Shown here one piece after another: positions 1-64,000 of a stretch of 64,000 nucleotides of DNA (position 1 is the first letter of the stretch; every line of letters begins with the position of its first letter). Below the pieces are notes generated by a model that saw only the letters and a program-made list of their open reading frames with translations, was not told where the DNA came from and did no database searches. A program made the position numbers and the translations under genes. Source of the DNA: Nitrospirales bacterium (GTDB lineage Bacteria > Nitrospirota > Nitrospiria > Nitrospirales > UBA8639); the NCBI GenBank assembly GCA_022828225.1, contig JAJEJG010000013.1, positions 62,001-126,000 of the forward strand, read 5' to 3'.

Positions 1-1710
1 GATTACGTGTTGGCGACTTACGGAACCGGCGCGATCATGGCGGTTCCGGGGCATGATACGCGGGACTATGCCTTTGCAAAACAGTTTCACTTGCCGATTG
101 TCGAAGTCGTCTCCGGCGGCGATGTTTCCGCCGATGCGTATACGGGCGACGGCACGAACGTGAATTCCGAATTCCTGGACGGTTTGGCCACTCCCGAAGC
201 CAAGACCCGCATGTGCGACTGGCTGGCGCAACACGGCAAGGGCGAGAAGACCGTGAACTACAAACTGCGCGATTGGCTCTTCAGCCGGCAGCGGTATTGG
301 GGAGAACCGTTTCCCGTGCTGCACCTTGAAGACGGTACGTCGAAACTCATCCCGGAATCGGAGTTGCCGGTACTGCTGCCCGAGTTGGAGGATTTTCGCC
401 CGAGCGGGGAGTTTGAAACTCCCCAGCAGGTCCATGATTGGAATGTGAATGATCCAGTGGATCAGCCGTTGCGGTCGTGGTTTACCTCCCCCCTGGCTCG
501 TGTGCGCGATTGGGTGGAAGTGACGGATCCCGAGACCCGGCGGAAAGCCCTGCGTGACACCAACACCATGCCGCAGTGGGCCGGCAGTTGTTGGTATTAC
601 CTCCGTTTTTGCGATCCCCGGAACGACCGGGAACCGTGGTCCAAAGACGCCGAACAGTATTGGATGCCGGTGGACTTGTACGTGGGCGGAGCCGAGCACG
701 CGGTCCTGCACCTGCTCTATTCACGGTTTTGGCATAAGGTGCTATATGACCTCGGGCTGGTGCACACGCCCGAACCGTTTCAGAAATTGCTCAACCCGGG
801 CATGATCCTGGGACACAGCTATCGCTACTTCGACAACAATCTTTCCGATGATCCCGCCTTCGCGACGCATGCGTATCCCGCGTCGGAGGTGCGTTTCGAC
901 CATGAAACCCCGGTCCACGAAAAGACGGGGGAGGAAGTCAAAGCCCGGTGGGTGGCTTCCCAGGACGTGCGGTGGGAAGGGGGGGCGCCGTTGCATCCGA
1001 CGCTGGACGGGTTGGTGTTGGAAGAAGTCACGGAGAAGATGTCGAAGAGCCGCGGCAACGTGGTGAATCCGGACGAGATTATTGCCGAGTACGGGACCGA
1101 TGCGTTGCGGCTGTATGAAATGTTCATGGGGCCGTTGGAAAAGGGCGCACCCTGGTCGTCCGAGTCCATCCCGGGCGTGGCGCGGCTCCTGCAGCGAGCC
1201 TATCGTCTCGTGGCGGGTGAAGACGAAATCGTCGAAGGCAATGGAACGCCCGAGCAGGCGAGGCTTACGGCCAGGACGATTCAGGGGGTGACGCAGGACC
1301 TCGAGGAGATGAGTTTCAATACGGCCATTTCGAAACTGATGGTCTTTGTGCGGGATATTACCAAAGACGGCCCCCTGCCGCGTGCGTCGGCGGAATCCTT
1401 TGTCCTGTTGCTGTCGCCGTTCGCCCCGCATTTGGCCGAGGAATTATGGGAAGATTTGGGGCATGCGCCGAGTCTCGCGCACCAGGCTTGGCCGGCGTTC
1501 GATCTCGCGCTGGTGGCGCACGAGGAATTGACCATCCCTCTTCAGGTCAACGGCAAGTTGCGCAGCAAGATTCAGGTGCGGGCCGACGCGCAGAAAGACG
1601 AGATTCTCGAACTGGCGCACGCGGACAAGAAATTGGGTGAATGGTTGCAGGGGAGCACGCCCCGAAAAGTGATTTACGTCGAAAAGAAGTTGGTCAATTT
1701 CGTGGTCTGA
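1..1710 (+). CDS. leuS: Leucyl-tRNA synthetase, 3' part (5' end outside window)
   Basis: Charges tRNA-Leu with leucine in the cytoplasm. The frame is open from base 1, so this is the C-terminal 569 residues; the family is about 820-870 residues long, and the N-terminal part with the HIGH motif lies upstream of the window. The fragment opens inside the CP1 editing domain, at the conserved GTGAIMAVPGHD signature. The class I KMSKS loop is at nt 1036-1050, followed by the anticodon-binding helical domain and the small C-terminal domain that begins near IPLQVNGK. The ATG of lptE follows 15 nt after the stop, so the two are probably co-transcribed. No damage is visible. Confidence 0.97.
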   Translation, partial: DYVLATYGTGAIMAVPGHDTRDYAFAKQFHLPIVEVVSGGDVSADAYTGDGTNVNSEFLDGLATPEAKTRMCDWLAQHGKGEKTVNYKLRDWLFSRQRYWGEPFPVLHLEDGTSKLIPESELPVLLPELEDFRPSGEFETPQQVHDWNVNDPVDQPLRSWFTSPLARVRDWVEVTDPETRRKALRDTNTMPQWAGSCWYYLRFCDPRNDREPWSKDAEQYWMPVDLYVGGAEHAVLHLLYSRFWHKVLYDLGLVHTPEPFQKLLNPGMILGHSYRYFDNNLSDDPAFATHAYPASEVRFDHETPVHEKTGEEVKARWVASQDVRWEGGAPLHPTLDGLVLEEVTEKMSKSRGNVVNPDEIIAEYGTDALRLYEMFMGPLEKGAPWSSESIPGVARLLQRAYRLVAGEDEIVEGNGTPEQARLTARTIQGVTQDLEEMSFNTAISKLMVFVRDITKDGPLPRASAESFVLLLSPFAPHLAEELWEDLGHAPSLAHQAWPAFDLALVAHEELTIPLQVNGKLRSKIQVRADAQKDEILELAHADKKLGEWLQGSTPRKVIYVEKKLVNFVV

Positions 1711-1725
1711 AAGGAAACCCTTCCG

Positions 1726-2391
1726 ATGAAGGCCCTAGTTTGCGTTCTGCTGTTGCTCATCGTTCTCCCGGGTTGCGGTTACCGGTTTTCCGTGGAAGGG
1801 CCGGGCCCGCGGATCGGAGGAGGGTCTGTTTCCGAACAGGAAGGACCGCCGGTACGGTTGGTCATTCGGGATTTGCGCAACAGCACCTTTCAGAGCAATT
1901 TGGAATTTGCGTATACCCGGTACATGCGTGAGCAGTTTGCCGTCAGCAGCGGGGCGCAAGTCGTGGCGGAGGACGCGCAAGCCGATTACGTCATGACGGG
2001 CGAGATCGTCTCGGTGACGATCCCGTCGCTCACGTTTTCGTCCGGCCAAACCCGGGAACGTCGCGTGAACGTGGTCGTGCGCGTCACGGTGGCCCATCGA
2101 ACAACGGGAGAAAGTCTCTGGACGGAAACCGCCACGGGCACCGGAGAGTTTTTTGTCAATCGTGCGCCCGAGGTCGAAGCGCGTCAGGATCAGATCCAGT
2201 TTAACCGGGTCCTGCAAGACCGGGCCTTGGAGCAGGCCGGCCAGGCGGCCGCGGAAATGTTGGCCGCCGCGTTCTGGGCCGCGAGGGACCAAGGGATTTT
2301 TTCCGAGTCTCGCGCCCCATCCTCTTCTTCCTCAACCGGCAAATTGCTCCCTCTCCCCCACGAGGGAGAGGGTTGGGGTGAGGGGGCGTGA
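1726..2391 (+). CDS. lptE: LPS-assembly lipoprotein LptE
   Basis: Predicted outer-membrane lipoprotein that plugs the LptD barrel during lipopolysaccharide export. The N-terminus is a short hydrophobic lipoprotein signal with an LPGC lipobox (residues 14-17; lipidated Cys17), followed by the GYRF motif common in this family. The body, about residues 40-190, matches the LptE/RlpB pattern, with NSTFQSNLE and a long C-terminal helix. The last 15 or so residues (PLPHEGEGWGEG) are translated from a dispersed family-A repeat, which also provides the path to the TGA, so the native C-terminus has been replaced or extended. The order leuS-lptE-holA is common in Gram-negative bacteria. Confidence 0.88.
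   Translation: MKALVCVLLLLIVLPGCGYRFSVEGPGPRIGGGSVSEQEGPPVRLVIRDLRNSTFQSNLEFAYTRYMREQFAVSSGAQVVAEDAQADYVMTGEIVSVTIPSLTFSSGQTRERRVNVVVRVTVAHRTTGESLWTETATGTGEFFVNRAPEVEARQDQIQFNRVLQDRALEQAGQAAAEMLAAAFWAARDQGIFSESRAPSSSSSTGKLLPLPHEGEGWGEGA
2349..2386 (+). repeat. Family-A dispersed palindromic repeat inside the lptE 3' end
   Basis: CCCTCTCCC, a short loop and GGGAGAGGG form a 9-bp hairpin, followed by the arm TTGGGGTGAGGGGG. Near-identical units occur at 3489, 17836 and 22534. This copy is read in frame as the end of LptE and lies immediately upstream of the holA start, so it may also form a hairpin in the mRNA. Confidence 0.85.
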
Positions 2392-2398
2392 AGACCCG

Positions 2399-3466
2399 GT
2401 GATCAAACCTGCCGAACTCGGTCCGGCTCTGAAAGAGACGCGGCTGTTTCTGGTCCTTGGAGAAGAAGACTGCCTGCGCGATCAGGCCATCGAGACGATT
2501 CGCACCCATCGCGCCTCGCGTGCCCGGGACGAACATGCGGGCGACGTCAGGAGCGACGCCGGCGATTTTTCCTGCGACGTCCTGTACGGCGATGAGACGA
2601 ATGCCCAGGAAATTTTAGCCCGTGTCCAGGAAGTGCCCTTCTTTTCAACCCACCAGGTGGTTCTTCTGAAATGGGCAGACAAACTTTCCGCCAAAGAAGG
2701 GGAAGCTCTGCTCCCCTATTTTTCCGCACCGTCCGATTCGACTACCATGATCGTTTCCGCGGGGAAACTGGATGGCCGGCTGAAATGGGTCCAGGCCTTG
2801 AAAAAACAGGCGGTGGTGGTGAACTGTGCGCCCTTGTACGACAATCAACGATTGGGGTGGATCCGCCAGGAGGCCGCGCGGTTGGGGATTCGGCTGGATG
2901 CCGAAGCCTCGGGGTTACTGAAAGAACTGGCGGGCGAAGGGTTGTCCGTAGTCCGGCGGGAATTGGAGAAGTTGGCGCTCTACGTCTCGACGAAAGGACC
3001 GGTCACCGCTCATGACGTGGTCGCCGTCCAGGGCGCAGAACCCGGCGCGTCGGTGTTTGACCTGTCGGGAGCCATTATCCAAGGCAGGGTGTCGCAAGCT
3101 CTCTTCATTTTGGAGAAAACTCTGGAGGCTGGCGAGGCTCCGCTCCGGATTCTCGGCGCGTTGCTATGGCAATACCGGCGTCTGTGGAAAGCCAAAGACG
3201 GGCTGAGTCGCCGGGTCAATGAGGCAGCGGTCGCAAAGTCCCTGGGGATCACACCTTACCGGCAGGGCGAGTTTTTTTCCATGGTCAAACGCGTTCCCCC
3301 GGCGCATTTTCCAGCGGCGTTTCGGGCCTTTTCAGCTACGGACCGTGCGCTGAAGGGTGCGGCGGCCGGGTCCCCGCACCGGATCATGCATGCCTTGATC
3401 ATGGACTTGTGCCGGTCTGCGAAAACTCCGTCCCGGCTGCAGATGCCGCGTGAACATATGAGATAA
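2399..3466 (+). CDS. holA: DNA polymerase III delta subunit
   Basis: Clamp-loader subunit that opens the beta clamp. GTG at 2399 (355 aa) gives the expected N-terminus, reaching the FLVLGEEDCLRDQAI segment characteristic of HolA within about 20 residues. A longer in-frame reading back through the lptE repeat gives low-complexity sequence and is rejected; an in-frame GTG at 2378 lies inside the repeat and cannot be excluded. Domain I and II AAA+-like modules are followed by the C-terminal helical collar, with FDLSGAIIQGRVSQAL and LWQYRRLWKAK as recognisable family segments. The gene starts 7 nt after lptE ends. Confidence 0.9.
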   Translation: MIKPAELGPALKETRLFLVLGEEDCLRDQAIETIRTHRASRARDEHAGDVRSDAGDFSCDVLYGDETNAQEILARVQEVPFFSTHQVVLLKWADKLSAKEGEALLPYFSAPSDSTTMIVSAGKLDGRLKWVQALKKQAVVVNCAPLYDNQRLGWIRQEAARLGIRLDAEASGLLKELAGEGLSVVRRELEKLALYVSTKGPVTAHDVVAVQGAEPGASVFDLSGAIIQGRVSQALFILEKTLEAGEAPLRILGALLWQYRRLWKAKDGLSRRVNEAAVAKSLGITPYRQGEFFSMVKRVPPAHFPAAFRAFSATDRALKGAAAGSPHRIMHALIMDLCRSAKTPSRLQMPREHMR

Positions 3467-3488
3467 TGGCCGGTCTGGCCATATAAGA

Positions 3489-3525
3489 CCCTCTCCCCTG
3501 GCGGGAGAGGGCAGGGTGAGGGGGG
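3489..3525 (+). repeat. Family-A repeat between convergent holA and rpsT
   Basis: CCCTCTCCC and GGGAGAGGG form a perfect 9-bp stem, followed by a GGTGAGGGGGG arm. It fills the 61-nt gap between the holA stop and the rpsT stop. No other terminator is visible there, so the hairpin may act as a bidirectional transcript end; there is no T-run. Confidence 0.8.
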
Positions 3526-3527
3526 CT

Positions 3528-3800
3528 TTATTGTGCTTTGAACGCGTTGAACTGGGTCGAGAGTTGAGAAATACGGCGCGAAGCGGTATTCCGATGGAGG
3601 GCGCCTTTGGTCACGGCCTTGTGAAGGGCCGAGGTGGCTTCCCGGAGAAGGGGTTGAGCCGCATCCGCATCCTTTTCCTGGAGAGCGGTTTTAAACTTCT
3701 TCACCACCGTCTTGGTGCGATGCAGGATCGCATGGTTCCGCGCGTGACGCTTCTCGGATTGACGGGCACGTTTAATCGTTGATTTATGAACAACCGGCAT
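3528..3800 (-). CDS. rpsT: 30S ribosomal protein S20
   Basis: Small basic protein (90 aa) that binds 16S rRNA early in 30S assembly. The sequence has the S20 pattern: an N-terminal KSTIKRARQSEKRHARN stretch, a helical middle rich in Lys/Ala, and the HRNTASRRISQLS motif near the end. A GGAG Shine-Dalgarno lies upstream of the ATG. It is monocistronic and divergent from pyrF, as is common for rpsT. A TTGACC-17-TTAATA promoter lies just upstream. Confidence 0.96.
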   Translation of the reverse strand: MPVVHKSTIKRARQSEKRHARNHAILHRTKTVVKKFKTALQEKDADAAQPLLREATSALHKAVTKGALHRNTASRRISQLSTQFNAFKAQ

Positions 3801-3834
3801 CTTTTTTCTCCATCAAGAGGTTCAAAGAAAAGAC

Positions 3835-3863
3835 TATTAACATAGCCCCGTCTCGATGGTCAA
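3835..3863 (-). promoter_or_regulatory. Predicted sigma70-type promoter of rpsT
   Basis: On the reverse strand, TTGACC (3863-3858) and TTAATA (3840-3835) are separated by 17 nt, placing the start of transcription about 25-30 nt upstream of the rpsT ATG. The -35 element overlaps the upstream ATG of pyrF at 3856, which argues that pyrF really starts at 3880. Confidence 0.5.
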
Positions 3864-3879
3864 CGGGAAAGAGATAAGT

Positions 3880-4623
3880 ATGGAGCGGAACATCAAAGGA
3901 TCGGAGATTCAAGCCAAAGAGCGACTCGTGTTCGCCCTGGACGTGCCGACGGCAAAGGCCGCCGAAGCAATGTTGGATTGCGTGCAGGAGACCGTGGGGG
4001 TGATCAAGATCGGGTTGGAACTCTTTACGAGCGAAGGCCCTGCAGTCGTTCGGATGGTGCAGAGATACGGCAAACCCGTGTTTCTCGACTTGAAGGTGTT
4101 GGATATTGCAGAGACGGTGCAACGGACCGTCGCGCGGGTCGCGGACATGGGCGTTTCCTTCCTGACGGTGCATGCCGATCGCAAGGCGTTGGCCGCCGCG
4201 GTGCAGGGCCGGGCAGGCAACCCGGCACTGTACATTCTGGCGGTGACGGTGTTGACGAACGTCGCGCAAGCGGATCTTCGGGAATGCGGATTCGACGGGA
4301 CCGTGGAACACGCCGTCGTGGCTCGTGCAAGGCTGGCCGCCGAGGCGGGGTGTGACGGGGTGATTGCCTCGGGCCGGGAACCCGCGGCCATTCGTTCGGC
4401 GATCGACGCGCCGTTGTTGATCGTCACGCCCGGCGTCCGGCCTGCGGGGCAGGGAGAGGATGAGCATGCTCGCGCCACGACGCCGCGACAAGCCATTCAC
4501 GCAGGAGCGGATTATCTGGTGGTGGGCCGGCCGATTCGAGATGCGCCCGATCCCCGTGCCGCGGCGCAGGCGATCGTGTCGGAAATGCAAGCAGCCTTTG
4601 ATCAGCAATCACTCTCCCCTTGA
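3880..4623 (+). CDS. pyrF: Orotidine 5'-phosphate decarboxylase
   Basis: Decarboxylates OMP to UMP, the last step of de novo pyrimidine synthesis. The barrel carries the DxKxxD catalytic tetrad region as DLKVLD (the more usual spelling is DLKxHD) and the phosphate-binding segments TPGVRPAG and DYLVVGRPI. ATG 3880 is chosen because AGAGATAAGT precedes it closely; ATG 3856 lacks a ribosome-binding site and lies in the rpsT promoter. The length (247 aa) is typical. The last codons and the TGA fall in an ACTCTCCC/GGGAGAGT palindrome related to the dispersed repeats. Confidence 0.93.
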   Translation: MERNIKGSEIQAKERLVFALDVPTAKAAEAMLDCVQETVGVIKIGLELFTSEGPAVVRMVQRYGKPVFLDLKVLDIAETVQRTVARVADMGVSFLTVHADRKALAAAVQGRAGNPALYILAVTVLTNVAQADLRECGFDGTVEHAVVARARLAAEAGCDGVIASGREPAAIRSAIDAPLLIVTPGVRPAGQGEDEHARATTPRQAIHAGADYLVVGRPIRDAPDPRAAAQAIVSEMQAAFDQQSLSP

Positions 4624-4631
4624 GGGAGAGT
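4611..4631. repeat. Short palindrome at the pyrF stop, family-A-like
   Basis: ACTCTCCC and GGGAGAGT form a perfect 8-bp inverted repeat around a 5-nt centre. It looks like a truncated family-A unit lacking the GGGGTGAGGG arm. It encodes the last residues and stop codon of PyrF. Confidence 0.6.
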
Positions 4632-4640
4632 CGGAGAACC

Positions 4641-4669
4641 CTGTAGGGGACGGCCTGTGTGCCGTCCCG
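4641..4669. repeat. Hairpin unit downstream of pyrF
   Basis: GGGACGGC (4647-4654), loop CTGTGT, then GCCGTCCC (4661-4668): a perfect 8-bp stem preceded by TGTAG. From memory, units of the shape TGTAGGGG(N)TGTG(N)CCCC are widespread dispersed repeats in environmental bacterial genomes. It could also end the pyrF transcript. No second copy was seen in this window. Confidence 0.45.
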
Positions 4670-4692
4670 CAGGTGAACCAAGGGCCTCTGTC

Positions 4693-4722
4693 TTGCGTCG
4701 TGTCGGGCCTTTTCAGTAAGAT
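4693..4722 (+). promoter_or_regulatory. Candidate promoter of the tRNA-His gene, upstream of the MITE
   Basis: TTGCGT (4693-4698), 18 nt, TAAGAT (4717-4722). If the MITE at 4749-4894 and one 4-bp duplication are removed, the mature tRNA would begin about 30 nt after the predicted start, a normal leader length. With the MITE present, the leader grows to about 180 nt. Confidence 0.4.
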
Positions 4723-4748
4723 CTCTCTACACGCGGGAAATGATTTTA

Positions 4749-4894
4749 GGAACCTCTGATTTCTTGTGATAGCGGGATGGAGGGCAAGGCGTCCCAGAGC
4801 GAAACCCGAGGCTTATCATAGATAGAGATAGGTGAGGGTTGAGCGAGGACACAACGCAGCCATACGCCCGATAGTGCAATAAAGCAGAGGTTCC
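4749..4894 (+). mobile_element. 146-bp MITE, copy 1, with TTTA target duplication
   Basis: The ends are imperfect inverted repeats of about 28 bp that begin GGAACCTCTG. The element is flanked on both sides by TTTA (4745-4748 and 4895-4898). A second copy, about 90 % identical by eye, lies at 48689-48830 with its own duplication, TAAA. There is no coding capacity, so it would depend on a transposase supplied elsewhere. The right end is only 15 nt from the mature 5' end of tRNA-His. The parent transposon family cannot be named from the sequence alone. Confidence 0.85.
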
Positions 4895-4909
4895 TTTACT
4901 CGTTGGATG

Positions 4910-4986
4910 GTGGGTGTAGCTCAGTTGGTTAGAGCGCCGGATTGTGGATCCGGAGGTCGCGGGTTCAATTCCCGTCACTCACCCCA
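4910..4986 (+). tRNA. tRNA-His (GTG anticodon)
   Basis: Full cloverleaf. The acceptor stem is GTGGGTG/CACTCAC with one G-T pair, the D arm is GCTCAGTTGGTTAGAGC, the anticodon loop is TTGTGGA between CCGGA and TCCGG, and the T arm has TTCAATT. The 3' CCA is encoded. Discriminator C73 faces a G at 4909, which would supply the extra G-1 that marks tRNA-His. Confidence 0.97.
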
Positions 4987-5106
4987 CTCTATTAAACCAG
5001 TCCAGTGCGTGAGAAGTCTGAACCTCCTCCGATCCTGTCTATGTCTCTGGATTTGCAAAAGTCCAGGTTAACCCCTCGATACCGTTAAATAATCCTTGAA
5101 GAGACT

Positions 5107-5982
5107 ATGATGAGCCAGTCATCGCGGATCGGTTTAAAATTCCCACAGCAATGTGGAAATGACATCCAATGTTATAGAAGGGTTATTAACGACTACCGTA
5201 AATCGATTGCCATGACAGACCAGGATGTCCTTTTCGATTGTAGGGAAATCGATTTTATTCGACCCTTGGGAGTTAATATCCTTGCTCTTTTAATCCGAAG
5301 TTTGTTGCAACAGACTTCAAGAAAGATCTTCTTTACACATCCCAGTGATCGTGCCTGCAGGAAATATTTCGAGGATCAAGGTTTTTACAAAGAATTTCGC
5401 ATTCAAGATAATGTCATCAAGGCCGTCCCTCGAAGCACTAGCGTGGGACTTCGCAGAATCGAATCGTTTGAACCCTTGTATCTCGAAGAGATTGCTGAGT
5501 GGTTAAATCGAAATTCGTTGTTGCCGGATCAGGTCATTAAAGATGCCGTCAAAATTACGCTTTCAGAGATCATCAACAATGTAATAGATCATAGCCGATC
5601 CTCTATAGGTTGCTATATCAGTGCTCAAGCGTATCCTAATGAGAACCGATTAATATTCTCAGTTGCCGATCTTGGGGTAGGGTTTCTTGAAACTCTTCGT
5701 CCTGAATATAACGATTTGAGTAAAAATGAAGAGGCAATTGCATTGGCAGTACAATCAGGGGTATCATCGAAGTCCAGGGGTGGAAATGCCGGGGCTGGCC
5801 TTGATATTCTTTGCGATTTTCTCAAACATTGTTCCGGGCACTTAGAAATCATTTCTATTGATGGTGTATGGCGTCAGAATCCTGATGGAACCTCGTCAAC
5901 TGATACAATTCCCTTTTCCTTTCCCGGCTCCTGCATTAACATTGAATTTGATAATCAAAAAATTATGAATATTTCATTATGA
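5107..5982 (+). CDS. STAS-like plus GHKL ATPase signalling protein
   Basis: Predicted cytosolic regulator of 291 aa. Residues 1-110 look like a STAS-like fold, with a beta strand, FDCREIDFIRPLGVN and then a helix. Residues 125-290 carry a GHKL (histidine-kinase-like) ATP-binding module: N-box SEIINNVIDHS, G1 box DLGVGF, and a G2-type box in GGNAGAGLDIL. There is no phosphoacceptor H-box and no membrane segment, so it resembles anti-sigma or switch kinases more than a sensor kinase. Its stop overlaps the next ATG by 4 bp. Codon use is markedly AT-richer than in the flanking genes, suggesting acquisition. Substrate and partner are unknown; the downstream STAS-like protein is the obvious candidate. 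Confidence 0.75.
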   Translation: MMSQSSRIGLKFPQQCGNDIQCYRRVINDYRKSIAMTDQDVLFDCREIDFIRPLGVNILALLIRSLLQQTSRKIFFTHPSDRACRKYFEDQGFYKEFRIQDNVIKAVPRSTSVGLRRIESFEPLYLEEIAEWLNRNSLLPDQVIKDAVKITLSEIINNVIDHSRSSIGCYISAQAYPNENRLIFSVADLGVGFLETLRPEYNDLSKNEEAIALAVQSGVSSKSRGGNAGAGLDILCDFLKHCSGHLEIISIDGVWRQNPDGTSSTDTIPFSFPGSCINIEFDNQKIMNISL

Positions 5983-6290
5983 TGAAAAAGTTAATCGTCA
6001 AAGACGTTGTTGGTCCCTATTGTGGGACGTATGAGGATGGAGCCAAACTGTATCGTGTGCTCTATGGTCTCCTCAAAGATTCCCAACAAGTCGAGTTAGA
6101 CTTTGACGGGATTGAATTAACTTCTTCTTCGTTTTTCAATGGAGCCATCGTTAACCTTTTGCAAGAATTTACTGGCAAGGACGGACAACTGCCTCTTTCT
6201 TTTTGTAATTTAACGCTACGGGATAAATTTATTTTAGCCCGCACCTTGAAAGCCGCAAAGCATATGTCCGAAGTGGTCGTCGAAGCTTAA
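5979..6290 (+). CDS. STAS-like domain protein (DUF4325 type), coupled to the ATPase
   Basis: A 103-aa single-domain protein. It shows the pattern of the STAS-like DUF4325 family: an N-terminal strand (KLIVKDVVG), a helix, then a central LDFDGIELTSSSFFNGAIVN segment in which the strand-turn-helix with SSSFFNGA replaces the phosphorylatable turn of classical STAS proteins, and a C-terminal helix. The ATG overlaps the ATPase stop (ATGA), implying translational coupling and a fixed stoichiometry. By analogy with anti-sigma/antagonist pairs it may be the target of the upstream ATPase; that is inference. AT-rich like its partner. Confidence 0.72.
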   Translation: MMKKLIVKDVVGPYCGTYEDGAKLYRVLYGLLKDSQQVELDFDGIELTSSSFFNGAIVNLLQEFTGKDGQLPLSFCNLTLRDKFILARTLKAAKHMSEVVVEA

Positions 6291-6337
6291 AGCATTTACC
6301 TCTTTGGTTCTACCACTCTGTCTCTCTTTTTCATTCT

Positions 6338-6497
6338 GAACATAAGCTGTTGACGGTGGCCAAGCTTCATGGGGTAAGTGCGCAACCGGTCTACGCGTGG
6401 CGTAAGCGCTACGGGGCTAGAGGTGGAAGACGTGCGCTGGTTGCGGGAATTGAAGTATGAGAATGGACGGTTAAAGAAGACGAAATTTCCTGGATAA
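6338..6497 (+). pseudogene. Remnant of an IS3-family OrfA transposase
   Basis: One frame reads VAKLHGVSAQPVYAWRKRYG up to a TAG at 6418-6420. After a one-base shift the next frame reads LEVEDVRWLRELKYENGRLKK and stops at TAA 6495-6497. Joined, these match the helix-turn-helix and leucine-zipper part of IS3-type OrfA. The start, OrfB and clear inverted repeats are absent, so only a degraded fragment remains. It marks past mobile-element activity in this patch. Confidence 0.7.
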
Positions 6498-6502
6498 GGG
6501 GA

Positions 6503-7159
6503 TCATTTTTCTTTGTATTTACAGGCAATTTCATTGACCCGAAGATAGTCGGCAATAAATAAATCCATCAACTGTGACACGCCAGTCAAAATAAATGCGT
6601 TATTGGTATGGGTTCCTGTTAACGATCTTTGCCAAGTTGTAGCCGTCCCATGGCGCATAGAGATGGTATCGTCAAAAAGTCTTTTGTTGAGTGCAACCTT
6701 TATAGAAAATGCATTCCCGGCAACTGTCACAACAACATGCAAAAATGGGGCAAAGCTTTTATCGGTATAGATTCGAGCGGCCCGCAATCGCGACTCGACG
6801 GCAGCCAAAATGGATTGTTTGGTCAGCCCAATTCGGTTCGCATCATGGGAAAGTTCCTCAACAATAATGGCAACAGGCTCACAATTCAGATAGAGCTCGA
6901 AATAGTCTATGCCAAACTGGTCACGTTCTTCAGGTGTCATAGACCTTATTTTGTTCAAGTGCTCTCCAAGGAATTTAATTGATTTTTCGGAAAGATTTTC
7001 CTCAAAGGTTTCTTTAAGGTCTTCATCGGAAAATGCCTTAAGACCTTCACGGGTAGGCTTCTCCTCTTCGGCCCACACCACGGGGAGATTTAAGGTGGAA
7101 GCCATGAGCAGGGTAAGACCCCATAAGACAAGAGCACCTAAGTCATTGAACATCTTCAT
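6503..7159 (-). CDS. Secreted protein of unknown function
   Basis: A 218-aa protein with a clear Sec signal peptide: positive start, a hydrophobic stretch of about residues 8-28, and a VVWAEE cleavage region. The mature part is acidic and mainly helical up to residue 100 (SDEDLKETFEENLSEKSIKFLGE), then has a strand-rich segment (FLHVVVTVAG, FSIKVALNKRLFDD) and ends LFIADYLRVNEIACKYKEK. No domain is recognised. It is AT-rich, lies opposite in direction to its neighbours, and sits next to a transposase remnant, so it is probably acquired. It is likely periplasmic. Confidence 0.65.
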   Translation of the reverse strand: MKMFNDLGALVLWGLTLLMASTLNLPVVWAEEEKPTREGLKAFSDEDLKETFEENLSEKSIKFLGEHLNKIRSMTPEERDQFGIDYFELYLNCEPVAIIVEELSHDANRIGLTKQSILAAVESRLRAARIYTDKSFAPFLHVVVTVAGNAFSIKVALNKRLFDDTISMRHGTATTWQRSLTGTHTNNAFILTGVSQLMDLFIADYLRVNEIACKYKEK

Positions 7160-7275
7160 GTTTCATCCTCCAGTAATGGCAAATTTTCCTCATAAACAGG
7201 AAAGGCTTGTTTCATATTACGAATAGTTCTTGATTGATCTGGCCAGGCAACGGTTGACTGGAAAGGAAAGATCTT

Positions 7276-7821
7276 GTGGGTGGTCGCAAGCAAATTCAGA
7301 AAGCATACGAAAAGGCCGTCGTGCAACAGTTTGCTCAATTCCGTCTTCAGTCGCGGGCTGAGAACTGGCATATTGTACAAGACCACGAGGACCCGCCTGA
7401 TGGACTCTTAAAAAGAAATGATAAACACCTATGGCTCGAAGTAGTGGATGTTTACCACAATTCTGACGAAGCTCATGAAGAACGATCAGCGGTTACACCC
7501 GGTGAAAAGCGGTATTATCATACACCTCAACCATGCTTTTCCAGAGACCCTATAGATTTTATGGCTCAGAGGGTTTTTGAGGAAGTAAAAAAGAAAATGC
7601 AGAAGATAGGATATGCTCGACTGAAAGACACTTACGGGCCTGGTGTTCTAATCTGCTGCGAAAGAGACCCACTGTTTGATTCGTCTATAGACCTCGAATT
7701 CACTTTAGAGAAATTTCGCACGAGCGGTCAGGATTTTCATGACCTAAATGAAAAGGTATTTCAAGAAATTTACCTTTTTGAGCAGAACAGTAAATTTCAT
7801 AAGCTCTTTCCATTGCAATAA
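7276..7821 (+). CDS. Unknown protein, weak restriction-endonuclease-fold resemblance
   Basis: A 181-aa cytosolic protein that starts at a GTG without a strong ribosome-binding site. An N-terminal helix (QKAYEKAVVQQFAQF) is followed by PPDGLLKRNDKHLWLEVVDVY. The spacing of PD, then about ten residues, then a hydrophobic strand with E is reminiscent of PD-(D/E)xK nucleases, but the catalytic Lys is not in the usual place (EVV rather than ExK). The C-terminal half has GPGVLICCERDPLFDSS. Composition is AT-rich as in the rest of the patch. Function is not assignable; the nuclease idea is weak. Confidence 0.6.
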   Translation: MGGRKQIQKAYEKAVVQQFAQFRLQSRAENWHIVQDHEDPPDGLLKRNDKHLWLEVVDVYHNSDEAHEERSAVTPGEKRYYHTPQPCFSRDPIDFMAQRVFEEVKKKMQKIGYARLKDTYGPGVLICCERDPLFDSSIDLEFTLEKFRTSGQDFHDLNEKVFQEIYLFEQNSKFHKLFPLQ

Positions 7822-7929
7822 CAACCGCAGTGGTTCTTGGTAATGGACGGAATCAGGAACCGGAAATCCGGGAAAAGGCCAGTTTTTCATGTTGCCCGGG
7901 ATTGCGAGGTTGAGCATTGTTCCTCTGCA

Positions 7930-10185
7930 ATGTGGTGGTGTGAACCGAAAAGTTGGTCAGCCGTGAGACTGTCTCGTTCATGGGTTCGTCTTGGGACCCT
8001 CCTTTTTGTTGTTCTCTTGACGGGTGTCTGTTCATTGTCAGAGGCCGAGACCCGGGAGGTGGACTGCAAATCGGCGGAAGCCTGTTTTCAACGCGCCGCG
8101 TCGTTTGCCGATGAGCAGCCCGATCAAGTGGGTTTGCTGGTCGAACGGTTTCGCCACGTGCAGGAGGCGTATCCGGGAACCCTCTGGGCCCGGCGTGCCG
8201 GGTTTCGCATAGGATGGGCTCTGCTCGAACGTGAACCGGGCCGGGCTATTGAGTACCTCCATGAGGCTCGCAAGGATTTCCCGGTCATCGAAGATTACGT
8301 CTTGTTGAAACTCGGTCAGGCCTTGGGGCGTGTGGGTTCCTTGCGTGAATCCGCCCTGGCGTTTGAAGCGGCGTTGGAATCGTCCGTTTCTTCGGCCTTG
8401 CGCGACAAAATGTCATATGAGGCGGGGTTTGCCTGGTTCGAGACCGGGCAATGCCGGCCTGCCATCGCGCATCTTGAGCAAGCCACTGCCCGTGATCCGG
8501 ATTCTCCGTCCGCTCCCCGAGCGTTGTCCCTTCTTGCCGATTGCGCCGGTCGTTTGCAGCAAGTGAACTTGGCGCAGCACGCGCTGGGCGAGCTTTGGCG
8601 AAGGCATCCCGAATCTCCCGAAGCCCAAGCCATGGAGCGAGCCGCGCAGTCCGGTCAGCCGGATTCACGGCCTTGGGACCCCTCTTTGGAAGATTATTAT
8701 GAACGAGGCCAGACGTGGTATGCCTCGGCACGTTTTGAAGCCGCGATTCGGGATTTGCAGAAGTTCTTGGCGGGCCGACCGGACGATTTAAATTACGAGC
8801 AGGGACTCTTTCGGTTGGGGATGGCCCACGTGCGGTTGAAGCAGTATCCCCAAGCCGCGCAAGTGTTCCGCCGGTTGTTGGAGAACCCTTCCGACTATAC
8901 CGGGAAAGCCGCCGTGTGGTTGGCCAAGGTGTATTTGCGACGGGACCAGGGCGGGCGTCTTCTGAAGTTTCGCGATTCGGCCCCTTCCGGCCTAAGCCTG
9001 GATGAACAGGCCAAGATCCACTGGCTGAGCGGCGTGTGGGCCGAAGGGGAACGTGCGATTCAGCAAGCCGAGCGGGCTTATGAGGAGGCCTATCGTACGG
9101 CGGATCGTTCCGGAATCAAGAGAGACGCGTTGTGGCGGTTGGGATGGCTCCACTATCAACAAGGCGTTTGGGAAAACGCGGTTGAAGCCTTTGACTCGCT
9201 CTCGGAGATCGGTCCCGGCCGGCATTGGCAAAACCGGGCGCACTATTGGAAAGCACGGTCGCTTGAACGCATGGGCCGGGTCGATGAGGCGCAAACGGTG
9301 TTTGGGCTGGTGGCTGCCGAGTGGCCAATGACCTATTATGGGCAACTGTCCGAGTCGCGCCTGCGACATCCGCGTCCCACGGGACGCCAACCGCGTGAGA
9401 ACCGGACGAGTCCGGTGATGAACGGTCCCGCATCATCCGCGTTCCGTATCAACACGCATTTCCAAAAGGCCACGGAACTGTCGAAGTTGGGATTTCGCCG
9501 GGAAGCACTAAAAGAATTGATGGTGGTGAAGGAGCAATATCGCGATCAGCCGCAAACCTTGTATGCCCTGGCGCGGCATATGCTTGAACTCGGAGATTTT
9601 AAAGCACCGATCGTCATCGCCAAACGGTACTTTCGGGAACCGTTGGCGCGTCGCGGGATTTCGCTTGATTCCCCGTTATGGCGCATGGCGTATCCGACGG
9701 GATACATGCCGCAGATTCGACGCTATGCGGCTCCGCACGTGCCTCCCTTGTTGGTGGCGGGGATCATCCGTGAGGAAAGTTTGTATAATCCCGAGGCCTT
9801 GTCATCCGTCGGTGCCATGGGGCTGATGCAATTGATGCCGGAAACCGCGAACCGTATCGCACGCCGCTTGGGCCTTGCCCTCGTGGACCGGCAGGATTTG
9901 TTGCAAGGCGATGTGAACGTGCGGTTGGGGGTGGACTACGTGGGGCAATTGTTACGTGATTATCAGGGGAATCTCATACGTGCCGTCGCCGCGTATAATG
10001 CCGGCCCCGCTGCCGTGAAACGATGGATTGCCAAGTTCGGCAACCGCGATCCGGACGAATTCGTGGAGCTGATTTCCTATAGAGAAACCCGTCGGTACGT
10101 GAAGCGTGTTCTTACAAGTTATCGTATCTATCGGGCCCTCTATTCCACAACATGTAGTGCTATTCCTCTTGACAGGGCCTGCTAA
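7930..10185 (+). CDS. slt: Soluble lytic murein transglycosylase (Slt70-type)
   Basis: Periplasmic enzyme that cleaves peptidoglycan between MurNAc and GlcNAc, forming 1,6-anhydro ends. A long N-terminal region of TPR-like helical hairpins (about residues 60-560) precedes a C-terminal SLT domain with the REES catalytic Glu, GAMGLMQLMPETA and AAYNAGP signatures. The start is uncertain: ATG 7843, ATG 7930 and GTG 7963 are all in frame and none has a strong ribosome-binding site. GTG 7963 gives the most normal signal peptide (RLSRSWVRLGTLLFVVLL); 7930 is a compromise. It returns to chromosomal GC content, marking the right edge of the accessory patch. Confidence 0.9.
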   Translation: MWWCEPKSWSAVRLSRSWVRLGTLLFVVLLTGVCSLSEAETREVDCKSAEACFQRAASFADEQPDQVGLLVERFRHVQEAYPGTLWARRAGFRIGWALLEREPGRAIEYLHEARKDFPVIEDYVLLKLGQALGRVGSLRESALAFEAALESSVSSALRDKMSYEAGFAWFETGQCRPAIAHLEQATARDPDSPSAPRALSLLADCAGRLQQVNLAQHALGELWRRHPESPEAQAMERAAQSGQPDSRPWDPSLEDYYERGQTWYASARFEAAIRDLQKFLAGRPDDLNYEQGLFRLGMAHVRLKQYPQAAQVFRRLLENPSDYTGKAAVWLAKVYLRRDQGGRLLKFRDSAPSGLSLDEQAKIHWLSGVWAEGERAIQQAERAYEEAYRTADRSGIKRDALWRLGWLHYQQGVWENAVEAFDSLSEIGPGRHWQNRAHYWKARSLERMGRVDEAQTVFGLVAAEWPMTYYGQLSESRLRHPRPTGRQPRENRTSPVMNGPASSAFRINTHFQKATELSKLGFRREALKELMVVKEQYRDQPQTLYALARHMLELGDFKAPIVIAKRYFREPLARRGISLDSPLWRMAYPTGYMPQIRRYAAPHVPPLLVAGIIREESLYNPEALSSVGAMGLMQLMPETANRIARRLGLALVDRQDLLQGDVNVRLGVDYVGQLLRDYQGNLIRAVAAYNAGPAAVKRWIAKFGNRDPDEFVELISYRETRRYVKRVLTSYRIYRALYSTTCSAIPLDRAC

Positions 10186-10242
10186 AGATTTTATCTTAGC
10201 CATATTTTATTATTCTGGATTGTCACTAAGGAGTCTATCGCC

Positions 10243-10500
10243 ATGAGCCTTGAAAAGTTGGAAACATTGGAAGTTCGCGTGCGGGGGTTAGTGGAGTTAG
10301 TCCAAGAGTTAAAGGATGCCAATGCATCGCTTCAAGAGCAGTTGGCGCTGGTTCAAGAGGAGTTGTCACGGCGGGAGGACTATGGACGCGAGTTGGAAGA
10401 AGAGCGTGGGAATATCAAGTTGCGCATTGAAAAGGTCCTGGAGCAACTGGATAGCATGGAGGCGTCCGAGGCCGGCCTGCAAGAGGCGGTCCATGACTAA
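10243..10500 (+). CDS. Small coiled-coil protein, ZapB-like
   Basis: 85 aa, predicted to be one continuous coiled coil (heptads of L/V, with E/K/Q-rich spacers). It has an AGGAG ribosome-binding site before the ATG and overlaps zapA by 8 bp. Size and architecture resemble ZapB, the coiled-coil partner that joins ZapA at the division ring. Coiled coils are poorly diagnostic, so the name rests mainly on the coupling to zapA. Confidence 0.7.
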   Translation: MSLEKLETLEVRVRGLVELVQELKDANASLQEQLALVQEELSRREDYGRELEEERGNIKLRIEKVLEQLDSMEASEAGLQEAVHD

Positions 10501-10786
10501 TAGCATCGACGTTGAAGTATACGGGCAGAAATTGGCCTTGCGGCCGATCGAAGATGAAAGCTATGCGCACGAACTCGCCCGATACGTGGAAGGACAAATG
10601 CAGACCATCGCACAGGGGGCGACCACAACCACGCCCCTGAAAGTTGCCATTCTGGCCGCGATGAACATTGCGGATCAATTGTTTCGGCAAGAAAGTCGTC
10701 GGCAGGCCGGCGAAGCTGAAGTCGAGCGTCGAGCCGAGGGGCTCCTGGAGTGTATCGACTTGCATTTGGAGGCGGACCGTTCCTGA
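10493..10786 (+). CDS. zapA: Cell division protein ZapA
   Basis: Cytosolic protein (97 aa) that cross-links FtsZ filaments. ATG 10493 gives the typical N-terminus (IDVEVYGQKLALRP), then the DESYAHELARYVEGQM helix and the long dimerisation helix (TTPLKVAILAAMNIADQLFR). The longer frame starting upstream is an out-of-register reading of the preceding gene. It is translationally coupled to the ZapB-like gene and followed directly by a strongly structured non-coding region. Confidence 0.9.
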   Translation: MTNSIDVEVYGQKLALRPIEDESYAHELARYVEGQMQTIAQGATTTTPLKVAILAAMNIADQLFRQESRRQAGEAEVERRAEGLLECIDLHLEADRS

Positions 10787-10938
10787 ACACTCGATGTTCT
10801 TGCATGAAACGTGCCGCTCTGATAACGTGTGGGAAACGTGATTTACATATCTAACCTTTGAGAGAAGGATACATTCGTCGATTAGGAAGAACGAGTGCAT
10901 CTGACATGGAATGAATCGAGCGTTATAGAATCGAGTGT
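10787..10938 (+). ncRNA. Candidate structured RNA directly after zapA
   Basis: ACACTCGAT (10787-10795) is perfectly complementary to ATCGAGTGT (10930-10938). Immediately inside on the 3' side, CGTTATAGA (10921-10929) pairs with TCT-g-ATAACG (10818-10827). Between them lie a small hairpin GCATG-aaa-CGTGC (10802-10814), a CCTT/AAGG hairpin, and an 11-bp hairpin with one mismatch (10868-10878 with 10891-10901). 6S RNA genes are often found just after zapA in other bacteria, so a 6S homologue is the leading idea, but the fold is not a clean match and strand is assumed from context. Confidence 0.4.
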
Positions 10939-10973
10939 GTGAATAACCGATGGGCCATGAGATTTGAGTTAAA

Positions 10974-11028
10974 GGATGGCTCACCCTGTCGGGCTGAGAA
11001 GGTAGCCATAAGGCAGAAAGAGTCATCC
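10974..11028 (+). other. Second structured element with mutually exclusive stems
   Basis: GGATGGCTC (10974-10982) can pair with GAGTCATCC (11020-11028) over 9 bp including one G-T. Alternatively ATGGCT (10976-10981) pairs with AGCCAT (11004-11009) around an inner CCC/GGG stem. The two cannot coexist. No coding frame is supported here. It could be part of the RNA that starts after zapA or an element in the rny leader. Confidence 0.3.
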
Positions 11029-11245
11029 GGGCAGATCGTTCATAAAAGAGGCCTGAACTTAATGGATTCAAGCAAATGGCGGATAAAATTTTAGATCAAT
11101 GTAGAAATCTGGGCGTCAGCCAATATCCACCTTTTGCGATGTTCTTCACACACTCTACTATCGAGTAGTATCCGTTTCTCGTCATTCCCTGCCTGTTCTT
11201 CTTCGTTCTGCACGCTTCCTGTCGCACGAGTCCATGTGAGCAAAG

Positions 11246-11286
11246 GATCAACGGTGAGTTGATCTTCTATGCCCGTGGGAACACGG
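11246..11286 (+). other. Two adjacent small hairpins in the rny leader
   Basis: GATCAA (11246-11251) pairs with TTGATC (11259-11264). CCGTG-GGAA-CACGG (11273-11286) has a GNRA tetraloop. They sit 60-100 nt upstream of the rny GTG. The rest of 11041-11347 holds no gene that I can support and no clear promoter; short open frames on the minus strand there look random. Confidence 0.3.
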
Positions 11287-11347
11287 ACATTGTCAATCAT
11301 TCCAAAGGCTGACTTGGGCGCCTTTGCGTGACTGGTGAGAGAAGGGG

Positions 11348-12925
11348 GTGACGACCATTTTGACGGATATCATCATCATGGCAGTCGTCGGAGCCGTCGG
11401 CCTTGGTGTGGGGTTTGTGTTGAATGGAGTGATTCAACGCTCGCGTTTCACCACGCAACGTCGTCAAGCCGAAGACGAACTGCTTCACTTAAGGCAATCC
11501 GCGGAACGCGAAGCCGAACATCTTGTCAAGGAAGCGAACATTGAAGCCAAGGATCTGGTGTTTCAAGCCAGAGCTCAATTGGAAAAGACGGAAAAAGAGA
11601 AACGAAGCGAATTGCAGTCGCTGGAAAAGCGCGTGGGGCAACGCGAAGAAGGGCTGGAAAGGAAAATCGCCAATTTCGATCGTCGCGAGGAGGAATTTCG
11701 CAAGAGAGAACGGGCCGTCTCGGACCGGGAAAGCTCATTGGCGAAACAGGAACGAGTCTGTGAGCAGACGATCCGGGAACATCGTGAGGCCCTGGAGCGG
11801 GTGGCCGGATTGACCACGGAAGAAGGCAAGCGTCAATTGTTGGCCGGGATTGAAAGTGAGGTTCGGTTGGAAGCCACGGGTCTGACGAAACGGATCCTTG
11901 ACGAAGCCAAGGAACATGCGGACCGGGAAGCCCAGCAAATCGTGACCAACGCCATTCAGCGGATCACGCGTGATTACGTCAATGAAGCCACCATCTCGGT
12001 GGTGTCCCTGGCCAGTGACGGGATGAAGGGACGAATCATCGGACGGGAAGGCCGGAACATTCGAGCCCTGGAAGCGGCAACGGGCGTGGATTTGATCGTC
12101 GATGAAACACCGGAAGCCGTGATCGTCTCCGGGTTCGATCCCTTGCGACGCGAGATTGCCAAAATCTCGCTGGAACGGCTGATGCAGGATGGGCGCATTC
12201 ATCCCACGCGGATTGAAGAGGTCGTGGAAAAAGTCAAGGGGGATCTGGAAAAGGTGATGCGGGAAGAAGCCGAAAAGGTGATCTTCGAGGTCGGCCTGTC
12301 GGATTTTCATCCCGAGATCGTGAAACTACTGGGCCGGTTACGCTACCGAACCAGCTACGGACAAAACAATTTGTACCATGCCCGCGAAGCGTCGTATATC
12401 TGCGGCATCATGGCCGCGGAATTGGGCTTGGACATCAAGTTGGCCAAACGCGGGGCGCTGTTGCACGACATCGGGAAAGTGGTCAGCCACGAGGAAGAGG
12501 GCACGCATGCGATGTTGGGCGCCGAAATCGCGAAGAAATACGGCGAGTCCGAGAAAATCGTGAATGCCATTGCCGCACACCATGAACAGGTTGATCCGAT
12601 TTGCCCGGAATCCGTGCTGGTGGCCGCGGCGGAAGCGTTATCCGCGGCGCGGCCCGGTGCGCGACGCGAGACCCTGGAAGCCTACGTGAAACGGTTGGAG
12701 AAACTGGAAGGCTTGGCCGTGGGCTATGACGGGGTGGATAAGGCCTATGCCATTCAGGCCGGGCGGGAAGTGCGCGTGATCGTTCGACAGGAAAAATTGT
12801 CCGACAATGAAGCGCTTGTTTTGTCCCGCGACCTGTCCAAGAAAATCGAGCAGGAAATGACCTACCCCGGCCAGATTAAAGTGACGGTGATCCGGGAAAG
12901 TCGATTCGTCGAATTTGCCAAATAA
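11348..12925 (+). CDS. rny: Ribonuclease Y
   Basis: Membrane-anchored endoribonuclease that initiates mRNA decay. An N-terminal membrane helix (residues 3-25) is followed by a long charged coiled coil (about 30-180), a KH RNA-binding domain with GRIIGREGRNIRALE, and an HD domain with HDIGK near residue 373, the metal-binding catalytic motif. The length, 525 aa, is typical. GTG 11348 has a GAAGGGG ribosome-binding site. It is followed after 30 nt by ymdB, a linkage conserved in many phyla. Confidence 0.96.
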   Translation: MTTILTDIIIMAVVGAVGLGVGFVLNGVIQRSRFTTQRRQAEDELLHLRQSAEREAEHLVKEANIEAKDLVFQARAQLEKTEKEKRSELQSLEKRVGQREEGLERKIANFDRREEEFRKRERAVSDRESSLAKQERVCEQTIREHREALERVAGLTTEEGKRQLLAGIESEVRLEATGLTKRILDEAKEHADREAQQIVTNAIQRITRDYVNEATISVVSLASDGMKGRIIGREGRNIRALEAATGVDLIVDETPEAVIVSGFDPLRREIAKISLERLMQDGRIHPTRIEEVVEKVKGDLEKVMREEAEKVIFEVGLSDFHPEIVKLLGRLRYRTSYGQNNLYHAREASYICGIMAAELGLDIKLAKRGALLHDIGKVVSHEEEGTHAMLGAEIAKKYGESEKIVNAIAAHHEQVDPICPESVLVAAAEALSAARPGARRETLEAYVKRLEKLEGLAVGYDGVDKAYAIQAGREVRVIVRQEKLSDNEALVLSRDLSKKIEQEMTYPGQIKVTVIRESRFVEFAK

Positions 12926-12955
12926 CCGAGTCGAGAACGGGAAACGGTAGTCTTT

Positions 12956-13735
12956 GTGGTTGTGTTGTTTATCGGTGATATTGTCGGTGAGCCCGGACGG
13001 CGGAGCATCACCAATAACATCCATCGGGTGAGCGAACAGTATCGCGTCGATATTGTGATCGGGAACGCCGAGAACGTGGCCGGCGGGTTCGGCTTGACGG
13101 CCGACTTGGCGAATGATTTGTTTGACTTGGGGTTTTCGGCGCTCACGACGGGGAATCACGTCTGGGACAAAAAGGAAATGGTGGAGTATATTCGCAAGGA
13201 ACCCAGGATCCTGCGACCGGCGAATTATCCCGACGGCACGCCGGGGCAAGGGTCGTTCATCATTGACCGGCCGAACGGCCGGAAGATCGGGCTGATTCAG
13301 GTCATGGGCCGGGCGTTCATGCCGGCGCTGGATTGTCCCTTTCAGGTAGTCAAGCGCGAAGTCAAAAAGCTGCAAGCTCAGACCCCCTGCATTATTGTGG
13401 ATATGCACGCGGAAACCACGGCCGAGAAGATGGCGATGGGATATTTTTTGGACGGCCAGGTGACGGCTGTCGTGGGCACGCATACGCACGTGCAAACCGC
13501 GGATGAGCAAATCCTTCCCAAGGGTACGGCCTACTTGACGGATATCGGGATGACCGGTCCCGTCAATTCCGTGATCGGCATGAAAAAAGAACTGGTGATC
13601 GACAAATTTCTCACGCAGATGCCCCGACGGTTTGAAGTCGCCTCCGGCCCGGCGGTGCTGGGCGCCGCGGTGATCGAACTGGACCCCGCAACCGGAAAAG
13701 CCATCGGCATCCAACGTGTGCGAGAAATCGCGTAA
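12956..13735 (+). CDS. ymdB: YmdB-type metallophosphoesterase
   Basis: Cytosolic dinuclear-metal phosphoesterase of the TIGR00282 family; the Bacillus homologue hydrolyses 2',3'-cyclic nucleotides. The metal ligands are visible as GDIVGEPGR (Asp8), GNAENVAGG, TGNHVWD, DMHAETTAEK and GTHTHVQTAD. 259 aa, GTG start. Functional linkage to rny suggests a role in RNA turnover. Confidence 0.92.
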   Translation: MVVLFIGDIVGEPGRRSITNNIHRVSEQYRVDIVIGNAENVAGGFGLTADLANDLFDLGFSALTTGNHVWDKKEMVEYIRKEPRILRPANYPDGTPGQGSFIIDRPNGRKIGLIQVMGRAFMPALDCPFQVVKREVKKLQAQTPCIIVDMHAETTAEKMAMGYFLDGQVTAVVGTHTHVQTADEQILPKGTAYLTDIGMTGPVNSVIGMKKELVIDKFLTQMPRRFEVASGPAVLGAAVIELDPATGKAIGIQRVREIA

Positions 13736-13752
13736 CGTAACGCTTCCGACTC

Positions 13753-15096
13753 GTGTCTGCCGCTCCTCCGACTGTTTATACGGTTACCCAACTGACGGCG
13801 AATATTCGCGCGACCCTGGAACACGCTTTTTCGGAAGTGTGGGTCGAAGGGGAAATCTCGAACCTGCGCATCCCTTCTTCCGGGCACGTCTATTTTTCCC
13901 TGAACGATCAGGACAGCCAAATCCGCGCGGTTCTCTTTCGCCGGGTCGCCGCGGCGCTCCCGTTTCACGTGGAAAACGGTCTCACGGTCTTGGTAAAAGG
14001 CCGCGTCAGCGTGTACGAACCGAGAGGCGACTATCAGCTCATCCTGGAGTATCTCGAACCCAAGGGCATCGGCGCGCTGCAGGTTGCCTTTGAACAACTC
14101 AAGAAACGTTTCGATCAGGAAGGACTGTTTGACCCCGGGCGTAAACGTCCGCTTCCGGGTTTTCCTCGCCGCGTCGGGGTGATCACCTCCGGGACGGGAG
14201 CCGCGCTGCACGATATTGTCACGGTTGTCCACCGCCGCTGCCCGGTGACCCGCCTGCGAGTCTTTCCCGTGGCCGTGCAGGGACCCGGGGCCGCGCAACA
14301 AATCGCGGACGCCGTGCAACAGGCCAATCAGCACACGGATCTCGACGTACTTATCGTGGGGAGAGGGGGAGGGTCCTGGGAAGATCTCTGGAGCTTTAAT
14401 GAAGAGGTTGTGGTTCGGGCCATTGCGGGCTCTCGCGTTCCGGTGATTTCAGCGGTGGGCCATGAAATCGATTTCACCTTGTCGGATTTTGCCGCCGATT
14501 ATCGAGCGCCGACGCCTTCGGCCGCGGCGGAATCGGTTTCGCCCGTCTTGGTCGACTTGATCGAAGACATACGGAACAAGCACGCAAGGCTTGCACGGGC
14601 TATGCGCGGCACATTCAGGTTTCACAGGCATCAGGTGGAATTGGCCTTGCACGCGCTTCCCGTTCCTTCGCAGATCCTCCAACGTCAGGTGCAGCGGGTG
14701 GATGAACTCAGTTTCCGTCTCGGCAGCGGGATTCGGTCCATGCTTGCCGTGGTACGCCCGAGATTGGATGCATTCACCGCCGGCCTGCAACGAATCGGCC
14801 CGGGTCAATCGTGGCAACGGGGAAGCCTGATGCTGCCCCAGCTTCGTCAACGACTCTCCCGGGCCATGCCGTGGGCGCTTAACGGGAAAAAACAGCAATT
14901 ACGAACCGTGGCCGGCACCCTCGACACGTTGAGCCCGCTGGCGATTTTATCTCGCGGGTACAGCATCATTGAGACCGTTCCCGGGGGAACAATTGTGAAG
15001 GATGCGCAAGCCGTCCAAGCCGGTGACCGGATTCGCGCCAGACTGGCCGAAGGACGACTGTCCTGTCTCGTTGAACAAACGGAGCGGCAATCTTGA
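13753..15096 (+). CDS. xseA: Exodeoxyribonuclease VII large subunit
   Basis: Catalytic subunit of exonuclease VII, which degrades single-stranded DNA to oligonucleotides. It has an N-terminal OB-fold (VEGEISNLRIPSSGHVYFSL), then the catalytic core with VGRGGGSWEDLW and the conserved AVGHEIDFTLSDF and ADYRAPTPSAAAE segments, and a C-terminal coiled region. 447 aa, GTG start, 17 nt after ymdB. Its TGA overlaps the -35 element of the promoter at 15093. Confidence 0.96.
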   Translation: MSAAPPTVYTVTQLTANIRATLEHAFSEVWVEGEISNLRIPSSGHVYFSLNDQDSQIRAVLFRRVAAALPFHVENGLTVLVKGRVSVYEPRGDYQLILEYLEPKGIGALQVAFEQLKKRFDQEGLFDPGRKRPLPGFPRRVGVITSGTGAALHDIVTVVHRRCPVTRLRVFPVAVQGPGAAQQIADAVQQANQHTDLDVLIVGRGGGSWEDLWSFNEEVVVRAIAGSRVPVISAVGHEIDFTLSDFAADYRAPTPSAAAESVSPVLVDLIEDIRNKHARLARAMRGTFRFHRHQVELALHALPVPSQILQRQVQRVDELSFRLGSGIRSMLAVVRPRLDAFTAGLQRIGPGQSWQRGSLMLPQLRQRLSRAMPWALNGKKQQLRTVAGTLDTLSPLAILSRGYSIIETVPGGTIVKDAQAVQAGDRIRARLAEGRLSCLVEQTERQS

Positions 15097-15120
15097 CGTC
15101 CCGTGAACACCGCGTATAAT
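15093..15120 (+). promoter_or_regulatory. Strong predicted promoter after xseA
   Basis: TTGACG (15093-15098), 16 nt, TATAAT (15115-15120). Initiation near 15127 would give either a 310-nt leader for xseB or a short RNA that ends at the T6 run at 15207-15212. In between, AGAATT (15149-15154) can pair with AATTCT (15172-15177). Confidence 0.55.
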
Positions 15121-15212
15121 GCGGTTCTTCGCGTCGTTGATGGCGGGCAGAATTTCGACCGTATGCAAAAGAATTCTCCATGCCAGCTTGCTGCCTGCAC
15201 CCTCAGTTTTTT

Positions 15213-15326
15213 CCTCCCCTTTGTAAGGGGAGGTCAGGTGGGGTAGAGTGGACACCCATGGATCACGGCGCGCGCGCTCCCGGACGGCGAGTCTACCTCC
15301 CCTCGCCCCTCCTTACAAAGGAGGGG
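15213..15326. repeat. Family-B repeat pair in inverted orientation
   Basis: The unit CCTCCCCTTTGTAAGGGGAGG plus arm TCAGGTGGGGTAGAG (15213-15248) faces a reverse-oriented copy (15293-15326), with a core of about 44 bp between them. The same arrangement occurs at 56178-56292 with a different core. The remaining sequence to 15436 contains no supported gene. Confidence 0.85.
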
Positions 15327-15436
15327 AACAGGAGAGGCGGCCTGAGAGGGGGCATTTTCATGCCGAGCGAAGGATCGACGCCCCAAGAGCCGCGTGACGG
15401 CAAGCGTTGACCTGATATCGACGTCCACGGGTAGAT

Positions 15437-15676
15437 ATGGCAGCCTTAAAATTCGAAGATGCCTTAGCCAGGCTGGAGACGATCGTCACCGAGCTGGAAA
15501 AAGGCGACCTCCCGCTGAATGATTCCTTGAAGATGTTTGAAGAAGGAATCAAGCTTTCGAAAACCTGTCTCAAGATGCTGGATGATGCCGAACGGAAAGT
15601 CGAGATCATGGTCCAGGACAAGGACGGGAAAAAGCGAGTGGAAGCGTTTTCCATCGAGGAAGAAGGAACAAGCTGA
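15437..15676 (+). CDS. xseB: Exodeoxyribonuclease VII small subunit
   Basis: 79-aa partner of XseA. The typical pattern is present: FEDALARLETIVTELEKGDLPLNDSLKMFEEG, then KTCLKMLDDAERKVE. It is separated from xseA by 340 nt that hold a promoter and a repeat pair. In many genomes ispA and dxs follow xseB and precede tlyA; here they are absent and tlyA follows directly. Confidence 0.95.
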   Translation: MAALKFEDALARLETIVTELEKGDLPLNDSLKMFEEGIKLSKTCLKMLDDAERKVEIMVQDKDGKKRVEAFSIEEEGTS

Positions 15677-15724
15677 AACCCGGCGCTCTTTCCCGATACT
15701 GCCGGAGACGTCATCCCCACTTTG

Positions 15725-16516
15725 ATGCTCTCCAAAAATTCCAAACAACGACTTGACGAAGTGCTGGTCAAGCGTCAGTTGGCCGGAAGCCGGGAGCAAG
15801 CGCAACGAATGATCCTGGCGGGATTGGTCACCGTCGATGGGACCCGCGTGGAAAAGCGGGCGACACTCGTGTCGGGACAAGCGGCCATTGCCGTGGAAGG
15901 GCCCGCGAGTCCTTTTGTCAGCCGGGGCGGTGAAAAACTTGCGCCCGCGTTGGACGCCTTTTCCGTGCACGTCGTGGACCGGATCGTCCTGGACGTCGGA
16001 GCGTCGACCGGCGGTTTCACGGATTGTCTTCTCCGGCACGGGGCTGGCCGGGTTTATGCCGTAGACGTGGGGTACGGGCAATTGGATTGGAATCTCAGAA
16101 ACGATCCACGCGTCGTTGTTCTCGAGCGACGGAACATTCGGCATCTCGACCGCGCTTCCGTGCCCGAGCCCATTCAACTGGCCGTCATTGACGTCTCCTT
16201 TATTTCGCTCCGCTTGGTGTTGCCTTGTGTGGTGAAATTTTTGGCACCCGGTGCGGCGGTCGTTGCCCTGGTCAAGCCACAGTTTGAAGCCGGCATCAAA
16301 CAGGTGGGACGGGGTGGCGTGGTCCGGGACGACGGGGTCCGGCAGGACGTGGCGCGGCGTATCCGGGAGATGGCGCAACAATTGGGATTTGAGTGTCTCG
16401 GCCTTTTCGATTCCCCCGTGCAAGGGAAAAAAGGGAATCGCGAAATTTTTCTGGGTCTGCGATGGACCGTCGCGGATTCGGCGAGTGCGTGCCCGCAACC
16501 TGAGGACAGGCCATGA
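15725..16516 (+). CDS. tlyA: TlyA family rRNA 2'-O-methyltransferase / hemolysin A-like
   Basis: An N-terminal S4 RNA-binding domain (about residues 5-65: RLDEVLVKRQLAGSREQAQRMI) is joined to an FtsJ-like Rossmann methyltransferase with the SAM motif LDVGASTGGFTDCLL. Homologues 2'-O-methylate 16S and 23S rRNA. ATG 15725 is preferred over a TTG one codon earlier. The stop overlaps the next ATG by 4 bp. Confidence 0.92.
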   Translation: MLSKNSKQRLDEVLVKRQLAGSREQAQRMILAGLVTVDGTRVEKRATLVSGQAAIAVEGPASPFVSRGGEKLAPALDAFSVHVVDRIVLDVGASTGGFTDCLLRHGAGRVYAVDVGYGQLDWNLRNDPRVVVLERRNIRHLDRASVPEPIQLAVIDVSFISLRLVLPCVVKFLAPGAAVVALVKPQFEAGIKQVGRGGVVRDDGVRQDVARRIREMAQQLGFECLGLFDSPVQGKKGNREIFLGLRWTVADSASACPQPEDRP

Positions 16517-17436
16517 ACATCTTGGTGACGGGCGGTGCGGGATTTATCGGGTCTCATATTGTGGATCAGTTTGTGGGGGAAGGACATCGTGTCTCCGTGA
16601 TCGATGATCTCTCTACGGGGAAACGCAAGCAGGTTCACCGCAATGCCGTCTTCTATAAAGGGAACGTGTGCGATCCACGAATAGAAAAGGTGTTTCTCAA
16701 GGAACGTCCCGTGGTGATCGTGCACATGGCCGCTCAAATGAACGTCCGGAAGTCTACGGAGGATCCCGTATTCGATGCGGAAGTGAATATCATCGGCACG
16801 CTTCAACTTCTGAAGTTGGCCGTCCGGCACGGCGCCAGAAAAATACTGTTTGCTTCTTCCGGGGGCACGGTCTACGGAGAACAGGAGGTGTTCCCGGTTT
16901 CAGAAGCTCATCCGACGCGCCCGTTGTCCCCATACGGGGTCAGTAAACTCACCTGCGAACACTACCTTGAGTACTATCGCCGCGTTGCCGGGCTGCAATA
17001 CGTTGCCCTGCGGTTAGCCAACGTGTATGGCCCGCGACAAAATGCCGACGGCGAAGCCGGCGTGATCGCGATTTTCACGCAAAACATGTTGAGGGGTGAA
17101 CAACCCCGGATACACGGGAATGGCTTTCAAACGCGGGATTACGTCTACGTTGGAGACGTGGTGGAAGCGGTGCGGGAAGTATTCCTTCAACCGGTAGAAG
17201 GCATCTTCAACGTCGGAACCGGGACCGAGACGACGGTCAATGAGATCTTCGCCAGGCTGAAGGAATTGACGAACTCGCCATGTCAGGAAATCCACGGTCC
17301 CGCGAAAAAAGGCGAGCAACTGCGCAGTGTGCTCGATGCGAGCAAACTGGAGAAAGAGACGGCGTGGGCGCACGCCGTGTCCCTCTCGGAAGGCTTGGAT
17401 GAAACGGTGAAATTTTTTCAGCAGCAGAAGCGTTGA
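16513..17436 (+). CDS. NAD-dependent sugar-nucleotide epimerase (GalE-like SDR)
   Basis: An extended short-chain dehydrogenase of 307 aa. The NAD-binding TGGAGFIGSH motif is at residues 6-15, and the active-site YxxxK is YGVSK (Tyr141, Lys145), with SSGG-TVYG upstream supplying the Ser/Thr. The RLANVYGPRQ segment is typical of UDP-glucose 4-epimerases and related nucleotide-sugar enzymes. It probably makes a precursor for LPS or exopolysaccharide; the exact substrate cannot be told. ATGA overlap with tlyA. Confidence 0.85.
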   Translation: MNILVTGGAGFIGSHIVDQFVGEGHRVSVIDDLSTGKRKQVHRNAVFYKGNVCDPRIEKVFLKERPVVIVHMAAQMNVRKSTEDPVFDAEVNIIGTLQLLKLAVRHGARKILFASSGGTVYGEQEVFPVSEAHPTRPLSPYGVSKLTCEHYLEYYRRVAGLQYVALRLANVYGPRQNADGEAGVIAIFTQNMLRGEQPRIHGNGFQTRDYVYVGDVVEAVREVFLQPVEGIFNVGTGTETTVNEIFARLKELTNSPCQEIHGPAKKGEQLRSVLDASKLEKETAWAHAVSLSEGLDETVKFFQQQKR

Positions 17437-17450
17437 CGCTTCAGTGATGA

Positions 17451-17771
17451 TCAATAGCGCGGAACCGAGTGGTCGATTTCAACGGACCAGGCGTCAATGC
17501 CCCCGATCAGGTTTTTCACGTTGGAGAACCCTTGCTGGAGCAGGAATCCCACGGCATCGGCGCTACGCATGCCTTTATGACACAAGGCCACGATTTCATC
17601 GGCCGGGTCGAGTTGATTGAGCGATTGGGGTAACGTACCCAAGGGAATGAGGGTGGACCCTTCAATCTTGGCCATGGAAAATTCATGCGGTTCCCGGACA
17701 TCCAATAAGAACACTTTGTCCCCTTTATCCAAGCGACCCTTCAGTTCTTGCACGGTAATGGTATAACTCAT
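17451..17771 (-). CDS. Rhodanese-like sulfurtransferase
   Basis: Single-domain rhodanese (106 aa, cytosolic). The start at 17771 is set by a near-perfect AAAGGAGGT ribosome-binding site; the longer frame upstream runs through a repeat and is rejected. FLLDVREPHEF is the conserved CH2A region, and the active-site loop is CHKGMRS with Cys64. It resembles GlpE/PspE-type persulfide carriers. It is convergent with the epimerase, with only 14 nt between the stops. Confidence 0.9.
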   Translation of the reverse strand: MSYTITVQELKGRLDKGDKVFLLDVREPHEFSMAKIEGSTLIPLGTLPQSLNQLDPADEIVALCHKGMRSADAVGFLLQQGFSNVKNLIGGIDAWSVEIDHSVPRY

Positions 17772-17835
17772 CTGCGGACCTCCTTTAAAAAAATATGATA
17801 GTCTTGGCAGTGAGTCGGTGTCAATTCGCGGGCTG

Positions 17836-17875
17836 CCCCCTCTCCCCCACGAGAGAGAGGGCTGGGGTGAGGGGG
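17836..17875 (+). repeat. Family-A repeat between rhodanese and asnS
   Basis: CCCCCTCTCCCCCACGAG, then an AGAGAGGG stem and GCTGGGGTGAGGGGG arm. It lies in the divergent intergenic region. The stem is slightly degraded (GAGAGAGAGGG) compared with the copies at 2349 and 22534. Confidence 0.85.
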
Positions 17876-17933
17876 AAATGGGCATCGAGATGATCGAGTC
17901 GTTCCATCGCCGGACAAAGACTTGGACACTGGT

Positions 17934-19232
17934 ATGAGTATCCCAATCGTATCTATCTCTCGTATTGCTGAAATGGTCGGGAAGGAAGTCCGTCTCCGGG
18001 GATGGGTTCGGCATCATCGATCGAGCGGCAAACTCCAGTTTCTGACGCTTCGGGACGGGGCCGGGGAGCTACAGGCCATTTTGAGCAAGGGGACCCTGGG
18101 AGATGAACAATTCAGTCTCGCGGCTCACCTGACGCAGGAATCCTCCTTGACGGTCACCGGCGTCCCTCGTGCGGAGTCCCGGGCTCCGGGGGGGTACGAA
18201 ATAGAGGTGACCGCACTTGAGATCATTCACCTCGCCGAACCGTTTCCCGTACAACCCAAAGAGCATGGCGTCGGATTTCTGATGGATCACCGCCATCTCT
18301 GGCTTCGTTCGACCCGGCAACAGGCGATCCTCAAAATTCGGCACGCGATCATCAAAGCCTGCAGGGACTTTTTCGACGAACGGGAATTTGTCCTGATCGA
18401 CGCACCCATATTTACGCCGAACGCGTGCGAAGGCACGACCACGCTTTTTCAAACGCAATACTTTGAGGACACGGCTTACTTGACGCAAAGCGGGCAATTA
18501 TACGGGGAAGCGGCCGCAGCGGCTTTCGGAAAAGTGTATTGCTTCGGGCCGACGTTTCGGGCTGAGCAATCCAAGACCCGCCGGCACTTGATGGAGTTCT
18601 GGATGGTGGAGCCTGAAGTGGCCTTTGCGGAATTACCCGACGCGATGGACCTGGCGGAGGCGTTCGTAGCGATGGTGGTGGAACGGGTGCTGGAGAACTG
18701 CCGGAACGAATTGGAGGTGCTGGAACGCGACGTATCCAAATTGGAAGCGGTTGTCCCGCCTTTTCCGCGACTGACCTATGATGAAGCGATCCTGCGCTTG
18801 CAGAACCTCGGTTCGTCGATCGAGGAAGGCGAGGATTTCGGGGCGGAGGATGAAACCGTCCTGTCCAAGCAGTTCGACAAACCCGTCCTGGTGCACCGGT
18901 ATCCCGCCAAGATCAAGGCCTTTTATATGCAACCCGACCCGGACAATCCCGACCGGGCGCTGTGTATGGACATGTTGGCTCCGGAAGGGTACGGCGAAAT
19001 CATCGGGGGCGGGCAACGCATTCATGATTACGGGACGTTAGCCGCACGCCTCCAGGACCACCAACTGGTGGTGGAAGCCTTCCGGTGGTACCTGGACCTG
19101 CGGCGCTACGGGTCCGTCCCCCATGCCGGGTTCGGCATGGGCATCGAACGCGCCGTGGCCTGGATGTGCGGCCTTCCGCACGTGCGTGAAACCATTCCCT
19201 TCCCGCGCATGCTGTACCGCCTGTACCCCTAG
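17934..19232 (+). CDS. asnS: Asparaginyl-tRNA synthetase
   Basis: Class IIb synthetase that charges tRNA-Asn, 432 aa from ATG 17934. An N-terminal OB anticodon-binding domain ([24 protein letters not shown]) leads to the catalytic core with motif 2 ([24 protein letters not shown]) and motif 3 ([13 protein letters not shown]). These carry the AsnRS rather than AspRS or LysRS spelling. The ribosome-binding site is weak. There is no adjacent terminator; the dcw promoter begins 150 nt downstream. Confidence 0.95.
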
Positions 19233-19381
19233 GCCGGATGAGCCCCATTCCTGGCTGTTAACCGGGATGTTCTTTCCTGACATCTGCCGGAAGTCTGCTG
19301 CGTTAACCCAACGTAGAAAATCAGGACAGGAGACCCTTTCTGAGCAGGGTTTCGTCAATTTCAATAACTAGTTGATTTTGC

Positions 19382-19409
19382 TTGACAAAATTGTGAATAC
19401 GAGTATATT
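19382..19409 (+). promoter_or_regulatory. Promoter of the dcw cluster
   Basis: TTGACA (19382-19387), 16 nt, TATATT (19404-19409), in a locally AT-rich stretch between asnS and rsmH. Initiation would be near 19416, immediately before three AAAGTGG boxes. Confidence 0.65.
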
Positions 19410-19417
19410 TCACCCAT

Positions 19418-19444
19418 AAAGTGGAAAAAAGTGGAGGAAAGTGG
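19418..19444 (+). promoter_or_regulatory. Three MraZ-type operator boxes (AAAGTGG, 10-bp period)
   Basis: AAAGTGG occurs at 19418, 19428 and 19438, each separated by 3 nt. This is the AAAGTG(T/G)N3 triple repeat described for MraZ binding upstream of dcw clusters. It overlaps the predicted transcription start, which fits repression. No mraZ gene lies next to rsmH, its usual location, or elsewhere in the window. Confidence 0.75.
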
Positions 19445-19471
19445 AATTAAACAGGGGTAATGTAGGAATAA

Positions 19472-20404
19472 TTGGATAATCTGATTCATGTTCCGGTGTT
19501 ATTAGAGGAGGTTTTGACCTGGTTACGACCGCGTAAACAAGGGTGTTACTTGGATTGCACTATAGGCATGGGAGGGACGGCAGAGCAGATCCTGAAGGTG
19601 AGCGAACCCGACGGCATCCTCATCGGGATCGACCGGGACCCTCAGGCGATTGCCCATGCACAGACAAGGTTTGAAGCCTACGGGTCCAGGATCCAGTTGT
19701 TTTGTGAAAATTTTCAACGTGTGAAATCGGTCATGAACCTAGCCAACAGGGAACGCGCAGACGGTATTCTGTTCGATTTGGGTGTGTCGTCGGCGCAATT
19801 GGATCAGCCGGAGCGAGGGCTGAGTTTTCAACAGGACGGTCCCTTGGATATGCGGATGAATCCCACTTGCGGTCACACGGCTGAAGACCTCGTCAACACA
19901 CTGCCTGAAACGCAGTTGGCTCGGATCATCCATGAGTTGGGGGAAGAACGCTATTCCCGGCGGATTGCGCGGGCCATCGTGCGGGTTCGCCGTCAATCCC
20001 CTTTACGGGGCACGATGGATTTGTCTCGGGTGATCAGAGAATCCGTCCCCCGGTCTTACCGGTCCGGACGCCTTCATCCTGCGACCCGGACCTTTCAAGC
20101 GTTTCGGATGGCAGTCAATGATGAATTGGGCTCGCTGCAAACCGGGCTCGACGAGGTGATCGACGTTCTGGCCCCGGGAGGTCGACTGTGTGTGATTTCG
20201 TTTCACTCGCTGGAAGATCGTGTGGTGAAACAGACGTTTCGTCGCTTGGCTCTCGAGGCTCCGGATCAATGGACCATCCTGACGAAGAAACCCGTTTCCC
20301 CTTCCCTGCAAGAGCGTCGTGCCAATCCCCGCGCGCGTAGCGCGAAGTTGCGAGTTCTTGAACGAAAGCCCGGGTGGGGAGACGAACAACGAGGTCACGC
20401 ATGA
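19472..20404 (+). CDS. rsmH: 16S rRNA (cytosine1402-N4)-methyltransferase
   Basis: Formerly MraW; methylates C1402 in the ribosomal P site. 310 aa, TTG start at 19472 with a weak GGAA upstream; the next residues HVPVLLEEVL are the expected N-terminus. The SAM-binding motif is DCTIGMGGTAEQIL, with FDLGVSSAQLD and QAFRMAVNDELG also conserved. First gene of the dcw cluster here; its TGA overlaps the ftsL ATG. Confidence 0.97.
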   Translation: MDNLIHVPVLLEEVLTWLRPRKQGCYLDCTIGMGGTAEQILKVSEPDGILIGIDRDPQAIAHAQTRFEAYGSRIQLFCENFQRVKSVMNLANRERADGILFDLGVSSAQLDQPERGLSFQQDGPLDMRMNPTCGHTAEDLVNTLPETQLARIIHELGEERYSRRIARAIVRVRRQSPLRGTMDLSRVIRESVPRSYRSGRLHPATRTFQAFRMAVNDELGSLQTGLDEVIDVLAPGGRLCVISFHSLEDRVVKQTFRRLALEAPDQWTILTKKPVSPSLQERRANPRARSAKLRVLERKPGWGDEQRGHA

Positions 20405-20733
20405 GGTGGGTTCTCTGGTCCTTGTTGGTAGTGAGCGTGAGCGGAGTGCTCCTGTTTTACGTGTGGGGAAAGGTCGACGTCGTACGAGTCGGGTATGAAC
20501 TGGACGCCTTGCTGAAGAAAAAAGCCGCCTTGACGCAGGAGCACGAACGATTGCAGGCCCGGTTGTCTCAGTTGACGGCACCCGAGCGAATTGCCTTGGA
20601 GGCCGGCGATAAACTGGGGATGAAACCTCCGGGCGCCCGGCAAGTGGTGTTGGTCCCGAGCCACCCGGAGGACGGAACGCCGAGCGATGGACCCGAGCCG
20701 CCGCTTCGCTTGGCTCGGCAAACGGGAGAATGA
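20401..20733 (+). CDS. ftsL: Cell division protein FtsL
   Basis: A bitopic membrane protein of the FtsQLB complex. ATG 20401 gives a short cytoplasmic tip, one membrane helix (residues 4-22) and a periplasmic coiled coil (ELDALLKKKAALTQEHERLQARLSQL), then a family-like LGMKPPGARQVVLV end. The assignment rests on architecture and position between rsmH and ftsI, because FtsL sequences diverge fast. The C-terminal 25 residues are low-complexity. Confidence 0.85.
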   Translation: MRWVLWSLLVVSVSGVLLFYVWGKVDVVRVGYELDALLKKKAALTQEHERLQARLSQLTAPERIALEAGDKLGMKPPGARQVVLVPSHPEDGTPSDGPEPPLRLARQTGE

Positions 20734-22484
20734 CGATGAACCGGTCATTCACGAAAGAGGAAGTCAAAGCAGCCGGAGAGGGGACCGGACGACGGGCTTT
20801 CATTGGTCTGTGTTTCCTGTTCGGGTTCATCATTCTGTTCCTGCGTTTTGGCTACCTGCAGGTCCTTCAAGCGGAAACGATGAAACTGAAAGCCCGTCAG
20901 CAGCACGAGAAGCCTATCACCTTGGCTTCCAACCGTGGCGCCATTGTGGACCGGCAAGGGAAACCGCTGGCCTTGAATCTGGACGTGTCGTCCGTCTATG
21001 CCACGCCGTCCTCCATTGACGACCCTGCCGGGGTTGCGCACCAACTCACACAGGTGCTGGGCGTTCCACGAGAGCCTCTGGAAAAGCGCTTGCGGGCCGA
21101 ACGGGATTTCGTGTGGGTTCAGCGAAAAATTGAGGATGCGCAGGTCAAACGGCTGAACGATCTGGACCTTCCCGGGATTGACGTCGTGGTGGAATCGCGT
21201 CGCTTTTATCCCAAGGGGACGTTATTGGCCCATGTCCTGGGATTCGCGGGAATCGACAGTCAAGGCCTTGAAGGGCTCGAAAACGGATATGACAAGCACC
21301 TTCGCGGCCAGGTGCGCCAAGTGGTGTTGCAGCAGGACGCGCTGGGACGAATCATCATTCCCGAAAACCGGCGGAAACCTCAGCCTCTGTCCGGCCATGC
21401 GATCTCCCTGACCATCGATGAAGTCATTCAGTATATGGCGGAGGAAGCTTTGGACCAAGCCGTCCAAGCCACCAAGGCGCGGGGCGGGGCCGTTCTGGTC
21501 ATGGTCCCCAAAACCGGCCAGATGTTGGCTTGGGCCCTTCGTCCCACGTTTGACCCGAATCATATCCCCCAGGCGTCACCCGAACAGTGGAGGAACCGCG
21601 GCGTGACGGATCCCTACGAACCGGGCTCGACCCTCAAGGTCATTCTGGCCGCCGCCGCCCTGGAAACGAATAGCATTACCCCCGATACCTTGCTGTATGC
21701 GGGTGATGGTGAGGTTCCGATCAGTGGGACCGTGATCCATGACCATGAAAAAGCCGGGTGGTTGACGTTTCGTGAAGCCGTCCAGCGATCCAGCAACGTG
21801 GCCTTCGTGAAGATGTCGTGGGATTTGGGGAAAGAACAAGTCTATCAGTTCTTGCGCACGTTCGGCTTTGGTGAAAAAACGGGAATCGATCTTCCGGGAG
21901 AATCCATCGGCATCCTGAGACGTCCGGACCAGTGGAGTCTGCGGACGCTCCCGTCACTAGCCATCGGGCAGGAAATTGCCGTGACGCCGTTGCAGCTCCT
22001 GACGGCCGTGTCGGCCATTGCCAACGAGGGTTGGCTGATGAAGCCGTTTCTGGTTCGGGAAATTTCCGATCAACAAGGAAGGAGCGTCTGGGAGCACGTT
22101 CCCCATATTCGCCGCCGGCCCATTAGCGCCGAGACCGCTAAAACCGTCACGGATCTCCTGGTCAACGTGGTGGAGCGAGGGACGGGGAAACGCGCGGCCG
22201 TCCCGGGCTACCGGGTGGCCGGCAAGACCGGAACGGCGCAGAAGGTCGATTCTGAAACGGGCACGTATTCGTCCACTAAATTCGTGGGATCGTTCGTCGG
22301 ATTCGTCCCTGCGGATGACCCTCAGCTCGCCATATTAGTGGTGATCGACGAACCGCAAGGCCCGGCTTGGGGAGGGGTGGTGGCGGCGCCGGTATTTCGG
22401 AAAGTGGCGGAGCAGGCGCTCAGATATTTGAGCGTGGCTCCCGGCGATGAATCCCGGATGGTGGCGTCCCGGTCTTCATCATAG
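20730..22484 (+). CDS. ftsI: Division-specific peptidoglycan transpeptidase FtsI (PBP3)
   Basis: An inner-membrane-anchored class B penicillin-binding protein, 584 aa. An N-terminal membrane helix (about 22-43) is followed by the pedestal domain with RGAIVDRQGKPLA. The transpeptidase motifs are STLK (Ser300 nucleophile), SSN (354-356) and KTGTAQK (Lys499). The ATG overlaps the ftsL stop. The C-terminus is short, with no PASTA domain, consistent with FtsI rather than a Spo-type PBP. Confidence 0.95.
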   Translation: MTMNRSFTKEEVKAAGEGTGRRAFIGLCFLFGFIILFLRFGYLQVLQAETMKLKARQQHEKPITLASNRGAIVDRQGKPLALNLDVSSVYATPSSIDDPAGVAHQLTQVLGVPREPLEKRLRAERDFVWVQRKIEDAQVKRLNDLDLPGIDVVVESRRFYPKGTLLAHVLGFAGIDSQGLEGLENGYDKHLRGQVRQVVLQQDALGRIIIPENRRKPQPLSGHAISLTIDEVIQYMAEEALDQAVQATKARGGAVLVMVPKTGQMLAWALRPTFDPNHIPQASPEQWRNRGVTDPYEPGSTLKVILAAAALETNSITPDTLLYAGDGEVPISGTVIHDHEKAGWLTFREAVQRSSNVAFVKMSWDLGKEQVYQFLRTFGFGEKTGIDLPGESIGILRRPDQWSLRTLPSLAIGQEIAVTPLQLLTAVSAIANEGWLMKPFLVREISDQQGRSVWEHVPHIRRRPISAETAKTVTDLLVNVVERGTGKRAAVPGYRVAGKTGTAQKVDSETGTYSSTKFVGSFVGFVPADDPQLAILVVIDEPQGPAWGGVVAAPVFRKVAEQALRYLSVAPGDESRMVASRSSS

Positions 22485-22487
22485 CCT

Positions 22488-22573
22488 CTACCTCCCCTTA
22501 CCCCTCCTTACAAAGGAGGGGAATGAAGGAGTGCCCCCTCTCCCCCACGAGGGAGAGGGCTGGGGTGAGGGGG
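22488..22573. repeat. Family-B and family-A repeats side by side
   Basis: A reverse-oriented family-B unit (22488-22521) is followed 12 nt later by a forward family-A unit (22534-22573). They fill most of the 121-nt gap between ftsI and murE, the only sizeable gap inside the dcw cluster before ftsA-ftsZ. Confidence 0.85.
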
Positions 22574-22605
22574 AAATTGTCAACGAATGACCGAGTACGT
22601 ACAGG

Positions 22606-24120
22606 ATGACGTTAGCGACGTTATTGCTGCCCATCGACGTGGTCAGCACGACGGGCAATCTTGACGTGGAACTGTCCGGGATCACGGATGATTCACGGGA
22701 AGTCACACCAGGCAGTTTGTTTGTCGCTGTCAAAGGGCAGCAGGTCGATGGTCATGCGTTTATCGATCAGGTATATCGGCAACAGATAGGGGGCGTCGTG
22801 GTTCAAGCACCGTTTCAAGCTCCATCCCACGTCAGGAAACAAGGCGGACCAGCCTGGATCGAAGTCGAAGATTCCAGGAAAGCGCTCGGTCAGTTGGCCG
22901 CGAAGTTCTTTCAGCATCCCTCCCAAGCCTTATCTATGGTCGGGGTAACGGGAACGAACGGTAAAACCACGGTGGCACACGCGAGTCAGGCGATCCTGGA
23001 GCATGGCGGCCTTCGGACGGGTCTCATGGGCACGGTGGGCTATCACGTCGGCGCCGAGTCCCAGGCCGCCAGTCATACGACGCCGGGTGCGATTCCGTTG
23101 CAGGCGTTTTTGCATCGTATGGTGGGCGCGGGTCTGGATACCGCGGTTTTGGAAGTTTCCTCGCACGCCTTGGCCCTGGACCGGGTCGAAGGCTGTGAAT
23201 TCGACGTGGCGGTCTTCACGAATCTGACCCAGGACCATTTGGATTTCCACGAGACGATGGAGTCCTATTATCACGCGAAATCCCGTCTGTTCCGGGAATT
23301 CGTCGTCCCCGCGGCCAAGACGGGGCCTAAACGGGCAGTCATCAATATTGACGATGCATGGGGCGTCCGGTTGCACGCCGAGACCCCGGTGCCGGTCTGG
23401 ACGTATGCTCTGCATCAGAGAGCGGATCTCCACGCGACGAACGTAAGTCTCTCGATGGAGGGCACCCGGTTTACCGCCCATACACCCTATGGCTCCTTGG
23501 ACATCGAAAGTGCCTTGGTCGGGGAACACAATGTCTCGAACTTGTTGGCGAGTATCGGCGTCGGTCTGGCCAGGGGCCTGTCACTCGAAGACGTCCGGGA
23601 AGCTATCCGGGCATTCCGTACGGTGCCGGGCCGGTTCGAACGGGTGGACGCGGGGCAGGCTTTCTCCGTGATCGTGGATTACGCCCATACGGAAGATGCA
23701 CTGGCCCGGCTCCTGGATGCCGCCCGGCAACTGCAACGGGAACGGATCATCACGGTCTTCGGATGCGGTGGCGATCGTGACGCGGGGAAACGACCGAACA
23801 TGGGACGAATCGCGGCTCAGCGCAGTGACGTGGTGTTCCTGACCTCGGACAATCCTCGCACCGAAGATCCCGAAGCGATCCTGCGCGATATTGAACAAGG
23901 CGTGCAGGGTCTTGCGGCGTCGGAACGGGCCGCGTCGTACGTGATCCCTGACCGTCGAGGGGCCATTCGGGCGGCGCTCCTTGAAGCCCGTCCGGGCGAC
24001 CTGGTGTTGATTGCCGGCAAAGGGCATGAAGATTATCAGATCATCGGCACGACGCGGTATCGTTTTGATGACCGGGAAGTGGTGCGTGAACTGTTGGCCG
24101 GACTGCCGGACGGGAAATAG
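22606..24120 (+). CDS. murE: UDP-MurNAc-L-Ala-D-Glu:meso-diaminopimelate ligase
   Basis: Adds the third residue to the peptidoglycan stem peptide. 504 aa. It has the ATP-binding loop GVTGTNGKTTVAH near residue 120, the central Mur-ligase segment VFTNLTQDHLDFHETMESYYHAKSRLF, and the C-terminal domain with DNPRTEDPEAI. The DNPR tetrapeptide is the signature of meso-diaminopimelate specificity. It starts soon after the repeat pair. Confidence 0.96.
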   Translation: MTLATLLLPIDVVSTTGNLDVELSGITDDSREVTPGSLFVAVKGQQVDGHAFIDQVYRQQIGGVVVQAPFQAPSHVRKQGGPAWIEVEDSRKALGQLAAKFFQHPSQALSMVGVTGTNGKTTVAHASQAILEHGGLRTGLMGTVGYHVGAESQAASHTTPGAIPLQAFLHRMVGAGLDTAVLEVSSHALALDRVEGCEFDVAVFTNLTQDHLDFHETMESYYHAKSRLFREFVVPAAKTGPKRAVINIDDAWGVRLHAETPVPVWTYALHQRADLHATNVSLSMEGTRFTAHTPYGSLDIESALVGEHNVSNLLASIGVGLARGLSLEDVREAIRAFRTVPGRFERVDAGQAFSVIVDYAHTEDALARLLDAARQLQRERIITVFGCGGDRDAGKRPNMGRIAAQRSDVVFLTSDNPRTEDPEAILRDIEQGVQGLAASERAASYVIPDRRGAIRAALLEARPGDLVLIAGKGHEDYQIIGTTRYRFDDREVVRELLAGLPDGK

Positions 24121-24131
24121 GCTCTCCGGCA

Positions 24132-25562
24132 ATGGCGCTGTTTACGGGGGACGAAGTGCTGGCTGCAACCGGTGGAACGTTACTGAAGGGCACGACGGGT
24201 CGTCTGGTTCAGCGTGTGTGCACCGATTCCCGGAAGGTACGCAAAGGCGATTTGTTCGTCGCGTTGAAAGGCGCGCGGTTTGACGGGCACCGCTTTATTG
24301 ATGAGGTCTTCACCCGTGGAGCCTATGGGGTCGTGGTTGAAGCGTTCCCGCGCCGGGTCAAGGTCGCCAAGCCCGTCCCGGCGAGGTCGGTTCCGTTCGT
24401 CGTCAAGGTTGCGGATTCCTTGAAAGCGTACCAGGACCTGGCGACCTTTCATCGAGCCCGTTTCGACATTCCCGTTGTGGCGGTGACGGGAAGCAACGGC
24501 AAAACCACCACGAAGGAGATGGTTGCGAAAACACTGTCGCAGCGCTGGCGCCTCAAGAAAACGGCGGGCAATTTGAATAATCGCATCGGCTTGCCGCAGA
24601 CGGTGCTCGGGTTGACCGCGGTCCACCGGGCGGCGGTATTGGAATTGGGCGTGGATGCCGAAGGGCAAACCACCCGGTTGGCGGAAATCGCCCGGCCGAC
24701 CGTCGGTCTCATCACGAACGTCGGTAACGACCATTTGGAATTCTTCGGCAGCGTCAAAGGGTCCGCCCGGGCTAAGGCCGAATTGTTGGCCCGTCTTCCT
24801 CGAGACGGCGCCGTCGTGTTGAATGCGGATGACCCGTATTTCGAGTTTTTCCGACGCCGCGCCCGTTGTGCGGTGGTTTCGTTCGGGTTCGGGGAGCAAG
24901 CGGACGTTCGCGGGAGTCACGTTCAGCGGCTAGACGCGCGGACCGAATTTCGTTGCCACGTGGCCGGACGTCGACGGTCGCATCGACTGTCGCTCCACGT
25001 GCATGGAACGCATAACGTGTCGAATGCCCTGGCCGCGATTGCGGTCGGTCACGTCCTGGGGCTGTCGGTCACGAGCATGGCAACCGGCTTGAGTCGATTT
25101 CGTCCCGTGGCCATGCGGTCCCAGGTTTCCTCCTGGCAGGGGATCACCGTGATTCAGGACTACTATAACGCGAACCCCGATTCCATGAAGGCGGCTGTGA
25201 CCCTGTTACGGGAATTGGGCGCCGGCCGCCGGACCGTGGCCGTGCTGGGAGACATGCTGGAGTTGGGATCGGAGACGAAGACCCTGCACAGGGAGGTCGG
25301 CGCTTTTGTCGCCGCCGGCCGCGTTTCATTGTTGGTGGCTTGTGGGGAGTTGGGCAGGGAAGTGGCTCGCGGGGCCTCTGCGGAGGGCATGGCCGCGTCG
25401 CTGATTTTCGAAGCCCGGCGCGTGGGCGACGCAGCGCGCATCCTCAAGAAGTTGGTTGAACCCGGAGACGTCGTTTTGCTGAAAGCCTCGAGGGCCATGC
25501 GGTTCGAGTGCCTGGCGGACGCGCTTCGACCGCAGCCCGGCACACGCATGAGGACAGGATAA
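24132..25562 (+). CDS. murF: UDP-MurNAc-tripeptide:D-Ala-D-Ala ligase
   Basis: Completes the UDP-MurNAc-pentapeptide. 476 aa. The N-terminal domain carries [15 protein letters not shown], the P-loop is [13 protein letters not shown] near residue 120, the central segment is [13 protein letters not shown], and the C-terminal domain has [13 protein letters not shown]. It starts 11 nt after murE. Confidence 0.96.
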
Positions 25563-25567
25563 AACAT

Positions 25568-26644
25568 ATGTTGTACTGGTGGCTGTACCCGCTGCACACA
25601 GACGTCGCAATTTTCAACGTGTTCCGGTATTTGAGCTTTCGGATCATCTACGCGGCGCTGACCGCGTTTGTCCTCGCGTTTGTCCTGGCGCCGCCGGTGA
25701 TAAAAAAATTGCAGGCGCTCCGGTTGGGACAACGGATCCGGGAAGAGGGGCCGCGCCATCACCAAGCCAAACAAGGAACTCCCACCATGGGAGGCATTCT
25801 CATCATTTTCGCCGTGTTGCTCTCGACGTTGCTGTGGGCGGACGTGCGCAATCTTTACGTGTGGATCGTTTTGTTGTCTATCGTGGGGTTCGGGCTCGTC
25901 GGGTTCATCGACGATTACATCAAGATTTCCCGGGAGCGTTCGGAAGGCCTGAGCGTGCTTCAAAAGTTCGCGGCGCAGATCGGCATTGCCTTGGGCATCG
26001 GCCTGTTTTTCTATACTTCGCCCGGGTATTCCACGGAACTCAGTGTTCCGTTTTTCAAAGCGTTTACACCCGACCTCGGGACACTCTACATACCGTTCGC
26101 CATTCTGGTGATCGTGGGCTGCTCCAATGCCGTGAATTTGACGGACGGATTGGACGGGTTGGCGATCGGCCCGGTCATGGTGGCGTCGATGGCGTACGCC
26201 GTGGTGGCCTATGCCGCCGGGAACAAAGTGATTTCGGAGTATTTGCTGATCCCGTACATCGAGGGTGCCGGGGAATTGGCCGTGCTGATGGCGGCCGTCT
26301 TCGGGTCCAGCCTCGGGTTCCTGTGGTTCAACACGTATCCGGCGTCAGTCTTCATGGGGGACGTGGGGTCCCTGCCTCTCGGTGCGGCGCTGGGAACGGT
26401 CGCCGTGGTCAGCAAACACGAGTTGCTGCTGATCCTGGTCGGCGGCGTGTTCGTCATGGAAGCGGCGTCGGTCATCTTTCAAGTGCTGTTCTATAAGTCC
26501 CGCAGGAAACGCATTTTTCTGATGGCCCCCATTCATCATCATTTTGAGATGAAAGGATGGGAGGAGCCCAAGGTCGTGGTTCGTTTATGGATCGTAGCGA
26601 TTCTCCTGAGCCTGTTGAGTCTCAGTACCTTAAAACTGCGTTAA
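25568..26644 (+). CDS. mraY: Phospho-MurNAc-pentapeptide transferase
   Basis: Polytopic inner-membrane enzyme that makes lipid I from UDP-MurNAc-pentapeptide and undecaprenyl phosphate. ATG 25568 (358 aa) starts the conserved [11 protein letters not shown]-terminus, and an AGGA ribosome-binding site precedes it; the longer frame is a read-through of the murF end. About ten membrane helices, with catalytic [18 protein letters not shown] and the [17 protein letters not shown] loop near the end. Confidence 0.97.
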
Positions 26645-26648
26645 CCCT

Positions 26649-28094
26649 ATGCCGGTGACCATGGAGAAAATGTCTCGACGGACGCACCGCACGAATCCAC
26701 GGCCCCGGGTCTCCGAGCTTGCCGGGCAGTCAGTGGCTGTGGTCGGGGCGGGCAAGAGCGGGGTGGCCGCGGCGCGGTTGCTGGTTGCGCTTGGAGCCGA
26801 GGTGGCGCTGGTCGATCACAAGCCTGAAACGGAATGGGGCATGGGGGCATCCGACATCCAGGGGGTCCACCCGTTCGGCGGGGAACGTTTCGCGCAGGGG
26901 CTGGAAGCCGTCGGCCTGGTCGTCGTGAGTCCGGGCGTGCCCCCGGTCCTGGATGTGTTCGACGCCGTCCGGCGGCAAGGTGTTCCCATAATCGCCGAGG
27001 TCGAATTGGCCTCGTGGTTCTTGTCCATCCCCATCATCGGAGTCACCGGAACGAATGGCAAGAGCACGGTCGTGTCGCTGATCGGAACGCTTCTGCAGGA
27101 ATGCGGGTCCACGCCGTTTGTCGGCGGAAACCTCGGGACACCGTTGACGGACGCCGCTTTGGCCATACGCCAACGCGCAAGCATGGACCCGGAAGCGCCG
27201 GCTCCCTTTCAGGAAATCGTCGCCGAACTGTCGAGTTTTCAATTGGAGACGATTGACCGGTTTCATCCACACGTGGCGGTGTTGCTCAATATCACCCCGG
27301 ATCACCTGGATCGTCATCCGAGCTTTGCCGATTACGCCAAGGCCAAAGCCAACATCTTTCGCAATCAGACCGCGGAGGACTTTGCCGTGCTGAATGCCGA
27401 CGAGGCGGAAGTCCTGTCCGTTCGAGATTCGTTACGCGGGCAACTCGTCGAATTCAGCGTGTTCAAGGAAGTGCCCCGTGGCGTGTGGGTGGCCGGCGAC
27501 ACGATCATGACTCGATGGAACGGGCAACGGGACGAACTGATGCCGGTTTGCGAGATCCCTCTTCCGGGGACTCACAACGTTTCCAACGTGCTCGCCGCGG
27601 TCGCCGTCGGTTTGGTCAGAGGGTGTCCCCGGGAAAGCATGCGCCGGGCGGTCCGATCGTTTCAGGGGCTGCCCCACGTCTGTGAAGTCGTGCGCGAGCG
27701 ACGCGGCGTGACGTTTATCAACGATTCCAAAGGCACGAACGTCGATGCCACACTGAAAGCCATCGACAGTCTTCGGCAGCCTTTCATCATTATCCTGGGT
27801 GGCCAAGAAAAAGGAAAGAGTGAGTTCGGTCGCTTGAAAGCCGCACTCGAGCCGGGCGCCAAACACTGCATCGTGCTGGGAGAATCGACGGAAACCATTG
27901 TCAGGGCCATTGCCGGTGTGGGGGCGATCAGCCGCGTCTCTTCCCTGGCCGCGGGTGTCGCCCTGGCCGCGGATCTCGCGGGACCGGGTGACGCCGTGCT
28001 GCTTTCTCCGGCCTGCGCCAGTTTCGACATGTTCCGGGATTATCGCGATCGAGGTCAACAATTTCGCGATCTGGTGAATGCCTTGGCCGATTGA
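26649..28094 (+). CDS. murD: UDP-MurNAc-L-alanine:D-glutamate ligase
   Basis: Adds D-Glu to UDP-MurNAc-L-Ala. 481 aa. The N-terminal Rossmann-like domain has VVGAGKSGVAAARLL, followed by the P-loop GVTGTNGKSTVVSLIG, the NITPDHLDRH central motif and the C-terminal FINDSKGTNVDATLKA signature. It has about 25 extra basic N-terminal residues before the conserved start; ATG 26661 is an alternative. Confidence 0.95.
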   Translation: MPVTMEKMSRRTHRTNPRPRVSELAGQSVAVVGAGKSGVAAARLLVALGAEVALVDHKPETEWGMGASDIQGVHPFGGERFAQGLEAVGLVVVSPGVPPVLDVFDAVRRQGVPIIAEVELASWFLSIPIIGVTGTNGKSTVVSLIGTLLQECGSTPFVGGNLGTPLTDAALAIRQRASMDPEAPAPFQEIVAELSSFQLETIDRFHPHVAVLLNITPDHLDRHPSFADYAKAKANIFRNQTAEDFAVLNADEAEVLSVRDSLRGQLVEFSVFKEVPRGVWVAGDTIMTRWNGQRDELMPVCEIPLPGTHNVSNVLAAVAVGLVRGCPRESMRRAVRSFQGLPHVCEVVRERRGVTFINDSKGTNVDATLKAIDSLRQPFIIILGGQEKGKSEFGRLKAALEPGAKHCIVLGESTETIVRAIAGVGAISRVSSLAAGVALAADLAGPGDAVLLSPACASFDMFRDYRDRGQQFRDLVNALAD

Positions 28095-28112
28095 TGGATG
28101 AGGTGAACAACG

Positions 28113-29300
28113 ATGCCCCGCGTTCGCGGCAACAAGATTCAGCTCCCCTTGACGTGGAATGTCGTCACCGACAAGCAGGCTTCGCGTCCCATGGATCGGA
28201 CCGTCCTGATCGTGACGTATCTGTTGACCCTCATCGGGTTGATTATCATGTTCAGTGCGAGCGGCGTGATGGCGGAAACGCGTTACGGAGATTCGACGTT
28301 TTTCTTGAAACGGCAGAGCCTCTGGCTGCTGACCGGGCTCGTGGCCCTGCATTGGGTGGCCCAACGGGATTACGGCGTGTGGAAAACGCTTACACCGTAT
28401 GGCTTGTTCTTGACGTTCTTGCTTTTGGTTCTGGTCCTGCTCCCTTTCATGGGCACGCAAGTGAATGGCGCCCGTCGGTGGTTTCGTCTGGCAGGGTTTT
28501 CCATTCAACCGGGAGAAATTGCCAAACTGGCCATCGTGTTGTACCTGGCGTCGTTTCTCGTCAGGAAAGAGCAGGATCTCATGACGTTGACTCGCGGCGT
28601 GCTGGCTCCCATGGCGGTCGTCGGGTTGTTTGCAGGGTTACTCCTGCTCGAACCCGATATGGGCACGGCCGTGGTCCTGACGCTGTTGTTGTTCGGTCTG
28701 CTGTTTCTGGGCGGGGCCAGGCTTCCCCATCTCCTTCTCCTGGGCCTGGTCCTGCTCGCCTTGGCCTATATGTTGATCATGCAGTCCGATTATCGCCGTC
28801 GCCGGTTGTTGAATTTCTTGGATCCTTGGAAGGATTCGGCCGATACCGGCTTTCAACTGACGCAATCGTTTGTCGCGTTGGGCAACGGCGGGTGGTTCGG
28901 CGTGGGCTTGGGTGAGGGGCGACAAAAATTGTTTTTTCTACCTGAAGCGCACACGGATTTTGTGCTGGCTCTGGTCGGGGAAGAACTCGGGTTTCTCGGG
29001 ACGGGGTTATTGATCGCCTTATTCGCGATCCTGATCGTCAAGGGGTTCAAAATCGCGGGACAGGCTCCCGATGCGTTTGGCCGTCATTTGGCCTGCGGGA
29101 TCACCCTGCTGGTCGGGATACAGGTGCTGATCAACATGAGCGTGGTGTCAGGTCTGCTGCCGACGAAAGGATTGACGTTGCCGTTCGTGAGTTACGGGGG
29201 CTCTTCGTTGATCGTGAGTCTGGTGGCGATGGGCATTCTCTTGAGTATTTCCCGGGCTGGTCCACCGGACCGGCCCCTTTCTTCGTTCGGGATGGGATGA
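28113..29300 (+). CDS. ftsW: Septal peptidoglycan polymerase FtsW
   Basis: A SEDS-family glycosyltransferase with about ten membrane helices, which works with FtsI at the septum. 395 aa with a cytoplasmic N-terminus of about 30 residues. Diagnostic segments are NGARRWFRLAGFSIQPGEIAKLA, the QSDYRRRRLLNFLDPWKD loop, GEELGFLG, and GLTLPFVSYGGSSLIV near the end. A GAGGTGA ribosome-binding site precedes the ATG. Confidence 0.95.
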   Translation: MPRVRGNKIQLPLTWNVVTDKQASRPMDRTVLIVTYLLTLIGLIIMFSASGVMAETRYGDSTFFLKRQSLWLLTGLVALHWVAQRDYGVWKTLTPYGLFLTFLLLVLVLLPFMGTQVNGARRWFRLAGFSIQPGEIAKLAIVLYLASFLVRKEQDLMTLTRGVLAPMAVVGLFAGLLLLEPDMGTAVVLTLLLFGLLFLGGARLPHLLLLGLVLLALAYMLIMQSDYRRRRLLNFLDPWKDSADTGFQLTQSFVALGNGGWFGVGLGEGRQKLFFLPEAHTDFVLALVGEELGFLGTGLLIALFAILIVKGFKIAGQAPDAFGRHLACGITLLVGIQVLINMSVVSGLLPTKGLTLPFVSYGGSSLIVSLVAMGILLSISRAGPPDRPLSSFGMG

Positions 29301-30406
29301 ACGTGGTGATTGCAGCAGGTGGTACCGGAGGACATGTGTACCCGGCGTTGGCGTTGGCCGAAGAGTTTTGTCGTCAGGCCGCCTCTACCTCCGTGACGTT
29401 GGTAGGGACGGGTCGAGCCCTCGAGCGGACGATGATGACCGGTACGTCGTGGCGGATGGAAACCCTGCGAGTACAGGGAGTGGTAGGTCGAGGGATCTGG
29501 TCTTCCATCAAGGCGCTGCTGCTGATCCCCGGTGCGGTGTGGCACTGCCTTCGCTTGTTGCGCGCGTCCAAAGCAAAGCTCGTGGTGAGTACCGGTGGTT
29601 ATACAAGCCCGCCGGTCGTCTTCGCGGCCTGGCTGTTGAGAATCCCGCGAGCCATCGTGGAACTGAACGCGATCCCGGGGATAGCCAACCGCGTCCTGGG
29701 ACCGCTGGCCGATCGAATTTTTGTTTCGTTCGAACGTGCCAGACCCTATTTTCGCGCCGATAAGGTCATCGTGGTGGGAACCCCGTTGCGACGGGCGTTT
29801 GCCGCTCCGCCTCCGAGCCCCGGATCGGGCCGGATCGACACGCTATTGATCTGTGGCGGCAGTCAAGGCGCCCGGACCATGAACTCTATTGTGCTCGAAG
29901 CGGTTCAGGTCTCTTCCCGGATTCGAAGCCGGCTCACGGTGATTCATCAGTCGGGATCGAACGACTTCGACCGTGTGGCTGAAGCCTATCGCCGCATGAA
30001 CGTGAACGCGGAGGTGGTGCCGTATGTTGCGGATATGCCCGGGACGCTTCGCCGGGCGGATCTGGTGATCTGTCGGTGCGGGGCGCTGACGTTATCGGAA
30101 CTCGCCGCCTGTGCCAAGCCTTCCATCCTCATTCCGTTTCCGCAGGCGACGCACAATCACCAGGAATCCAACGCCCGGGTCATGGAACAGGCAGGGGCGG
30201 GCATCGTGCTGCTGGAGCCCGCGCTGACCGGTGCGAAGTTGGCAGAAGAGATTGAAGGCTTGCTGGACCACCCGGACCGCGTTCGAAGTATGGCGGAACA
30301 GAGCCTGCGGTTGCGAAACACCGGTTCGGCCGAAACCATGGTCCACGAGTGTTTTCGGTTGTTGGGGCAACGTTCCCCTGAAAGTACGATGACGGACGGT
30401 GTTTAG
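29297..30406 (+). CDS. murG: Lipid II synthase MurG (GlcNAc transferase)
   Basis: Membrane-associated GT28 transferase that converts lipid I to lipid II. 369 aa. It has the N-terminal GGTGGHVYPALALAEE glycine-rich loop, the central HQSGSNDF region, and the C-terminal UDP-GlcNAc site with CRCGALTLSELAACAKPSILIPFP. The start overlaps the ftsW stop by 4 bp. Confidence 0.96.
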   Translation: MNVVIAAGGTGGHVYPALALAEEFCRQAASTSVTLVGTGRALERTMMTGTSWRMETLRVQGVVGRGIWSSIKALLLIPGAVWHCLRLLRASKAKLVVSTGGYTSPPVVFAAWLLRIPRAIVELNAIPGIANRVLGPLADRIFVSFERARPYFRADKVIVVGTPLRRAFAAPPPSPGSGRIDTLLICGGSQGARTMNSIVLEAVQVSSRIRSRLTVIHQSGSNDFDRVAEAYRRMNVNAEVVPYVADMPGTLRRADLVICRCGALTLSELAACAKPSILIPFPQATHNHQESNARVMEQAGAGIVLLEPALTGAKLAEEIEGLLDHPDRVRSMAEQSLRLRNTGSAETMVHECFRLLGQRSPESTMTDGV

Positions 30407-31775
30407 GAAGATTCGGCATATTCACCTCGTGGGGATCGGTGGCAGTGGGATGAGCGGCATCGCGGAAGTGCTGTTGACCCTGGGCTATCACGTCACGGGG
30501 TCCGACGTGGCTCCGTCGGAGAATACGCGTCGGTTGGAAACCCTTGGAGGACACATCGCCATCGGGCATGACGCTTCCCACGTGGAAGGAGCGCAAGTGG
30601 TGGTGATCTCTTCAGCCGTTCAGGCGTCGAACCCGGAAGTGGTGGCTGCGAAACAGCGAGTCGTGCCGGTGATTCCAAGGGCCGAAATGTTGGCGGAACT
30701 CATGCGACTCAAATTCGGCGTCGCGATAGCCGGGGCTCACGGGAAAACCACGACGACGTCCATTGTCGCGTCGGTGTTGGCCCATGCGGGCCTCGATCCG
30801 ACCTTCGTCGTGGGAGGGAAGGTGAATGCCATGGGCACTCACGCCAGGTTGGGGCGAAGTGACCTCCTCATTACCGAAGCCGATGAAAGCGACGGGTCGT
30901 TCCTGCGACTGTCTCCCGCCATTGCGGTGGTGACGAATATCGATCGGGAGCATCTTGACCACTATGGATCCATGGAGCGACTGAAATCGGCCTTTTTGGA
31001 ATTCGTCAATAAGGTGCCGTTTTACGGCGTCGCCATTTTGTGCGCGGATGACGCGTTTCTGCGGGAGATGCTGCCTCATGTCCAGAAGCGATACGTGACC
31101 TATGGCCGGGAGTCGTCAGGTTCCTCCACGCCGGATTTGTATGCCACGGATATCGAAATCAAGGGACAGGCCACGAATTTTCGCGTTCAGTTTCACGAAC
31201 AGAAATTGGGGCCGTTTCGACTCATGATTCCGGGCGTCCACAACGTGTCCAACGCGCTGGCTGCGATCGCGGTGGGTTTGGAACTGGACGTCTCGCTGGA
31301 CTTGATTCGCGCCGGCGTGGCCTCGTTCTGCGGCGTCGAACGGCGATTTCATATCCGTGGAGAGAAACAGGGCATCGTGGTCGTGGACGATTATGGCCAT
31401 CACCCGACGGAAATCCTGGTGACTCTGGAGGCGGCCAGAGCCGTCTGGTCGGGGCGGTTGGTGGTGATCTTTCAACCTCATCGGTACAGCCGGACGCACG
31501 ATCTGTTGGATGAATTTGCGAAAGCCTTTGAGCAAGCCGACGTCCTGTACGTGATGCCGATTTATGCGGCAGGCGAAACGTCGATCGACGGCGTGTCCGG
31601 GGAAATCCTGGCCGAACGAATCCGCGCCATAGGACATCCCGCCGTCCATTGGGTGGAGAAACGGGACGAGTTGGTCGGTCGACTGGTTTCGGAACTTCGA
31701 TCCGGTGATACGGTCCTCACGTTGGGCGCCGGAGACGTGTGGAAGGTGGGAGTCGAGTTGTTGGAGTCAGTGTGA
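30399..31775 (+). CDS. murC: UDP-MurNAc:L-alanine ligase
   Basis: First amino-acid ligase of the stem peptide. 458 aa, GTG start at 30399 overlapping murG by 8 bp. It has N-terminal HLVGIGGSGMSGIAEVL, the P-loop AGAHGKTTTTSI, the TNIDREHLDHYGS central motif, and DDYGHHPTEI with FQPHRYSRTHDL in the C-terminal domain, all specific for MurC. Confidence 0.97.
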   Translation: MFRKIRHIHLVGIGGSGMSGIAEVLLTLGYHVTGSDVAPSENTRRLETLGGHIAIGHDASHVEGAQVVVISSAVQASNPEVVAAKQRVVPVIPRAEMLAELMRLKFGVAIAGAHGKTTTTSIVASVLAHAGLDPTFVVGGKVNAMGTHARLGRSDLLITEADESDGSFLRLSPAIAVVTNIDREHLDHYGSMERLKSAFLEFVNKVPFYGVAILCADDAFLREMLPHVQKRYVTYGRESSGSSTPDLYATDIEIKGQATNFRVQFHEQKLGPFRLMIPGVHNVSNALAAIAVGLELDVSLDLIRAGVASFCGVERRFHIRGEKQGIVVVDDYGHHPTEILVTLEAARAVWSGRLVVIFQPHRYSRTHDLLDEFAKAFEQADVLYVMPIYAAGETSIDGVSGEILAERIRAIGHPAVHWVEKRDELVGRLVSELRSGDTVLTLGAGDVWKVGVELLESV

Positions 31776-31808
31776 GCTTATGGAACGGACTGCCGGGGAG
31801 CGGGAGAC

Positions 31809-32720
31809 GTGTTGACCGTGTCGACCCATCTTGATTTGAAAACGGCTCTGTCGGGGATCCGCGGAGAAGTCACGTTTGACGCGTCGTTGGCCGCGTTGAC
31901 GTCGCTGGGCATCGGGGGGCCGGCCGACGCGTTGGTGAGCCCGGCAGACGTGCACGACGTGTGCCGGATCGTTCGTCAAGCACAGATGGCCCGGATTCCC
32001 GTCATGGCGTTGGGGGGCACGAACCTGTTGGTGCAGGACGGCGGCATTCGAGGCATCGTCTTGAGTCTGGGCCATTTGGCAGCCATTGAAAGAGAGGAGA
32101 CCCGGCTCGTGTTTGCCGAAGCCGGTGTACGGATGCCGGTTCTGCTCGGCTTCGCCGTGCATCACGGGTTATCGGGTCTCGAGTGGGCGGCCGGCATACC
32201 CGGGACCGTTGGGGGCGCGGTTGTCATGAATGCCGGCACGAAGCTGGGAGTCATGCAGGACTGTTTGGACGCCATTCAAATGGTCGATCCCGAAGGCCGG
32301 TTGGTGACCTATGCTGCAGCGGACGTCGCGTTTGCCTATCGTTCCGTGAGCCTGCCCGAAGGCGTGGTGGTAGGCGCGTGGCTTCGTCTCACTCCGGCCT
32401 CCAGAGAAACCATTGAATCTCGCACGAAGTCGTATTTGCAGTACCGAAAGCAGTCGCAACCCCTTTCGCAACCCAATGCCGGGTCGGTGTTTAAGAATCC
32501 CCAGGGGACCACGGCCGGCCGGCTGATTGAGGAGGCCGGCCTGAAAGGGCATCGGGTGGGGGATGCGGAAGTGTCGACCAAACATGCCAATTTTATCGTC
32601 AATCTCGGACAGGCACGTTCCACAGACGTGCTTCGGCTGATCGAAACGGTCCAACAGGCCGTGTTCCAGCGAACAGGCACCATGCTGGAATTGGAATGGA
32701 AAGTGGTGGGCGAACGGTAG
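31809..32720 (+). CDS. murB: UDP-N-acetylenolpyruvoylglucosamine reductase
   Basis: FAD-dependent reductase that forms UDP-MurNAc. 303 aa, GTG start. The FAD-binding part has LTSLGIGGPADALV and ALGGTNLLVQDGGIRG, then LEWAAGIPGTVGGAVVMNAG. The substrate domain has the catalytic Ser in QPNAGSVFKNP and ends with EAGLKGHRVGDAEVSTKHANFIVN. The residues match the type I/II consensus. Confidence 0.95.
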   Translation: MLTVSTHLDLKTALSGIRGEVTFDASLAALTSLGIGGPADALVSPADVHDVCRIVRQAQMARIPVMALGGTNLLVQDGGIRGIVLSLGHLAAIEREETRLVFAEAGVRMPVLLGFAVHHGLSGLEWAAGIPGTVGGAVVMNAGTKLGVMQDCLDAIQMVDPEGRLVTYAAADVAFAYRSVSLPEGVVVGAWLRLTPASRETIESRTKSYLQYRKQSQPLSQPNAGSVFKNPQGTTAGRLIEEAGLKGHRVGDAEVSTKHANFIVNLGQARSTDVLRLIETVQQAVFQRTGTMLELEWKVVGER

Positions 32721-32735
32721 GATGCGAGTGGACCG

Positions 32736-33689
32736 ATGCCATTAACCTCAGCCCGTATAGGAGTCCTCATGGGAGGGCAATCGGCTGAACGAGAAATTTC
32801 CTTGAAGACCGGACAGGAGGTCTATGCCGCGTTGGTACGCAAAGGGTATGCCGTCTCCCGCATCGACGTGGACGTCTCCCTGCCGCGCAAGCTACGGGCG
32901 CGCAAGGTCCAACTGGCCTTTCTCGCCCTGCATGGTCGGGGTGGAGAGGACGGTACGGTGCAGGGCCTGTTGGAGGTCATGGGTATTCCGTATACCGGTT
33001 CGGGAGTCCAAGCCAGCGCCATGGGCATGGATAAAGCCGTGACCAAGGCCTTCGTGCGGATGCACGGGGTTCCCGTCGCACCCGGAGTCGTCATGCAGCG
33101 GACCGGAAACAGGGCCATGCCGGCGCATCTGTCGCGGCCCGTGATCGTCAAACCCGCGAACGAGGGTTCGACGGTAGGCGTGTCGGTGGTGCGAAAGTCT
33201 TCGCAGTGGAAAGGCGCCCTGAGACAGGCTTTTGAACGCGATGATGAAGTGCTCGTGGAATTGTTTATCGACGGTCGTGAACTGGCCGTGTCCGTGTTGG
33301 ACGGCGAAGCCTTGCCGCCGGTCGAGATCGTCGCACCCAATGCATTCTATGATTATGCCGCCAAATATGAGAAAGCCGAAACACGGTACCTGTGTCCGGC
33401 CCCCGTCACCCCGGGTCAGGAGCAACGGGTGAAAGCCTTGGCGGTGCAGGCCTACCGGGTGTTGGGCTGTGCGGGCGCAGCCAGAGTCGACTTCCGGCTC
33501 AACCGGTACGGCCGTCCCGTTTTCTTGGAAATCAATACGATCCCCGGGATGACCCGGAGGAGCTTGTTGCCGATGTCTGCGGCCCAGGCCGGTCTGGATT
33601 ACGATTCGCTGACGGAACGGATTTTGAAGTCCGGTCTGGCGCGGGAATCGAATTGGAGGACCATGAAGGGGAGGAACGCACGGGCATGA
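32736..33689 (+). CDS. ddl: D-alanine:D-alanine ligase
   Basis: ATP-grasp enzyme that makes the D-Ala-D-Ala used by MurF. 317 aa. It has VLMGGQSAEREISLKTG at the N-terminus, LHGRGGEDGTVQGLLE, VKPANEGSTVGVSVV in the ATP site and the metal-binding FLEINTIPGMTRRSLLP. The usual Tyr-containing omega loop is present as APNAFYDYAAKYEKAETRYLCPA (in two segments). The stop overlaps the ftsQ ATG. Confidence 0.96.
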   Translation: MPLTSARIGVLMGGQSAEREISLKTGQEVYAALVRKGYAVSRIDVDVSLPRKLRARKVQLAFLALHGRGGEDGTVQGLLEVMGIPYTGSGVQASAMGMDKAVTKAFVRMHGVPVAPGVVMQRTGNRAMPAHLSRPVIVKPANEGSTVGVSVVRKSSQWKGALRQAFERDDEVLVELFIDGRELAVSVLDGEALPPVEIVAPNAFYDYAAKYEKAETRYLCPAPVTPGQEQRVKALAVQAYRVLGCAGAARVDFRLNRYGRPVFLEINTIPGMTRRSLLPMSAAQAGLDYDSLTERILKSGLARESNWRTMKGRNARA

Positions 33690-34447
33690 GTCGTGGAAAT
33701 CGATCACTCCGGCCGGCCTCGTCGGGAAGGTGGTGGACCCGCGTGATTCAAGGCGGTTTACTCGGCATCCTGGCGACCTTCGGCATGATGGGTTATCAAT
33801 GGATTCCGTCGGCCGTGGCCGGTTTGTTGTCCATTGAGCGTGTTTCCATTACCGGTACCGACCGGCTTGACCGGCGCGTGGTGCTGTCGCTGTTGGACTT
33901 GCCCGATGACCGTTCGCTGCTGTCGGTGGATCTCTCAAGGTTGGAACAGAAAGTCGAGGCGCATCCTGCGGTGGCGTCCGCGTCCGTCGGGCGAGTCCTG
34001 CCTGACACCTTGACGGTGATCGTGGTCGAGCGAAAACCGGCCGCGTTGTTTCAACACGCGGGAGGCACGTTGTTTTTGGATAAAGAAGGAGTGGTGTTGT
34101 CCCTTGCGCCGGACAGGCCGGCGGGGACGTTGCCTGAACTGGTCGGACTCTCAGCGGTGAAGATTTTGGGCGGAGACCCCGCGATACAGGCTCAGGCTCG
34201 GCAAGGGCTCCGTTTCGCCAAACACCTGCAGCGCCACGTTGGTCCTGCCGTGAGTGTCGATTTGAGTGATACGCGGTTCATGGCCGGAACAACCGACGGG
34301 CTGGTTTTTCAGGTCAAGAACGAATTCGAAGACATGTGGCAGCCGTATCTCGAAGTGGAGCCGTCACTTCGAGAACGCTTCCGTCAGGGACCGTATGAAA
34401 TCGACTTGCGGTTCGCCGGCAAGGTGATCGTTCGCAAGAAAGGGTGA
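33686..34447 (+). CDS. ftsQ: Cell division protein FtsQ
   Basis: Bitopic divisome protein, 253 aa from ATG 33686, which overlaps the ddl stop by 4 bp. There is a short basic cytoplasmic tip, one membrane helix (about 22-40), a POTRA domain (LLSIERVSITGTDRLDRRVVLSLL, then HPAVASASVGRVLPDTLTVIVVERKP) and the FtsQ beta domain. A longer upstream frame is a shadow reading of ddl. Confidence 0.92.
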   Translation: MSRGNRSLRPASSGRWWTRVIQGGLLGILATFGMMGYQWIPSAVAGLLSIERVSITGTDRLDRRVVLSLLDLPDDRSLLSVDLSRLEQKVEAHPAVASASVGRVLPDTLTVIVVERKPAALFQHAGGTLFLDKEGVVLSLAPDRPAGTLPELVGLSAVKILGGDPAIQAQARQGLRFAKHLQRHVGPAVSVDLSDTRFMAGTTDGLVFQVKNEFEDMWQPYLEVEPSLRERFRQGPYEIDLRFAGKVIVRKKG

Positions 34448-35697
34448 GCAAGCTCATGGCGAAAAAAGAACATATTATTGTCGGGCTTGATATTGGAACA
34501 ACCAAAATATGCGCTATCGTGGCACAGGTGACTCCGGGTGAAGGGGTCAACATCATCGGCGTCGGCTCAAGTCCGTCCCGAGGGCTTCGCAAAGGCGTCG
34601 TCGTCAATATCGACAGCACCGTGGAGTCGATCAAGAAGGCGGTTGAAGAAGCCGAATTGATGGCGGCCGTCCAAATCAACTCGGTCTATATCGGCATCGC
34701 CGGCAGCCACATTATGAGTGAGACGGCGAAGGGCGTGGTGGCGCTCAAGCGAAATGAGGTGTTCCCCGCCGACGTGACTCGAGCTATTGAGACGGCCAAG
34801 GCTGCCGCCGTCGTGCCGCCGGATCGGCGGGTGCTGCACGTGCTGCCACGCGAGTTTATCGTGGACGACCAGGAAGGGATCCAAGAGCCGGTCGGCATTT
34901 CCGGGACGAGGTTGGAAGTCGACGTGCACATCGTCACCGGGGCGATCCCGCCGGCCAAGAATCTCATGAAATGCGTCAACCGCGCCAAGCTCGACGTGGT
35001 CGACATCGTGTTGCAGCCGCTGGCCTCAAGCGAAGCCGTGCTCTCGGATGAAGAGAAAGGGTTGGGGATTGCCATGGTCGATCTCGGAGGAGGGACGACC
35101 GATTTGGCCATTTTCTCGGATGGGACGATTTGCCACTCGGCGGTGTTGCCGGTCGGCGGTCAGCATATTACGACCGACCTGCAAATCGGGTTGCGCACCT
35201 CGCTTGCCGACGCGGAAAAAATCAAGGTCCGTTACGGATCGGCCCTTGTCGGCATGGTGAAAGAGACGGAAGTCGTCGAGGTCCCGAGCGTCGGCGGCCG
35301 TCCACCACACTCCATGAGCAGACGGGAAATCGCCGAAATCATTCAACCTCGGGTGGAGGAAATCTTCGAATTGGTCCTGCGGGAAATTTCTCGATCGGGC
35401 TATGAAGGCAAATTGGCCGCGGGAGTGGTGATCACCGGAGGGACGTCGATGTTGGAAGGGATGCCGGACGCGGCCGAACTCGTCCTGGATCTGCCGGGCA
35501 GACGCGGTGTCCCGTCCGGTGTGGGTGGCTTGCGCGATATCGTGAGCAATCCCATGTTTTCCACGGGGGTCGGTCTGATCTTGCATGCGCATCGAACGGA
35601 CCAGGAGTTCGAGTTTGCCGGTGGCGGCAGAAAAAACGGCAATGGGGTGGGGGGAGTGTTGGGTCGTATGAAAAGCTGGGTCCTCAACCTCTTCTGA
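34444..35697 (+). CDS. ftsA: Cell division protein FtsA
   Basis: Actin-like ATPase that tethers FtsZ to the membrane. 417 aa, GTG 34444 (4-bp overlap with ftsQ) or ATG 34456. Phosphate loops are VGLDIGTTKICAIV and VDLGGGTTDLAIF; the 1C/SHS2 subdomain lies near GISGTRLEVDVHIVTG; and VVITGGTSMLEGM is adenosine-binding. The end, GRMKSWVLNLF, is a short amphipathic helix of the type that binds the membrane. Confidence 0.96.
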   Translation: MSKLMAKKEHIIVGLDIGTTKICAIVAQVTPGEGVNIIGVGSSPSRGLRKGVVVNIDSTVESIKKAVEEAELMAAVQINSVYIGIAGSHIMSETAKGVVALKRNEVFPADVTRAIETAKAAAVVPPDRRVLHVLPREFIVDDQEGIQEPVGISGTRLEVDVHIVTGAIPPAKNLMKCVNRAKLDVVDIVLQPLASSEAVLSDEEKGLGIAMVDLGGGTTDLAIFSDGTICHSAVLPVGGQHITTDLQIGLRTSLADAEKIKVRYGSALVGMVKETEVVEVPSVGGRPPHSMSRREIAEIIQPRVEEIFELVLREISRSGYEGKLAAGVVITGGTSMLEGMPDAAELVLDLPGRRGVPSGVGGLRDIVSNPMFSTGVGLILHAHRTDQEFEFAGGGRKNGNGVGGVLGRMKSWVLNLF

Positions 35698-35736
35698 GAG
35701 GTGACGAATACAATGTTCAGACGCCACGGTTGCGGC

Positions 35737-35756
35737 GGATCAATGATGATTGATCC
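35737..35756 (+). promoter_or_regulatory. Perfect hairpin between ftsA and ftsZ
   Basis: GGATCAAT-GATG-ATTGATCC, an 8-bp stem with a 4-nt loop, 43 nt before the ftsZ ATG. It could be an operator palindrome or an RNA hairpin setting the FtsA:FtsZ ratio. No T-run follows, so it is not a standard terminator. Confidence 0.45.
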
Positions 35757-35798
35757 CGTTGGGCGTGGAGTTCGGGTATCATAAAAAGGAGGCGTTCC

Positions 35799-37004
35799 AT
35801 GTTTGCATTTCAAGAGGAAGAAATGACTCCGATTCGAATTAAGGTCATCGGGCTTGGTGGAGGAGGATGCAACGCAGTCAATACCATGATTGCCGCCGGT
35901 CTGACTCGAGTGGAGTTCGTGGTGGCGAACACCGATCTTCAATCATTGAGCAAATCCTCGACCCAGTACCGCATTCAATTGGGCCCGGAGCGAACCAAGG
36001 GACTCGGAGCCGGCGCGAACCCCGAAGTGGGCAAGGAATCCGCTCTGGAGAGTGAAGACGACATCCGGGCGGCCCTGGAAGATGCGGATATGGTCTTCGT
36101 CACGGCGGGCATGGGCGGTGGGACCGGAACGGGCGGCGCGCCCGTCGCGGCCAGACTGGCCAGAGACATGGGTATTTTGACCGTCGGCGTGGTGACGAAA
36201 CCCTTCCAGCATGAAGGGCAGCGCCGGATGGGGTATGCTGAAGAGGGATTGCGGGAACTCAGGCGGCACGTGGATTCGTTGCTTGTGATCCCCAATCAGA
36301 AACTGCTGACTTTGGTGGATAAGAGCACGCCGGTGCTGGAGGCGTTCAAAGTGGCGGATGACGTCCTGCGTCAGGCCATTAAAGGCATCACCGACGTGAT
36401 CACGACCCCCGGCTTGGTCAACGTGGACTTTGCCGACGTCAAAACGGTCATGTCCTACAGGGGAAGAGCGGTGATGGGGATGGGCGTTGCCAGGGGAGCG
36501 AATCGCGCCATGGAAGCCGTTCAGCAAGCGATTACCAGTCCGCTGTTGGAAGAAAGTGGAATCGAGGGCGCCAAAGGGTTGTTGTTCAACATCACGGGCG
36601 GCACGGATCTGTCCCTGCATGAGCTCGACGAAGCATCAACCGTTGCGAAAGAAGCTGCGGATCCTCAAGCCAATATTATCGTCGGACACGTGATCGATCC
36701 GGGCTTGGCAGACGAGGTCATCATCACCGTGATCGCAACCGGATTTGAACAACAGCAAGACTCCCTCCGAACAATGCCGGTCGCGAATCCGGGCGTACAA
36801 GAACGGGCTCGTCTCCCTCTCTCTCCGGTCCCCCAACCGGTCTTGACCATGGCCGGGAAGGCTTCAAAGGAGGGCTCGACCGACGACCTGGATCGTCCGG
36901 CGTTTATGCGGCGGGGGGAATCGGATTCGAGAGTCGAACAGGGTGATTTGTTGGTAGACGCGGATTGGGATGTCCCCACGTTTTTGCGCAGGAGAGCCAA
37001 TTAA
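35799..37004 (+). CDS. ftsZ: Cell division protein FtsZ
   Basis: Tubulin-like GTPase forming the Z-ring. 401 aa with an AAAAGGAGG ribosome-binding site. N-terminal KVIGLGGGGCNAVNTM, the GGGTGTGGAP signature, the T7 loop NVDFADVKTVM and a variable linker (about 325-385) are followed by a conserved C-terminal peptide DWDVPTFLRRRAN, which binds FtsA and other partners. Last gene of the division block. Confidence 0.98.
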   Translation: MFAFQEEEMTPIRIKVIGLGGGGCNAVNTMIAAGLTRVEFVVANTDLQSLSKSSTQYRIQLGPERTKGLGAGANPEVGKESALESEDDIRAALEDADMVFVTAGMGGGTGTGGAPVAARLARDMGILTVGVVTKPFQHEGQRRMGYAEEGLRELRRHVDSLLVIPNQKLLTLVDKSTPVLEAFKVADDVLRQAIKGITDVITTPGLVNVDFADVKTVMSYRGRAVMGMGVARGANRAMEAVQQAITSPLLEESGIEGAKGLLFNITGGTDLSLHELDEASTVAKEAADPQANIIVGHVIDPGLADEVIITVIATGFEQQQDSLRTMPVANPGVQERARLPLSPVPQPVLTMAGKASKEGSTDDLDRPAFMRRGESDSRVEQGDLLVDADWDVPTFLRRRAN

Positions 37005-37032
37005 CGGGTCGTCAGAAAGGAGGACAGGCGGA

Positions 37033-37788
37033 ATGGTCCTGGTTGCGGAACCTCGGACACGTCAACTGATGCTTCCCTTCACAAGTTGGTCTTTCGGGCG
37101 GATGAGTCAACGCACCATGCATTTCTTCGGGACGCGGTATGGGCCGGAGTATGGACGGATGAACGGAGAACAGGGGACGGTGAAGGCCGGAGATCCCGAC
37201 TATCCGTTGGTGGTCGCCATCCGCCAGGTACACGGGACGGACGTGTTGAGCCTTGATCGTCCTTTGCAGGCGGGCCAAACGTTTTTCGGCGGCCATGACG
37301 TCGTGCTCACCAATCAAGCCGACACGTTATTGACCGTCCACACCGCCGATTGTGTTCCCGTGTTGCTGATGGATTCCTCACGCGGCGTGATCGGGGCCGT
37401 GCATGCGGGCTGGCGCGGGACGGTGAATGGCATTGTGGCGAAAAGCGTGCGGAACATGATGGAACGGTTCGACGCCGGCTTGGCCTCGCTTCACGTGGCG
37501 ATCGGGCCGTCGGCCGGGCCATGCTGTTATGAAGTCGATACGCCGGTGATAGACCGGTTGCCGCCGGATGCACTCGAGGACTCGACCATCCTCAGACATA
37601 CCGGTCCCGGGACCGGTATGTTGGATTTAAAAAAACTCATTCGATGGCAGGCCGCGTCTCTCGGTCTTGCCGAAGACCATATCCATGCCATGGATCTCTG
37701 CACGATCTGTCGACCGGATTTGTTTTTCTCCCATCGTCGGGAGGGAGCAGTGCATGGGAGCATGGTCAGCGGAATCATGTTGAGGTAG
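37033..37788 (+). CDS. pgeF: Peptidoglycan editing factor / purine nucleoside phosphorylase (YfiH family)
   Basis: Polyphenol-oxidase-like (DUF152) family, 251 aa from ATG 37033, which has an AAAGGAGGACAG ribosome-binding site. Metal or active-site motifs are HTADCVPVLL, HAGWRGTVNGI and IGPSAGPCCYEV. Homologues act as purine nucleoside phosphorylases, or remove L-Ser-containing errors from muropeptide precursors (PgeF). The position after ftsZ fits an envelope role. Confidence 0.88.
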   Translation: MVLVAEPRTRQLMLPFTSWSFGRMSQRTMHFFGTRYGPEYGRMNGEQGTVKAGDPDYPLVVAIRQVHGTDVLSLDRPLQAGQTFFGGHDVVLTNQADTLLTVHTADCVPVLLMDSSRGVIGAVHAGWRGTVNGIVAKSVRNMMERFDAGLASLHVAIGPSAGPCCYEVDTPVIDRLPPDALEDSTILRHTGPGTGMLDLKKLIRWQAASLGLAEDHIHAMDLCTICRPDLFFSHRREGAVHGSMVSGIMLR

Positions 37789-37827
37789 GTTCCCCGAGGC
37801 CGGCACCCTTCTTTCAAGGACGCACCG

Positions 37828-38544
37828 TTGGATGACCTCTCGACGAAGATCCGGACGACACGAGATCGAATTCGCCGCGCCGCCGAACGCGCAGGGAGGG
37901 ACCCGTCTGACGTGCGATTGGTTGCGGCGACCAAATACGTCGAAGCGCCCCGGGTTCTCGATGCCGTCCGGGCCGGTCTGACCATCTGTGGAGAAAACCG
38001 CTGGCAGGAAGCACAGGCCAAGATGCAAGCGGTGGGTGAACGTGGGGACATCGAGTGGCACTTCATCGGCCGGCTTCAGCGACGAAAACTCAAGTGGCTG
38101 GTAGGCCGATTCACCCTCATTCATTCCGTGGAATCCGTGGAGCAGGCTGAGGAAATTCAACGACGGGCCCATGAACGACACACGTCTCAAGCCATCCTGC
38201 TGGAAGTCAATGTTGGGGGCGAAGAATCCAAGGGCGGGTTTTCGCCCGACGCGTTGCCGTCGGCCGTCTCGCAAATCGACGCCTTCCCCTCCGTGTGCGT
38301 GCAAGGGCTCATGACGGTTCCTCCGTGGCATCCGGATCCCGAACTGATGCGGCCGTATTTTCAACGACTCAAACAGTTGGCCGAACTGATCAGCAGTCTG
38401 CCGCTACAGCGTGTCCATATGCGCGAAATCTCCATGGGTATGTCCAATGATTTTGAAATCGCGGTGGAAGAAGGCGCGACGTTGGTGCGCGTCGGCACCG
38501 CGCTTTTCGGACCTCGACGGGAGCCCGTGATGGCTGAATCGTGA
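37828..38544 (+). CDS. yggS: PLP homeostasis protein YggS/PLPBP
   Basis: PLP-binding barrel protein, 238 aa, TTG start. The cofactor Lys is in VAATKYVE (Lys36); also present are GENRWQEAQAK, WHFIGRLQRRKLKWL and the phosphate-binding SMGMSNDFEIAVEEGATLVRVGTALFG in two parts. It regulates free pyridoxal phosphate rather than catalysing a reaction. Commonly next to yggT. Confidence 0.94.
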   Translation: MDDLSTKIRTTRDRIRRAAERAGRDPSDVRLVAATKYVEAPRVLDAVRAGLTICGENRWQEAQAKMQAVGERGDIEWHFIGRLQRRKLKWLVGRFTLIHSVESVEQAEEIQRRAHERHTSQAILLEVNVGGEESKGGFSPDALPSAVSQIDAFPSVCVQGLMTVPPWHPDPELMRPYFQRLKQLAELISSLPLQRVHMREISMGMSNDFEIAVEEGATLVRVGTALFGPRREPVMAES

Positions 38545-38565
38545 ACGCAGGACGGATTCCAGGTG

Positions 38566-38611
38566 TTCCCCTCCTTTGTAAAGAGTAAAGAGGGGTGAAG
38601 GGGAGGTAGAG
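38566..38611 (-). repeat. Family-B repeat unit, diverged
   Basis: TTCCCCTCCTTTGTAAAGAG, then AAAGAGGGGTGAAGGGGAGGTAGAG, is a family-B unit with about 12 extra nucleotides in the stem-loop part. It lies between yggS and yggT. Confidence 0.7.
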
Positions 38612-38681
38612 ACGGGTGAAGTGCAGGTTGGCACATGCCTGGAGTTGCGCTACGCGATGTACCTTATGAGGAGAAAGGACC

Positions 38682-38978
38682 ATGTTCATCGCAGGTAATA
38701 TTTTACAGGGACTGGCCTATGTCCTGGATACGGTCCTGTTCCTGTATATGTGGCTGATTATCATCCGGGCTTTGATTTCGTGGGTGAATCCCGATCCGTG
38801 GAATCCGATCGTTCAGTTTCTCGCCAGGGCGACCGACCCTGTCCTGATCGTGATCCGGCGCAGGGTGGGTATACTCGGCGGCATCGACGTCTCGCCCATC
38901 CTGGCGATTTTACTGATCATGTTCCTGCAATACGCCGTGGTGCAAACCATTCGGGACATCGGTTTCCGATTGCAATGA
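38682..38978 (+). CDS. yggT: YggT family membrane protein
   Basis: 98 aa with two predicted membrane segments (about 8-30 and 65-90). The conserved WLIIIRALISWVNPDPWNPIVQFL region matches the YggT/YlmG family, linked to cell division and osmotic stress in other bacteria. A GGAGAAAGG ribosome-binding site precedes the ATG. The exact role is unknown. Confidence 0.9.
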   Translation: MFIAGNILQGLAYVLDTVLFLYMWLIIIRALISWVNPDPWNPIVQFLARATDPVLIVIRRRVGILGGIDVSPILAILLIMFLQYAVVQTIRDIGFRLQ

Positions 38979-39009
38979 GTCAGCAGGCGCCATGGAGTAG
39001 GTTGCGCTC

Positions 39010-40110
39010 ATGGGTTCCATCCTCCAGGCCTTTCAACGGGCCGTCGATGAAGCGGTCTTCCCGGGTGCGGCGGCCCTGGTGCGGTCTCGCGGAAGCGTCG
39101 TGTTTTACGAGGCCGTGGGCACCCGCGGGGCTCCACCCGACGACCAGCCGGTCCGCCCGGACTCGGTCTATGATTTAGCCTCCTTGACCAAGCCACTGGC
39201 CACGAGCACGGCCCTGTTGTGTTTGGTCCAGGATGGGCACCTGCGCCTGGACCAGTCCGTGTCTCGATGGGCGGACGAGTTGCGGGAGAGCCCGTTTGCC
39301 GGCGTCGATCTCCGGCAACTGCTCTCGCATCGAGCGGGGTTGCCGGCGTGGCGACCTTATTATGAACAATTGGCGCCCTCGGGGTTACCGCCCCGGAATG
39401 AAGAAGAACGACGACAACGCGTGCACGCGTTGCTGAACGCCATTGCGTCCGAACCAATCGAATACCGGCCGGGGAGTCAAAGCCTGTACAGCGACCTGGG
39501 GTTTATGGTGCTGGGCGAGATCGTCGAACGGTGTGCAGGGACGTCCTTGGCAGCCTATTGCCGGCGGAGAATCTATGAGCCCCTGGGCATTTCGTCCTTG
39601 GCGTTTCTCGGTCGCGAGGAAGCGATCACGGAGGATCCGACGCGCATCGTCCCCACGGAACGGGAACGTTGGAGAAATCGTTTGCTGTGCGGAGAAGTGC
39701 ATGATGAAAACGCGTACGCGTTGGGAGGCTGCGCCGGTCACGCCGGGCTGTTCGGAACGGCTCACGCCGTCGGCCAACTTTCTGCTGCATGGCTTCAGGC
39801 GGTCCAAGGCCGTGAGGGCGTATTGAGTGCCGCCCTTGCGAAACAGTTTACTCGTCGCCAATCCGATCTGTCTTCTTGGGGGCTGGGCTGGGATACCCCT
39901 TCTGCGCCCTCATCCTCGGGTACGCGGTTTTCGTCACGGGCATTCGGGCACGTGGGGTTTACGGGCACGTCTCTCTGGATCGATCCGTCCTGTGACCTTG
40001 AGGTGATTATACTGTCCAATCGAGTGCATCCGACCCGGACGAATACGGCCATCAAGGCGTTCCGTCCGCGGATTCACGATGCGATCTATCAGGAATGGGG
40101 TGGGAGGTAA
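39010..40110 (+). CDS. Serine hydrolase of the beta-lactamase/PBP-like family
   Basis: 366 aa, class C beta-lactamase-like fold. The nucleophile motif is SLTK (Ser58, Lys61), the second element is YSDLGFMVLGEIVE (Tyr-x-Asp), and the C-terminal triad equivalent is HVGFTGTS. There is no signal peptide, so it may act in the cytosol, for example on esters or D-amino-acid peptides. Substrate unknown; the location near murein genes suggests a peptidoglycan-related target. Confidence 0.82.
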   Translation: MGSILQAFQRAVDEAVFPGAAALVRSRGSVVFYEAVGTRGAPPDDQPVRPDSVYDLASLTKPLATSTALLCLVQDGHLRLDQSVSRWADELRESPFAGVDLRQLLSHRAGLPAWRPYYEQLAPSGLPPRNEEERRQRVHALLNAIASEPIEYRPGSQSLYSDLGFMVLGEIVERCAGTSLAAYCRRRIYEPLGISSLAFLGREEAITEDPTRIVPTERERWRNRLLCGEVHDENAYALGGCAGHAGLFGTAHAVGQLSAAWLQAVQGREGVLSAALAKQFTRRQSDLSSWGLGWDTPSAPSSSGTRFSSRAFGHVGFTGTSLWIDPSCDLEVIILSNRVHPTRTNTAIKAFRPRIHDAIYQEWGGR

Positions 40111-40154
40111 AGGCCGGGGAATGCCGCGCGCACTCCGTTCGAGAAGGAAACGGG

Positions 40155-40469
40155 TCAGTCGGGATACTCAACCCAGGTTTCTTTTTCAGCGAGATATTTT
40201 TGACCCTTGAAATTCAACCGTGTCCGCATGTGTGTAAAGCCCAGATGACGAAGTTTATCCACGATGTCCGTGATGGCGCCTCCCACGGTCTGGTGAACGC
40301 CGCTTTCCGTGACTAAGGCTTCGTAGGTCATCGTGGCCGTGTAGCCGCGATTCACGTGTTTGATCGGCACGAGGCGGTTGAAGTAGCGATCGCTGGGATC
40401 GGTGCCTTCCAACTGGTGCTTCTCGATGACGGCGTTTCGTAACCGGAATGACAACGGCAAGGTACTCAT
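40155..40469 (-). CDS. Conserved small protein of unknown function
   Basis: 104 aa, no signal peptide or membrane segment. ATG 40469 is preferred because AAAGGATCA precedes it; the longer frame has no ribosome-binding site. The sequence reads as a compact alpha/beta protein (YTATMTYEALVTESGVHQTVGG, GAITDIVDKLRHLGFTHMRTRLNFKG). No domain recognised. Transcribed against its neighbours. Confidence 0.7.
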   Translation of the reverse strand: MSTLPLSFRLRNAVIEKHQLEGTDPSDRYFNRLVPIKHVNRGYTATMTYEALVTESGVHQTVGGAITDIVDKLRHLGFTHMRTRLNFKGQKYLAEKETWVEYPD

Positions 40470-40649
40470 GGGGATTGATCCTTTCCATTCATTTTCATAG
40501 GCCATGATTATAGGGAGGAGAGCCGGAAGCTTCAACCATGCCGTTCGATCGGGTTTGGGCTCAAAGCCGCAGGCTTGAGAAAAATGGTTGCATTTCGGTT
40601 GACTTACTCACGTCTCACCCTTAGTCTTGTTTCACTAAGGAGGTTACCC

Positions 40650-41258
40650 GTGGTTTCCAAACAAGGGCCAGGTACGGATGTCATGGATGCACGTTTCTCC
40701 ATTGGCGGCGTGGTTCCGCTGAACATCCCGAATAGTCTGACCATACTCCGGATCTTGTTGATTCCGCTCATTGTCGGGTTATTGATCTACGAGCACGTGG
40801 AATACGCCCTGGTGACGTTGATTGTCGCGGCGTTGACCGACGCCCTGGACGGCACGATCGCCCGTATGGCGAATCAGAAAACGCGGTTTGGGGCCTACCT
40901 CGATCCGCTGGCGGATAAGCTGTTACTCATGACGACGTTCGTGACGTTTTCGCTGTTGGACATGGTGCCGGTGTGGAGCGTCATCCTGGTGGTGAGTCGC
41001 GATGCGATTTTACTCACCGGCACGCTGCTGGCCCATCTCACCAGTACGGCCATCGATGCCTCGCCCACGGTATTGGGTAAAGCCACGACCCTGTTTCAGG
41101 CGGGTTACATGATCCTGGTCCTTGCCTTTACCGCTCAAAATCTGGACACCGCTCTGCTGTTTCCCCTGTTGTTGACGATGAGTCTGCTGACGGTTCTTTC
41201 CGGCATGCATTATATTTTCCGCGGTGTGAGTCAGTTGAACAACGCGGAGGATTCGTAA
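40650..41258 (+). CDS. pgsA: CDP-diacylglycerol--glycerol-3-phosphate phosphatidyltransferase
   Basis: Inner-membrane enzyme of phosphatidylglycerol synthesis. GTG 40650 is supported by an AAGGAGGT ribosome-binding site 5 nt upstream, giving 202 aa; longer readings lack support. The CDP-alcohol phosphotransferase motif DALDGTIARMANQKTRFGAYLDPLADK (cited in pieces: D-x2-DG-x2-AR-x8-G-x3-D-x3-D) is complete. Four to five membrane helices follow. Other CDP-alcohol transferases are possible, but PgsA fits best. Confidence 0.88.
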   Translation: MVSKQGPGTDVMDARFSIGGVVPLNIPNSLTILRILLIPLIVGLLIYEHVEYALVTLIVAALTDALDGTIARMANQKTRFGAYLDPLADKLLLMTTFVTFSLLDMVPVWSVILVVSRDAILLTGTLLAHLTSTAIDASPTVLGKATTLFQAGYMILVLAFTAQNLDTALLFPLLLTMSLLTVLSGMHYIFRGVSQLNNAEDS

Positions 41259-41286
41259 GGAATGCCACGTTTCGTGGCGGGGTCTT

Positions 41287-43101
41287 ATGCTGCACACCCG
41301 GCTGGGTCAATTACTGCTTGACGCCGGATGTGTGACCGCTGCTCAATTGCGAGAAGCGTTGGCTCGACAGCAGGAGACTCGCCAACCCCTCGGCCAAATC
41401 CTCTGTGAACGGCAGGTCATTTCAGAAGAAACGTTGCTGAAGTTTCTGGGCCAGCAGTATGGATTGGCCACGGCGTATCCCTTTCCCACCGACGTGGCTC
41501 CGCAGCTTGCGAATTGCGTTCCCCAGGCCTGGGCCCGGCAACACGTGGCCGTACCGGTGAATCAAGTCGGCCGCCGGTTGACGGTCGCCCTGGCTGATCC
41601 GGCCAACCTGCACGTGTTGGATGAAGTACGGTTTCGGACCGGATTGCAGGTGATTCCGGTGGTCGCGCTGGAATCCGACATTCGCCACTGCATGCAGTCA
41701 TTGTACCAGGGGCAGGATGGCAGTCGACACGACGGCTCATCCGCACCGGCGAACACATATGACGCCGCTGCCTATGCCCGCGATGCCTCCCATTCCAACG
41801 AAGGCGATTTCCACGTGCACACCGTCGATTCAATCCTGCAATCCGAAGAAATGGCGTCGCTTTTGGACAAGGCGTCGTCGAGCCTGCGGTACGCACAGCC
41901 GGAAGCCGGAACCGAGGCCGTGGTGGAAGAAGAGTCTCCGGTTGCCCGGTTGGTGCAGACGATTCTTGAACGCGCGGCCGGTACGGGGGTGAGCGACGTG
42001 CATTTGGAACCCGATGAGAGCGGCGTGCGCGTGCGGTTCCGGCTGGACGGCGTCTTACACACGGCGATGACCTATTCCTTGGGACTGCGGAACGCCGTGA
42101 TCTCCCGACTCAAAATCCTTTCGCATCTGGATATTGCCGAACGCCGCCTGCCGCAGGATGGGCGTATGACGTTGGAGTTGGGAGGACAGCGGACCGTCGA
42201 CGTGCGTCTTTCGGTTTTGCCCTCCCTGCATGGAGAAAAAGCCGTGCTTCGGTTGCTGAACAGGGCGGGGCAACTGGTCGAACTGCCGGCTTTGGGGTTG
42301 GATGCGACCGACACCGACACTTTCCTCACGGCGTTGGAACGCCCGCATGGAATGATCCTGGTGACCGGTCCGACGGGGAGTGGAAAGACCACGACGCTGT
42401 ACGCGGCCCTGCAAGTATTGAACACGCCCGACGTGAATATCGTCACGGTTGAAGATCCGGTGGAATATCATTTCACCGGCATCACGCAGGTCCAGATCAA
42501 GGAAGAGATCGGTCTGGGGTTTGCCCGGATCTTGCGGGCCTTTCTGAGGCAGGACCCGGATATCATGATGGTCGGCGAAATCCGGGATCTGGACACCGCG
42601 CAAATAGCGATCCGGGCTGCGCTGACCGGGCATCGGGTGCTGTCCACGTTGCACACCCATGATGCGGTTCGGGCGGTGACGCGGTTACTCGATATGGGCG
42701 TTGAACCTTTTATGGTGGCGTCGTCGGTCAGTGTCATCGTGGCGCAGCGACTCGTGCGTCGAATCTGCCCTGACTGTCAAAGGCCTGATGACCGGTTTTC
42801 GACACAACAGCTTCGCGAGGCAGGGTTCACCGATGCGGAGGCGACGTCCATCGCCCCGCTGCGTGGCCAAGGCTGTGTCGCATGCCATGGGACAGGTTAT
42901 AAAGGGCGTATCGGTCTGTTTGAGGTCTTGCCGGTCTCCGACCGGTTTCGATCCCGGATCCTCGAACGCCAGACCGCGGAGCGACTCAAGCAGCAAGCCT
43001 TGGCGGATGGCTTGAAAACCATTCGACGAAGCGGTTTGGATAAAATCAAGCAAGGGCTGACCACGATGGAAGAGGTGGTGAGCGTGTCCACCGAGGATTG
43101 A
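41287..43101 (+). CDS. Type IV pilus / type II secretion assembly ATPase (PilB/GspE)
   Basis: Cytosolic hexameric motor ATPase, 604 aa. The N-terminal MshEN domain (RLGQLLLDAGCVTAAQL, then ALARQQ and LGQIL) precedes the ATPase core with Walker A GPTGSGKTTT (Lys367), an Asp box, Walker B and a His box, and the tetracysteine zinc motif CPDCQ...CVACHGTG typical of GspE/PilB. It overlaps the gspF-like frame. No other pilus or secretion genes are in the window. Confidence 0.9.
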   Translation: MLHTRLGQLLLDAGCVTAAQLREALARQQETRQPLGQILCERQVISEETLLKFLGQQYGLATAYPFPTDVAPQLANCVPQAWARQHVAVPVNQVGRRLTVALADPANLHVLDEVRFRTGLQVIPVVALESDIRHCMQSLYQGQDGSRHDGSSAPANTYDAAAYARDASHSNEGDFHVHTVDSILQSEEMASLLDKASSSLRYAQPEAGTEAVVEEESPVARLVQTILERAAGTGVSDVHLEPDESGVRVRFRLDGVLHTAMTYSLGLRNAVISRLKILSHLDIAERRLPQDGRMTLELGGQRTVDVRLSVLPSLHGEKAVLRLLNRAGQLVELPALGLDATDTDTFLTALERPHGMILVTGPTGSGKTTTLYAALQVLNTPDVNIVTVEDPVEYHFTGITQVQIKEEIGLGFARILRAFLRQDPDIMMVGEIRDLDTAQIAIRAALTGHRVLSTLHTHDAVRAVTRLLDMGVEPFMVASSVSVIVAQRLVRRICPDCQRPDDRFSTQQLREAGFTDAEATSIAPLRGQGCVACHGTGYKGRIGLFEVLPVSDRFRSRILERQTAERLKQQALADGLKTIRRSGLDKIKQGLTTMEEVVSVSTED

Positions 43102-43142
43102 ACCCGGGAGAGGAATTCCCGTTTCTTGAGCCACACCAGATC

Positions 43143-44354
43143 ATGCCGACGTTCGTGTATCGCGTGAAGACCCGGAAGGGAGGAGTCCGGCGGGGAGAGT
43201 TGGAGGCCGTGGATCAAGGCGCCGCACTGCGAGTTCTTCGCCGGCAGGATCTCTTTGTGACCCGCATACGGGAAAAGCCCGGTCTCTCTGCCGAAGGATG
43301 GTCCTTTCCGGGGACGGCCCGCGTCTCTCAAAACGACTTGCTGGTGTTTACCTATCAACTGGAAGCGTTGATCAAGGCCGGAGTGCCTCTTGCGCAGAGT
43401 CTCGACATGCTGGCGACACAAGCCTCGTCTTCGACGTTGCAAGCCGTACTCCGTGCCGTCAAGCAGAAAGTCGAGTCGGGATCATCCCTGGCCGATGCGT
43501 TTCAGGGGCACCCCGCGGTGTTCACGCCCTGGTACGTCAGTATGGTCCAAGCCGGGGAGGAAAGCGGAACCTTGGACCAGACGTTCGGCCGGTTGGCCCG
43601 GCATCTGGACAAGGTGGTGCGGCTCAGGCAACAGGTGAAGCTGGCGTTGGCGTATCCCCTGTTGGTGGTCATCGTGGCCTTGCTCGTGCTCTGGGTGTTG
43701 CTCATTTGGGTGATCCCCATGTTTGCCACGATGTTTGCCGATTGGGGCGACGCGCTGCCTTGGCCCACGGCCGTGGTGCTGGCGGTGAGTCGATGGCTCC
43801 GGGAACAATGGGTGTCGGTACTCCTCGGTGTCATCGGTTTGGGGATAGGAGGACGCCTGTGGGCGAAGACCCGGTCCGGGCAACGGGTGATCGAAGACGT
43901 CGTGCTTCGCGTGCCGTTGCTGGGGAAATTGTGGCGAAACGTGGCTGTGGTTCACGTCGCGCGGACGCTCAGTGTGCTCCTGGGCAGCGGCGTGCCGATT
44001 TCGCGCAGCCTGGAAATCGCCCAAAAGGTGTCCGGGTTGCAGTGCATGGTACGGGCATTGGAGGAAGCGCGATCGAGTATTCGCGAGGGACACACCCTGG
44101 CCGACCCGCTGGAACGGTCCGGGATGTTTCCCCGCCTGGTCGCCAACATGGTCGGGGTCGGCGAAGCCACGGGCAGTCTCGATACGGCCTTGGGCAACGT
44201 CGCAGACCTCTACGAGCGCGAAGTGGACCGCGACGTCGCCGCGTTCACCGCGGTCCTGGAGCCGCTGATTATCGTCGTGTTGGGTGTCGGCATCGGATTT
44301 ATTGTGGTGGCCATGTACCTGCCGATTTTCTCGATGCCCTCTATGTTTGACTGA
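43143..44354 (+). CDS. Type IV pilus / type II secretion inner-membrane protein (PilC/GspF)
   Basis: Platform protein with two GspF cytoplasmic domains and three membrane helices, about 403 aa. ATG 43143 starts the family-like MPTFVYRVKTRKG; a TTG at 43098 overlapping the ATPase gene is an alternative. Signature segments are FTYQLEALIKAGVPLAQSLD and its second-domain counterpart HVARTLSVLLGSGVPISRSLE. It acts with the upstream ATPase. Confidence 0.9.
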   Translation: MPTFVYRVKTRKGGVRRGELEAVDQGAALRVLRRQDLFVTRIREKPGLSAEGWSFPGTARVSQNDLLVFTYQLEALIKAGVPLAQSLDMLATQASSSTLQAVLRAVKQKVESGSSLADAFQGHPAVFTPWYVSMVQAGEESGTLDQTFGRLARHLDKVVRLRQQVKLALAYPLLVVIVALLVLWVLLIWVIPMFATMFADWGDALPWPTAVVLAVSRWLREQWVSVLLGVIGLGIGGRLWAKTRSGQRVIEDVVLRVPLLGKLWRNVAVVHVARTLSVLLGSGVPISRSLEIAQKVSGLQCMVRALEEARSSIREGHTLADPLERSGMFPRLVANMVGVGEATGSLDTALGNVADLYEREVDRDVAAFTAVLEPLIIVVLGVGIGFIVVAMYLPIFSMPSMFD

Positions 44355-44400
44355 CCGCTCGATGATGAGGCTGAGCCGGGCGTGTTGCTAAGAGTGTCCC

Positions 44401-45366
44401 ATGAGTAACGTGGATCGATCCCTGCTGGTGCATCCGCCGGCCAAGGTCAACCTCATCCTCAAGATTTTCGATCGACTGTCCAATGGGTATCATGCCCTGT
44501 GGTCGTTCATGCAAACGGTCGGGGTGACTGATGAATTGACGATTCGGGTCACGGACGCGTTTGAAGGGGTTCGCCTTAAATGTTCGGATGAGACCCTGTC
44601 GGCGCCGAGCGACAACCTGGCGTATCGCGCCGCCGAACTGGTGCTGGAACGGGCGGGCGTTTCCAAGGGGGTGGCCTTGAAATTGGTCAAGGGGATTCCG
44701 GTGGAGGCGGGTCTTGGCGGCGGGAGCAGTGACGCCGCGGCGACGATCATGGGCCTCAATCGGCTGTTGAATCTCGGCTGGAGCAACGGCGACATGGCCC
44801 TCTTGGGCGAGACCCTGGGCAGCGACGTGCCCTTTTTCATGGAGGCGCCGACGGCCGTGGTGCATGGCTGGGGCCAGCGGATGATTCCGAAAACCCTGGA
44901 CGGTGTCCGGTGGATTGTGCTGGTGAATCCGGGGTTTCCCATTAACACGGCTCAGGCCTTCAGGCGCCTCGATGAGGTGCGGCAGACGATCCCTGCCCTG
45001 CCCGAAGCCCTGGAATCGGTTGAACGTGCGCCTTCCGTATCCTGGAGCGGGATCCTGGCCCGGATGGAGAATGATTTCGAGGCGGTCCTGTTCGATGACT
45101 ATCCCGTCTTGGCCGGCATCAAGAGCACCTTGTTGACCATGGGCGCGGAAGGGGCGCTCTTGTCGGGCAGCGGAGCCACCGTGTTCGGTGTGTTTCAAGA
45201 GAAGGCCGAGGCCATCCGTGCCAAAGAGGCATTTGCCGGGACCCCGGAGTATCGGGTTGCCGTCGGACCCTCTCTTCAGGGTGGTGTATTGGAGCGGACC
45301 TCGAACGCCGGTGCGCCGTCTCGGGACGCGGCCGGCAAGACCGGGGCGAAACAGACGGGTTGTTGA
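44401..45366 (+). CDS. ispE: 4-diphosphocytidyl-2-C-methyl-D-erythritol kinase
   Basis: GHMP kinase of the MEP isoprenoid pathway, 321 aa. N-terminal PPAKVNLILKIFDRLSNGYH, ATP-binding GLGGGSSDAAA (about 107-117), and LLSGSGATVFGVF near the end. About 25 C-terminal residues (RDAAGKTGAKQTGC) are low-complexity. Its TGA overlaps the -35 element of the prs promoter, and ispE-prs is a common gene pair. Confidence 0.95.
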   Translation: MSNVDRSLLVHPPAKVNLILKIFDRLSNGYHALWSFMQTVGVTDELTIRVTDAFEGVRLKCSDETLSAPSDNLAYRAAELVLERAGVSKGVALKLVKGIPVEAGLGGGSSDAAATIMGLNRLLNLGWSNGDMALLGETLGSDVPFFMEAPTAVVHGWGQRMIPKTLDGVRWIVLVNPGFPINTAQAFRRLDEVRQTIPALPEALESVERAPSVSWSGILARMENDFEAVLFDDYPVLAGIKSTLLTMGAEGALLSGSGATVFGVFQEKAEAIRAKEAFAGTPEYRVAVGPSLQGGVLERTSNAGAPSRDAAGKTGAKQTGC

Positions 45367-45392
45367 CAACCATATGAGGATGTCCTAAATAA
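45364..45392 (+). promoter_or_regulatory. Predicted promoter of prs
   Basis: TTGACA (45364-45369), 17 nt, TAAATA (45387-45392): a near-consensus sigma70 promoter overlapping the ispE stop. The leader to the prs ATG would be about 85 nt. Confidence 0.65.
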
Positions 45393-45483
45393 TAGTGGTC
45401 CGGGACTTTCTCCCGTCTTCTCCTGAATATTGGATCTCCGATCAAAACTGCGGGGACACGCTTCACACCTTGGAATAACGCCC

Positions 45484-46425
45484 ATGGCTGAAAATCTGAA
45501 ACTGTTTGCCGGAAACTCGAACCCGCTTCTGACCAACGAGATCAGCGACTATATGGGCGTGCCGTTGTCTCGGGCGGTGGTTTCGACTTTCAGCGACGGC
45601 GAAATCCGCGTCAAAGTCGAAGAAAACGTGCGAGGCGCGGACGTGTTCGTCATGCAGTCCTGCTGTCACCCGGTCAATACGTCCGTCATGGAACTGTTGA
45701 TCATGCTGGATGCGTTGAAACGGTCGTCCGCCTACCGGATTACGGCCGTGATTCCGTATTTCGGCTATGCACGTCAGGATCGAAAAGACCAACCACGCGT
45801 ACCGATCAGCGCCAAGCTGATGGCTGATCTGATTACTACGGCGGGGGCGCATCGAGTGCTGACCATGGATTTGCACGCCGGGCCCATTCAAGGGTTTTTC
45901 AATATTCCGGTCGACCATCTCTATGCCCGGCCGGTCCTGTTGGATTACGTCAAGAAAAGTCACTTGCAGGACGTGGTCGTGGTGTCGCCTGATGCCGGCG
46001 GGGTCGAACGCGCCCGGGCGTTTGCCAAACGGTTGGAAGCGAACCTCGCGATCGTCGATAAGCGCCGGGAGGGGCCCAATCAGGCCCAGGTGATGAATAT
46101 TATCGGAGACGTGCGGGATCGACACGTCTTATTGCTGGACGACATGATCGATACGGCCGGTACGATCGTGGAAACTGCCAATGCCTGCATCGAGAAAGGA
46201 GCCTCGATGGTTTGGGGCGTGTGTACCCATCCGGTGCTGTCCGGTCCCGCGATCGAACGAATTGAACAATCCACGTTGGCACAAGTGGTGGCCACGAATT
46301 CGATTGCCCTACAGGGCAAAGATCAGGTATGTTCAAAAGTTCGGATTCTGTCGGTCGCTCCCCTTCTGGGGGAAGCCATCAAGCGAATCCACAAGGAGCA
46401 ATCAGTCACCTCGTTGTTCGACTGA
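45484..46425 (+). CDS. prs: Ribose-phosphate pyrophosphokinase
   Basis: Makes PRPP for nucleotide, His and Trp synthesis. 313 aa from ATG 45484. N-terminal LKLFAGNSNPLLTNEI, FSDGEIRVKVEENVRG, YFGYARQDRKDQPR (flexible loop and ATP site) and the PRPP loop LLDDMIDTAGTIVETA. Longer upstream frames are not supported. Confidence 0.96.
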   Translation: MAENLKLFAGNSNPLLTNEISDYMGVPLSRAVVSTFSDGEIRVKVEENVRGADVFVMQSCCHPVNTSVMELLIMLDALKRSSAYRITAVIPYFGYARQDRKDQPRVPISAKLMADLITTAGAHRVLTMDLHAGPIQGFFNIPVDHLYARPVLLDYVKKSHLQDVVVVSPDAGGVERARAFAKRLEANLAIVDKRREGPNQAQVMNIIGDVRDRHVLLLDDMIDTAGTIVETANACIEKGASMVWGVCTHPVLSGPAIERIEQSTLAQVVATNSIALQGKDQVCSKVRILSVAPLLGEAIKRIHKEQSVTSLFD

Positions 46426-46544
46426 TTATTTGATGAATAGGCTTGTTCAATAGCAGCCTGAAGCCATCGGGGGAGTCCCGGATGGCCCGGTTGTCGGCGA
46501 GGAACACCCGCGCTGAAACCGGGAAGAAGACATAAAGGAGCATT

Positions 46545-47231
46545 ATGGAGTTCGTCGCTGAAGCCACCATCAGAACGCAATCCGGAAAAGGGGCGGCCCG
46601 TCAAATCCGCCGGAACGGACAGATCCCCGCCGTGGTGTACGGGCAAGGGACGTCACGGTTGATCCAACTGGACCCCAAGTCGATTCAGCACATCCTGGTG
46701 ACCCAGGCCGGGAGTACGGGGCTCATCTCTTTGTCGATTCAGGGGGACGAGCAGGCGCCACAACGGACCGCCGTCATTCAAGACGTGCAACGGGACCCTC
46801 TGGATGGATCGCTCTTGCACGTCGATTTATTGGAAGTGTCGATGGATAAGCCGGTTCGCGTGAAAGTCCCGGTCCACATCACGGGGGCTGTGCCCATTGG
46901 GGTCAAGCGTGACAAGGGCGTCATGCATCAATCGATGAGAGAATTGCATATCGAATGCCTGCCCAACGTCATTCCGGACCAAATCGACGTGGATGCATCG
47001 GCCTTGGAAATCAATCAGGGTATTCACGTCCGTGATCTGCAGGCCGACGAGGGCATCAGGATTCTGGACGATCCCGAGGGCATGGTCGTCAACGTGGCCG
47101 TGCCGATTTCCGAGGAGAAATTGTCCGCCATGCTGACGTCGGAAGCGGCGCCGGCTGTCGAGGCTCCGGAACCCGAGCGTGCTGCCGAAGCACCTGCGGC
47201 CCCAGCCACACCCAGTGAACCCTCCAAATAA
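46545..47231 (+). CDS. rplY: 50S ribosomal protein L25 (general stress protein CTC type)
   Basis: 228-aa long form that binds 5S rRNA. The N-terminal L25 domain (about 1-95: GKGAARQIRRNGQIPAVVYG) is followed by the TL5/CTC beta domain (about 96-190) and an Ala/Pro/Glu-rich tail. AAAGGAGC ribosome-binding site. The 3' end overlaps the pth start by 17 nt. Confidence 0.95.
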   Translation: MEFVAEATIRTQSGKGAARQIRRNGQIPAVVYGQGTSRLIQLDPKSIQHILVTQAGSTGLISLSIQGDEQAPQRTAVIQDVQRDPLDGSLLHVDLLEVSMDKPVRVKVPVHITGAVPIGVKRDKGVMHQSMRELHIECLPNVIPDQIDVDASALEINQGIHVRDLQADEGIRILDDPEGMVVNVAVPISEEKLSAMLTSEAAPAVEAPEPERAAEAPAAPATPSEPSK

Positions 47232-47802
47232 CCCGCGTGTTATTGTCGGACTCGGGAATCCCGGCGTTGAGTATGCGATAACTCGTCACAACGTCGGACA
47301 ACGGGTCGTGGCTCAAGCAGCGGTCAAGTGGTCGATTCCGTTACAATTCAACGGCCTCGCGCAACGGGGTGCCGGTCGACTCCACGGTCATTCCGTCGTG
47401 CTGGCATTGCCTGTGACGTTTATGAATTTGTCCGGTGAGGCCGTGGAGGAACTCGTCACGGCGCATGACGTCCAAGCGCAGGACGTGATCGTGGTCCATG
47501 ATGATTTGGACTTGCCCACCGGGTGTCTGCGGATCAGGCCCGGAGGGGGAACGGGAGGGCATAGGGGCTTACAATCCATCGTGATGGCCCTGGGAACCGA
47601 AGCCTTCGTTCGTCTGAAAATCGGGATAGGCCGTCCGGCCCCGGAGGTGGACCCCGCCGATTTTGTGTTGGCCCCGTTTACGCCCGCGGAGACGGTAGAC
47701 CTGCAACCCGTTCTGACCCGGGCGGTTGAAGGGTTGGCCTGTCTCGTGACGCACGACGTGCAGGAAGCGATGAATCGTTTTAATCGCCGTGTGTCGGCGT
47801 AA
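47215..47802 (+). CDS. pth: Peptidyl-tRNA hydrolase
   Basis: Recycles peptidyl-tRNA. 195 aa from GTG 47215 inside the rplY end. Family signatures: VIVGLGNPGVEYAITRHNVGQ with catalytic His, LPVTFMNLSGEAV, VHDDLDLPTGCLRIRPGGGTGGHRGLQS (cited in parts). Longer upstream frame is a shadow of rplY. The rplY-pth pair is widespread. Confidence 0.95.
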   Translation: MNPPNNPRVIVGLGNPGVEYAITRHNVGQRVVAQAAVKWSIPLQFNGLAQRGAGRLHGHSVVLALPVTFMNLSGEAVEELVTAHDVQAQDVIVVHDDLDLPTGCLRIRPGGGTGGHRGLQSIVMALGTEAFVRLKIGIGRPAPEVDPADFVLAPFTPAETVDLQPVLTRAVEGLACLVTHDVQEAMNRFNRRVSA

Positions 47803-47845
47803 GCCATGAGACGTCAAGAGAGCGGAATTCGCGAAGAGACGCGGT

Positions 47846-47875
47846 TTGACAGTACATTTTCCCCTGTGGTACCGT
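47846..47875 (+). promoter_or_regulatory. Predicted promoter of the rpsF-ssb-rpsR operon
   Basis: TTGACA (47846-47851), 18 nt, TACCGT (47870-47875). The -35 is perfect, the -10 is weak. The leader to rpsF would be about 65 nt. Confidence 0.45.
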
Positions 47876-47945
47876 CCTTTCCCTTGTCACCAAGCTGGTG
47901 AAGGGCGATCAATCAGGATTCTTCGGAGAGAGGGTAGGGTGCGGT

Positions 47946-48296
47946 ATGGCATGTTATGAATCGATATTTATTCTTCGCTCGTCGTTGGCCGATGATGAAG
48001 CCGAGGCGGTGATCGAAAAGATGAAAACCGTGTTGACGAAACACGGGGCGACGATCGTGAAAGCCGAGAATTGGGGAAAAAAGAAGCTCGCCTATGAAAT
48101 CAAGCACGACCGGCGCGGCACCTATATTCTTCTTCAGTTTGAAGCGACGCAAGAGAACGTGGTGAGTGAGCTGGAACGGCTCTATCGACTGGAAGATTCG
48201 GTCATCAAATTCTTGACCGTGCGGGTGGAAGAGGAAGCATTGCAGGCGGTGGCGGCTGAAGAACAGGGAGAGTCCGAAAGTGGTGGGGTTCAATAA
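47946..48296 (+). CDS. rpsF: 30S ribosomal protein S6
   Basis: 116 aa from ATG 47946 (GAGAGGGTAGGG upstream). CYESIFILRSSLADDEAEAVI, then AENWGKKKLAYEIKHDRRGTYILLQFEA (cited in parts) and LYRLEDSVIKFLTVRVE are the S6 pattern. The acidic tail overlaps ssb by 17 nt. S6 partners S18, encoded downstream. Confidence 0.96.
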   Translation: MACYESIFILRSSLADDEAEAVIEKMKTVLTKHGATIVKAENWGKKKLAYEIKHDRRGTYILLQFEATQENVVSELERLYRLEDSVIKFLTVRVEEEALQAVAAEEQGESESGGVQ

Positions 48297-48687
48297 GATC
48301 ATTCTCATCGGGAATCTGACGCGAAACCCTGAACTTCGTTACACGCCCAGCGGGACTCCCGTCGCCAATTTCGGGCTGGCCGTGAACCGACGGTTTCGAC
48401 AGGCCGATGATCAAAAAGAGGAAGTGTGTTTCGTTGATATCGTGGTCTTCGGCAAGCAAGCCGAGCATTGCGGCCAATACCTGAGCAAGGGGGACGTCGC
48501 CATTATCGACGGTCGGCTCCAGCAGCGACGGTGGGAAACGGAAGACGGACAACGCCGAAGCAAACATGAAGTGGTGGCGCAATCGGTCACGTTCGGCCCG
48601 AAGAAACAAAGTCACGCGGCTGAGCCCGGAGGCGGAGAAGAAGAGTACCCGCACGATCATTCATACGAGTCTGAAGAGTACGCATAA
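48280..48687 (+). CDS. ssb: Single-stranded DNA-binding protein
   Basis: 135 aa, GTG start. OB fold: FNKIILIGNLTRNPELRYTPSG, ANFGLAVNRRF, then VFGKQAEHCGQYLSKGDVAIIDGRLQ (in parts). The C-tail is acidic (GGGEEEYPHDHSYESEEYA) but lacks the usual DDDIPF-type tip that recruits repair and replication partners, so another SSB may exist or this version differs. The TAA lies inside the MITE target duplication. Confidence 0.93.
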   Translation: MVGFNKIILIGNLTRNPELRYTPSGTPVANFGLAVNRRFRQADDQKEEVCFVDIVVFGKQAEHCGQYLSKGDVAIIDGRLQQRRWETEDGQRRSKHEVVAQSVTFGPKKQSHAAEPGGGEEEYPHDHSYESEEYA

Positions 48688-48688
48688 A

Positions 48689-48830
48689 GGAACTTCTGAT
48701 TTATTGTGATAGCGGGATGCAGGGCAAGACGTCCCGGAGCGAAACCTGAGGCTTATCAGAGAGATAGGTGAGGGTTGAGCGAGGACACAACGCAGCCATG
48801 CGCCCGATAGTGCATTAAATCAGAGGTTCC
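48689..48830 (+). mobile_element. 142-bp MITE, copy 2, with TAAA target duplication
   Basis: Same element as at 4749-4894: begins GGAACTTCTGATTTATTGTG, ends with the inverted form CAGAGGTTCC, and shares the internal GAGCGAAACC and GGGTTGAGCGAGGACACAACGCAGCCAT blocks. Flanked by TAAA (48685-48688 and 48831-48834). Removing it and one duplication leaves a 26-nt ssb-rpsR gap, the expected compact operon. Confidence 0.87.
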
Positions 48831-48859
48831 TAAATTTCGCATACGAGGAGAACACGCAC

Positions 48860-49087
48860 GTGGAACGAGGGAGGCTTTTTCAGCGACGGCGCGTTTGCCG
48901 GTTTTGTCACGAAACCACGCCCTTGGATTATAAGGATCTGAACCTGTTGCGTAATTTTTTGACGGAACGTGGACGCATTATCCCGAGACGGATCTCGGGG
49001 AACTGTATGCGGCACCAGCGAAAGCTCACGATCGCGATCAAACGTGCCCGCAGTATTGCCCTGTTAGCGTTTGCCGAAGAGCGGTAG
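48860..49087 (+). CDS. rpsR: 30S ribosomal protein S18
   Basis: 75 aa, GTG start with a GAGGAG ribosome-binding site. [42 protein letters not shown] (cited in parts) has the Cys-x2-Cys and N-C-x2-H pattern of zinc-type S18. Partner of S6 in the 30S platform. Separated from ssb by the MITE. Confidence 0.96.
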
Positions 49088-49150
49088 GGGCGGCCGTCGT
49101 GACGGTGCGGTTCCCGTCTGTCTCTCCGGGTTAAGGGAGGTCCGGGCAAC

Positions 49151-49705
49151 ATGGCCTCGCTCAGCTTCAGCGTGAAAGACGTTCCTCCGGAAGGCACGCG
49201 TATCGCCTGCGTCGTCGGGAAAGAAGACTTGCAGTTAGACGAGCACGATCCCGGCATACAAGACGTGCTCGCGTTGACGGCAACGATTCATGCCGACGAG
49301 ACGAATTTTCTGGTGGAGGGCGAACTGAACGGCCTGCTGCTCCATGAATGTGTCCGTTGTCTTGAATCGTTTGCCACGCCTGCGGACCTGTCGTTTCAGG
49401 CCGTGTACAAGGATCGGAGTCAGCGGCGCTCGAAAGAACCGGAAGCCGTTCCCGGAGATTCGGAGCGTGAAGAAACGGACTGCCGTTCCGTGGTTGAACA
49501 ACGGATTGAATTGCAAGAGATGCTTCGTGAACAACTCATTTTGTCCATCCCGATGCAACCCCTCTGTTCGGAGGGGTGTCAAGGCCTATGTCAGGTGTGC
49601 GGGCAAAACCTGAACGTGCAGCGGTGCGGGTGCAAGGAGGTCAAAACGGAGTCTCCCTTTGCGATCCTGCAAGAAGCCAAATTGTCACAGAAACCGTTAG
49701 CGTAA
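49151..49705 (+). CDS. DUF177 (YceD) family protein
   Basis: 184 aa. The family lies directly upstream of rpmF in most bacteria and has been linked to 23S rRNA accumulation. It has the CVRCLESFATPADLSF core and the C-terminal PLCSEGCQGLCQVCGQNLNVQRCGC segment (in parts), with Cys residues typical of the family. GGGAGG ribosome-binding site. Confidence 0.9.
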   Translation: MASLSFSVKDVPPEGTRIACVVGKEDLQLDEHDPGIQDVLALTATIHADETNFLVEGELNGLLLHECVRCLESFATPADLSFQAVYKDRSQRRSKEPEAVPGDSEREETDCRSVVEQRIELQEMLREQLILSIPMQPLCSEGCQGLCQVCGQNLNVQRCGCKEVKTESPFAILQEAKLSQKPLA

Positions 49706-49759
49706 GTCACGTGTATGACAGACGAACGCGGGTCGTTTCCGTGACGTGAGGAGAAAATA

Positions 49760-49942
49760 ATGGCAAACCCCAAACATCGACATTCCAAGTCCAGGCGGGA
49801 TAAACGGCGCACGCACAAAAAACTCGGCATGCCGAGTTTTTCCATCTGCCCTCAATGTCACGAACGAATGTTACCTCATCGGACCTGCCTGTCGTGCGGT
49901 TACTACAAACGGATAGCGATCATCGCGATTCAAGAAAGCTAA
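49760..49942 (+). CDS. rpmF: 50S ribosomal protein L32
   Basis: 60 aa. [22 protein letters not shown]-terminus and a [20 protein letters not shown] zinc ribbon (four Cys, zinc-binding form). Stop TAA is followed immediately by a hairpin whose arms resemble the MITE ends. Confidence 0.97.
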
Positions 49943-49972
49943 GGAACCGCTGATCGGTGATCGGAGGTTTCC
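49943..49972. repeat. 30-bp palindrome resembling joined MITE ends
   Basis: GGAACCGCTGATC and GATCGGAGGTTTCC face each other. The left arm differs from the MITE end GGAACCTCTGATT by one or two bases; the right arm is similar with one extra base. No clear target duplication is seen. It may be an internally deleted element or just a hairpin ending the rpmF transcript. Confidence 0.35.
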
Positions 49973-50020
49973 TCAGACGTTTTCGGTCTACCCTCCCGAT
50001 TGGAGGCCCGCGCACGATCC

Positions 50021-51052
50021 ATGAAGATTGCTCTTGATGCCATGGGCGGGGACCACGGTCTGACTCCCGTCGTCGAAGGCGCACTCCAAGCCCTCGAAGA
50101 GCTTGACGTCGAATTCATCCTCGTGGGTCACGAAGACCAACTCCGAGCGGAATTGGATCGCGTCCAATGCACGGATCCCCGCGTCACGGTCCGCCACGCC
50201 TCCCAAACAGTTGACATGCATGAATCCCCTGCGCAAGTGGCCAGGAAAAAACGCGATTCGTCGATTTGGGTGGCGACCGATCTGGTCAAGACCGGCGAAG
50301 CCCAGGCGGTGGTGAGTGCCGGCAACACGGGCGCCGCCATGGTGTCGGCCTTTTTTCTGCTTGGCACCATCAAGGGTGTTGAGCGACCGGCCATTGCGGC
50401 AACCTTACCGACCATACGGGGGACGGCCATCATGCTGGACGTCGGGGCGACGGTCGATTGTTCCGCCCGGCAGTTGCATCAGTTCGCCATTATGGGCCAT
50501 GAGTATGCCAAGCACCTCATGGACATCGCGCAGCCTCGGGTGGGACTCCTCAGTATCGGAGAAGAAGCGACCAAAGGCAATGAAGTGACGAAAGAGGCCT
50601 TTCGCCTGCTCAAGGAAAGTTCCTTGAACTTTATCGGGAACGTCGAAGGCCGGGACGTGTACAGCGGGACGGCCGACGTGATCGTCTGTGACGGGTTTCT
50701 GGGCAACGTGTCGTTGAAAATCTCCGAAGGCTTGGCAGAGGCCATGAAAAAAATCCTCATGAGTGAGGTGATGAATTCGACCCTGGGGCGCTTGTCGTTG
50801 GCCTTTATGACGGGTCCTCTCATGCGATTGAAACGACGGACGGATTACGCCGAATTCGGCGGCGCCCCGCTCCTGGGTGTGAATGGGGTGTGCATGATTT
50901 GTCATGGCCGCTCCTCGGCCAAGGCCATAAAAAACGCCATCAGGCGGGCTGACGCCCTGGCTCAAGGCCGGTTGATCGACCTGATCCAACGAGACATTGC
51001 CGAAAGTCTGACCTCCCCGATGACGCCCAGCCCGCAAATGGCCTGTGAATGA
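50021..51052 (+). CDS. plsX: Phosphate acyltransferase PlsX
   Basis: Makes acyl-phosphate from acyl-ACP for phospholipid synthesis. 343 aa from ATG 50021: IALDAMGGDHGL, then SAGNTGAAM, and GFLGNVSLKISEGLAEAM, GGAPLLGVNGVCMICHG (family signatures). Start of the fab cluster. The upstream TTG at 50000 is less likely. Confidence 0.95.
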   Translation: MKIALDAMGGDHGLTPVVEGALQALEELDVEFILVGHEDQLRAELDRVQCTDPRVTVRHASQTVDMHESPAQVARKKRDSSIWVATDLVKTGEAQAVVSAGNTGAAMVSAFFLLGTIKGVERPAIAATLPTIRGTAIMLDVGATVDCSARQLHQFAIMGHEYAKHLMDIAQPRVGLLSIGEEATKGNEVTKEAFRLLKESSLNFIGNVEGRDVYSGTADVIVCDGFLGNVSLKISEGLAEAMKKILMSEVMNSTLGRLSLAFMTGPLMRLKRRTDYAEFGGAPLLGVNGVCMICHGRSSAKAIKNAIRRADALAQGRLIDLIQRDIAESLTSPMTPSPQMACE

Positions 51053-52023
51053 GAAGCCGGATACTCGGGACGGGGTCCTATGCTCCCAAACAGGTGCTGA
51101 CGAATGCCGACCTCGAAGCCATGGTGGAGACGTCGGATTCCTGGATCGTAGAACGCACGGGCATTCGCGAGCGACGCCTGGCCGCTCCCGATGAAGCCTG
51201 TTCGGACCTCGGCGTGCTGGCGGCGCAGCAGGCCTTGGCGGACGCCGACGTGCAGGCAGCCCAACTCGATCTGATCCTGGTGGCCACCTGTACCGGGGAT
51301 TCCCCTCTCCCGTCCACCGCGTCCTTGATTCAACACCGGCTTGGCGCCGATAAAGCCGCGGCCTGCGATATTTCCGCAGCGTGCTGCGGGTTCGTGTACG
51401 GCCTGTCGGTGGCCGACGCCTTTGTGCGGACGGGGCACAAGTACGTGCTGGTCATCGGGTCTGAAGTGATGTCGTCGATCACGGATTGGACGGACCGGAA
51501 TACCTGTGTCCTCTTCGGGGATGGAGCGGGCGCCGTTGTGCTGGGCCCGACGGACGACGACCGGGGCATCCTCTCCGTTCACTTACACGCGGATGGGCGG
51601 TTGTCCGATTTGATTTGCGTGCCGGGCGGCGGGTCGAGTCTCCCTCCGTCGGAACGCGTGTTGGCCGAACGCCTGCATTGCGTCAAAATGCGCGGCAATG
51701 AAACCTTCAAGATTGCCGTCAAAACCATGGAAGAGGCCATACGGGAGGCCGTTGCGGCGCAGGGGCTCGGCATTGACGACATTGATTGCCTGGTTCCCCA
51801 CCAGGCCAACATCCGCATTTTACGGGCCGTCGGGCAACGCATCGGGTTGTCTCCTGACCGGATCATGATCAACGTCGACCGGTACGGCAACACCTCGGCC
51901 GCGTCGATCCCGTTGGCCTTGGACGAAGCCGCCAAAAACGGAACGATCCGGGAAGGAAGTCTGGTCGTCATGGCGGCGTTCGGGGCGGGTCTCACGTGGG
52001 CCTCCGGGGTAATGCGATGGTAG
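51049..52023 (+). CDS. fabH: 3-oxoacyl-[ACP] synthase III
   Basis: Starts fatty-acid chains from acetyl-CoA and malonyl-ACP. 324 aa. Catalytic Cys112 in SAACCGFVYGL, His in VPHQANIRI, Asn in YGNTSAAS. ATGA overlap with plsX. Confidence 0.96.
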   Translation: MRSRILGTGSYAPKQVLTNADLEAMVETSDSWIVERTGIRERRLAAPDEACSDLGVLAAQQALADADVQAAQLDLILVATCTGDSPLPSTASLIQHRLGADKAAACDISAACCGFVYGLSVADAFVRTGHKYVLVIGSEVMSSITDWTDRNTCVLFGDGAGAVVLGPTDDDRGILSVHLHADGRLSDLICVPGGGSSLPPSERVLAERLHCVKMRGNETFKIAVKTMEEAIREAVAAQGLGIDDIDCLVPHQANIRILRAVGQRIGLSPDRIMINVDRYGNTSAASIPLALDEAAKNGTIREGSLVVMAAFGAGLTWASGVMRW

Positions 52024-52035
52024 AAAGGATGAATC

Positions 52036-52845
52036 ATGGCTACGGATGAAAGACCGGGAGAATGGGCGTTAGTCTTGGGCGCCTCGAGCGGGTTCGGCAG
52101 GGCCGTGGCACTGGAGCTGGCGGCGCTCGGCATGAATATCGTGGGGGTGCATTTGGACCGGAAATCCACGCTCCCGGACGTGGATCGTCTCGTGGCGGAT
52201 CTCCATGCCCTCGGGCGAGAAACCCTCTTTTTCAATGTCAATGCCGCGGACGCGGAGAAGCGCCGTGAAGTCGTGGACGCCGTTGAAGCCAGATTCCGGG
52301 CGCATGGCGAGCCGGCGACGATCCGCGTGTTCCTTCATTCCCTGGCCTTCGGCACGCTGAGACGGTTCGTCACCGAAACGCGTACCGATGCCGTGAGTAA
52401 AGCCCAGGTCGATATGACGCTGGACGTCATGGCCAACAGTCTGGTGTATTGGGTGCAGGAGTTGCTCGCGCGGGGACTCATGGGTCACGGCGGACGAATT
52501 TTTGCGATGACCAGTGCGGGCGGCGCCCGGGTGTGGTCCACCTATGGTGCGGTCTCCGCGGCAAAGGCGGCCCTGGAGTCCCACGTGCGCCAGCTCTCGC
52601 TGGAATTGGCCCCCAAGGGGATTACGGCGAACGCGATCATGGCCGGCGTCACCGATACCCCGGCCTTGCGGAAAATTCCGGGGTCGGACGACATGATCGC
52701 CATGGCCCAACGGAAGAATCCCTCGGGCCGCTTGACCACGCCGCAGGACGTGGCGGAAGCGATCGGTTTGTTAAGTCATCCCAAGTCGCATTGGATGACC
52801 GGCAACGTCATCTGTGTGGATGGCGGCGAGTTCATCGTAGACTGA
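52036..52845 (+). CDS. Enoyl-[ACP] reductase, FabL/FabI-like SDR
   Basis: 269-aa short-chain dehydrogenase in the fab cluster. Cofactor loop GASSGFGRAVALELA; the active site is Y-x6-K (Tyr170, Lys177), the spacing used by enoyl-ACP reductases, not the Y-x3-K of FabG. The C-terminal half (DTPALRKIPGSDDMI, VDGGEFIVD) resembles FabL, while HSLAFG resembles the FabI active-site strand. Reduces enoyl-ACP in the elongation cycle by inference from position and motif. Confidence 0.8.
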   Translation: MATDERPGEWALVLGASSGFGRAVALELAALGMNIVGVHLDRKSTLPDVDRLVADLHALGRETLFFNVNAADAEKRREVVDAVEARFRAHGEPATIRVFLHSLAFGTLRRFVTETRTDAVSKAQVDMTLDVMANSLVYWVQELLARGLMGHGGRIFAMTSAGGARVWSTYGAVSAAKAALESHVRQLSLELAPKGITANAIMAGVTDTPALRKIPGSDDMIAMAQRKNPSGRLTTPQDVAEAIGLLSHPKSHWMTGNVICVDGGEFIVD

Positions 52846-52923
52846 CCGCCCGGGCTCGGTTCCGGCCCCCGGCGTTTTTATCCGTTGACTTTCCCGGCGG
52901 TTTCACTCATACCTTAACTGCCT

Positions 52924-53859
52924 ATGTCCGACCCAATCGCATTCCTGTTTCCCGGTCAAGGTTCGCAGGCCGTCGGGATGGGACAAGCGTGGCGTGAGGC
53001 GTATCCGCAACTCATGGCCTTGTTTGAAGAAGCCAACGCGATCCTGGGATACGACCTGCAGGCCCTGTGTTTTGAAGGGCCGGCGGAACAACTCAATCGC
53101 ACGGAATATACCCAGCCCGCGTTGCTGGTGACCAGCCTGATTGCTTGGCGGGCCTTGGATGCGCGTCTCCAGCCTTCCGCCGTGGCGGGGCACAGTTTGG
53201 GCGAATATTCGGCCCTCGTAGCTGCGGGCGGGCTGTCGTTTCCAGACGCCGTGGCGTTGGTGCACAAGCGGGCGCGGTACATGGAAGAGGCGGTCCCTCC
53301 GGGGAGCGGGCTGGTCGTGGCGTTACTCGGGTTGGCGGGGGAGGTGGTCAAGGACATTTGCCGGGAGGCGCAATCCGTGGGCGTCGTGACCGCGGCCAAT
53401 TTCAACTCTCCGGGACAAGTGGTAATCGCGGGTGAGAAAGCCGCGGTGGAACGGGCGATCGAGTTGGCCAAAGTGCAAGGGTGCCGGAAATCCATTCCGT
53501 TGCCCGTGAGCGTGCCGGTGCATACGGCCTTGATGCAGCCGGCTGCGGACCGGCTGGCTCCGCACGTGCAAGAGGTGCAAATTTCCGATTTGACCGTGCC
53601 GCTCTATAACAACGTCGAGGCGCGTCCGTTGGTCCGCGCCGACGAAGTGCGCCGTTCCCTGATTCGCCAGTTACCCTCCTCCGTGTTATGGGAGCACACC
53701 ATTCGCGCGATGTGGGAGCAGGGCATTCGGACGTATATCGAGATCGGGCCGGGGATGGTGTTGACCCGGGTCGCCAAGCGTATTGTGCCGGAGGCGGAAT
53801 TACATCACATTCAGGACCCGGAATCCCTGGAAAAGACCTTGACGACCCTACGTCATTGA
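52924..53859 (+). CDS. fabD: Malonyl-CoA:ACP transacylase
   Basis: Loads malonyl onto ACP. 311 aa. FLFPGQGSQAVGMG N-terminus; nucleophile Ser91 in GHSLGEYS; active-site His in VPVHTALM; NFNSPGQVVIAG conserved. Confidence 0.96.
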   Translation: MSDPIAFLFPGQGSQAVGMGQAWREAYPQLMALFEEANAILGYDLQALCFEGPAEQLNRTEYTQPALLVTSLIAWRALDARLQPSAVAGHSLGEYSALVAAGGLSFPDAVALVHKRARYMEEAVPPGSGLVVALLGLAGEVVKDICREAQSVGVVTAANFNSPGQVVIAGEKAAVERAIELAKVQGCRKSIPLPVSVPVHTALMQPAADRLAPHVQEVQISDLTVPLYNNVEARPLVRADEVRRSLIRQLPSSVLWEHTIRAMWEQGIRTYIEIGPGMVLTRVAKRIVPEAELHHIQDPESLEKTLTTLRH

Positions 53860-53898
53860 CGGTAAGACGCAGTTCCGCAACAGGAGAACGAGGGAAGC

Positions 53899-54639
53899 GT
53901 GCTGGAAGGGAAAAAAGCCATTGTCACGGGCGCGGCGCAAGGCATCGGGCAAGCCGTGGCGGAATGCTTGGCGAAAGCCGGAGCCGACGTGGCCGTGGTG
54001 GACCTCGAAGCCGACCGATGCGCCGATACGCTGCAATTGGTGGAATCCCGGCACGTTCGAGGGCTGGCGCTGTCGGCCAACGTGGCCCGGTGGGAAGCCG
54101 TCAAGGGGATGGTCGATCACGTGATGAAGGAATGGGGACGCGTGGACGTGTTGGTCAATAATGCGGGTATTACCCGTGACGGGTTGATCATGCGTATGAA
54201 AGAAGAGGACTGGAATGCCGTCCTCCAGGTCAACCTCACCGGGACGTTTTATTGTACCAAGGCGATTCTGGGTCCCATGACCAAACAGCGATCAGGCCGG
54301 ATCATCAACATGGCCTCGATCGTCGGGGCGATCGGAAACGCGGGGCAGGCGAACTACGCCGCGTCGAAAGCCGCGGTGATCGGGTTCACCAAATCCGTGG
54401 CTCGCGAATACGCGAGCCGGAACGTCACGGTGAACGCAGTGGCTCCGGGGTTTATCGACACGGCAATGACCCGGGCCTTGAACCAGGAGGTCAGGGACAC
54501 GTTGTTGCAACAGATTCCTCTGGGTCGATTGGGGCAACCCGCCGAGGTGGCGGAAGCCGTCCGTTTCCTGGCATCGGACGCCGCGGGGTATATCACCGGA
54601 CAGGTAGTGCACGTGAATGGCGGAATGCACATGGCGTAA
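53899..54639 (+). CDS. fabG: 3-oxoacyl-[ACP] reductase
   Basis: NADPH-dependent SDR, 246 aa, GTG start with GAGGGAAG upstream. TGAAQGIGQAVAE cofactor loop, NNAGITRDGL, active-site YAASK (Tyr153, Lys157), and VNAVAPGFIDTAMT. C-terminal ITGQVVHVNGGMHMA is typical FabG. Confidence 0.96.
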   Translation: MLEGKKAIVTGAAQGIGQAVAECLAKAGADVAVVDLEADRCADTLQLVESRHVRGLALSANVARWEAVKGMVDHVMKEWGRVDVLVNNAGITRDGLIMRMKEEDWNAVLQVNLTGTFYCTKAILGPMTKQRSGRIINMASIVGAIGNAGQANYAASKAAVIGFTKSVAREYASRNVTVNAVAPGFIDTAMTRALNQEVRDTLLQQIPLGRLGQPAEVAEAVRFLASDAAGYITGQVVHVNGGMHMA

Positions 54640-54682
54640 CATGATGAGTGACTGATATTTTTAACAGGAGGTGCGAAGGTCG

Positions 54683-54913
54683 ATGGCCGCTGAAGAACGT
54701 ATTCGAAAGATCATTGCAGAACAATTGGGCGTGGAAGAGGAGGACGTCGTGCCCGACGCGTCCTTTGTCGAGGACTTGGGGGCCGACTCCTTGGACACGG
54801 TTGAACTGGTGATGGCGCTTGAGGAAGAATTCGACGTGGAAATTCCCGATGAAGACGCGGAAAAAATTCAAAAAGTTTCCCAAGCCATCGAGTATATCAA
54901 AGAGAAAACCTGA
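54683..54913 (+). CDS. acpP: Acyl carrier protein
   Basis: 76-aa acidic four-helix protein from ATG 54683 (AGGAGGTG upstream). Phosphopantetheine site is Ser36 in [13 protein letters not shown]. Carries growing acyl chains through the enzymes encoded on either side. GC-rich but typical codons. Confidence 0.97.
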
Positions 54914-54925
54914 TCCACGGCGCCC

Positions 54926-56191
54926 ATGACCGAGTATCCCCCCCGTCGGCGCGTGGTGATCACCGGCCTGGGAGCCGTGACGCCCTTGGGAGTCGGTGTC
55001 GACAAAACCTGGCACGCGGTGTGTGCCGGGCAGTCGGGAATCGGCCCCATCACGCGCTTTGATGCGTCCGGTTATCCCTGCCGGATTGCGGCCGAGGTGA
55101 AGGACTTCGACCCGGCCGATCACATCGAAAAAAAAGAAATCAAGAAAATGGATACGTTCATCCAGTACGCCATGGCCGCGAGCCGGGAGGCGGTGGATGA
55201 CGCGGGACTCACGATCACCCCCGACGTGGCTGAACGGGTCGGGGTCTATATCGGGGCGGGCATCGGCGGACTGCCGGCCATTGAGCAGTATCACAAGGTA
55301 CTCCAGGACAAGGGGCCTGGGCGCGTCAGCCCGTTCTTCATCCCGATGGTCATCGTCAATTTGGCCTCGGGTCAGGTGGCGATCCGGTTTGGAGCCAAGG
55401 GCCCCAATTCGTGCGCCGTGACGGCTTGTGCCACGGGGAATCACTGCATCGGAGACGCCTACCGGATTATTCAACGCGGGGAAGCGGACGTCATGTTGGC
55501 CGGCGGGACCGAATCCACGATTTGCCCGTTGGCCCTTGCGGGGTTCGCCGCGGCCAAAGCGTTATCGCGTCGCAACGACGACCCGCAACGGGCGAGTCGT
55601 CCGTTTGATCGTGACCGGGACGGATTCGTCATCGGAGAAGGCGCCGGCGTGCTGGTGTTGGAAGAACTGGAGCACGCGCAACGCCGCGGCGCCAAAATCT
55701 ACGGAGAACTGGCCGGCTACGCCATGACCAGCGACGCCTTTCACATCACCGCGCCTCCGGATGACGGCGCCGGCGCCGTGGATTGCATCGAGAAAGCCAT
55801 TCGTGACGCGGGGATCCCAAAGACCTCGATTGGATACGTGAACGCACATGCGACCTCGACCTTTGCGGATAAAGTCGAAACGCAGGCGATCAAGACCGTC
55901 TTCGGGGACCGCGCCGCCACATTGCCGGTGAGTTCCACGAAATCCATGCTCGGCCATTTGTTGGGAGCGGCCGGGGGGGTTGAAGCCGTGGTGACCACCC
56001 TGGCGCTGCATCATGGTCTGTTGCCGCCGACGATCAACCTGGAGAATCCTGATCCCGAGTGTGATCTCGATTATATACCCGGGCAGGCCCGTCAGGTTCC
56101 CATCGACGCCGCGCTGTCGAATGCCTTTGGCTTTGGCGGAGTGAATGCCTGCCTGGTCATCAAGGCTCCAGTTATTTCCTCCCCTTTGTAA
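54926..56191 (+). CDS. fabF: 3-oxoacyl-[ACP] synthase II
   Basis: Condensing enzyme, 421 aa. Catalytic Cys168 in TACATGNHCIGDA, His residues in VNAHATSTFADKVE and KSMLGHLLGAAGGVEA, and FGFGGVNACLV near the end. The last five codons and stop (VISSPL, TAA) are provided by a family-B repeat. Twelve nt after acpP. Confidence 0.95.
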   Translation: MTEYPPRRRVVITGLGAVTPLGVGVDKTWHAVCAGQSGIGPITRFDASGYPCRIAAEVKDFDPADHIEKKEIKKMDTFIQYAMAASREAVDDAGLTITPDVAERVGVYIGAGIGGLPAIEQYHKVLQDKGPGRVSPFFIPMVIVNLASGQVAIRFGAKGPNSCAVTACATGNHCIGDAYRIIQRGEADVMLAGGTESTICPLALAGFAAAKALSRRNDDPQRASRPFDRDRDGFVIGEGAGVLVLEELEHAQRRGAKIYGELAGYAMTSDAFHITAPPDDGAGAVDCIEKAIRDAGIPKTSIGYVNAHATSTFADKVETQAIKTVFGDRAATLPVSSTKSMLGHLLGAAGGVEAVVTTLALHHGLLPPTINLENPDPECDLDYIPGQARQVPIDAALSNAFGFGGVNACLVIKAPVISSPL

Positions 56192-56292
56192 GGGGAGGGT
56201 AGGTGGGGTAGAGCCGACCGTCCATGACGCACGAGGTTTCGCCGTCCCGACTACAGACTCTACCTCCCCTTACCCCTCCTTACAAAGGAGGG
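56178..56292. repeat. Family-B repeat pair in inverted orientation at the fabF end
   Basis: Forward unit 56178-56213 and reverse unit 56260-56292 around a 46-bp core. Same layout as 15213-15326 but with a different core. The forward unit contains the fabF stop codon. Confidence 0.85.
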
Positions 56293-56327
56293 TAAGGTCC
56301 AAGTGAAGGTGGGAACAGAACAGGGCT

Positions 56328-57056
56328 ATGATTGAGGAGGCGCATCAACGACTGCCGTATGAGTTTCGCGACCTCGCGTTATTGAAAGAGGCGTTGACGC
56401 ATCGTTCCCACCTTCAAGAGAAACCCGCTTCGGAGGACAAACAGAATGAACGCCTCGAGTTTTTAGGCGATGCGGTATTGGGGTTGATCGTGAGTGAGTA
56501 CGTGGCGGAAACCTTTCCCGAGTTGGCTGAAGGGGATTTGTCACAAATCCGGGCCCGGCTTGTAGGACGGCCCGCGCTGGCGGAAGCCGCGCGGAGCTTG
56601 CGGCTCGGCGACATGCTCCGTCTGGGTCGCGGAGAAGAACGCACCAAGGGCAGAGACAAGGCGTCCCTTTTGGCCAACGCGTTGGAGGCCGTAATCGGGG
56701 CCGTGTATATGGATGGCGGACTGACCGCGGCCAGGACGTTTACGTTGCAGGTCCTGGACGCGCAACTCAAAGCCTTGCATCAGGAGGATCTTGCGGGGTT
56801 CGGGCGGGACTATAAAAGTCAATTGCAGGAATGGTGTCAACGCCACCTACATGTGCTGCCCGTGTATGCCGTGACCGAAGAATCGGGGCCTGATCATCAA
56901 AAAACATTTGAGGTCACGGTGGCGATTGAACAACAATGTCATGGAAGCGGGAAGGGGCATAGCAAGAAAGTGGCGGAACAGCAAGCGGCTAAGCAGGCAC
57001 TCGAACAACTTCAGGCTGCGAGTGACGAGGGTCAGGGTTTCACGGATCGCATCTGA
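56328..57056 (+). CDS. rnc: Ribonuclease III
   Basis: Cleaves double-stranded RNA. 242 aa. RNase III signature ERLEFLGDAVLGLIVSEYV (metal-binding Glu/Asp), second Glu in ALEAVIGAVYMDGG, and a C-terminal double-stranded RNA-binding domain (DYKSQLQEW ... GKGHSKKVAEQQAAKQAL). Follows the fab genes, a common neighbourhood. Confidence 0.96.
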   Translation: MIEEAHQRLPYEFRDLALLKEALTHRSHLQEKPASEDKQNERLEFLGDAVLGLIVSEYVAETFPELAEGDLSQIRARLVGRPALAEAARSLRLGDMLRLGRGEERTKGRDKASLLANALEAVIGAVYMDGGLTAARTFTLQVLDAQLKALHQEDLAGFGRDYKSQLQEWCQRHLHVLPVYAVTEESGPDHQKTFEVTVAIEQQCHGSGKGHSKKVAEQQAAKQALEQLQAASDEGQGFTDRI

Positions 57057-57085
57057 GAACAAAACACAATCGGGAGGATGAAGGA

Positions 57086-57688
57086 ATGATCGGATTACGT
57101 GCGGTAAGAAAAATCCTGTGGGTCATGGGAGTCGTGGTTTTCCTGGCGGGAGTCACCGGGGAACGTGTCCTGGCCGGGAATCCGCAGATACTGCCGGTCG
57201 CGGAGGGCAAGGCGCCTCGGGCGATCATCACCACCAAGTTTGGCCAAATGGAATTGGTGTTTTTTCCGGAGTTGGCGCCCAAGCACGTGGAGAGCTTTTT
57301 GAATTTGGCGAAAAAAGGATTTTATAACGGGACGATCTTTCACCGGGTGATTCCCGGCTTCATGATTCAAGGTGGCGATCCCAACACCAAAGATCCAAGC
57401 AAGCGACATCTCTACGGCATGGGAGGCCCCGGCTATACCGTGCCGGCCGAGTTCAACCGGATTTCGCATGAGCGGGGCATCCTGTCCGCGGCCCGGTCGG
57501 CGGATCCCAATAGCGCCGGCTCACAATTTTTCATCGTGGTAGACAAAGCCTCGTTTCTGGACGGCCAGTATACGGTATTTGGCGAGGTGGTGAGTGGCAT
57601 GGAGGTGGCAGACAAAATTGTCAGTCAACCTCGGGATTCGAAAGACAATCCCTTGGAACGGATTGAAATAACCGTCGAGGTGAAATAA
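57086..57688 (+). CDS. Exported cyclophilin-type peptidyl-prolyl isomerase
   Basis: 200 aa. Signal peptide (about 1-30: RKILWVMGVVVFLAGVTG) then a compact cyclophilin domain with FHRVIPGFMIQGGDP, the catalytic Arg and SAGSQFFIVVDKASFLDG. Predicted periplasmic, assisting folding of envelope proteins. GGGAGG ribosome-binding site. Confidence 0.93.
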   Translation: MIGLRAVRKILWVMGVVVFLAGVTGERVLAGNPQILPVAEGKAPRAIITTKFGQMELVFFPELAPKHVESFLNLAKKGFYNGTIFHRVIPGFMIQGGDPNTKDPSKRHLYGMGGPGYTVPAEFNRISHERGILSAARSADPNSAGSQFFIVVDKASFLDGQYTVFGEVVSGMEVADKIVSQPRDSKDNPLERIEITVEVK

Positions 57689-57708
57689 GGCGAGCAGCGG
57701 GCTGGTGC

Positions 57709-58371
57709 TTAGCCGAGAGTACTTGGCTGATCTTTCATGGGGGCGCTGCCCGGAAGGATGATGCGTCCGGCGGTCGTGCCGAGTTTGGTCAGCTTTTCGG
57801 CCACGTCGGGGTGACGGCTTTTGAGGAACCCGATCAGTCCGCTGAGAAAGCGATTGGACCGAAGCCCGGTCCCCGAAAATTCGGAAATAAACGTCAGACC
57901 GCGATCCAGCACCTCACTCACGAGTTGGGCGTCGGGCTTTTCTCCCTCCATGAAGGCGTCGTATTCTTTCTTGAGGGCTTCGGTAAAAGGAGGGGCCATC
58001 CCCTCAGGCACGTGGATCGGGCTGAAGGAGCGACGCAACGCCTGGATGGCCGCGATGGCCTCTCCATCCTGCGCGTCGCTCTTCGCATGAAAATGTTTGA
58101 ACGTCACGGCTTCGAGAAAGTAAAACATCTCGGCGGCCTTGTCTCCGGATTGGTCAAGCAGGTCCCTATAGAACGTGCGGCGTTCCTGTTCAAACTGGTC
58201 CCCGACGCGTTTTTGTTGATATTCCACGTTCGTATCCAGGTACACGCAATCGGAATGGCACGCAATACTGACGATGCGGTGCGTCCCACAGCATTGGCTG
58301 CAAATGGCGCCGCTCAACGCCGGGCAGGGACGCTTGCCTTTTCGTTCCCGGCAGTAGATGCATTTGCTCAC
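57709..58371 (-). CDS. Cys-rich N-terminal domain protein of unknown function
   Basis: 220 aa from GTG 58371, supported by AAGGAGA 9 nt upstream. Residues 1-45 contain a dense Cys/His cluster (CIYCRERKGKRPCPAL, then CSQCCGTHR and CHSDC), likely a zinc-binding module. The rest is helical (EQERRTFYRDLLDQ, FTEALKKEYDAFMEGEK). No known catalytic motif. It overlaps the upstream gene by 4 bp (GTGA), so the two are translationally coupled. Confidence 0.78.
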   Translation of the reverse strand: MSKCIYCRERKGKRPCPALSGAICSQCCGTHRIVSIACHSDCVYLDTNVEYQQKRVGDQFEQERRTFYRDLLDQSGDKAAEMFYFLEAVTFKHFHAKSDAQDGEAIAAIQALRRSFSPIHVPEGMAPPFTEALKKEYDAFMEGEKPDAQLVSEVLDRGLTFISEFSGTGLRSNRFLSGLIGFLKSRHPDVAEKLTKLGTTAGRIILPGSAPMKDQPSTLG

Positions 58372-59387
58372 TGTTTCTCGTCTCCTTCCAGCCACCCCAG
58401 CCCGTAATCGGAGAGCGTCCGCTTGCGTTTCCGTTGGCCGGTATTGGTCGGCTGCTCCAGGCCGTTGATCTCAGCCCCGTCGGCGTACAGATAAGGGACC
58501 AGGATCATGTGGTTGCGGCGGTCGATCTTGACGCAAGACGGCGAGATCAGGAACTCGGCAATGACCTGCATGGAATGGTCCGGCTGAACCCGCCAGATTT
58601 TTCCCGCTGTCATGTCGGACAGGTACAGGCTGCCGTATCGATCGAAGTCAATCCCGCTTAAATTCCGGAACTTGCCGGTAAAGAACGAATTGGAAATGAC
58701 CTCGGTCAAAGTGCGGTCTTCCGCAATTTCCATCACGGTCCCGTTGTCGAGGCTGGCGATCCAGAGCCGGCCCGACCTCGGGTGCACGGCCAATCCCCGC
58801 GGCGACGCCAAATCCTCGTGTTGGAGATAGAGAGACACTTCGAAATCGCGTTGCGGGTCGATCCGGTACACGGCGTTCCCGGCCGTGTCCAGGACGTAGA
58901 GTTGTCCGCTGCCGTCGGCAATCAGATCCGTCAACGCCTCGACGTGAAACGGGTGCAGGGGAACGGTCACCGTGGGTTTGCCGGATTGCGCGTGAAATCC
59001 ACGGATCACGGTGATATCGGCCACGTAGAGAGTGTCCCCGGCGATCCCCATGCCATGGGGGGAATGCAGGATCACGTCGCCTCGGCCGCCTTGAATGAAA
59101 TGCCGGTCCAGCAGGTTGCCGTCCTGATCGAGTTTCGAGATGTATCCGTTATTGTCGGCCGTGCCGGGTTCGCCATTGGCATTGGCGATGAAATAGCCCT
59201 CACCCGAAGGATGAGCGATAAAGGATTGGGGGCTGTTCAACTGGCTGATGGGATTGCCCAACGCCGGTAACGGCCACCAACCAAGAAGCAGAAGCACGGC
59301 GATGGCGCGGAGCGTCGTCCGAAACAAGGCTGGCTGGGAATAGAAGGACGGGAATAAAACAGATTGGAGGGTAAAACGGTGTCTCAC
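58368..59387 (-). CDS. Exported NHL/SMP-30-like beta-propeller protein
   Basis: 339 aa. A hydrophobic segment (about 29-45, LRAIAVLLLLGWWPLPALG) looks like a signal peptide, then repeated blade motifs such as SPHGMGIAGDTLYVAD, DGSGQLYVLDTAGNAVYRID, SPRGLAVHPRSGRLWIA and SGIDFDRYGSLYLSD. Likely periplasmic, ligand unknown. The GTG at 59387 coincides with the predicted transcription start, so a leaderless start or an internal start is possible; a TTG before FRTTLRAI would give a cleaner signal peptide. Confidence 0.8.
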   Translation of the reverse strand: MRHRFTLQSVLFPSFYSQPALFRTTLRAIAVLLLLGWWPLPALGNPISQLNSPQSFIAHPSGEGYFIANANGEPGTADNNGYISKLDQDGNLLDRHFIQGGRGDVILHSPHGMGIAGDTLYVADITVIRGFHAQSGKPTVTVPLHPFHVEALTDLIADGSGQLYVLDTAGNAVYRIDPQRDFEVSLYLQHEDLASPRGLAVHPRSGRLWIASLDNGTVMEIAEDRTLTEVISNSFFTGKFRNLSGIDFDRYGSLYLSDMTAGKIWRVQPDHSMQVIAEFLISPSCVKIDRRNHMILVPYLYADGAEINGLEQPTNTGQRKRKRTLSDYGLGWLEGDEKQ

Positions 59388-59393
59388 AACGGC

Positions 59394-59423
59394 ATGCTAC
59401 GGAACCCTTTCGGGAGGTGTCAA
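59394..59423 (-). promoter_or_regulatory. Predicted promoter of the NHL gene pair
   Basis: On the reverse strand, TTGACA (59423-59418), 18 nt, TAGCAT (59399-59394). Initiation is predicted within one or two bases of 59387, the annotated GTG. Confidence 0.5.
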
Positions 59424-59453
59424 GGCAGCGCGTTTCCCTTCTTTTCTCCTTGA

Positions 59454-59483
59454 TTGACGGGAATTTTTCAGCCCTGTTATCGT
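59454..59483 (+). promoter_or_regulatory. Predicted promoter of folD-metF-panB
   Basis: TTGACG (59454-59459), 18 nt, TATCGT (59478-59483). The leader to folD would be about 38 nt and includes the AAGGAGG ribosome-binding site. Confidence 0.5.
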
Positions 59484-59527
59484 AGCGTGACGCGTAAATG
59501 GTTCCCTTCCACGTTAAGGAGGACGAT

Positions 59528-60382
59528 GTGGCGGCTCAACTCATTGATGGGAAAAGTTTGGCACAGGACATTCGGGACGGCATTGGCCGGGACGTGCAGG
59601 CGCTTGAAGCTCAAACCGGCGTTCGCCCGGGTTTGGCCGTGGTGTTGGTCGGCGAGGATCCGGCCTCCGCGGTCTACGTTCGCAATAAAAAGAAGGCCTG
59701 CGACACCGCCGGCCTGTACGTGACCGACCATCATTTGTCCGCGGAGACCAGCCAAGCAGAGTTGTTGACCCTCGTTGACCGGTTGAACGCGGACCCCAAG
59801 ATCCACGGAATTCTGGTGCAGCTTCCCTTGCCGGCGCATATTGAGGGGGAGGCCGTGCTCAATGCCATCGCTCCCGACAAGGACGTCGATGGCTTTCATC
59901 CATACAACATCGGCCGGTTGGTCGCGGGGGAGCCCGTGTTTGTCCCCTGCACGCCCAAAGGGGTAGTCCGCATGATCGAATCCACCGGCGAACCCATCGC
60001 CGGGAAGAAGGCCGTCGTGGTCGGCCGCAGCAACATCGTGGGCAAGCCCGTGGCCATGCTTCTCCTGCATCAGCATGCCACCGTGACCATGTGTCATTCC
60101 CGGACCAAGGACCTGCCCGCGGTCTGCCGGGAAGCAGACATTCTGGTGGCAGCGATCGGCAAACCCCGGTTCGTCACACGCGACATGGTGAAGGAGGGGG
60201 CCATCGTCCTCGACGTGGGCATCAATCGACTCGATGACGGCCGGTTGGTCGGCGACGTGGATTTCGAGCCGGTGCGTGAACGCGCCGGATGGATTTCCCC
60301 CGTGCCTGGAGGCGTGGGCCCCATGACCATTGCCATGTTATTGGCGAACACGTTGGAAGGAGCCAGGCGAACGGCTGCTTGA
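59528..60382 (+). CDS. folD: Methylenetetrahydrofolate dehydrogenase / methenyltetrahydrofolate cyclohydrolase
   Basis: Bifunctional C1-folate enzyme, 284 aa from GTG 59528 with AAGGAGG 6 nt upstream; the longer frame is not supported. [18 protein letters not shown] with the catalytic Lys, [12 protein letters not shown], and [17 protein letters not shown], then [15 protein letters not shown]. First gene of a folate-linked trio with metF and panB, both of which use 5,10-methylene-THF. Confidence 0.96.
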
Positions 60383-60393
60383 AGGGAGCCGTT

Positions 60394-61290
60394 TTGATCC
60401 ATGCCATGACGCCCAGCACGCTGCAACACACGTTGGCCCAAGGCCGGTTTGCCGTGACCGTCGAGTTGAACCCCCCGAAGGGGACGGACGTGTCGGAACT
60501 GCTTGAGACCGCCAAGTCCTTGAGCGGCCACGTGCATGGGATCAACGTGCCCGATAATGCCGCCGCGGTCATGCGCGCGAGTCCGGTGGCCGTGGCCCGT
60601 CTCCTGTATGAACAGGGGCACGACCCCGTGCTCCAACTCACCTGTAGGGATCGGAACCGGCTCGGCCTGCAATCGGATCTCCTGGGCGCGCACGTGCTCG
60701 GGATCCGGAACGTGCTGTGCCTGACCGGCGACAGCCCGGGCGCCGGCGATCACAAGGATGCCAAGCCGGTATTCGACCTGGATACCGTGCAACTCATGCA
60801 CGCGGTGAGCGAACTCAATCAGGGACGGGATCTGGCCGGCAACGCGTTGGAAGGACGGACCGCGTTCTTTATCGGTGGAGCCGCGGCTCCCGGCGCCGAA
60901 CCCGCCGAACTCCTGCACAAAAAATTTGAGGCCAAGGTCAACGCCGGCGCGAATTTTTTTCAGACGCAACCCGTCTTTTCGGCGAAGGTGATCCAACCTT
61001 TCATGGAGGCAGTAGGTCCCTATTCCCGCAAGGTGTTAGCCGGGGTCCTGGTACTCCGGTCGGTAAAAATGGCAGAATACGTGAACGAGCACGTGCCGGG
61101 TATCGACGTGCCCGACGAGATCCTGCAGGAACTGCGGAACGCCGGAGACACGCATGTATCCGAAGCCGGGCTTGAAATTGCGGTGCGAACCATTCGAGCC
61201 GTTCGTCCATTCTGTGACGGCGTGCACCTCATGGCCGGCCGGTTGGCGCATCGCCTGCCCGAGATTATCCGAAAGGCCGAGTTGAACTGA
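60394..61290 (+). CDS. metF: Methylenetetrahydrofolate reductase (MetF-like)
   Basis: FAD-dependent reductase producing 5-methyl-THF. TTG 60394 has AGGGAG at good spacing (298 aa); ATG 60406 is the alternative. FAVTVELNPPKG, then LQLTCRDRNRLGLQSDLLGA (in parts), VLCLTGDSPGAGDH and NAGANFFQTQPVFS are characteristic of the family. Confidence 0.9.
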   Translation: MIHAMTPSTLQHTLAQGRFAVTVELNPPKGTDVSELLETAKSLSGHVHGINVPDNAAAVMRASPVAVARLLYEQGHDPVLQLTCRDRNRLGLQSDLLGAHVLGIRNVLCLTGDSPGAGDHKDAKPVFDLDTVQLMHAVSELNQGRDLAGNALEGRTAFFIGGAAAPGAEPAELLHKKFEAKVNAGANFFQTQPVFSAKVIQPFMEAVGPYSRKVLAGVLVLRSVKMAEYVNEHVPGIDVPDEILQELRNAGDTHVSEAGLEIAVRTIRAVRPFCDGVHLMAGRLAHRLPEIIRKAELN

Positions 61291-62075
61291 TGACGGTCCC
61301 CGAATTTCAAAGCCAAAAGGGAAAGAAAAAACTGGTGGTCGTGACGGCCTACGATGCCCTGTTCACGCGCATCATCGAACAGGCCGGCATCGACGTCATT
61401 CTGGTCGGCGATTCGCTGGGTGTCGTGGTCCAGGGAAAACCGGACACGTTGTCGGTCACCATGGACGACATGGTGTATCACACCCGGCTGGTGGCGCAAA
61501 GCCGTCAGCAGGCCATGGTCATCGCGGATATGCCGTTCATGAGTTACCAGGTCAGCGAGGAACGGGCGATTCACAATGCGGGTCGCTTGATCCAGGCGGG
61601 AGCCTTGGCCGTTAAATTGGAGGGAGGCGGCGCCATGGTGGACCGGGTCCGCGCCCTAACCACCGTGGGCATCCCGGTGATGGGTCATCTCGGCATGACG
61701 CCGCAATCCGTGAACCGCTACGGCGGCTACAAAGTGCAAGGCAGGGAAGCCACCCAAGCCGACGCGTTGCTCAACGATGCCAGGGCGCTGGAAGCCGCCG
61801 GGGCGTTTGCCTTGGTCCTGGAGGCGGTGCCGGCTACCGTGGCGCAAACCGTCACCCAAGCGGTCTCCATCCCTACCATCGGGATCGGCGCGGGCCCCCA
61901 CTGCGACGGCCAGGTGTTGGTCCTGTATGACCTGCTCGGTCTCTTCGACGAGTTCGTGCCGAAATTCGTCAAGCCTTACGCCCACCTCAAAGCCGACGCC
62001 CTCCAGGCCCTCCGGCGTTTCAAGGAAGAGGTGGAGTGCCGGAAGTTTCCCACCGATCAGGAAAGCTATCAGTAG
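61290..62075 (+). CDS. panB: 3-methyl-2-oxobutanoate hydroxymethyltransferase
   Basis: First step of pantothenate synthesis, using 5,10-methylene-THF. 261 aa. VVVTAYDALFTRIIEQAGID, VGDSLGVVVQG, AVKLEGGGAMVDRV, GHLGMTPQSVNRYGGYKVQG (in parts) and the GIGAGPHCDGQVLV metal site. 1-nt overlap with metF. Confidence 0.96.
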   Translation: MTVPEFQSQKGKKKLVVVTAYDALFTRIIEQAGIDVILVGDSLGVVVQGKPDTLSVTMDDMVYHTRLVAQSRQQAMVIADMPFMSYQVSEERAIHNAGRLIQAGALAVKLEGGGAMVDRVRALTTVGIPVMGHLGMTPQSVNRYGGYKVQGREATQADALLNDARALEAAGAFALVLEAVPATVAQTVTQAVSIPTIGIGAGPHCDGQVLVLYDLLGLFDEFVPKFVKPYAHLKADALQALRRFKEEVECRKFPTDQESYQ

Positions 62076-62178
62076 ATTCAATTAAACAGTTTGTGGTCGG
62101 TCGGTGCGCGGCCTGCGAGTGCCTCATGCGGTCATGTGCGCACGAGTCTGCGTGGCCCACCAATGCCCATCCACGCTA

Positions 62179-62207
62179 TTGACAAATACTGAAGGGGGCC
62201 CTAGGAT
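62179..62207 (+). promoter_or_regulatory. Predicted promoter upstream of purA
   Basis: TTGACA (62179-62184), 17 nt, TAGGAT (62202-62207). Transcription would start near 62214, directly in front of the terminator-like hairpin at 62217. The preceding 62076-62178 shows nothing else recognisable. Confidence 0.6.
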
Positions 62208-62216
62208 CGTTCGATG

Positions 62217-62249
62217 GGCTCTGGCATCAGGTTGGCCGGGGCCTTTTTT
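62217..62249 (+). terminator. Intrinsic terminator between panB and purA
   Basis: GGCTCTGGC (62217-62225) pairs over 9 bp, with two G-T pairs, with GCCGGGGCC (62235-62243) around a 9-nt loop, and T6 follows (62244-62249). It can end the folD-metF-panB transcript, but it also lies downstream of the purA promoter and 30 nt before the purA ATG, so it may act as an attenuator. Confidence 0.75.
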
Positions 62250-62278
62250 GTGACTATTTTCCGGAAAAGGCTGGATCC

Positions 62279-63598
62279 ATGGGAAATTTGGTGGTTATTG
62301 GCTCCCAGTGGGGAGATGAAGGCAAGGGAAAAATCGTCGATATCCTGGCTCGGGAGGCGGATCTGATCGTGCGCTTCCAGGGCGGCTCCAATGCCGGGCA
62401 TACGGTCGTCACGAAGAAAGGCACGTTCGTCTTTCACTTGATTCCCTCCGGAATCCTGTCCAGGGGAAAACAGTGTGTCTTGAGCAACGGCGTGGTGGTC
62501 GACCCGGGGGCCTTGATCGAAGAACTGGACCAACTGGCGGCCCAGGGCATCAAGGTGGGGCGGAATTTTGCCATCAGCCAGCGCGCGCATTTGATCATGC
62601 CGTATCATAAGGCCATCGACAAAGCCGCGGAAAAGGCCAAGGGCGCTCGCCGGATCGGGACCACCGGCAAGGGAATCGGCCCGGCCTACGTGGATAAAAT
62701 GGCGCGTATCGGGATTCGGATGGGCGACCTGCTCGATCCCGAAGGGTTTCGGGACAAAGTGGAACGGAGTTTGGCCGAAATCAACATTTTTCTCCGGCAC
62801 GTCTACGGCGTGCGCGTGTTTCAGGCCGACCGGATTTGCGAAGAATATCTGGCCTATGCCCGACGCCTGGCTCCGTACATGACGGATGATTCCTTGCTGA
62901 TCCACAAGGCCATGGAAAGCGGGCGGCGCGTGCTTTTTGAAGGGGCCCAGGGGACGCACCTGGACGTGGATCTGGGGACGTATCCTTTTGTGACGTCCTC
63001 CAATGCCTGTGCCGGGGGCGCATGTACCGGAGGAGGGGTGGGCCCGACGAGAATCGACGCGGTGCTGGGCGTCACCAAAGCCTATACCACGCGCGTGGGC
63101 AGCGGGCCGTTTCCCACGGAGTTGTCCGATGACGTGGGTAGCGGGCTGCAGGAGCGCGGGCAGGAATTCGGTGCGACCACGGGCCGGGCCCGTCGGTGTG
63201 GATGGTTGGATGCGGTGCTGTTGCGCTACGCGGTCCGGGTGAACGGCTGCACGTCGCTGGCGGTGACGAAACTGGACGTGTTGGATGGGGCGCCGGAACT
63301 CAAAATTGCGGTCGGGTATCGTCATCATGGCAAACTGCATCGTGAAATGCCCGTCGATTCGCGTATCCTCGCGCAGTGCGAACCCGTATATGAAGTGCTC
63401 CCGGGATGGAGAGGGACGACGACCGGCGCGACGTCCTATAAGACGTTGCCGGTTGAAGCCAAGCGGTATTTGAGGCGCATCAAGGCTCTCACGTCCTGCC
63501 CGATCGACATCGTCTCAACGGGCTCTCATCGGGAACATACGATCATGCTGAAGAACCCCATGACGCATCGGCGCAAACTTTCCCAAGTCAGCGCCTGA
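62279..63598 (+). CDS. purA: Adenylosuccinate synthetase
   Basis: First committed step from IMP to AMP. 439 aa. GTP-binding GSQWGDEGKGKIVD (residues 7-20), FQGGSNAGHTVV, RIGTTGKGIGPAYVDK, FEGAQGTHLDVDLGTYPFVTSSN (in parts) and TRVGSGPFPTEL are all conserved. Confidence 0.97.
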   Translation: MGNLVVIGSQWGDEGKGKIVDILAREADLIVRFQGGSNAGHTVVTKKGTFVFHLIPSGILSRGKQCVLSNGVVVDPGALIEELDQLAAQGIKVGRNFAISQRAHLIMPYHKAIDKAAEKAKGARRIGTTGKGIGPAYVDKMARIGIRMGDLLDPEGFRDKVERSLAEINIFLRHVYGVRVFQADRICEEYLAYARRLAPYMTDDSLLIHKAMESGRRVLFEGAQGTHLDVDLGTYPFVTSSNACAGGACTGGGVGPTRIDAVLGVTKAYTTRVGSGPFPTELSDDVGSGLQERGQEFGATTGRARRCGWLDAVLLRYAVRVNGCTSLAVTKLDVLDGAPELKIAVGYRHHGKLHREMPVDSRILAQCEPVYEVLPGWRGTTTGATSYKTLPVEAKRYLRRIKALTSCPIDIVSTGSHREHTIMLKNPMTHRRKLSQVSA

Positions 63599-63640
63599 CA
63601 CAAGCATGGCCCTACGGTTGAGCCTGCGGGGCTCCGGCGT

Positions 63641-63669
63641 TTGACAACCCCGGGAGCGGTTGTTAGCAT
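63641..63669 (+). promoter_or_regulatory. Predicted promoter of tRNA-Lys
   Basis: TTGACA (63641-63646), 17 nt, TAGCAT (63664-63669), 11 nt before the mature tRNA 5' end. Confidence 0.6.
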
Positions 63670-63680
63670 CCGGTGCTGGT

Positions 63681-63756
63681 GAGCCGCTAGCTCAGTTGGC
63701 AGAGCATCGCCCTTTTAAGGCGAGGGCCCTCGGTTCGAGCCCGAGGCGGCTCACCA
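63681..63756 (+). tRNA. tRNA-Lys (TTT anticodon)
   Basis: Acceptor stem GAGCCGC/GCGGCTC perfectly paired. D arm GCTCAGTTGGCAGAGC; anticodon loop CTTTTAA between TCGCC and GGCGA; T arm with GGTTCGAGCC. CCA encoded at 63754-63756. Confidence 0.97.
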
Positions 63757-63777
63757 TTTTTGACGAAGCGACGAGTC

Positions 63778-63869
63778 TTCTGCCGTACCGGAATTCCATC
63801 CTTCCCCAATGTGGATGCCCGACGGAGGATGAGTGGTGTCGGCAGAAACCTGAGACTGGCGGAAGGATG
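63778..63869 (+). ncRNA. Candidate structured RNA after tRNA-Lys
   Basis: TTCTGCCG (63778-63785) is perfectly complementary to CGGCAGAA (63840-63847), and CATCCTTCC (63797-63805) to GGAAGGATG (63861-63869). The pairs interleave, giving a pseudoknot or alternative folds; CATCC can also pair locally with GGATG (63813-63817). No gene is supported in 63757-64000. A perfect terminator follows at 63915. Could be an sRNA or the leader of a gene beyond the window. Confidence 0.35.
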
Positions 63870-63914
63870 CCTATCTTGCCTTCGGTCAGGGAGAAATGCT
63901 AAGGTCTTGACAGT

Positions 63915-63941
63915 AAAGTGGGCGGAAGCCCACTTTTTTTT
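63915..63941 (+). terminator. Strong intrinsic terminator
   Basis: AAAGTGGGC-GGAA-GCCCACTTT: a perfect 9-bp stem with a GNRA loop, followed by a run of T's within an eight-T tract. It ends the transcript containing tRNA-Lys and the structured region. Confidence 0.9.
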
Positions 63942-64000
63942 GCGTTGCTGTTCTCCCGAAAAGCATCCCGGAAGGCGTGGAATTTCGGAAATGAACGGGC

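Follow-up and report, generated by a model that had tools for sequence, protein, structure and literature searches.

An apparently mobile gene pair for a predicted STAS-GHKL kinase and a STAS protein of the CapK/VapK kind, widespread in bacteria and present in a Nitrospirales genome

Introduction

The nearest characterised relatives of the gene pair described here are CapK/CapS and VapK/VapS/VapC, two DNA-damage-sensing immune switches reported in EMBO J in June 2026 (PMC13373217). CapK, a STAS-GHKL kinase, becomes active with ssDNA, and its phosphorylation target in CapS is the serine equivalent to the predicted acceptor of the pair described here. VapS, the antitoxin of VapC, requires its tail for blocking the toxin and loses its activity when it carries a phosphomimetic. 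Protection against a phage by VapKSC depends on F54 of VapK. Both systems were described with a built-in output, either promoter binding or a toxin (PMC13373217).

We analysed two adjacent genes, here called K and S (together KS), in a stretch of 64,000 nucleotides from a Nitrospirales bacterium (contig JAJEJG010000013.1, positions 62,001 to 126,000), which we refer to as the window. The pair is a real, widespread and apparently mobile two-gene module of the CapK/VapK kind.

Results and discussion

Architecture of the two genes

An earlier note on this DNA had described a STAS-like plus GHKL protein lacking an H-box that overlaps a single-domain STAS-like protein by 4 bp, an arrangement that the open reading frames, Pfam and AF2 models confirm (Table 1). 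In the AF2 model of K (pLDDT 88, pTM 0.89), the N-terminal part forms a domain of b-a-b-a-b-a order, and the domain after it is GHKL-like. Pfam HATPase_c matches residues 147-256 at 1.6e-5, slightly below the curated cutoff, and the phage family PHROG_3364 matches K over nearly its full length at 5e-39. The best single-domain structural match of the model is to SpoIIAB chains (TM 0.66 by target length); SpoIIAB is a serine kinase of a STAS protein. K also has a weak match to RsbW. Pfam returned no HisKA match in K, which we therefore take to lack an H-box. Since neither a HisKA or H-box match in K nor a response regulator adjoining KS in the neighbourhoods read was found, it is scarcely credible that K is a sensor histidine kinase with S as an accessory STAS protein, even though phage and plasmid records carry the annotation 'sensor histidine kinase'. 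A PADLOC match of K to DrmA (3.3e-7) was discarded, as it covers the GHKL part only of a 1750-position profile.

Table 1. Features of the KS locus and its immediate surroundings, in window positions
Feature	Position	Strand	Size or evidence
MITE-like repeat, high copy, with imperfect inverted repeats at its ends, directly outside the module	about 4745-4896	.	
tRNA-His, left border of the variable tRNA-His/slt interval	4910-4986	+	
Gene K, STAS-like N-terminal half and GHKL ATPase/kinase domain	5107-5982	+	291 aa open reading frame
K N-terminal STAS-like domain, aa 7-97	5125-5397	+	AF2 b-a-b-a-b-a order; alignment with E. coli VapK
K GHKL domain, aa 112-282	5440-5952	+	N-box E154xxxN158xxxHS, G1 box D188xGxG, G2 box G229xG231
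ATGA, 4-bp overlap of K stop and S start	5979-5982	+	sequence
Gene S, single-domain STAS-like protein (DUF4325)	5979-6290	+	103 aa; Pfam and VapS match
Codon of S Ser50, predicted phospho-acceptor	6126-6128	+	aligned with VapS Ser48
Frameshifted orfA remnant, presumably IS3-type	about 6340-6490	+	

S belongs to the Pfam family DUF4325 (PF14213), with 38.9 bits against a curated cutoff of 23. Its model (pLDDT 90) shows a STAS core followed by a single helix, after which the protein ends. Foldseek gave weak matches only, some of them to SLC26 transporters, which carry STAS domains, and the family assignment of S therefore rests on sequence. The only convincing solved sequence relative is the Escherichia VapS structure (9z7o_A, E=5.5e-9), on which Ser50 of S falls on Ser48. 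The aligned position is Ser or Thr in 47 of 52 S proteins from KS pairs and in all seven S proteins linked to a PIN gene, and the remaining five KS proteins have neither residue there. On the kinase side, E154, N158, H162, D188, G190, G192, G229 and G231 of K are invariant across 49 KS and seven PIN-linked kinases. Residue conservation thus supports both catalysis by K and the predicted acceptor in S, and the shared ATGA would couple the translation of the two genes.

Comparison with VapKSC and CapKS

We found the E. coli vapKSC locus through back-translated VapS. The operon was present in two E. coli genomes out of 5,426 searched; at locus L157 (4100-5959) it adjoins phage tail genes. Residues 23-279 of K align with E. 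coli VapK at 27% identity (E=1.6e-18). Like VapKSC, the window pair has an HTH-free STAS-GHKL kinase followed by a small STAS gene, and Ser50 provides a Ser/Thr acceptor equivalent to VapS S48. The E. coli VapK gene has an in-frame ATG five codons 5' of its annotated start, so that its F49 would correspond to the F54 of PMC13373217. K F50 (codon 5254-5256) aligns with this F49, in a column that is Phe or Trp in 39 of the 49 KS kinases. Since STAS domain cores often have Phe in this position, the aligned aromatic is weak evidence for ssDNA sensing by K.

VapKSC and the window pair differ in three respects: the lack of a VapC or PIN gene, the lack of an S tail that could block VapC, and the position of the kinase outside the VapK clade. 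No PIN/VapC gene was found in the window. Relatives in which S is followed by a PIN gene are the Streptococcus loci L004, L102, L109, L112 and L115 and, by weaker matches, the Nitrospirota loci L030 and L031. In a kinase tree built by a quick method, with some long branches, no known root and no CapK, the PIN-linked kinases group with E. coli VapK and one phage kinase in a single clade (support 99), and the window K and all other KS kinases lie outside it. CapK is absent from the tree because E. coli VapK, used to search plasmids and phages, retrieved no CapK sequence. Past the aligned core, S proteins linked to PIN genes extend by 19-25 residues, compared with 4-13 in most KS pairs and 10 in the window; longer tails occur among KS pairs at L002, L039, L069 and L108. 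The PIN-type kinases also have Ala/Met where the window K has Pro53/Gly55. A toxin-antitoxin operon that lost VapC and left an orphan pair might have been expected from VapS being the closest sequence relative of S, and from the apparent vapKSC loci in relatives G005 and G044. Clade separation and the shorter tail indicate that the window pair is no mere remnant of a vapKSC operon, and K and S are both intact with invariant catalytic residues. We therefore rejected this reading on tree and tail length, and consider it largely refuted and very improbable.

The likeness to CapKS lies in a two-protein logic, a STAS-GHKL kinase acting with a STAS substrate that has a conserved serine. Unlike CapK, K has no N-terminal HTH, its STAS-like fold beginning at residue 7; unlike CapS, S has no C-terminal wHTH, since only one helix follows the STAS core. 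No immune operon lies directly downstream of KS in the window.

SpoIIAB/SpoIIAA and RsbW/RsbV likewise combine a GHKL kinase fold without an H-box with a STAS partner. If KS were a classical anti-sigma switch, K would be the anti-sigma factor and S its antagonist, with an unlinked sigma factor and PP2C phosphatase. The structural match of K to SpoIIAB and the weak RsbW match agree with this, and the window genome encodes PP2C/SpoIIE proteins that could in principle dephosphorylate S. However, sequence similarity to these systems is weak, the fused STAS half of K is foreign to RsbW and SpoIIAB, and S is much nearer to VapS than to any SpoIIAA-type structure. As the earlier note had described, the pair resembles a partner switch stripped of its sigma factor and phosphatase, neither of which is linked to KS in any neighbourhood read, the window included. 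An RsbW-like gene already lies beside a SpoIIE-type phosphatase on another contig of the same genome, and a mobile pair of this type would depend on every new host having a compatible sigma factor. The missing linkage and the existing set elsewhere in the genome make the classical role less likely, and we regard it as improbable.

The outcome that the earlier note had set against itself, a homologue search leading to a well-characterised anti-sigma system, did not occur, as no homologue proved to be such a system. Its suggestion of an undescribed system holds insofar as KS matches no characterised anti-sigma operon; it does not hold in full, because the pair is of the same kind as CapKS and VapKSC. 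A KS-only system was not described in the literature searched, which left out many subscription papers and all bioRxiv preprints.

Distribution of the pair

We scanned 84,980 species, each represented by a single genome, with one kinase motif, using Nitrospirota and Streptococcus relatives as seeds. This gave at least 59 loci, at least 51 of them with a K of the window architecture (L066-L116), numbers that describe the sample, since they derive from a single motif and from at most 80 candidates. Among the matches listed, S follows K directly in 49 of the 51 loci with this architecture, and the other two end at a contig edge. Carriers of the pair belong to at least five bacterial phyla (Nitrospirota, Pseudomonadota, Bacillota, Bacteroidota and Thermodesulfobacteriota) and include prophages. 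The two genes overlap in 33 of 50 pairs measured, most commonly by 7 bp. In a search of relatives from the DUF4325 side, about 18 of 24 places had a GHKL partner next to or fused with the DUF4325 protein by our own tally; a K-like protein without a recognised S occurs at L006 and L032. Such adjacency, kept across phyla, is more than chance would give, and homologues proved to be almost always neighbours where the earlier note had allowed that they might rarely be. Natural K-S fusions, together with the constant adjacency, support a functional link between the two proteins.

Phages also carry the pair, as seen in Streptococcus prophages and Marinitoga phage MPV1, and in temperate phages it adjoins integrase or lysis genes. 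A Francisella phage encodes a 293-aa protein beside a DUF4325 protein, probably a further KS pair. A scan of viral contigs gave no matches with the window protein and 14 loci, mostly near-identical, with a Streptococcus phage protein. S matches PHROG_9989, and PHROG_5816 is matched by both K and S, as in the fused form; like PHROG_3364, these are phage families of unknown function, and the likeness to them informs on distribution only.

Genomic location and neighbours

The GC content falls to about 0.40-0.46 across positions 5000-7850, compared with about 0.59 on either side, and the tRNA-His, the MITE and the transposase remnant that the earlier note placed beside the AT-rich pair were all located. 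All 51 loci tested have flanks that are less AT-rich than the KS DNA (mean difference -0.109), and KS is the segment with the highest AT content in 42 of 53, with control segments scattering by 0.037. Copies of the MITE-like repeat (~150 bp), about 88-95% identical, are numerous in the window genome and throughout the genus. Downstream of S lie the orfA remnant, which we assigned to the IS3 family by its motif, and then an opposite-strand gene.

The interval between tRNA-His and slt (window 4987-7930; L145-L156) is a variable site in the genus. It measures about 70-90 bp in G003, G004, G005 and G010, contains an unrelated 328-aa ORF in G011 and an 887-896-aa ORF in G001 and G012, and retains a remnant of that ORF in G013. 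In G006 it lacks KS and holds the two genes that lie downstream of KS in the window. These genes (6503-7159, 218 aa; 7276-7821, 181 aa) adjoin slt in G006. The 181-aa protein has no Pfam match and hits PHROG_23471 at 5.9e-7; it contains a PPD...LEV-like motif that we take to be suggestive of a PD-(D/E)XK nuclease. KS pairs occupy three different places, in G001/G011, in G013 and in the window. The empty or differently filled sites in congeners, the AT-richness and the constant gene order bear out the earlier view of mobile, coupled genes. The 3' end of the tRNA-His was not found a second time within the window, and tRNA-guided integration is therefore not claimed.

The Nitrospirota KS genes show no clear shared upstream motif, and no conserved third gene was found beside KS among 137 genes flanking 36 loci. 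In this set every Pfam family occurs in four genes or fewer, Glu/Gln-tRNA synthetases being the commonest, and defence genes are few and not clearly enriched among mostly housekeeping flanks. The pair follows glnS (L076, L081, L089) or gltX (L100) on the same strand.

These neighbourhoods bear on whether KS might be a self-contained defence or toxin-antitoxin unit, in which K or S would be an effector blocking phage or cell growth with no unlinked regulatory target. AT-richness, mobility, presence in temperate phages next to genes for integrase or lysis, and a two-gene form without a conserved partner would all suit such a unit, and the related VapKSC protects against a phage (PMC13373217). 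Against this, K and S have no known effector domain, few defence genes flank the pairs, and the same housekeeping gene, glnS, recurs beside KS in some lineages, which suggests stable residence. We consider such a unit unlikely, if worth keeping in mind. The earlier proposal of a mobile signalling or defence module thus stands as to mobility, while a defence role is unproven given the mostly housekeeping flanks.

Proposed function

The reading that we favour, with a probability of roughly one half, is that KS is a mobile stand-alone kinase/substrate switch that acts on an unlinked target and possibly senses damage. K would act as a Ser/Thr protein kinase of the GHKL type, with its fused STAS-like half in the role of sensor or regulator, and S would bind K as its dedicated STAS substrate. 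By analogy with the described systems, K may phosphorylate Ser50 in response to a trigger, perhaps ssDNA, which activates CapK, or some other sign of DNA damage or infection, and the phosphorylated residue would alter the binding of S. We infer that the most likely target of S is an unlinked host protein, since S has no VapC-blocking tail, no DNA-binding domain and no linked third gene; the pair may have some part in stress or defence. The pair would spread horizontally as a minimal two-gene cassette, temperate phages included.

We also propose, far more tentatively, that KS is a further widespread kinase/STAS branch, a minimal DNA-damage sensor of phages and bacteria with one conserved unlinked host target, and that prophage pairs may pass a damage signal to the choice between lysis and lysogeny.

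A kinase/substrate core related to these systems thus occurs widely, forms its own deep groups and carries no output, which predicts an undiscovered target. KS offers a simple pair for testing kinase, trigger and target, and a testable role for phage protein families whose function is now unknown.

Variant arrangements

Single-protein GHKL-DUF4325 fusions (L033-L038, L041, L005) are common in Nitrospirota relatives and also occur on a Nostoc plasmid; such proteins may be a cis-acting equivalent of the KS pair. Loci L117-L124 encode single HTH-GHKL proteins, another architecture. Genome G040, of the same order, has five short DUF4325 proteins (L054, L060, L063, L064, L065), with no recognised GHKL gene in the fetched flanks. 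In Paenibacillus and Brevibacillus, two consecutive S-like genes follow K (L071, 8792-9625; L096, 8787 onward), which suggests duplicated substrates.
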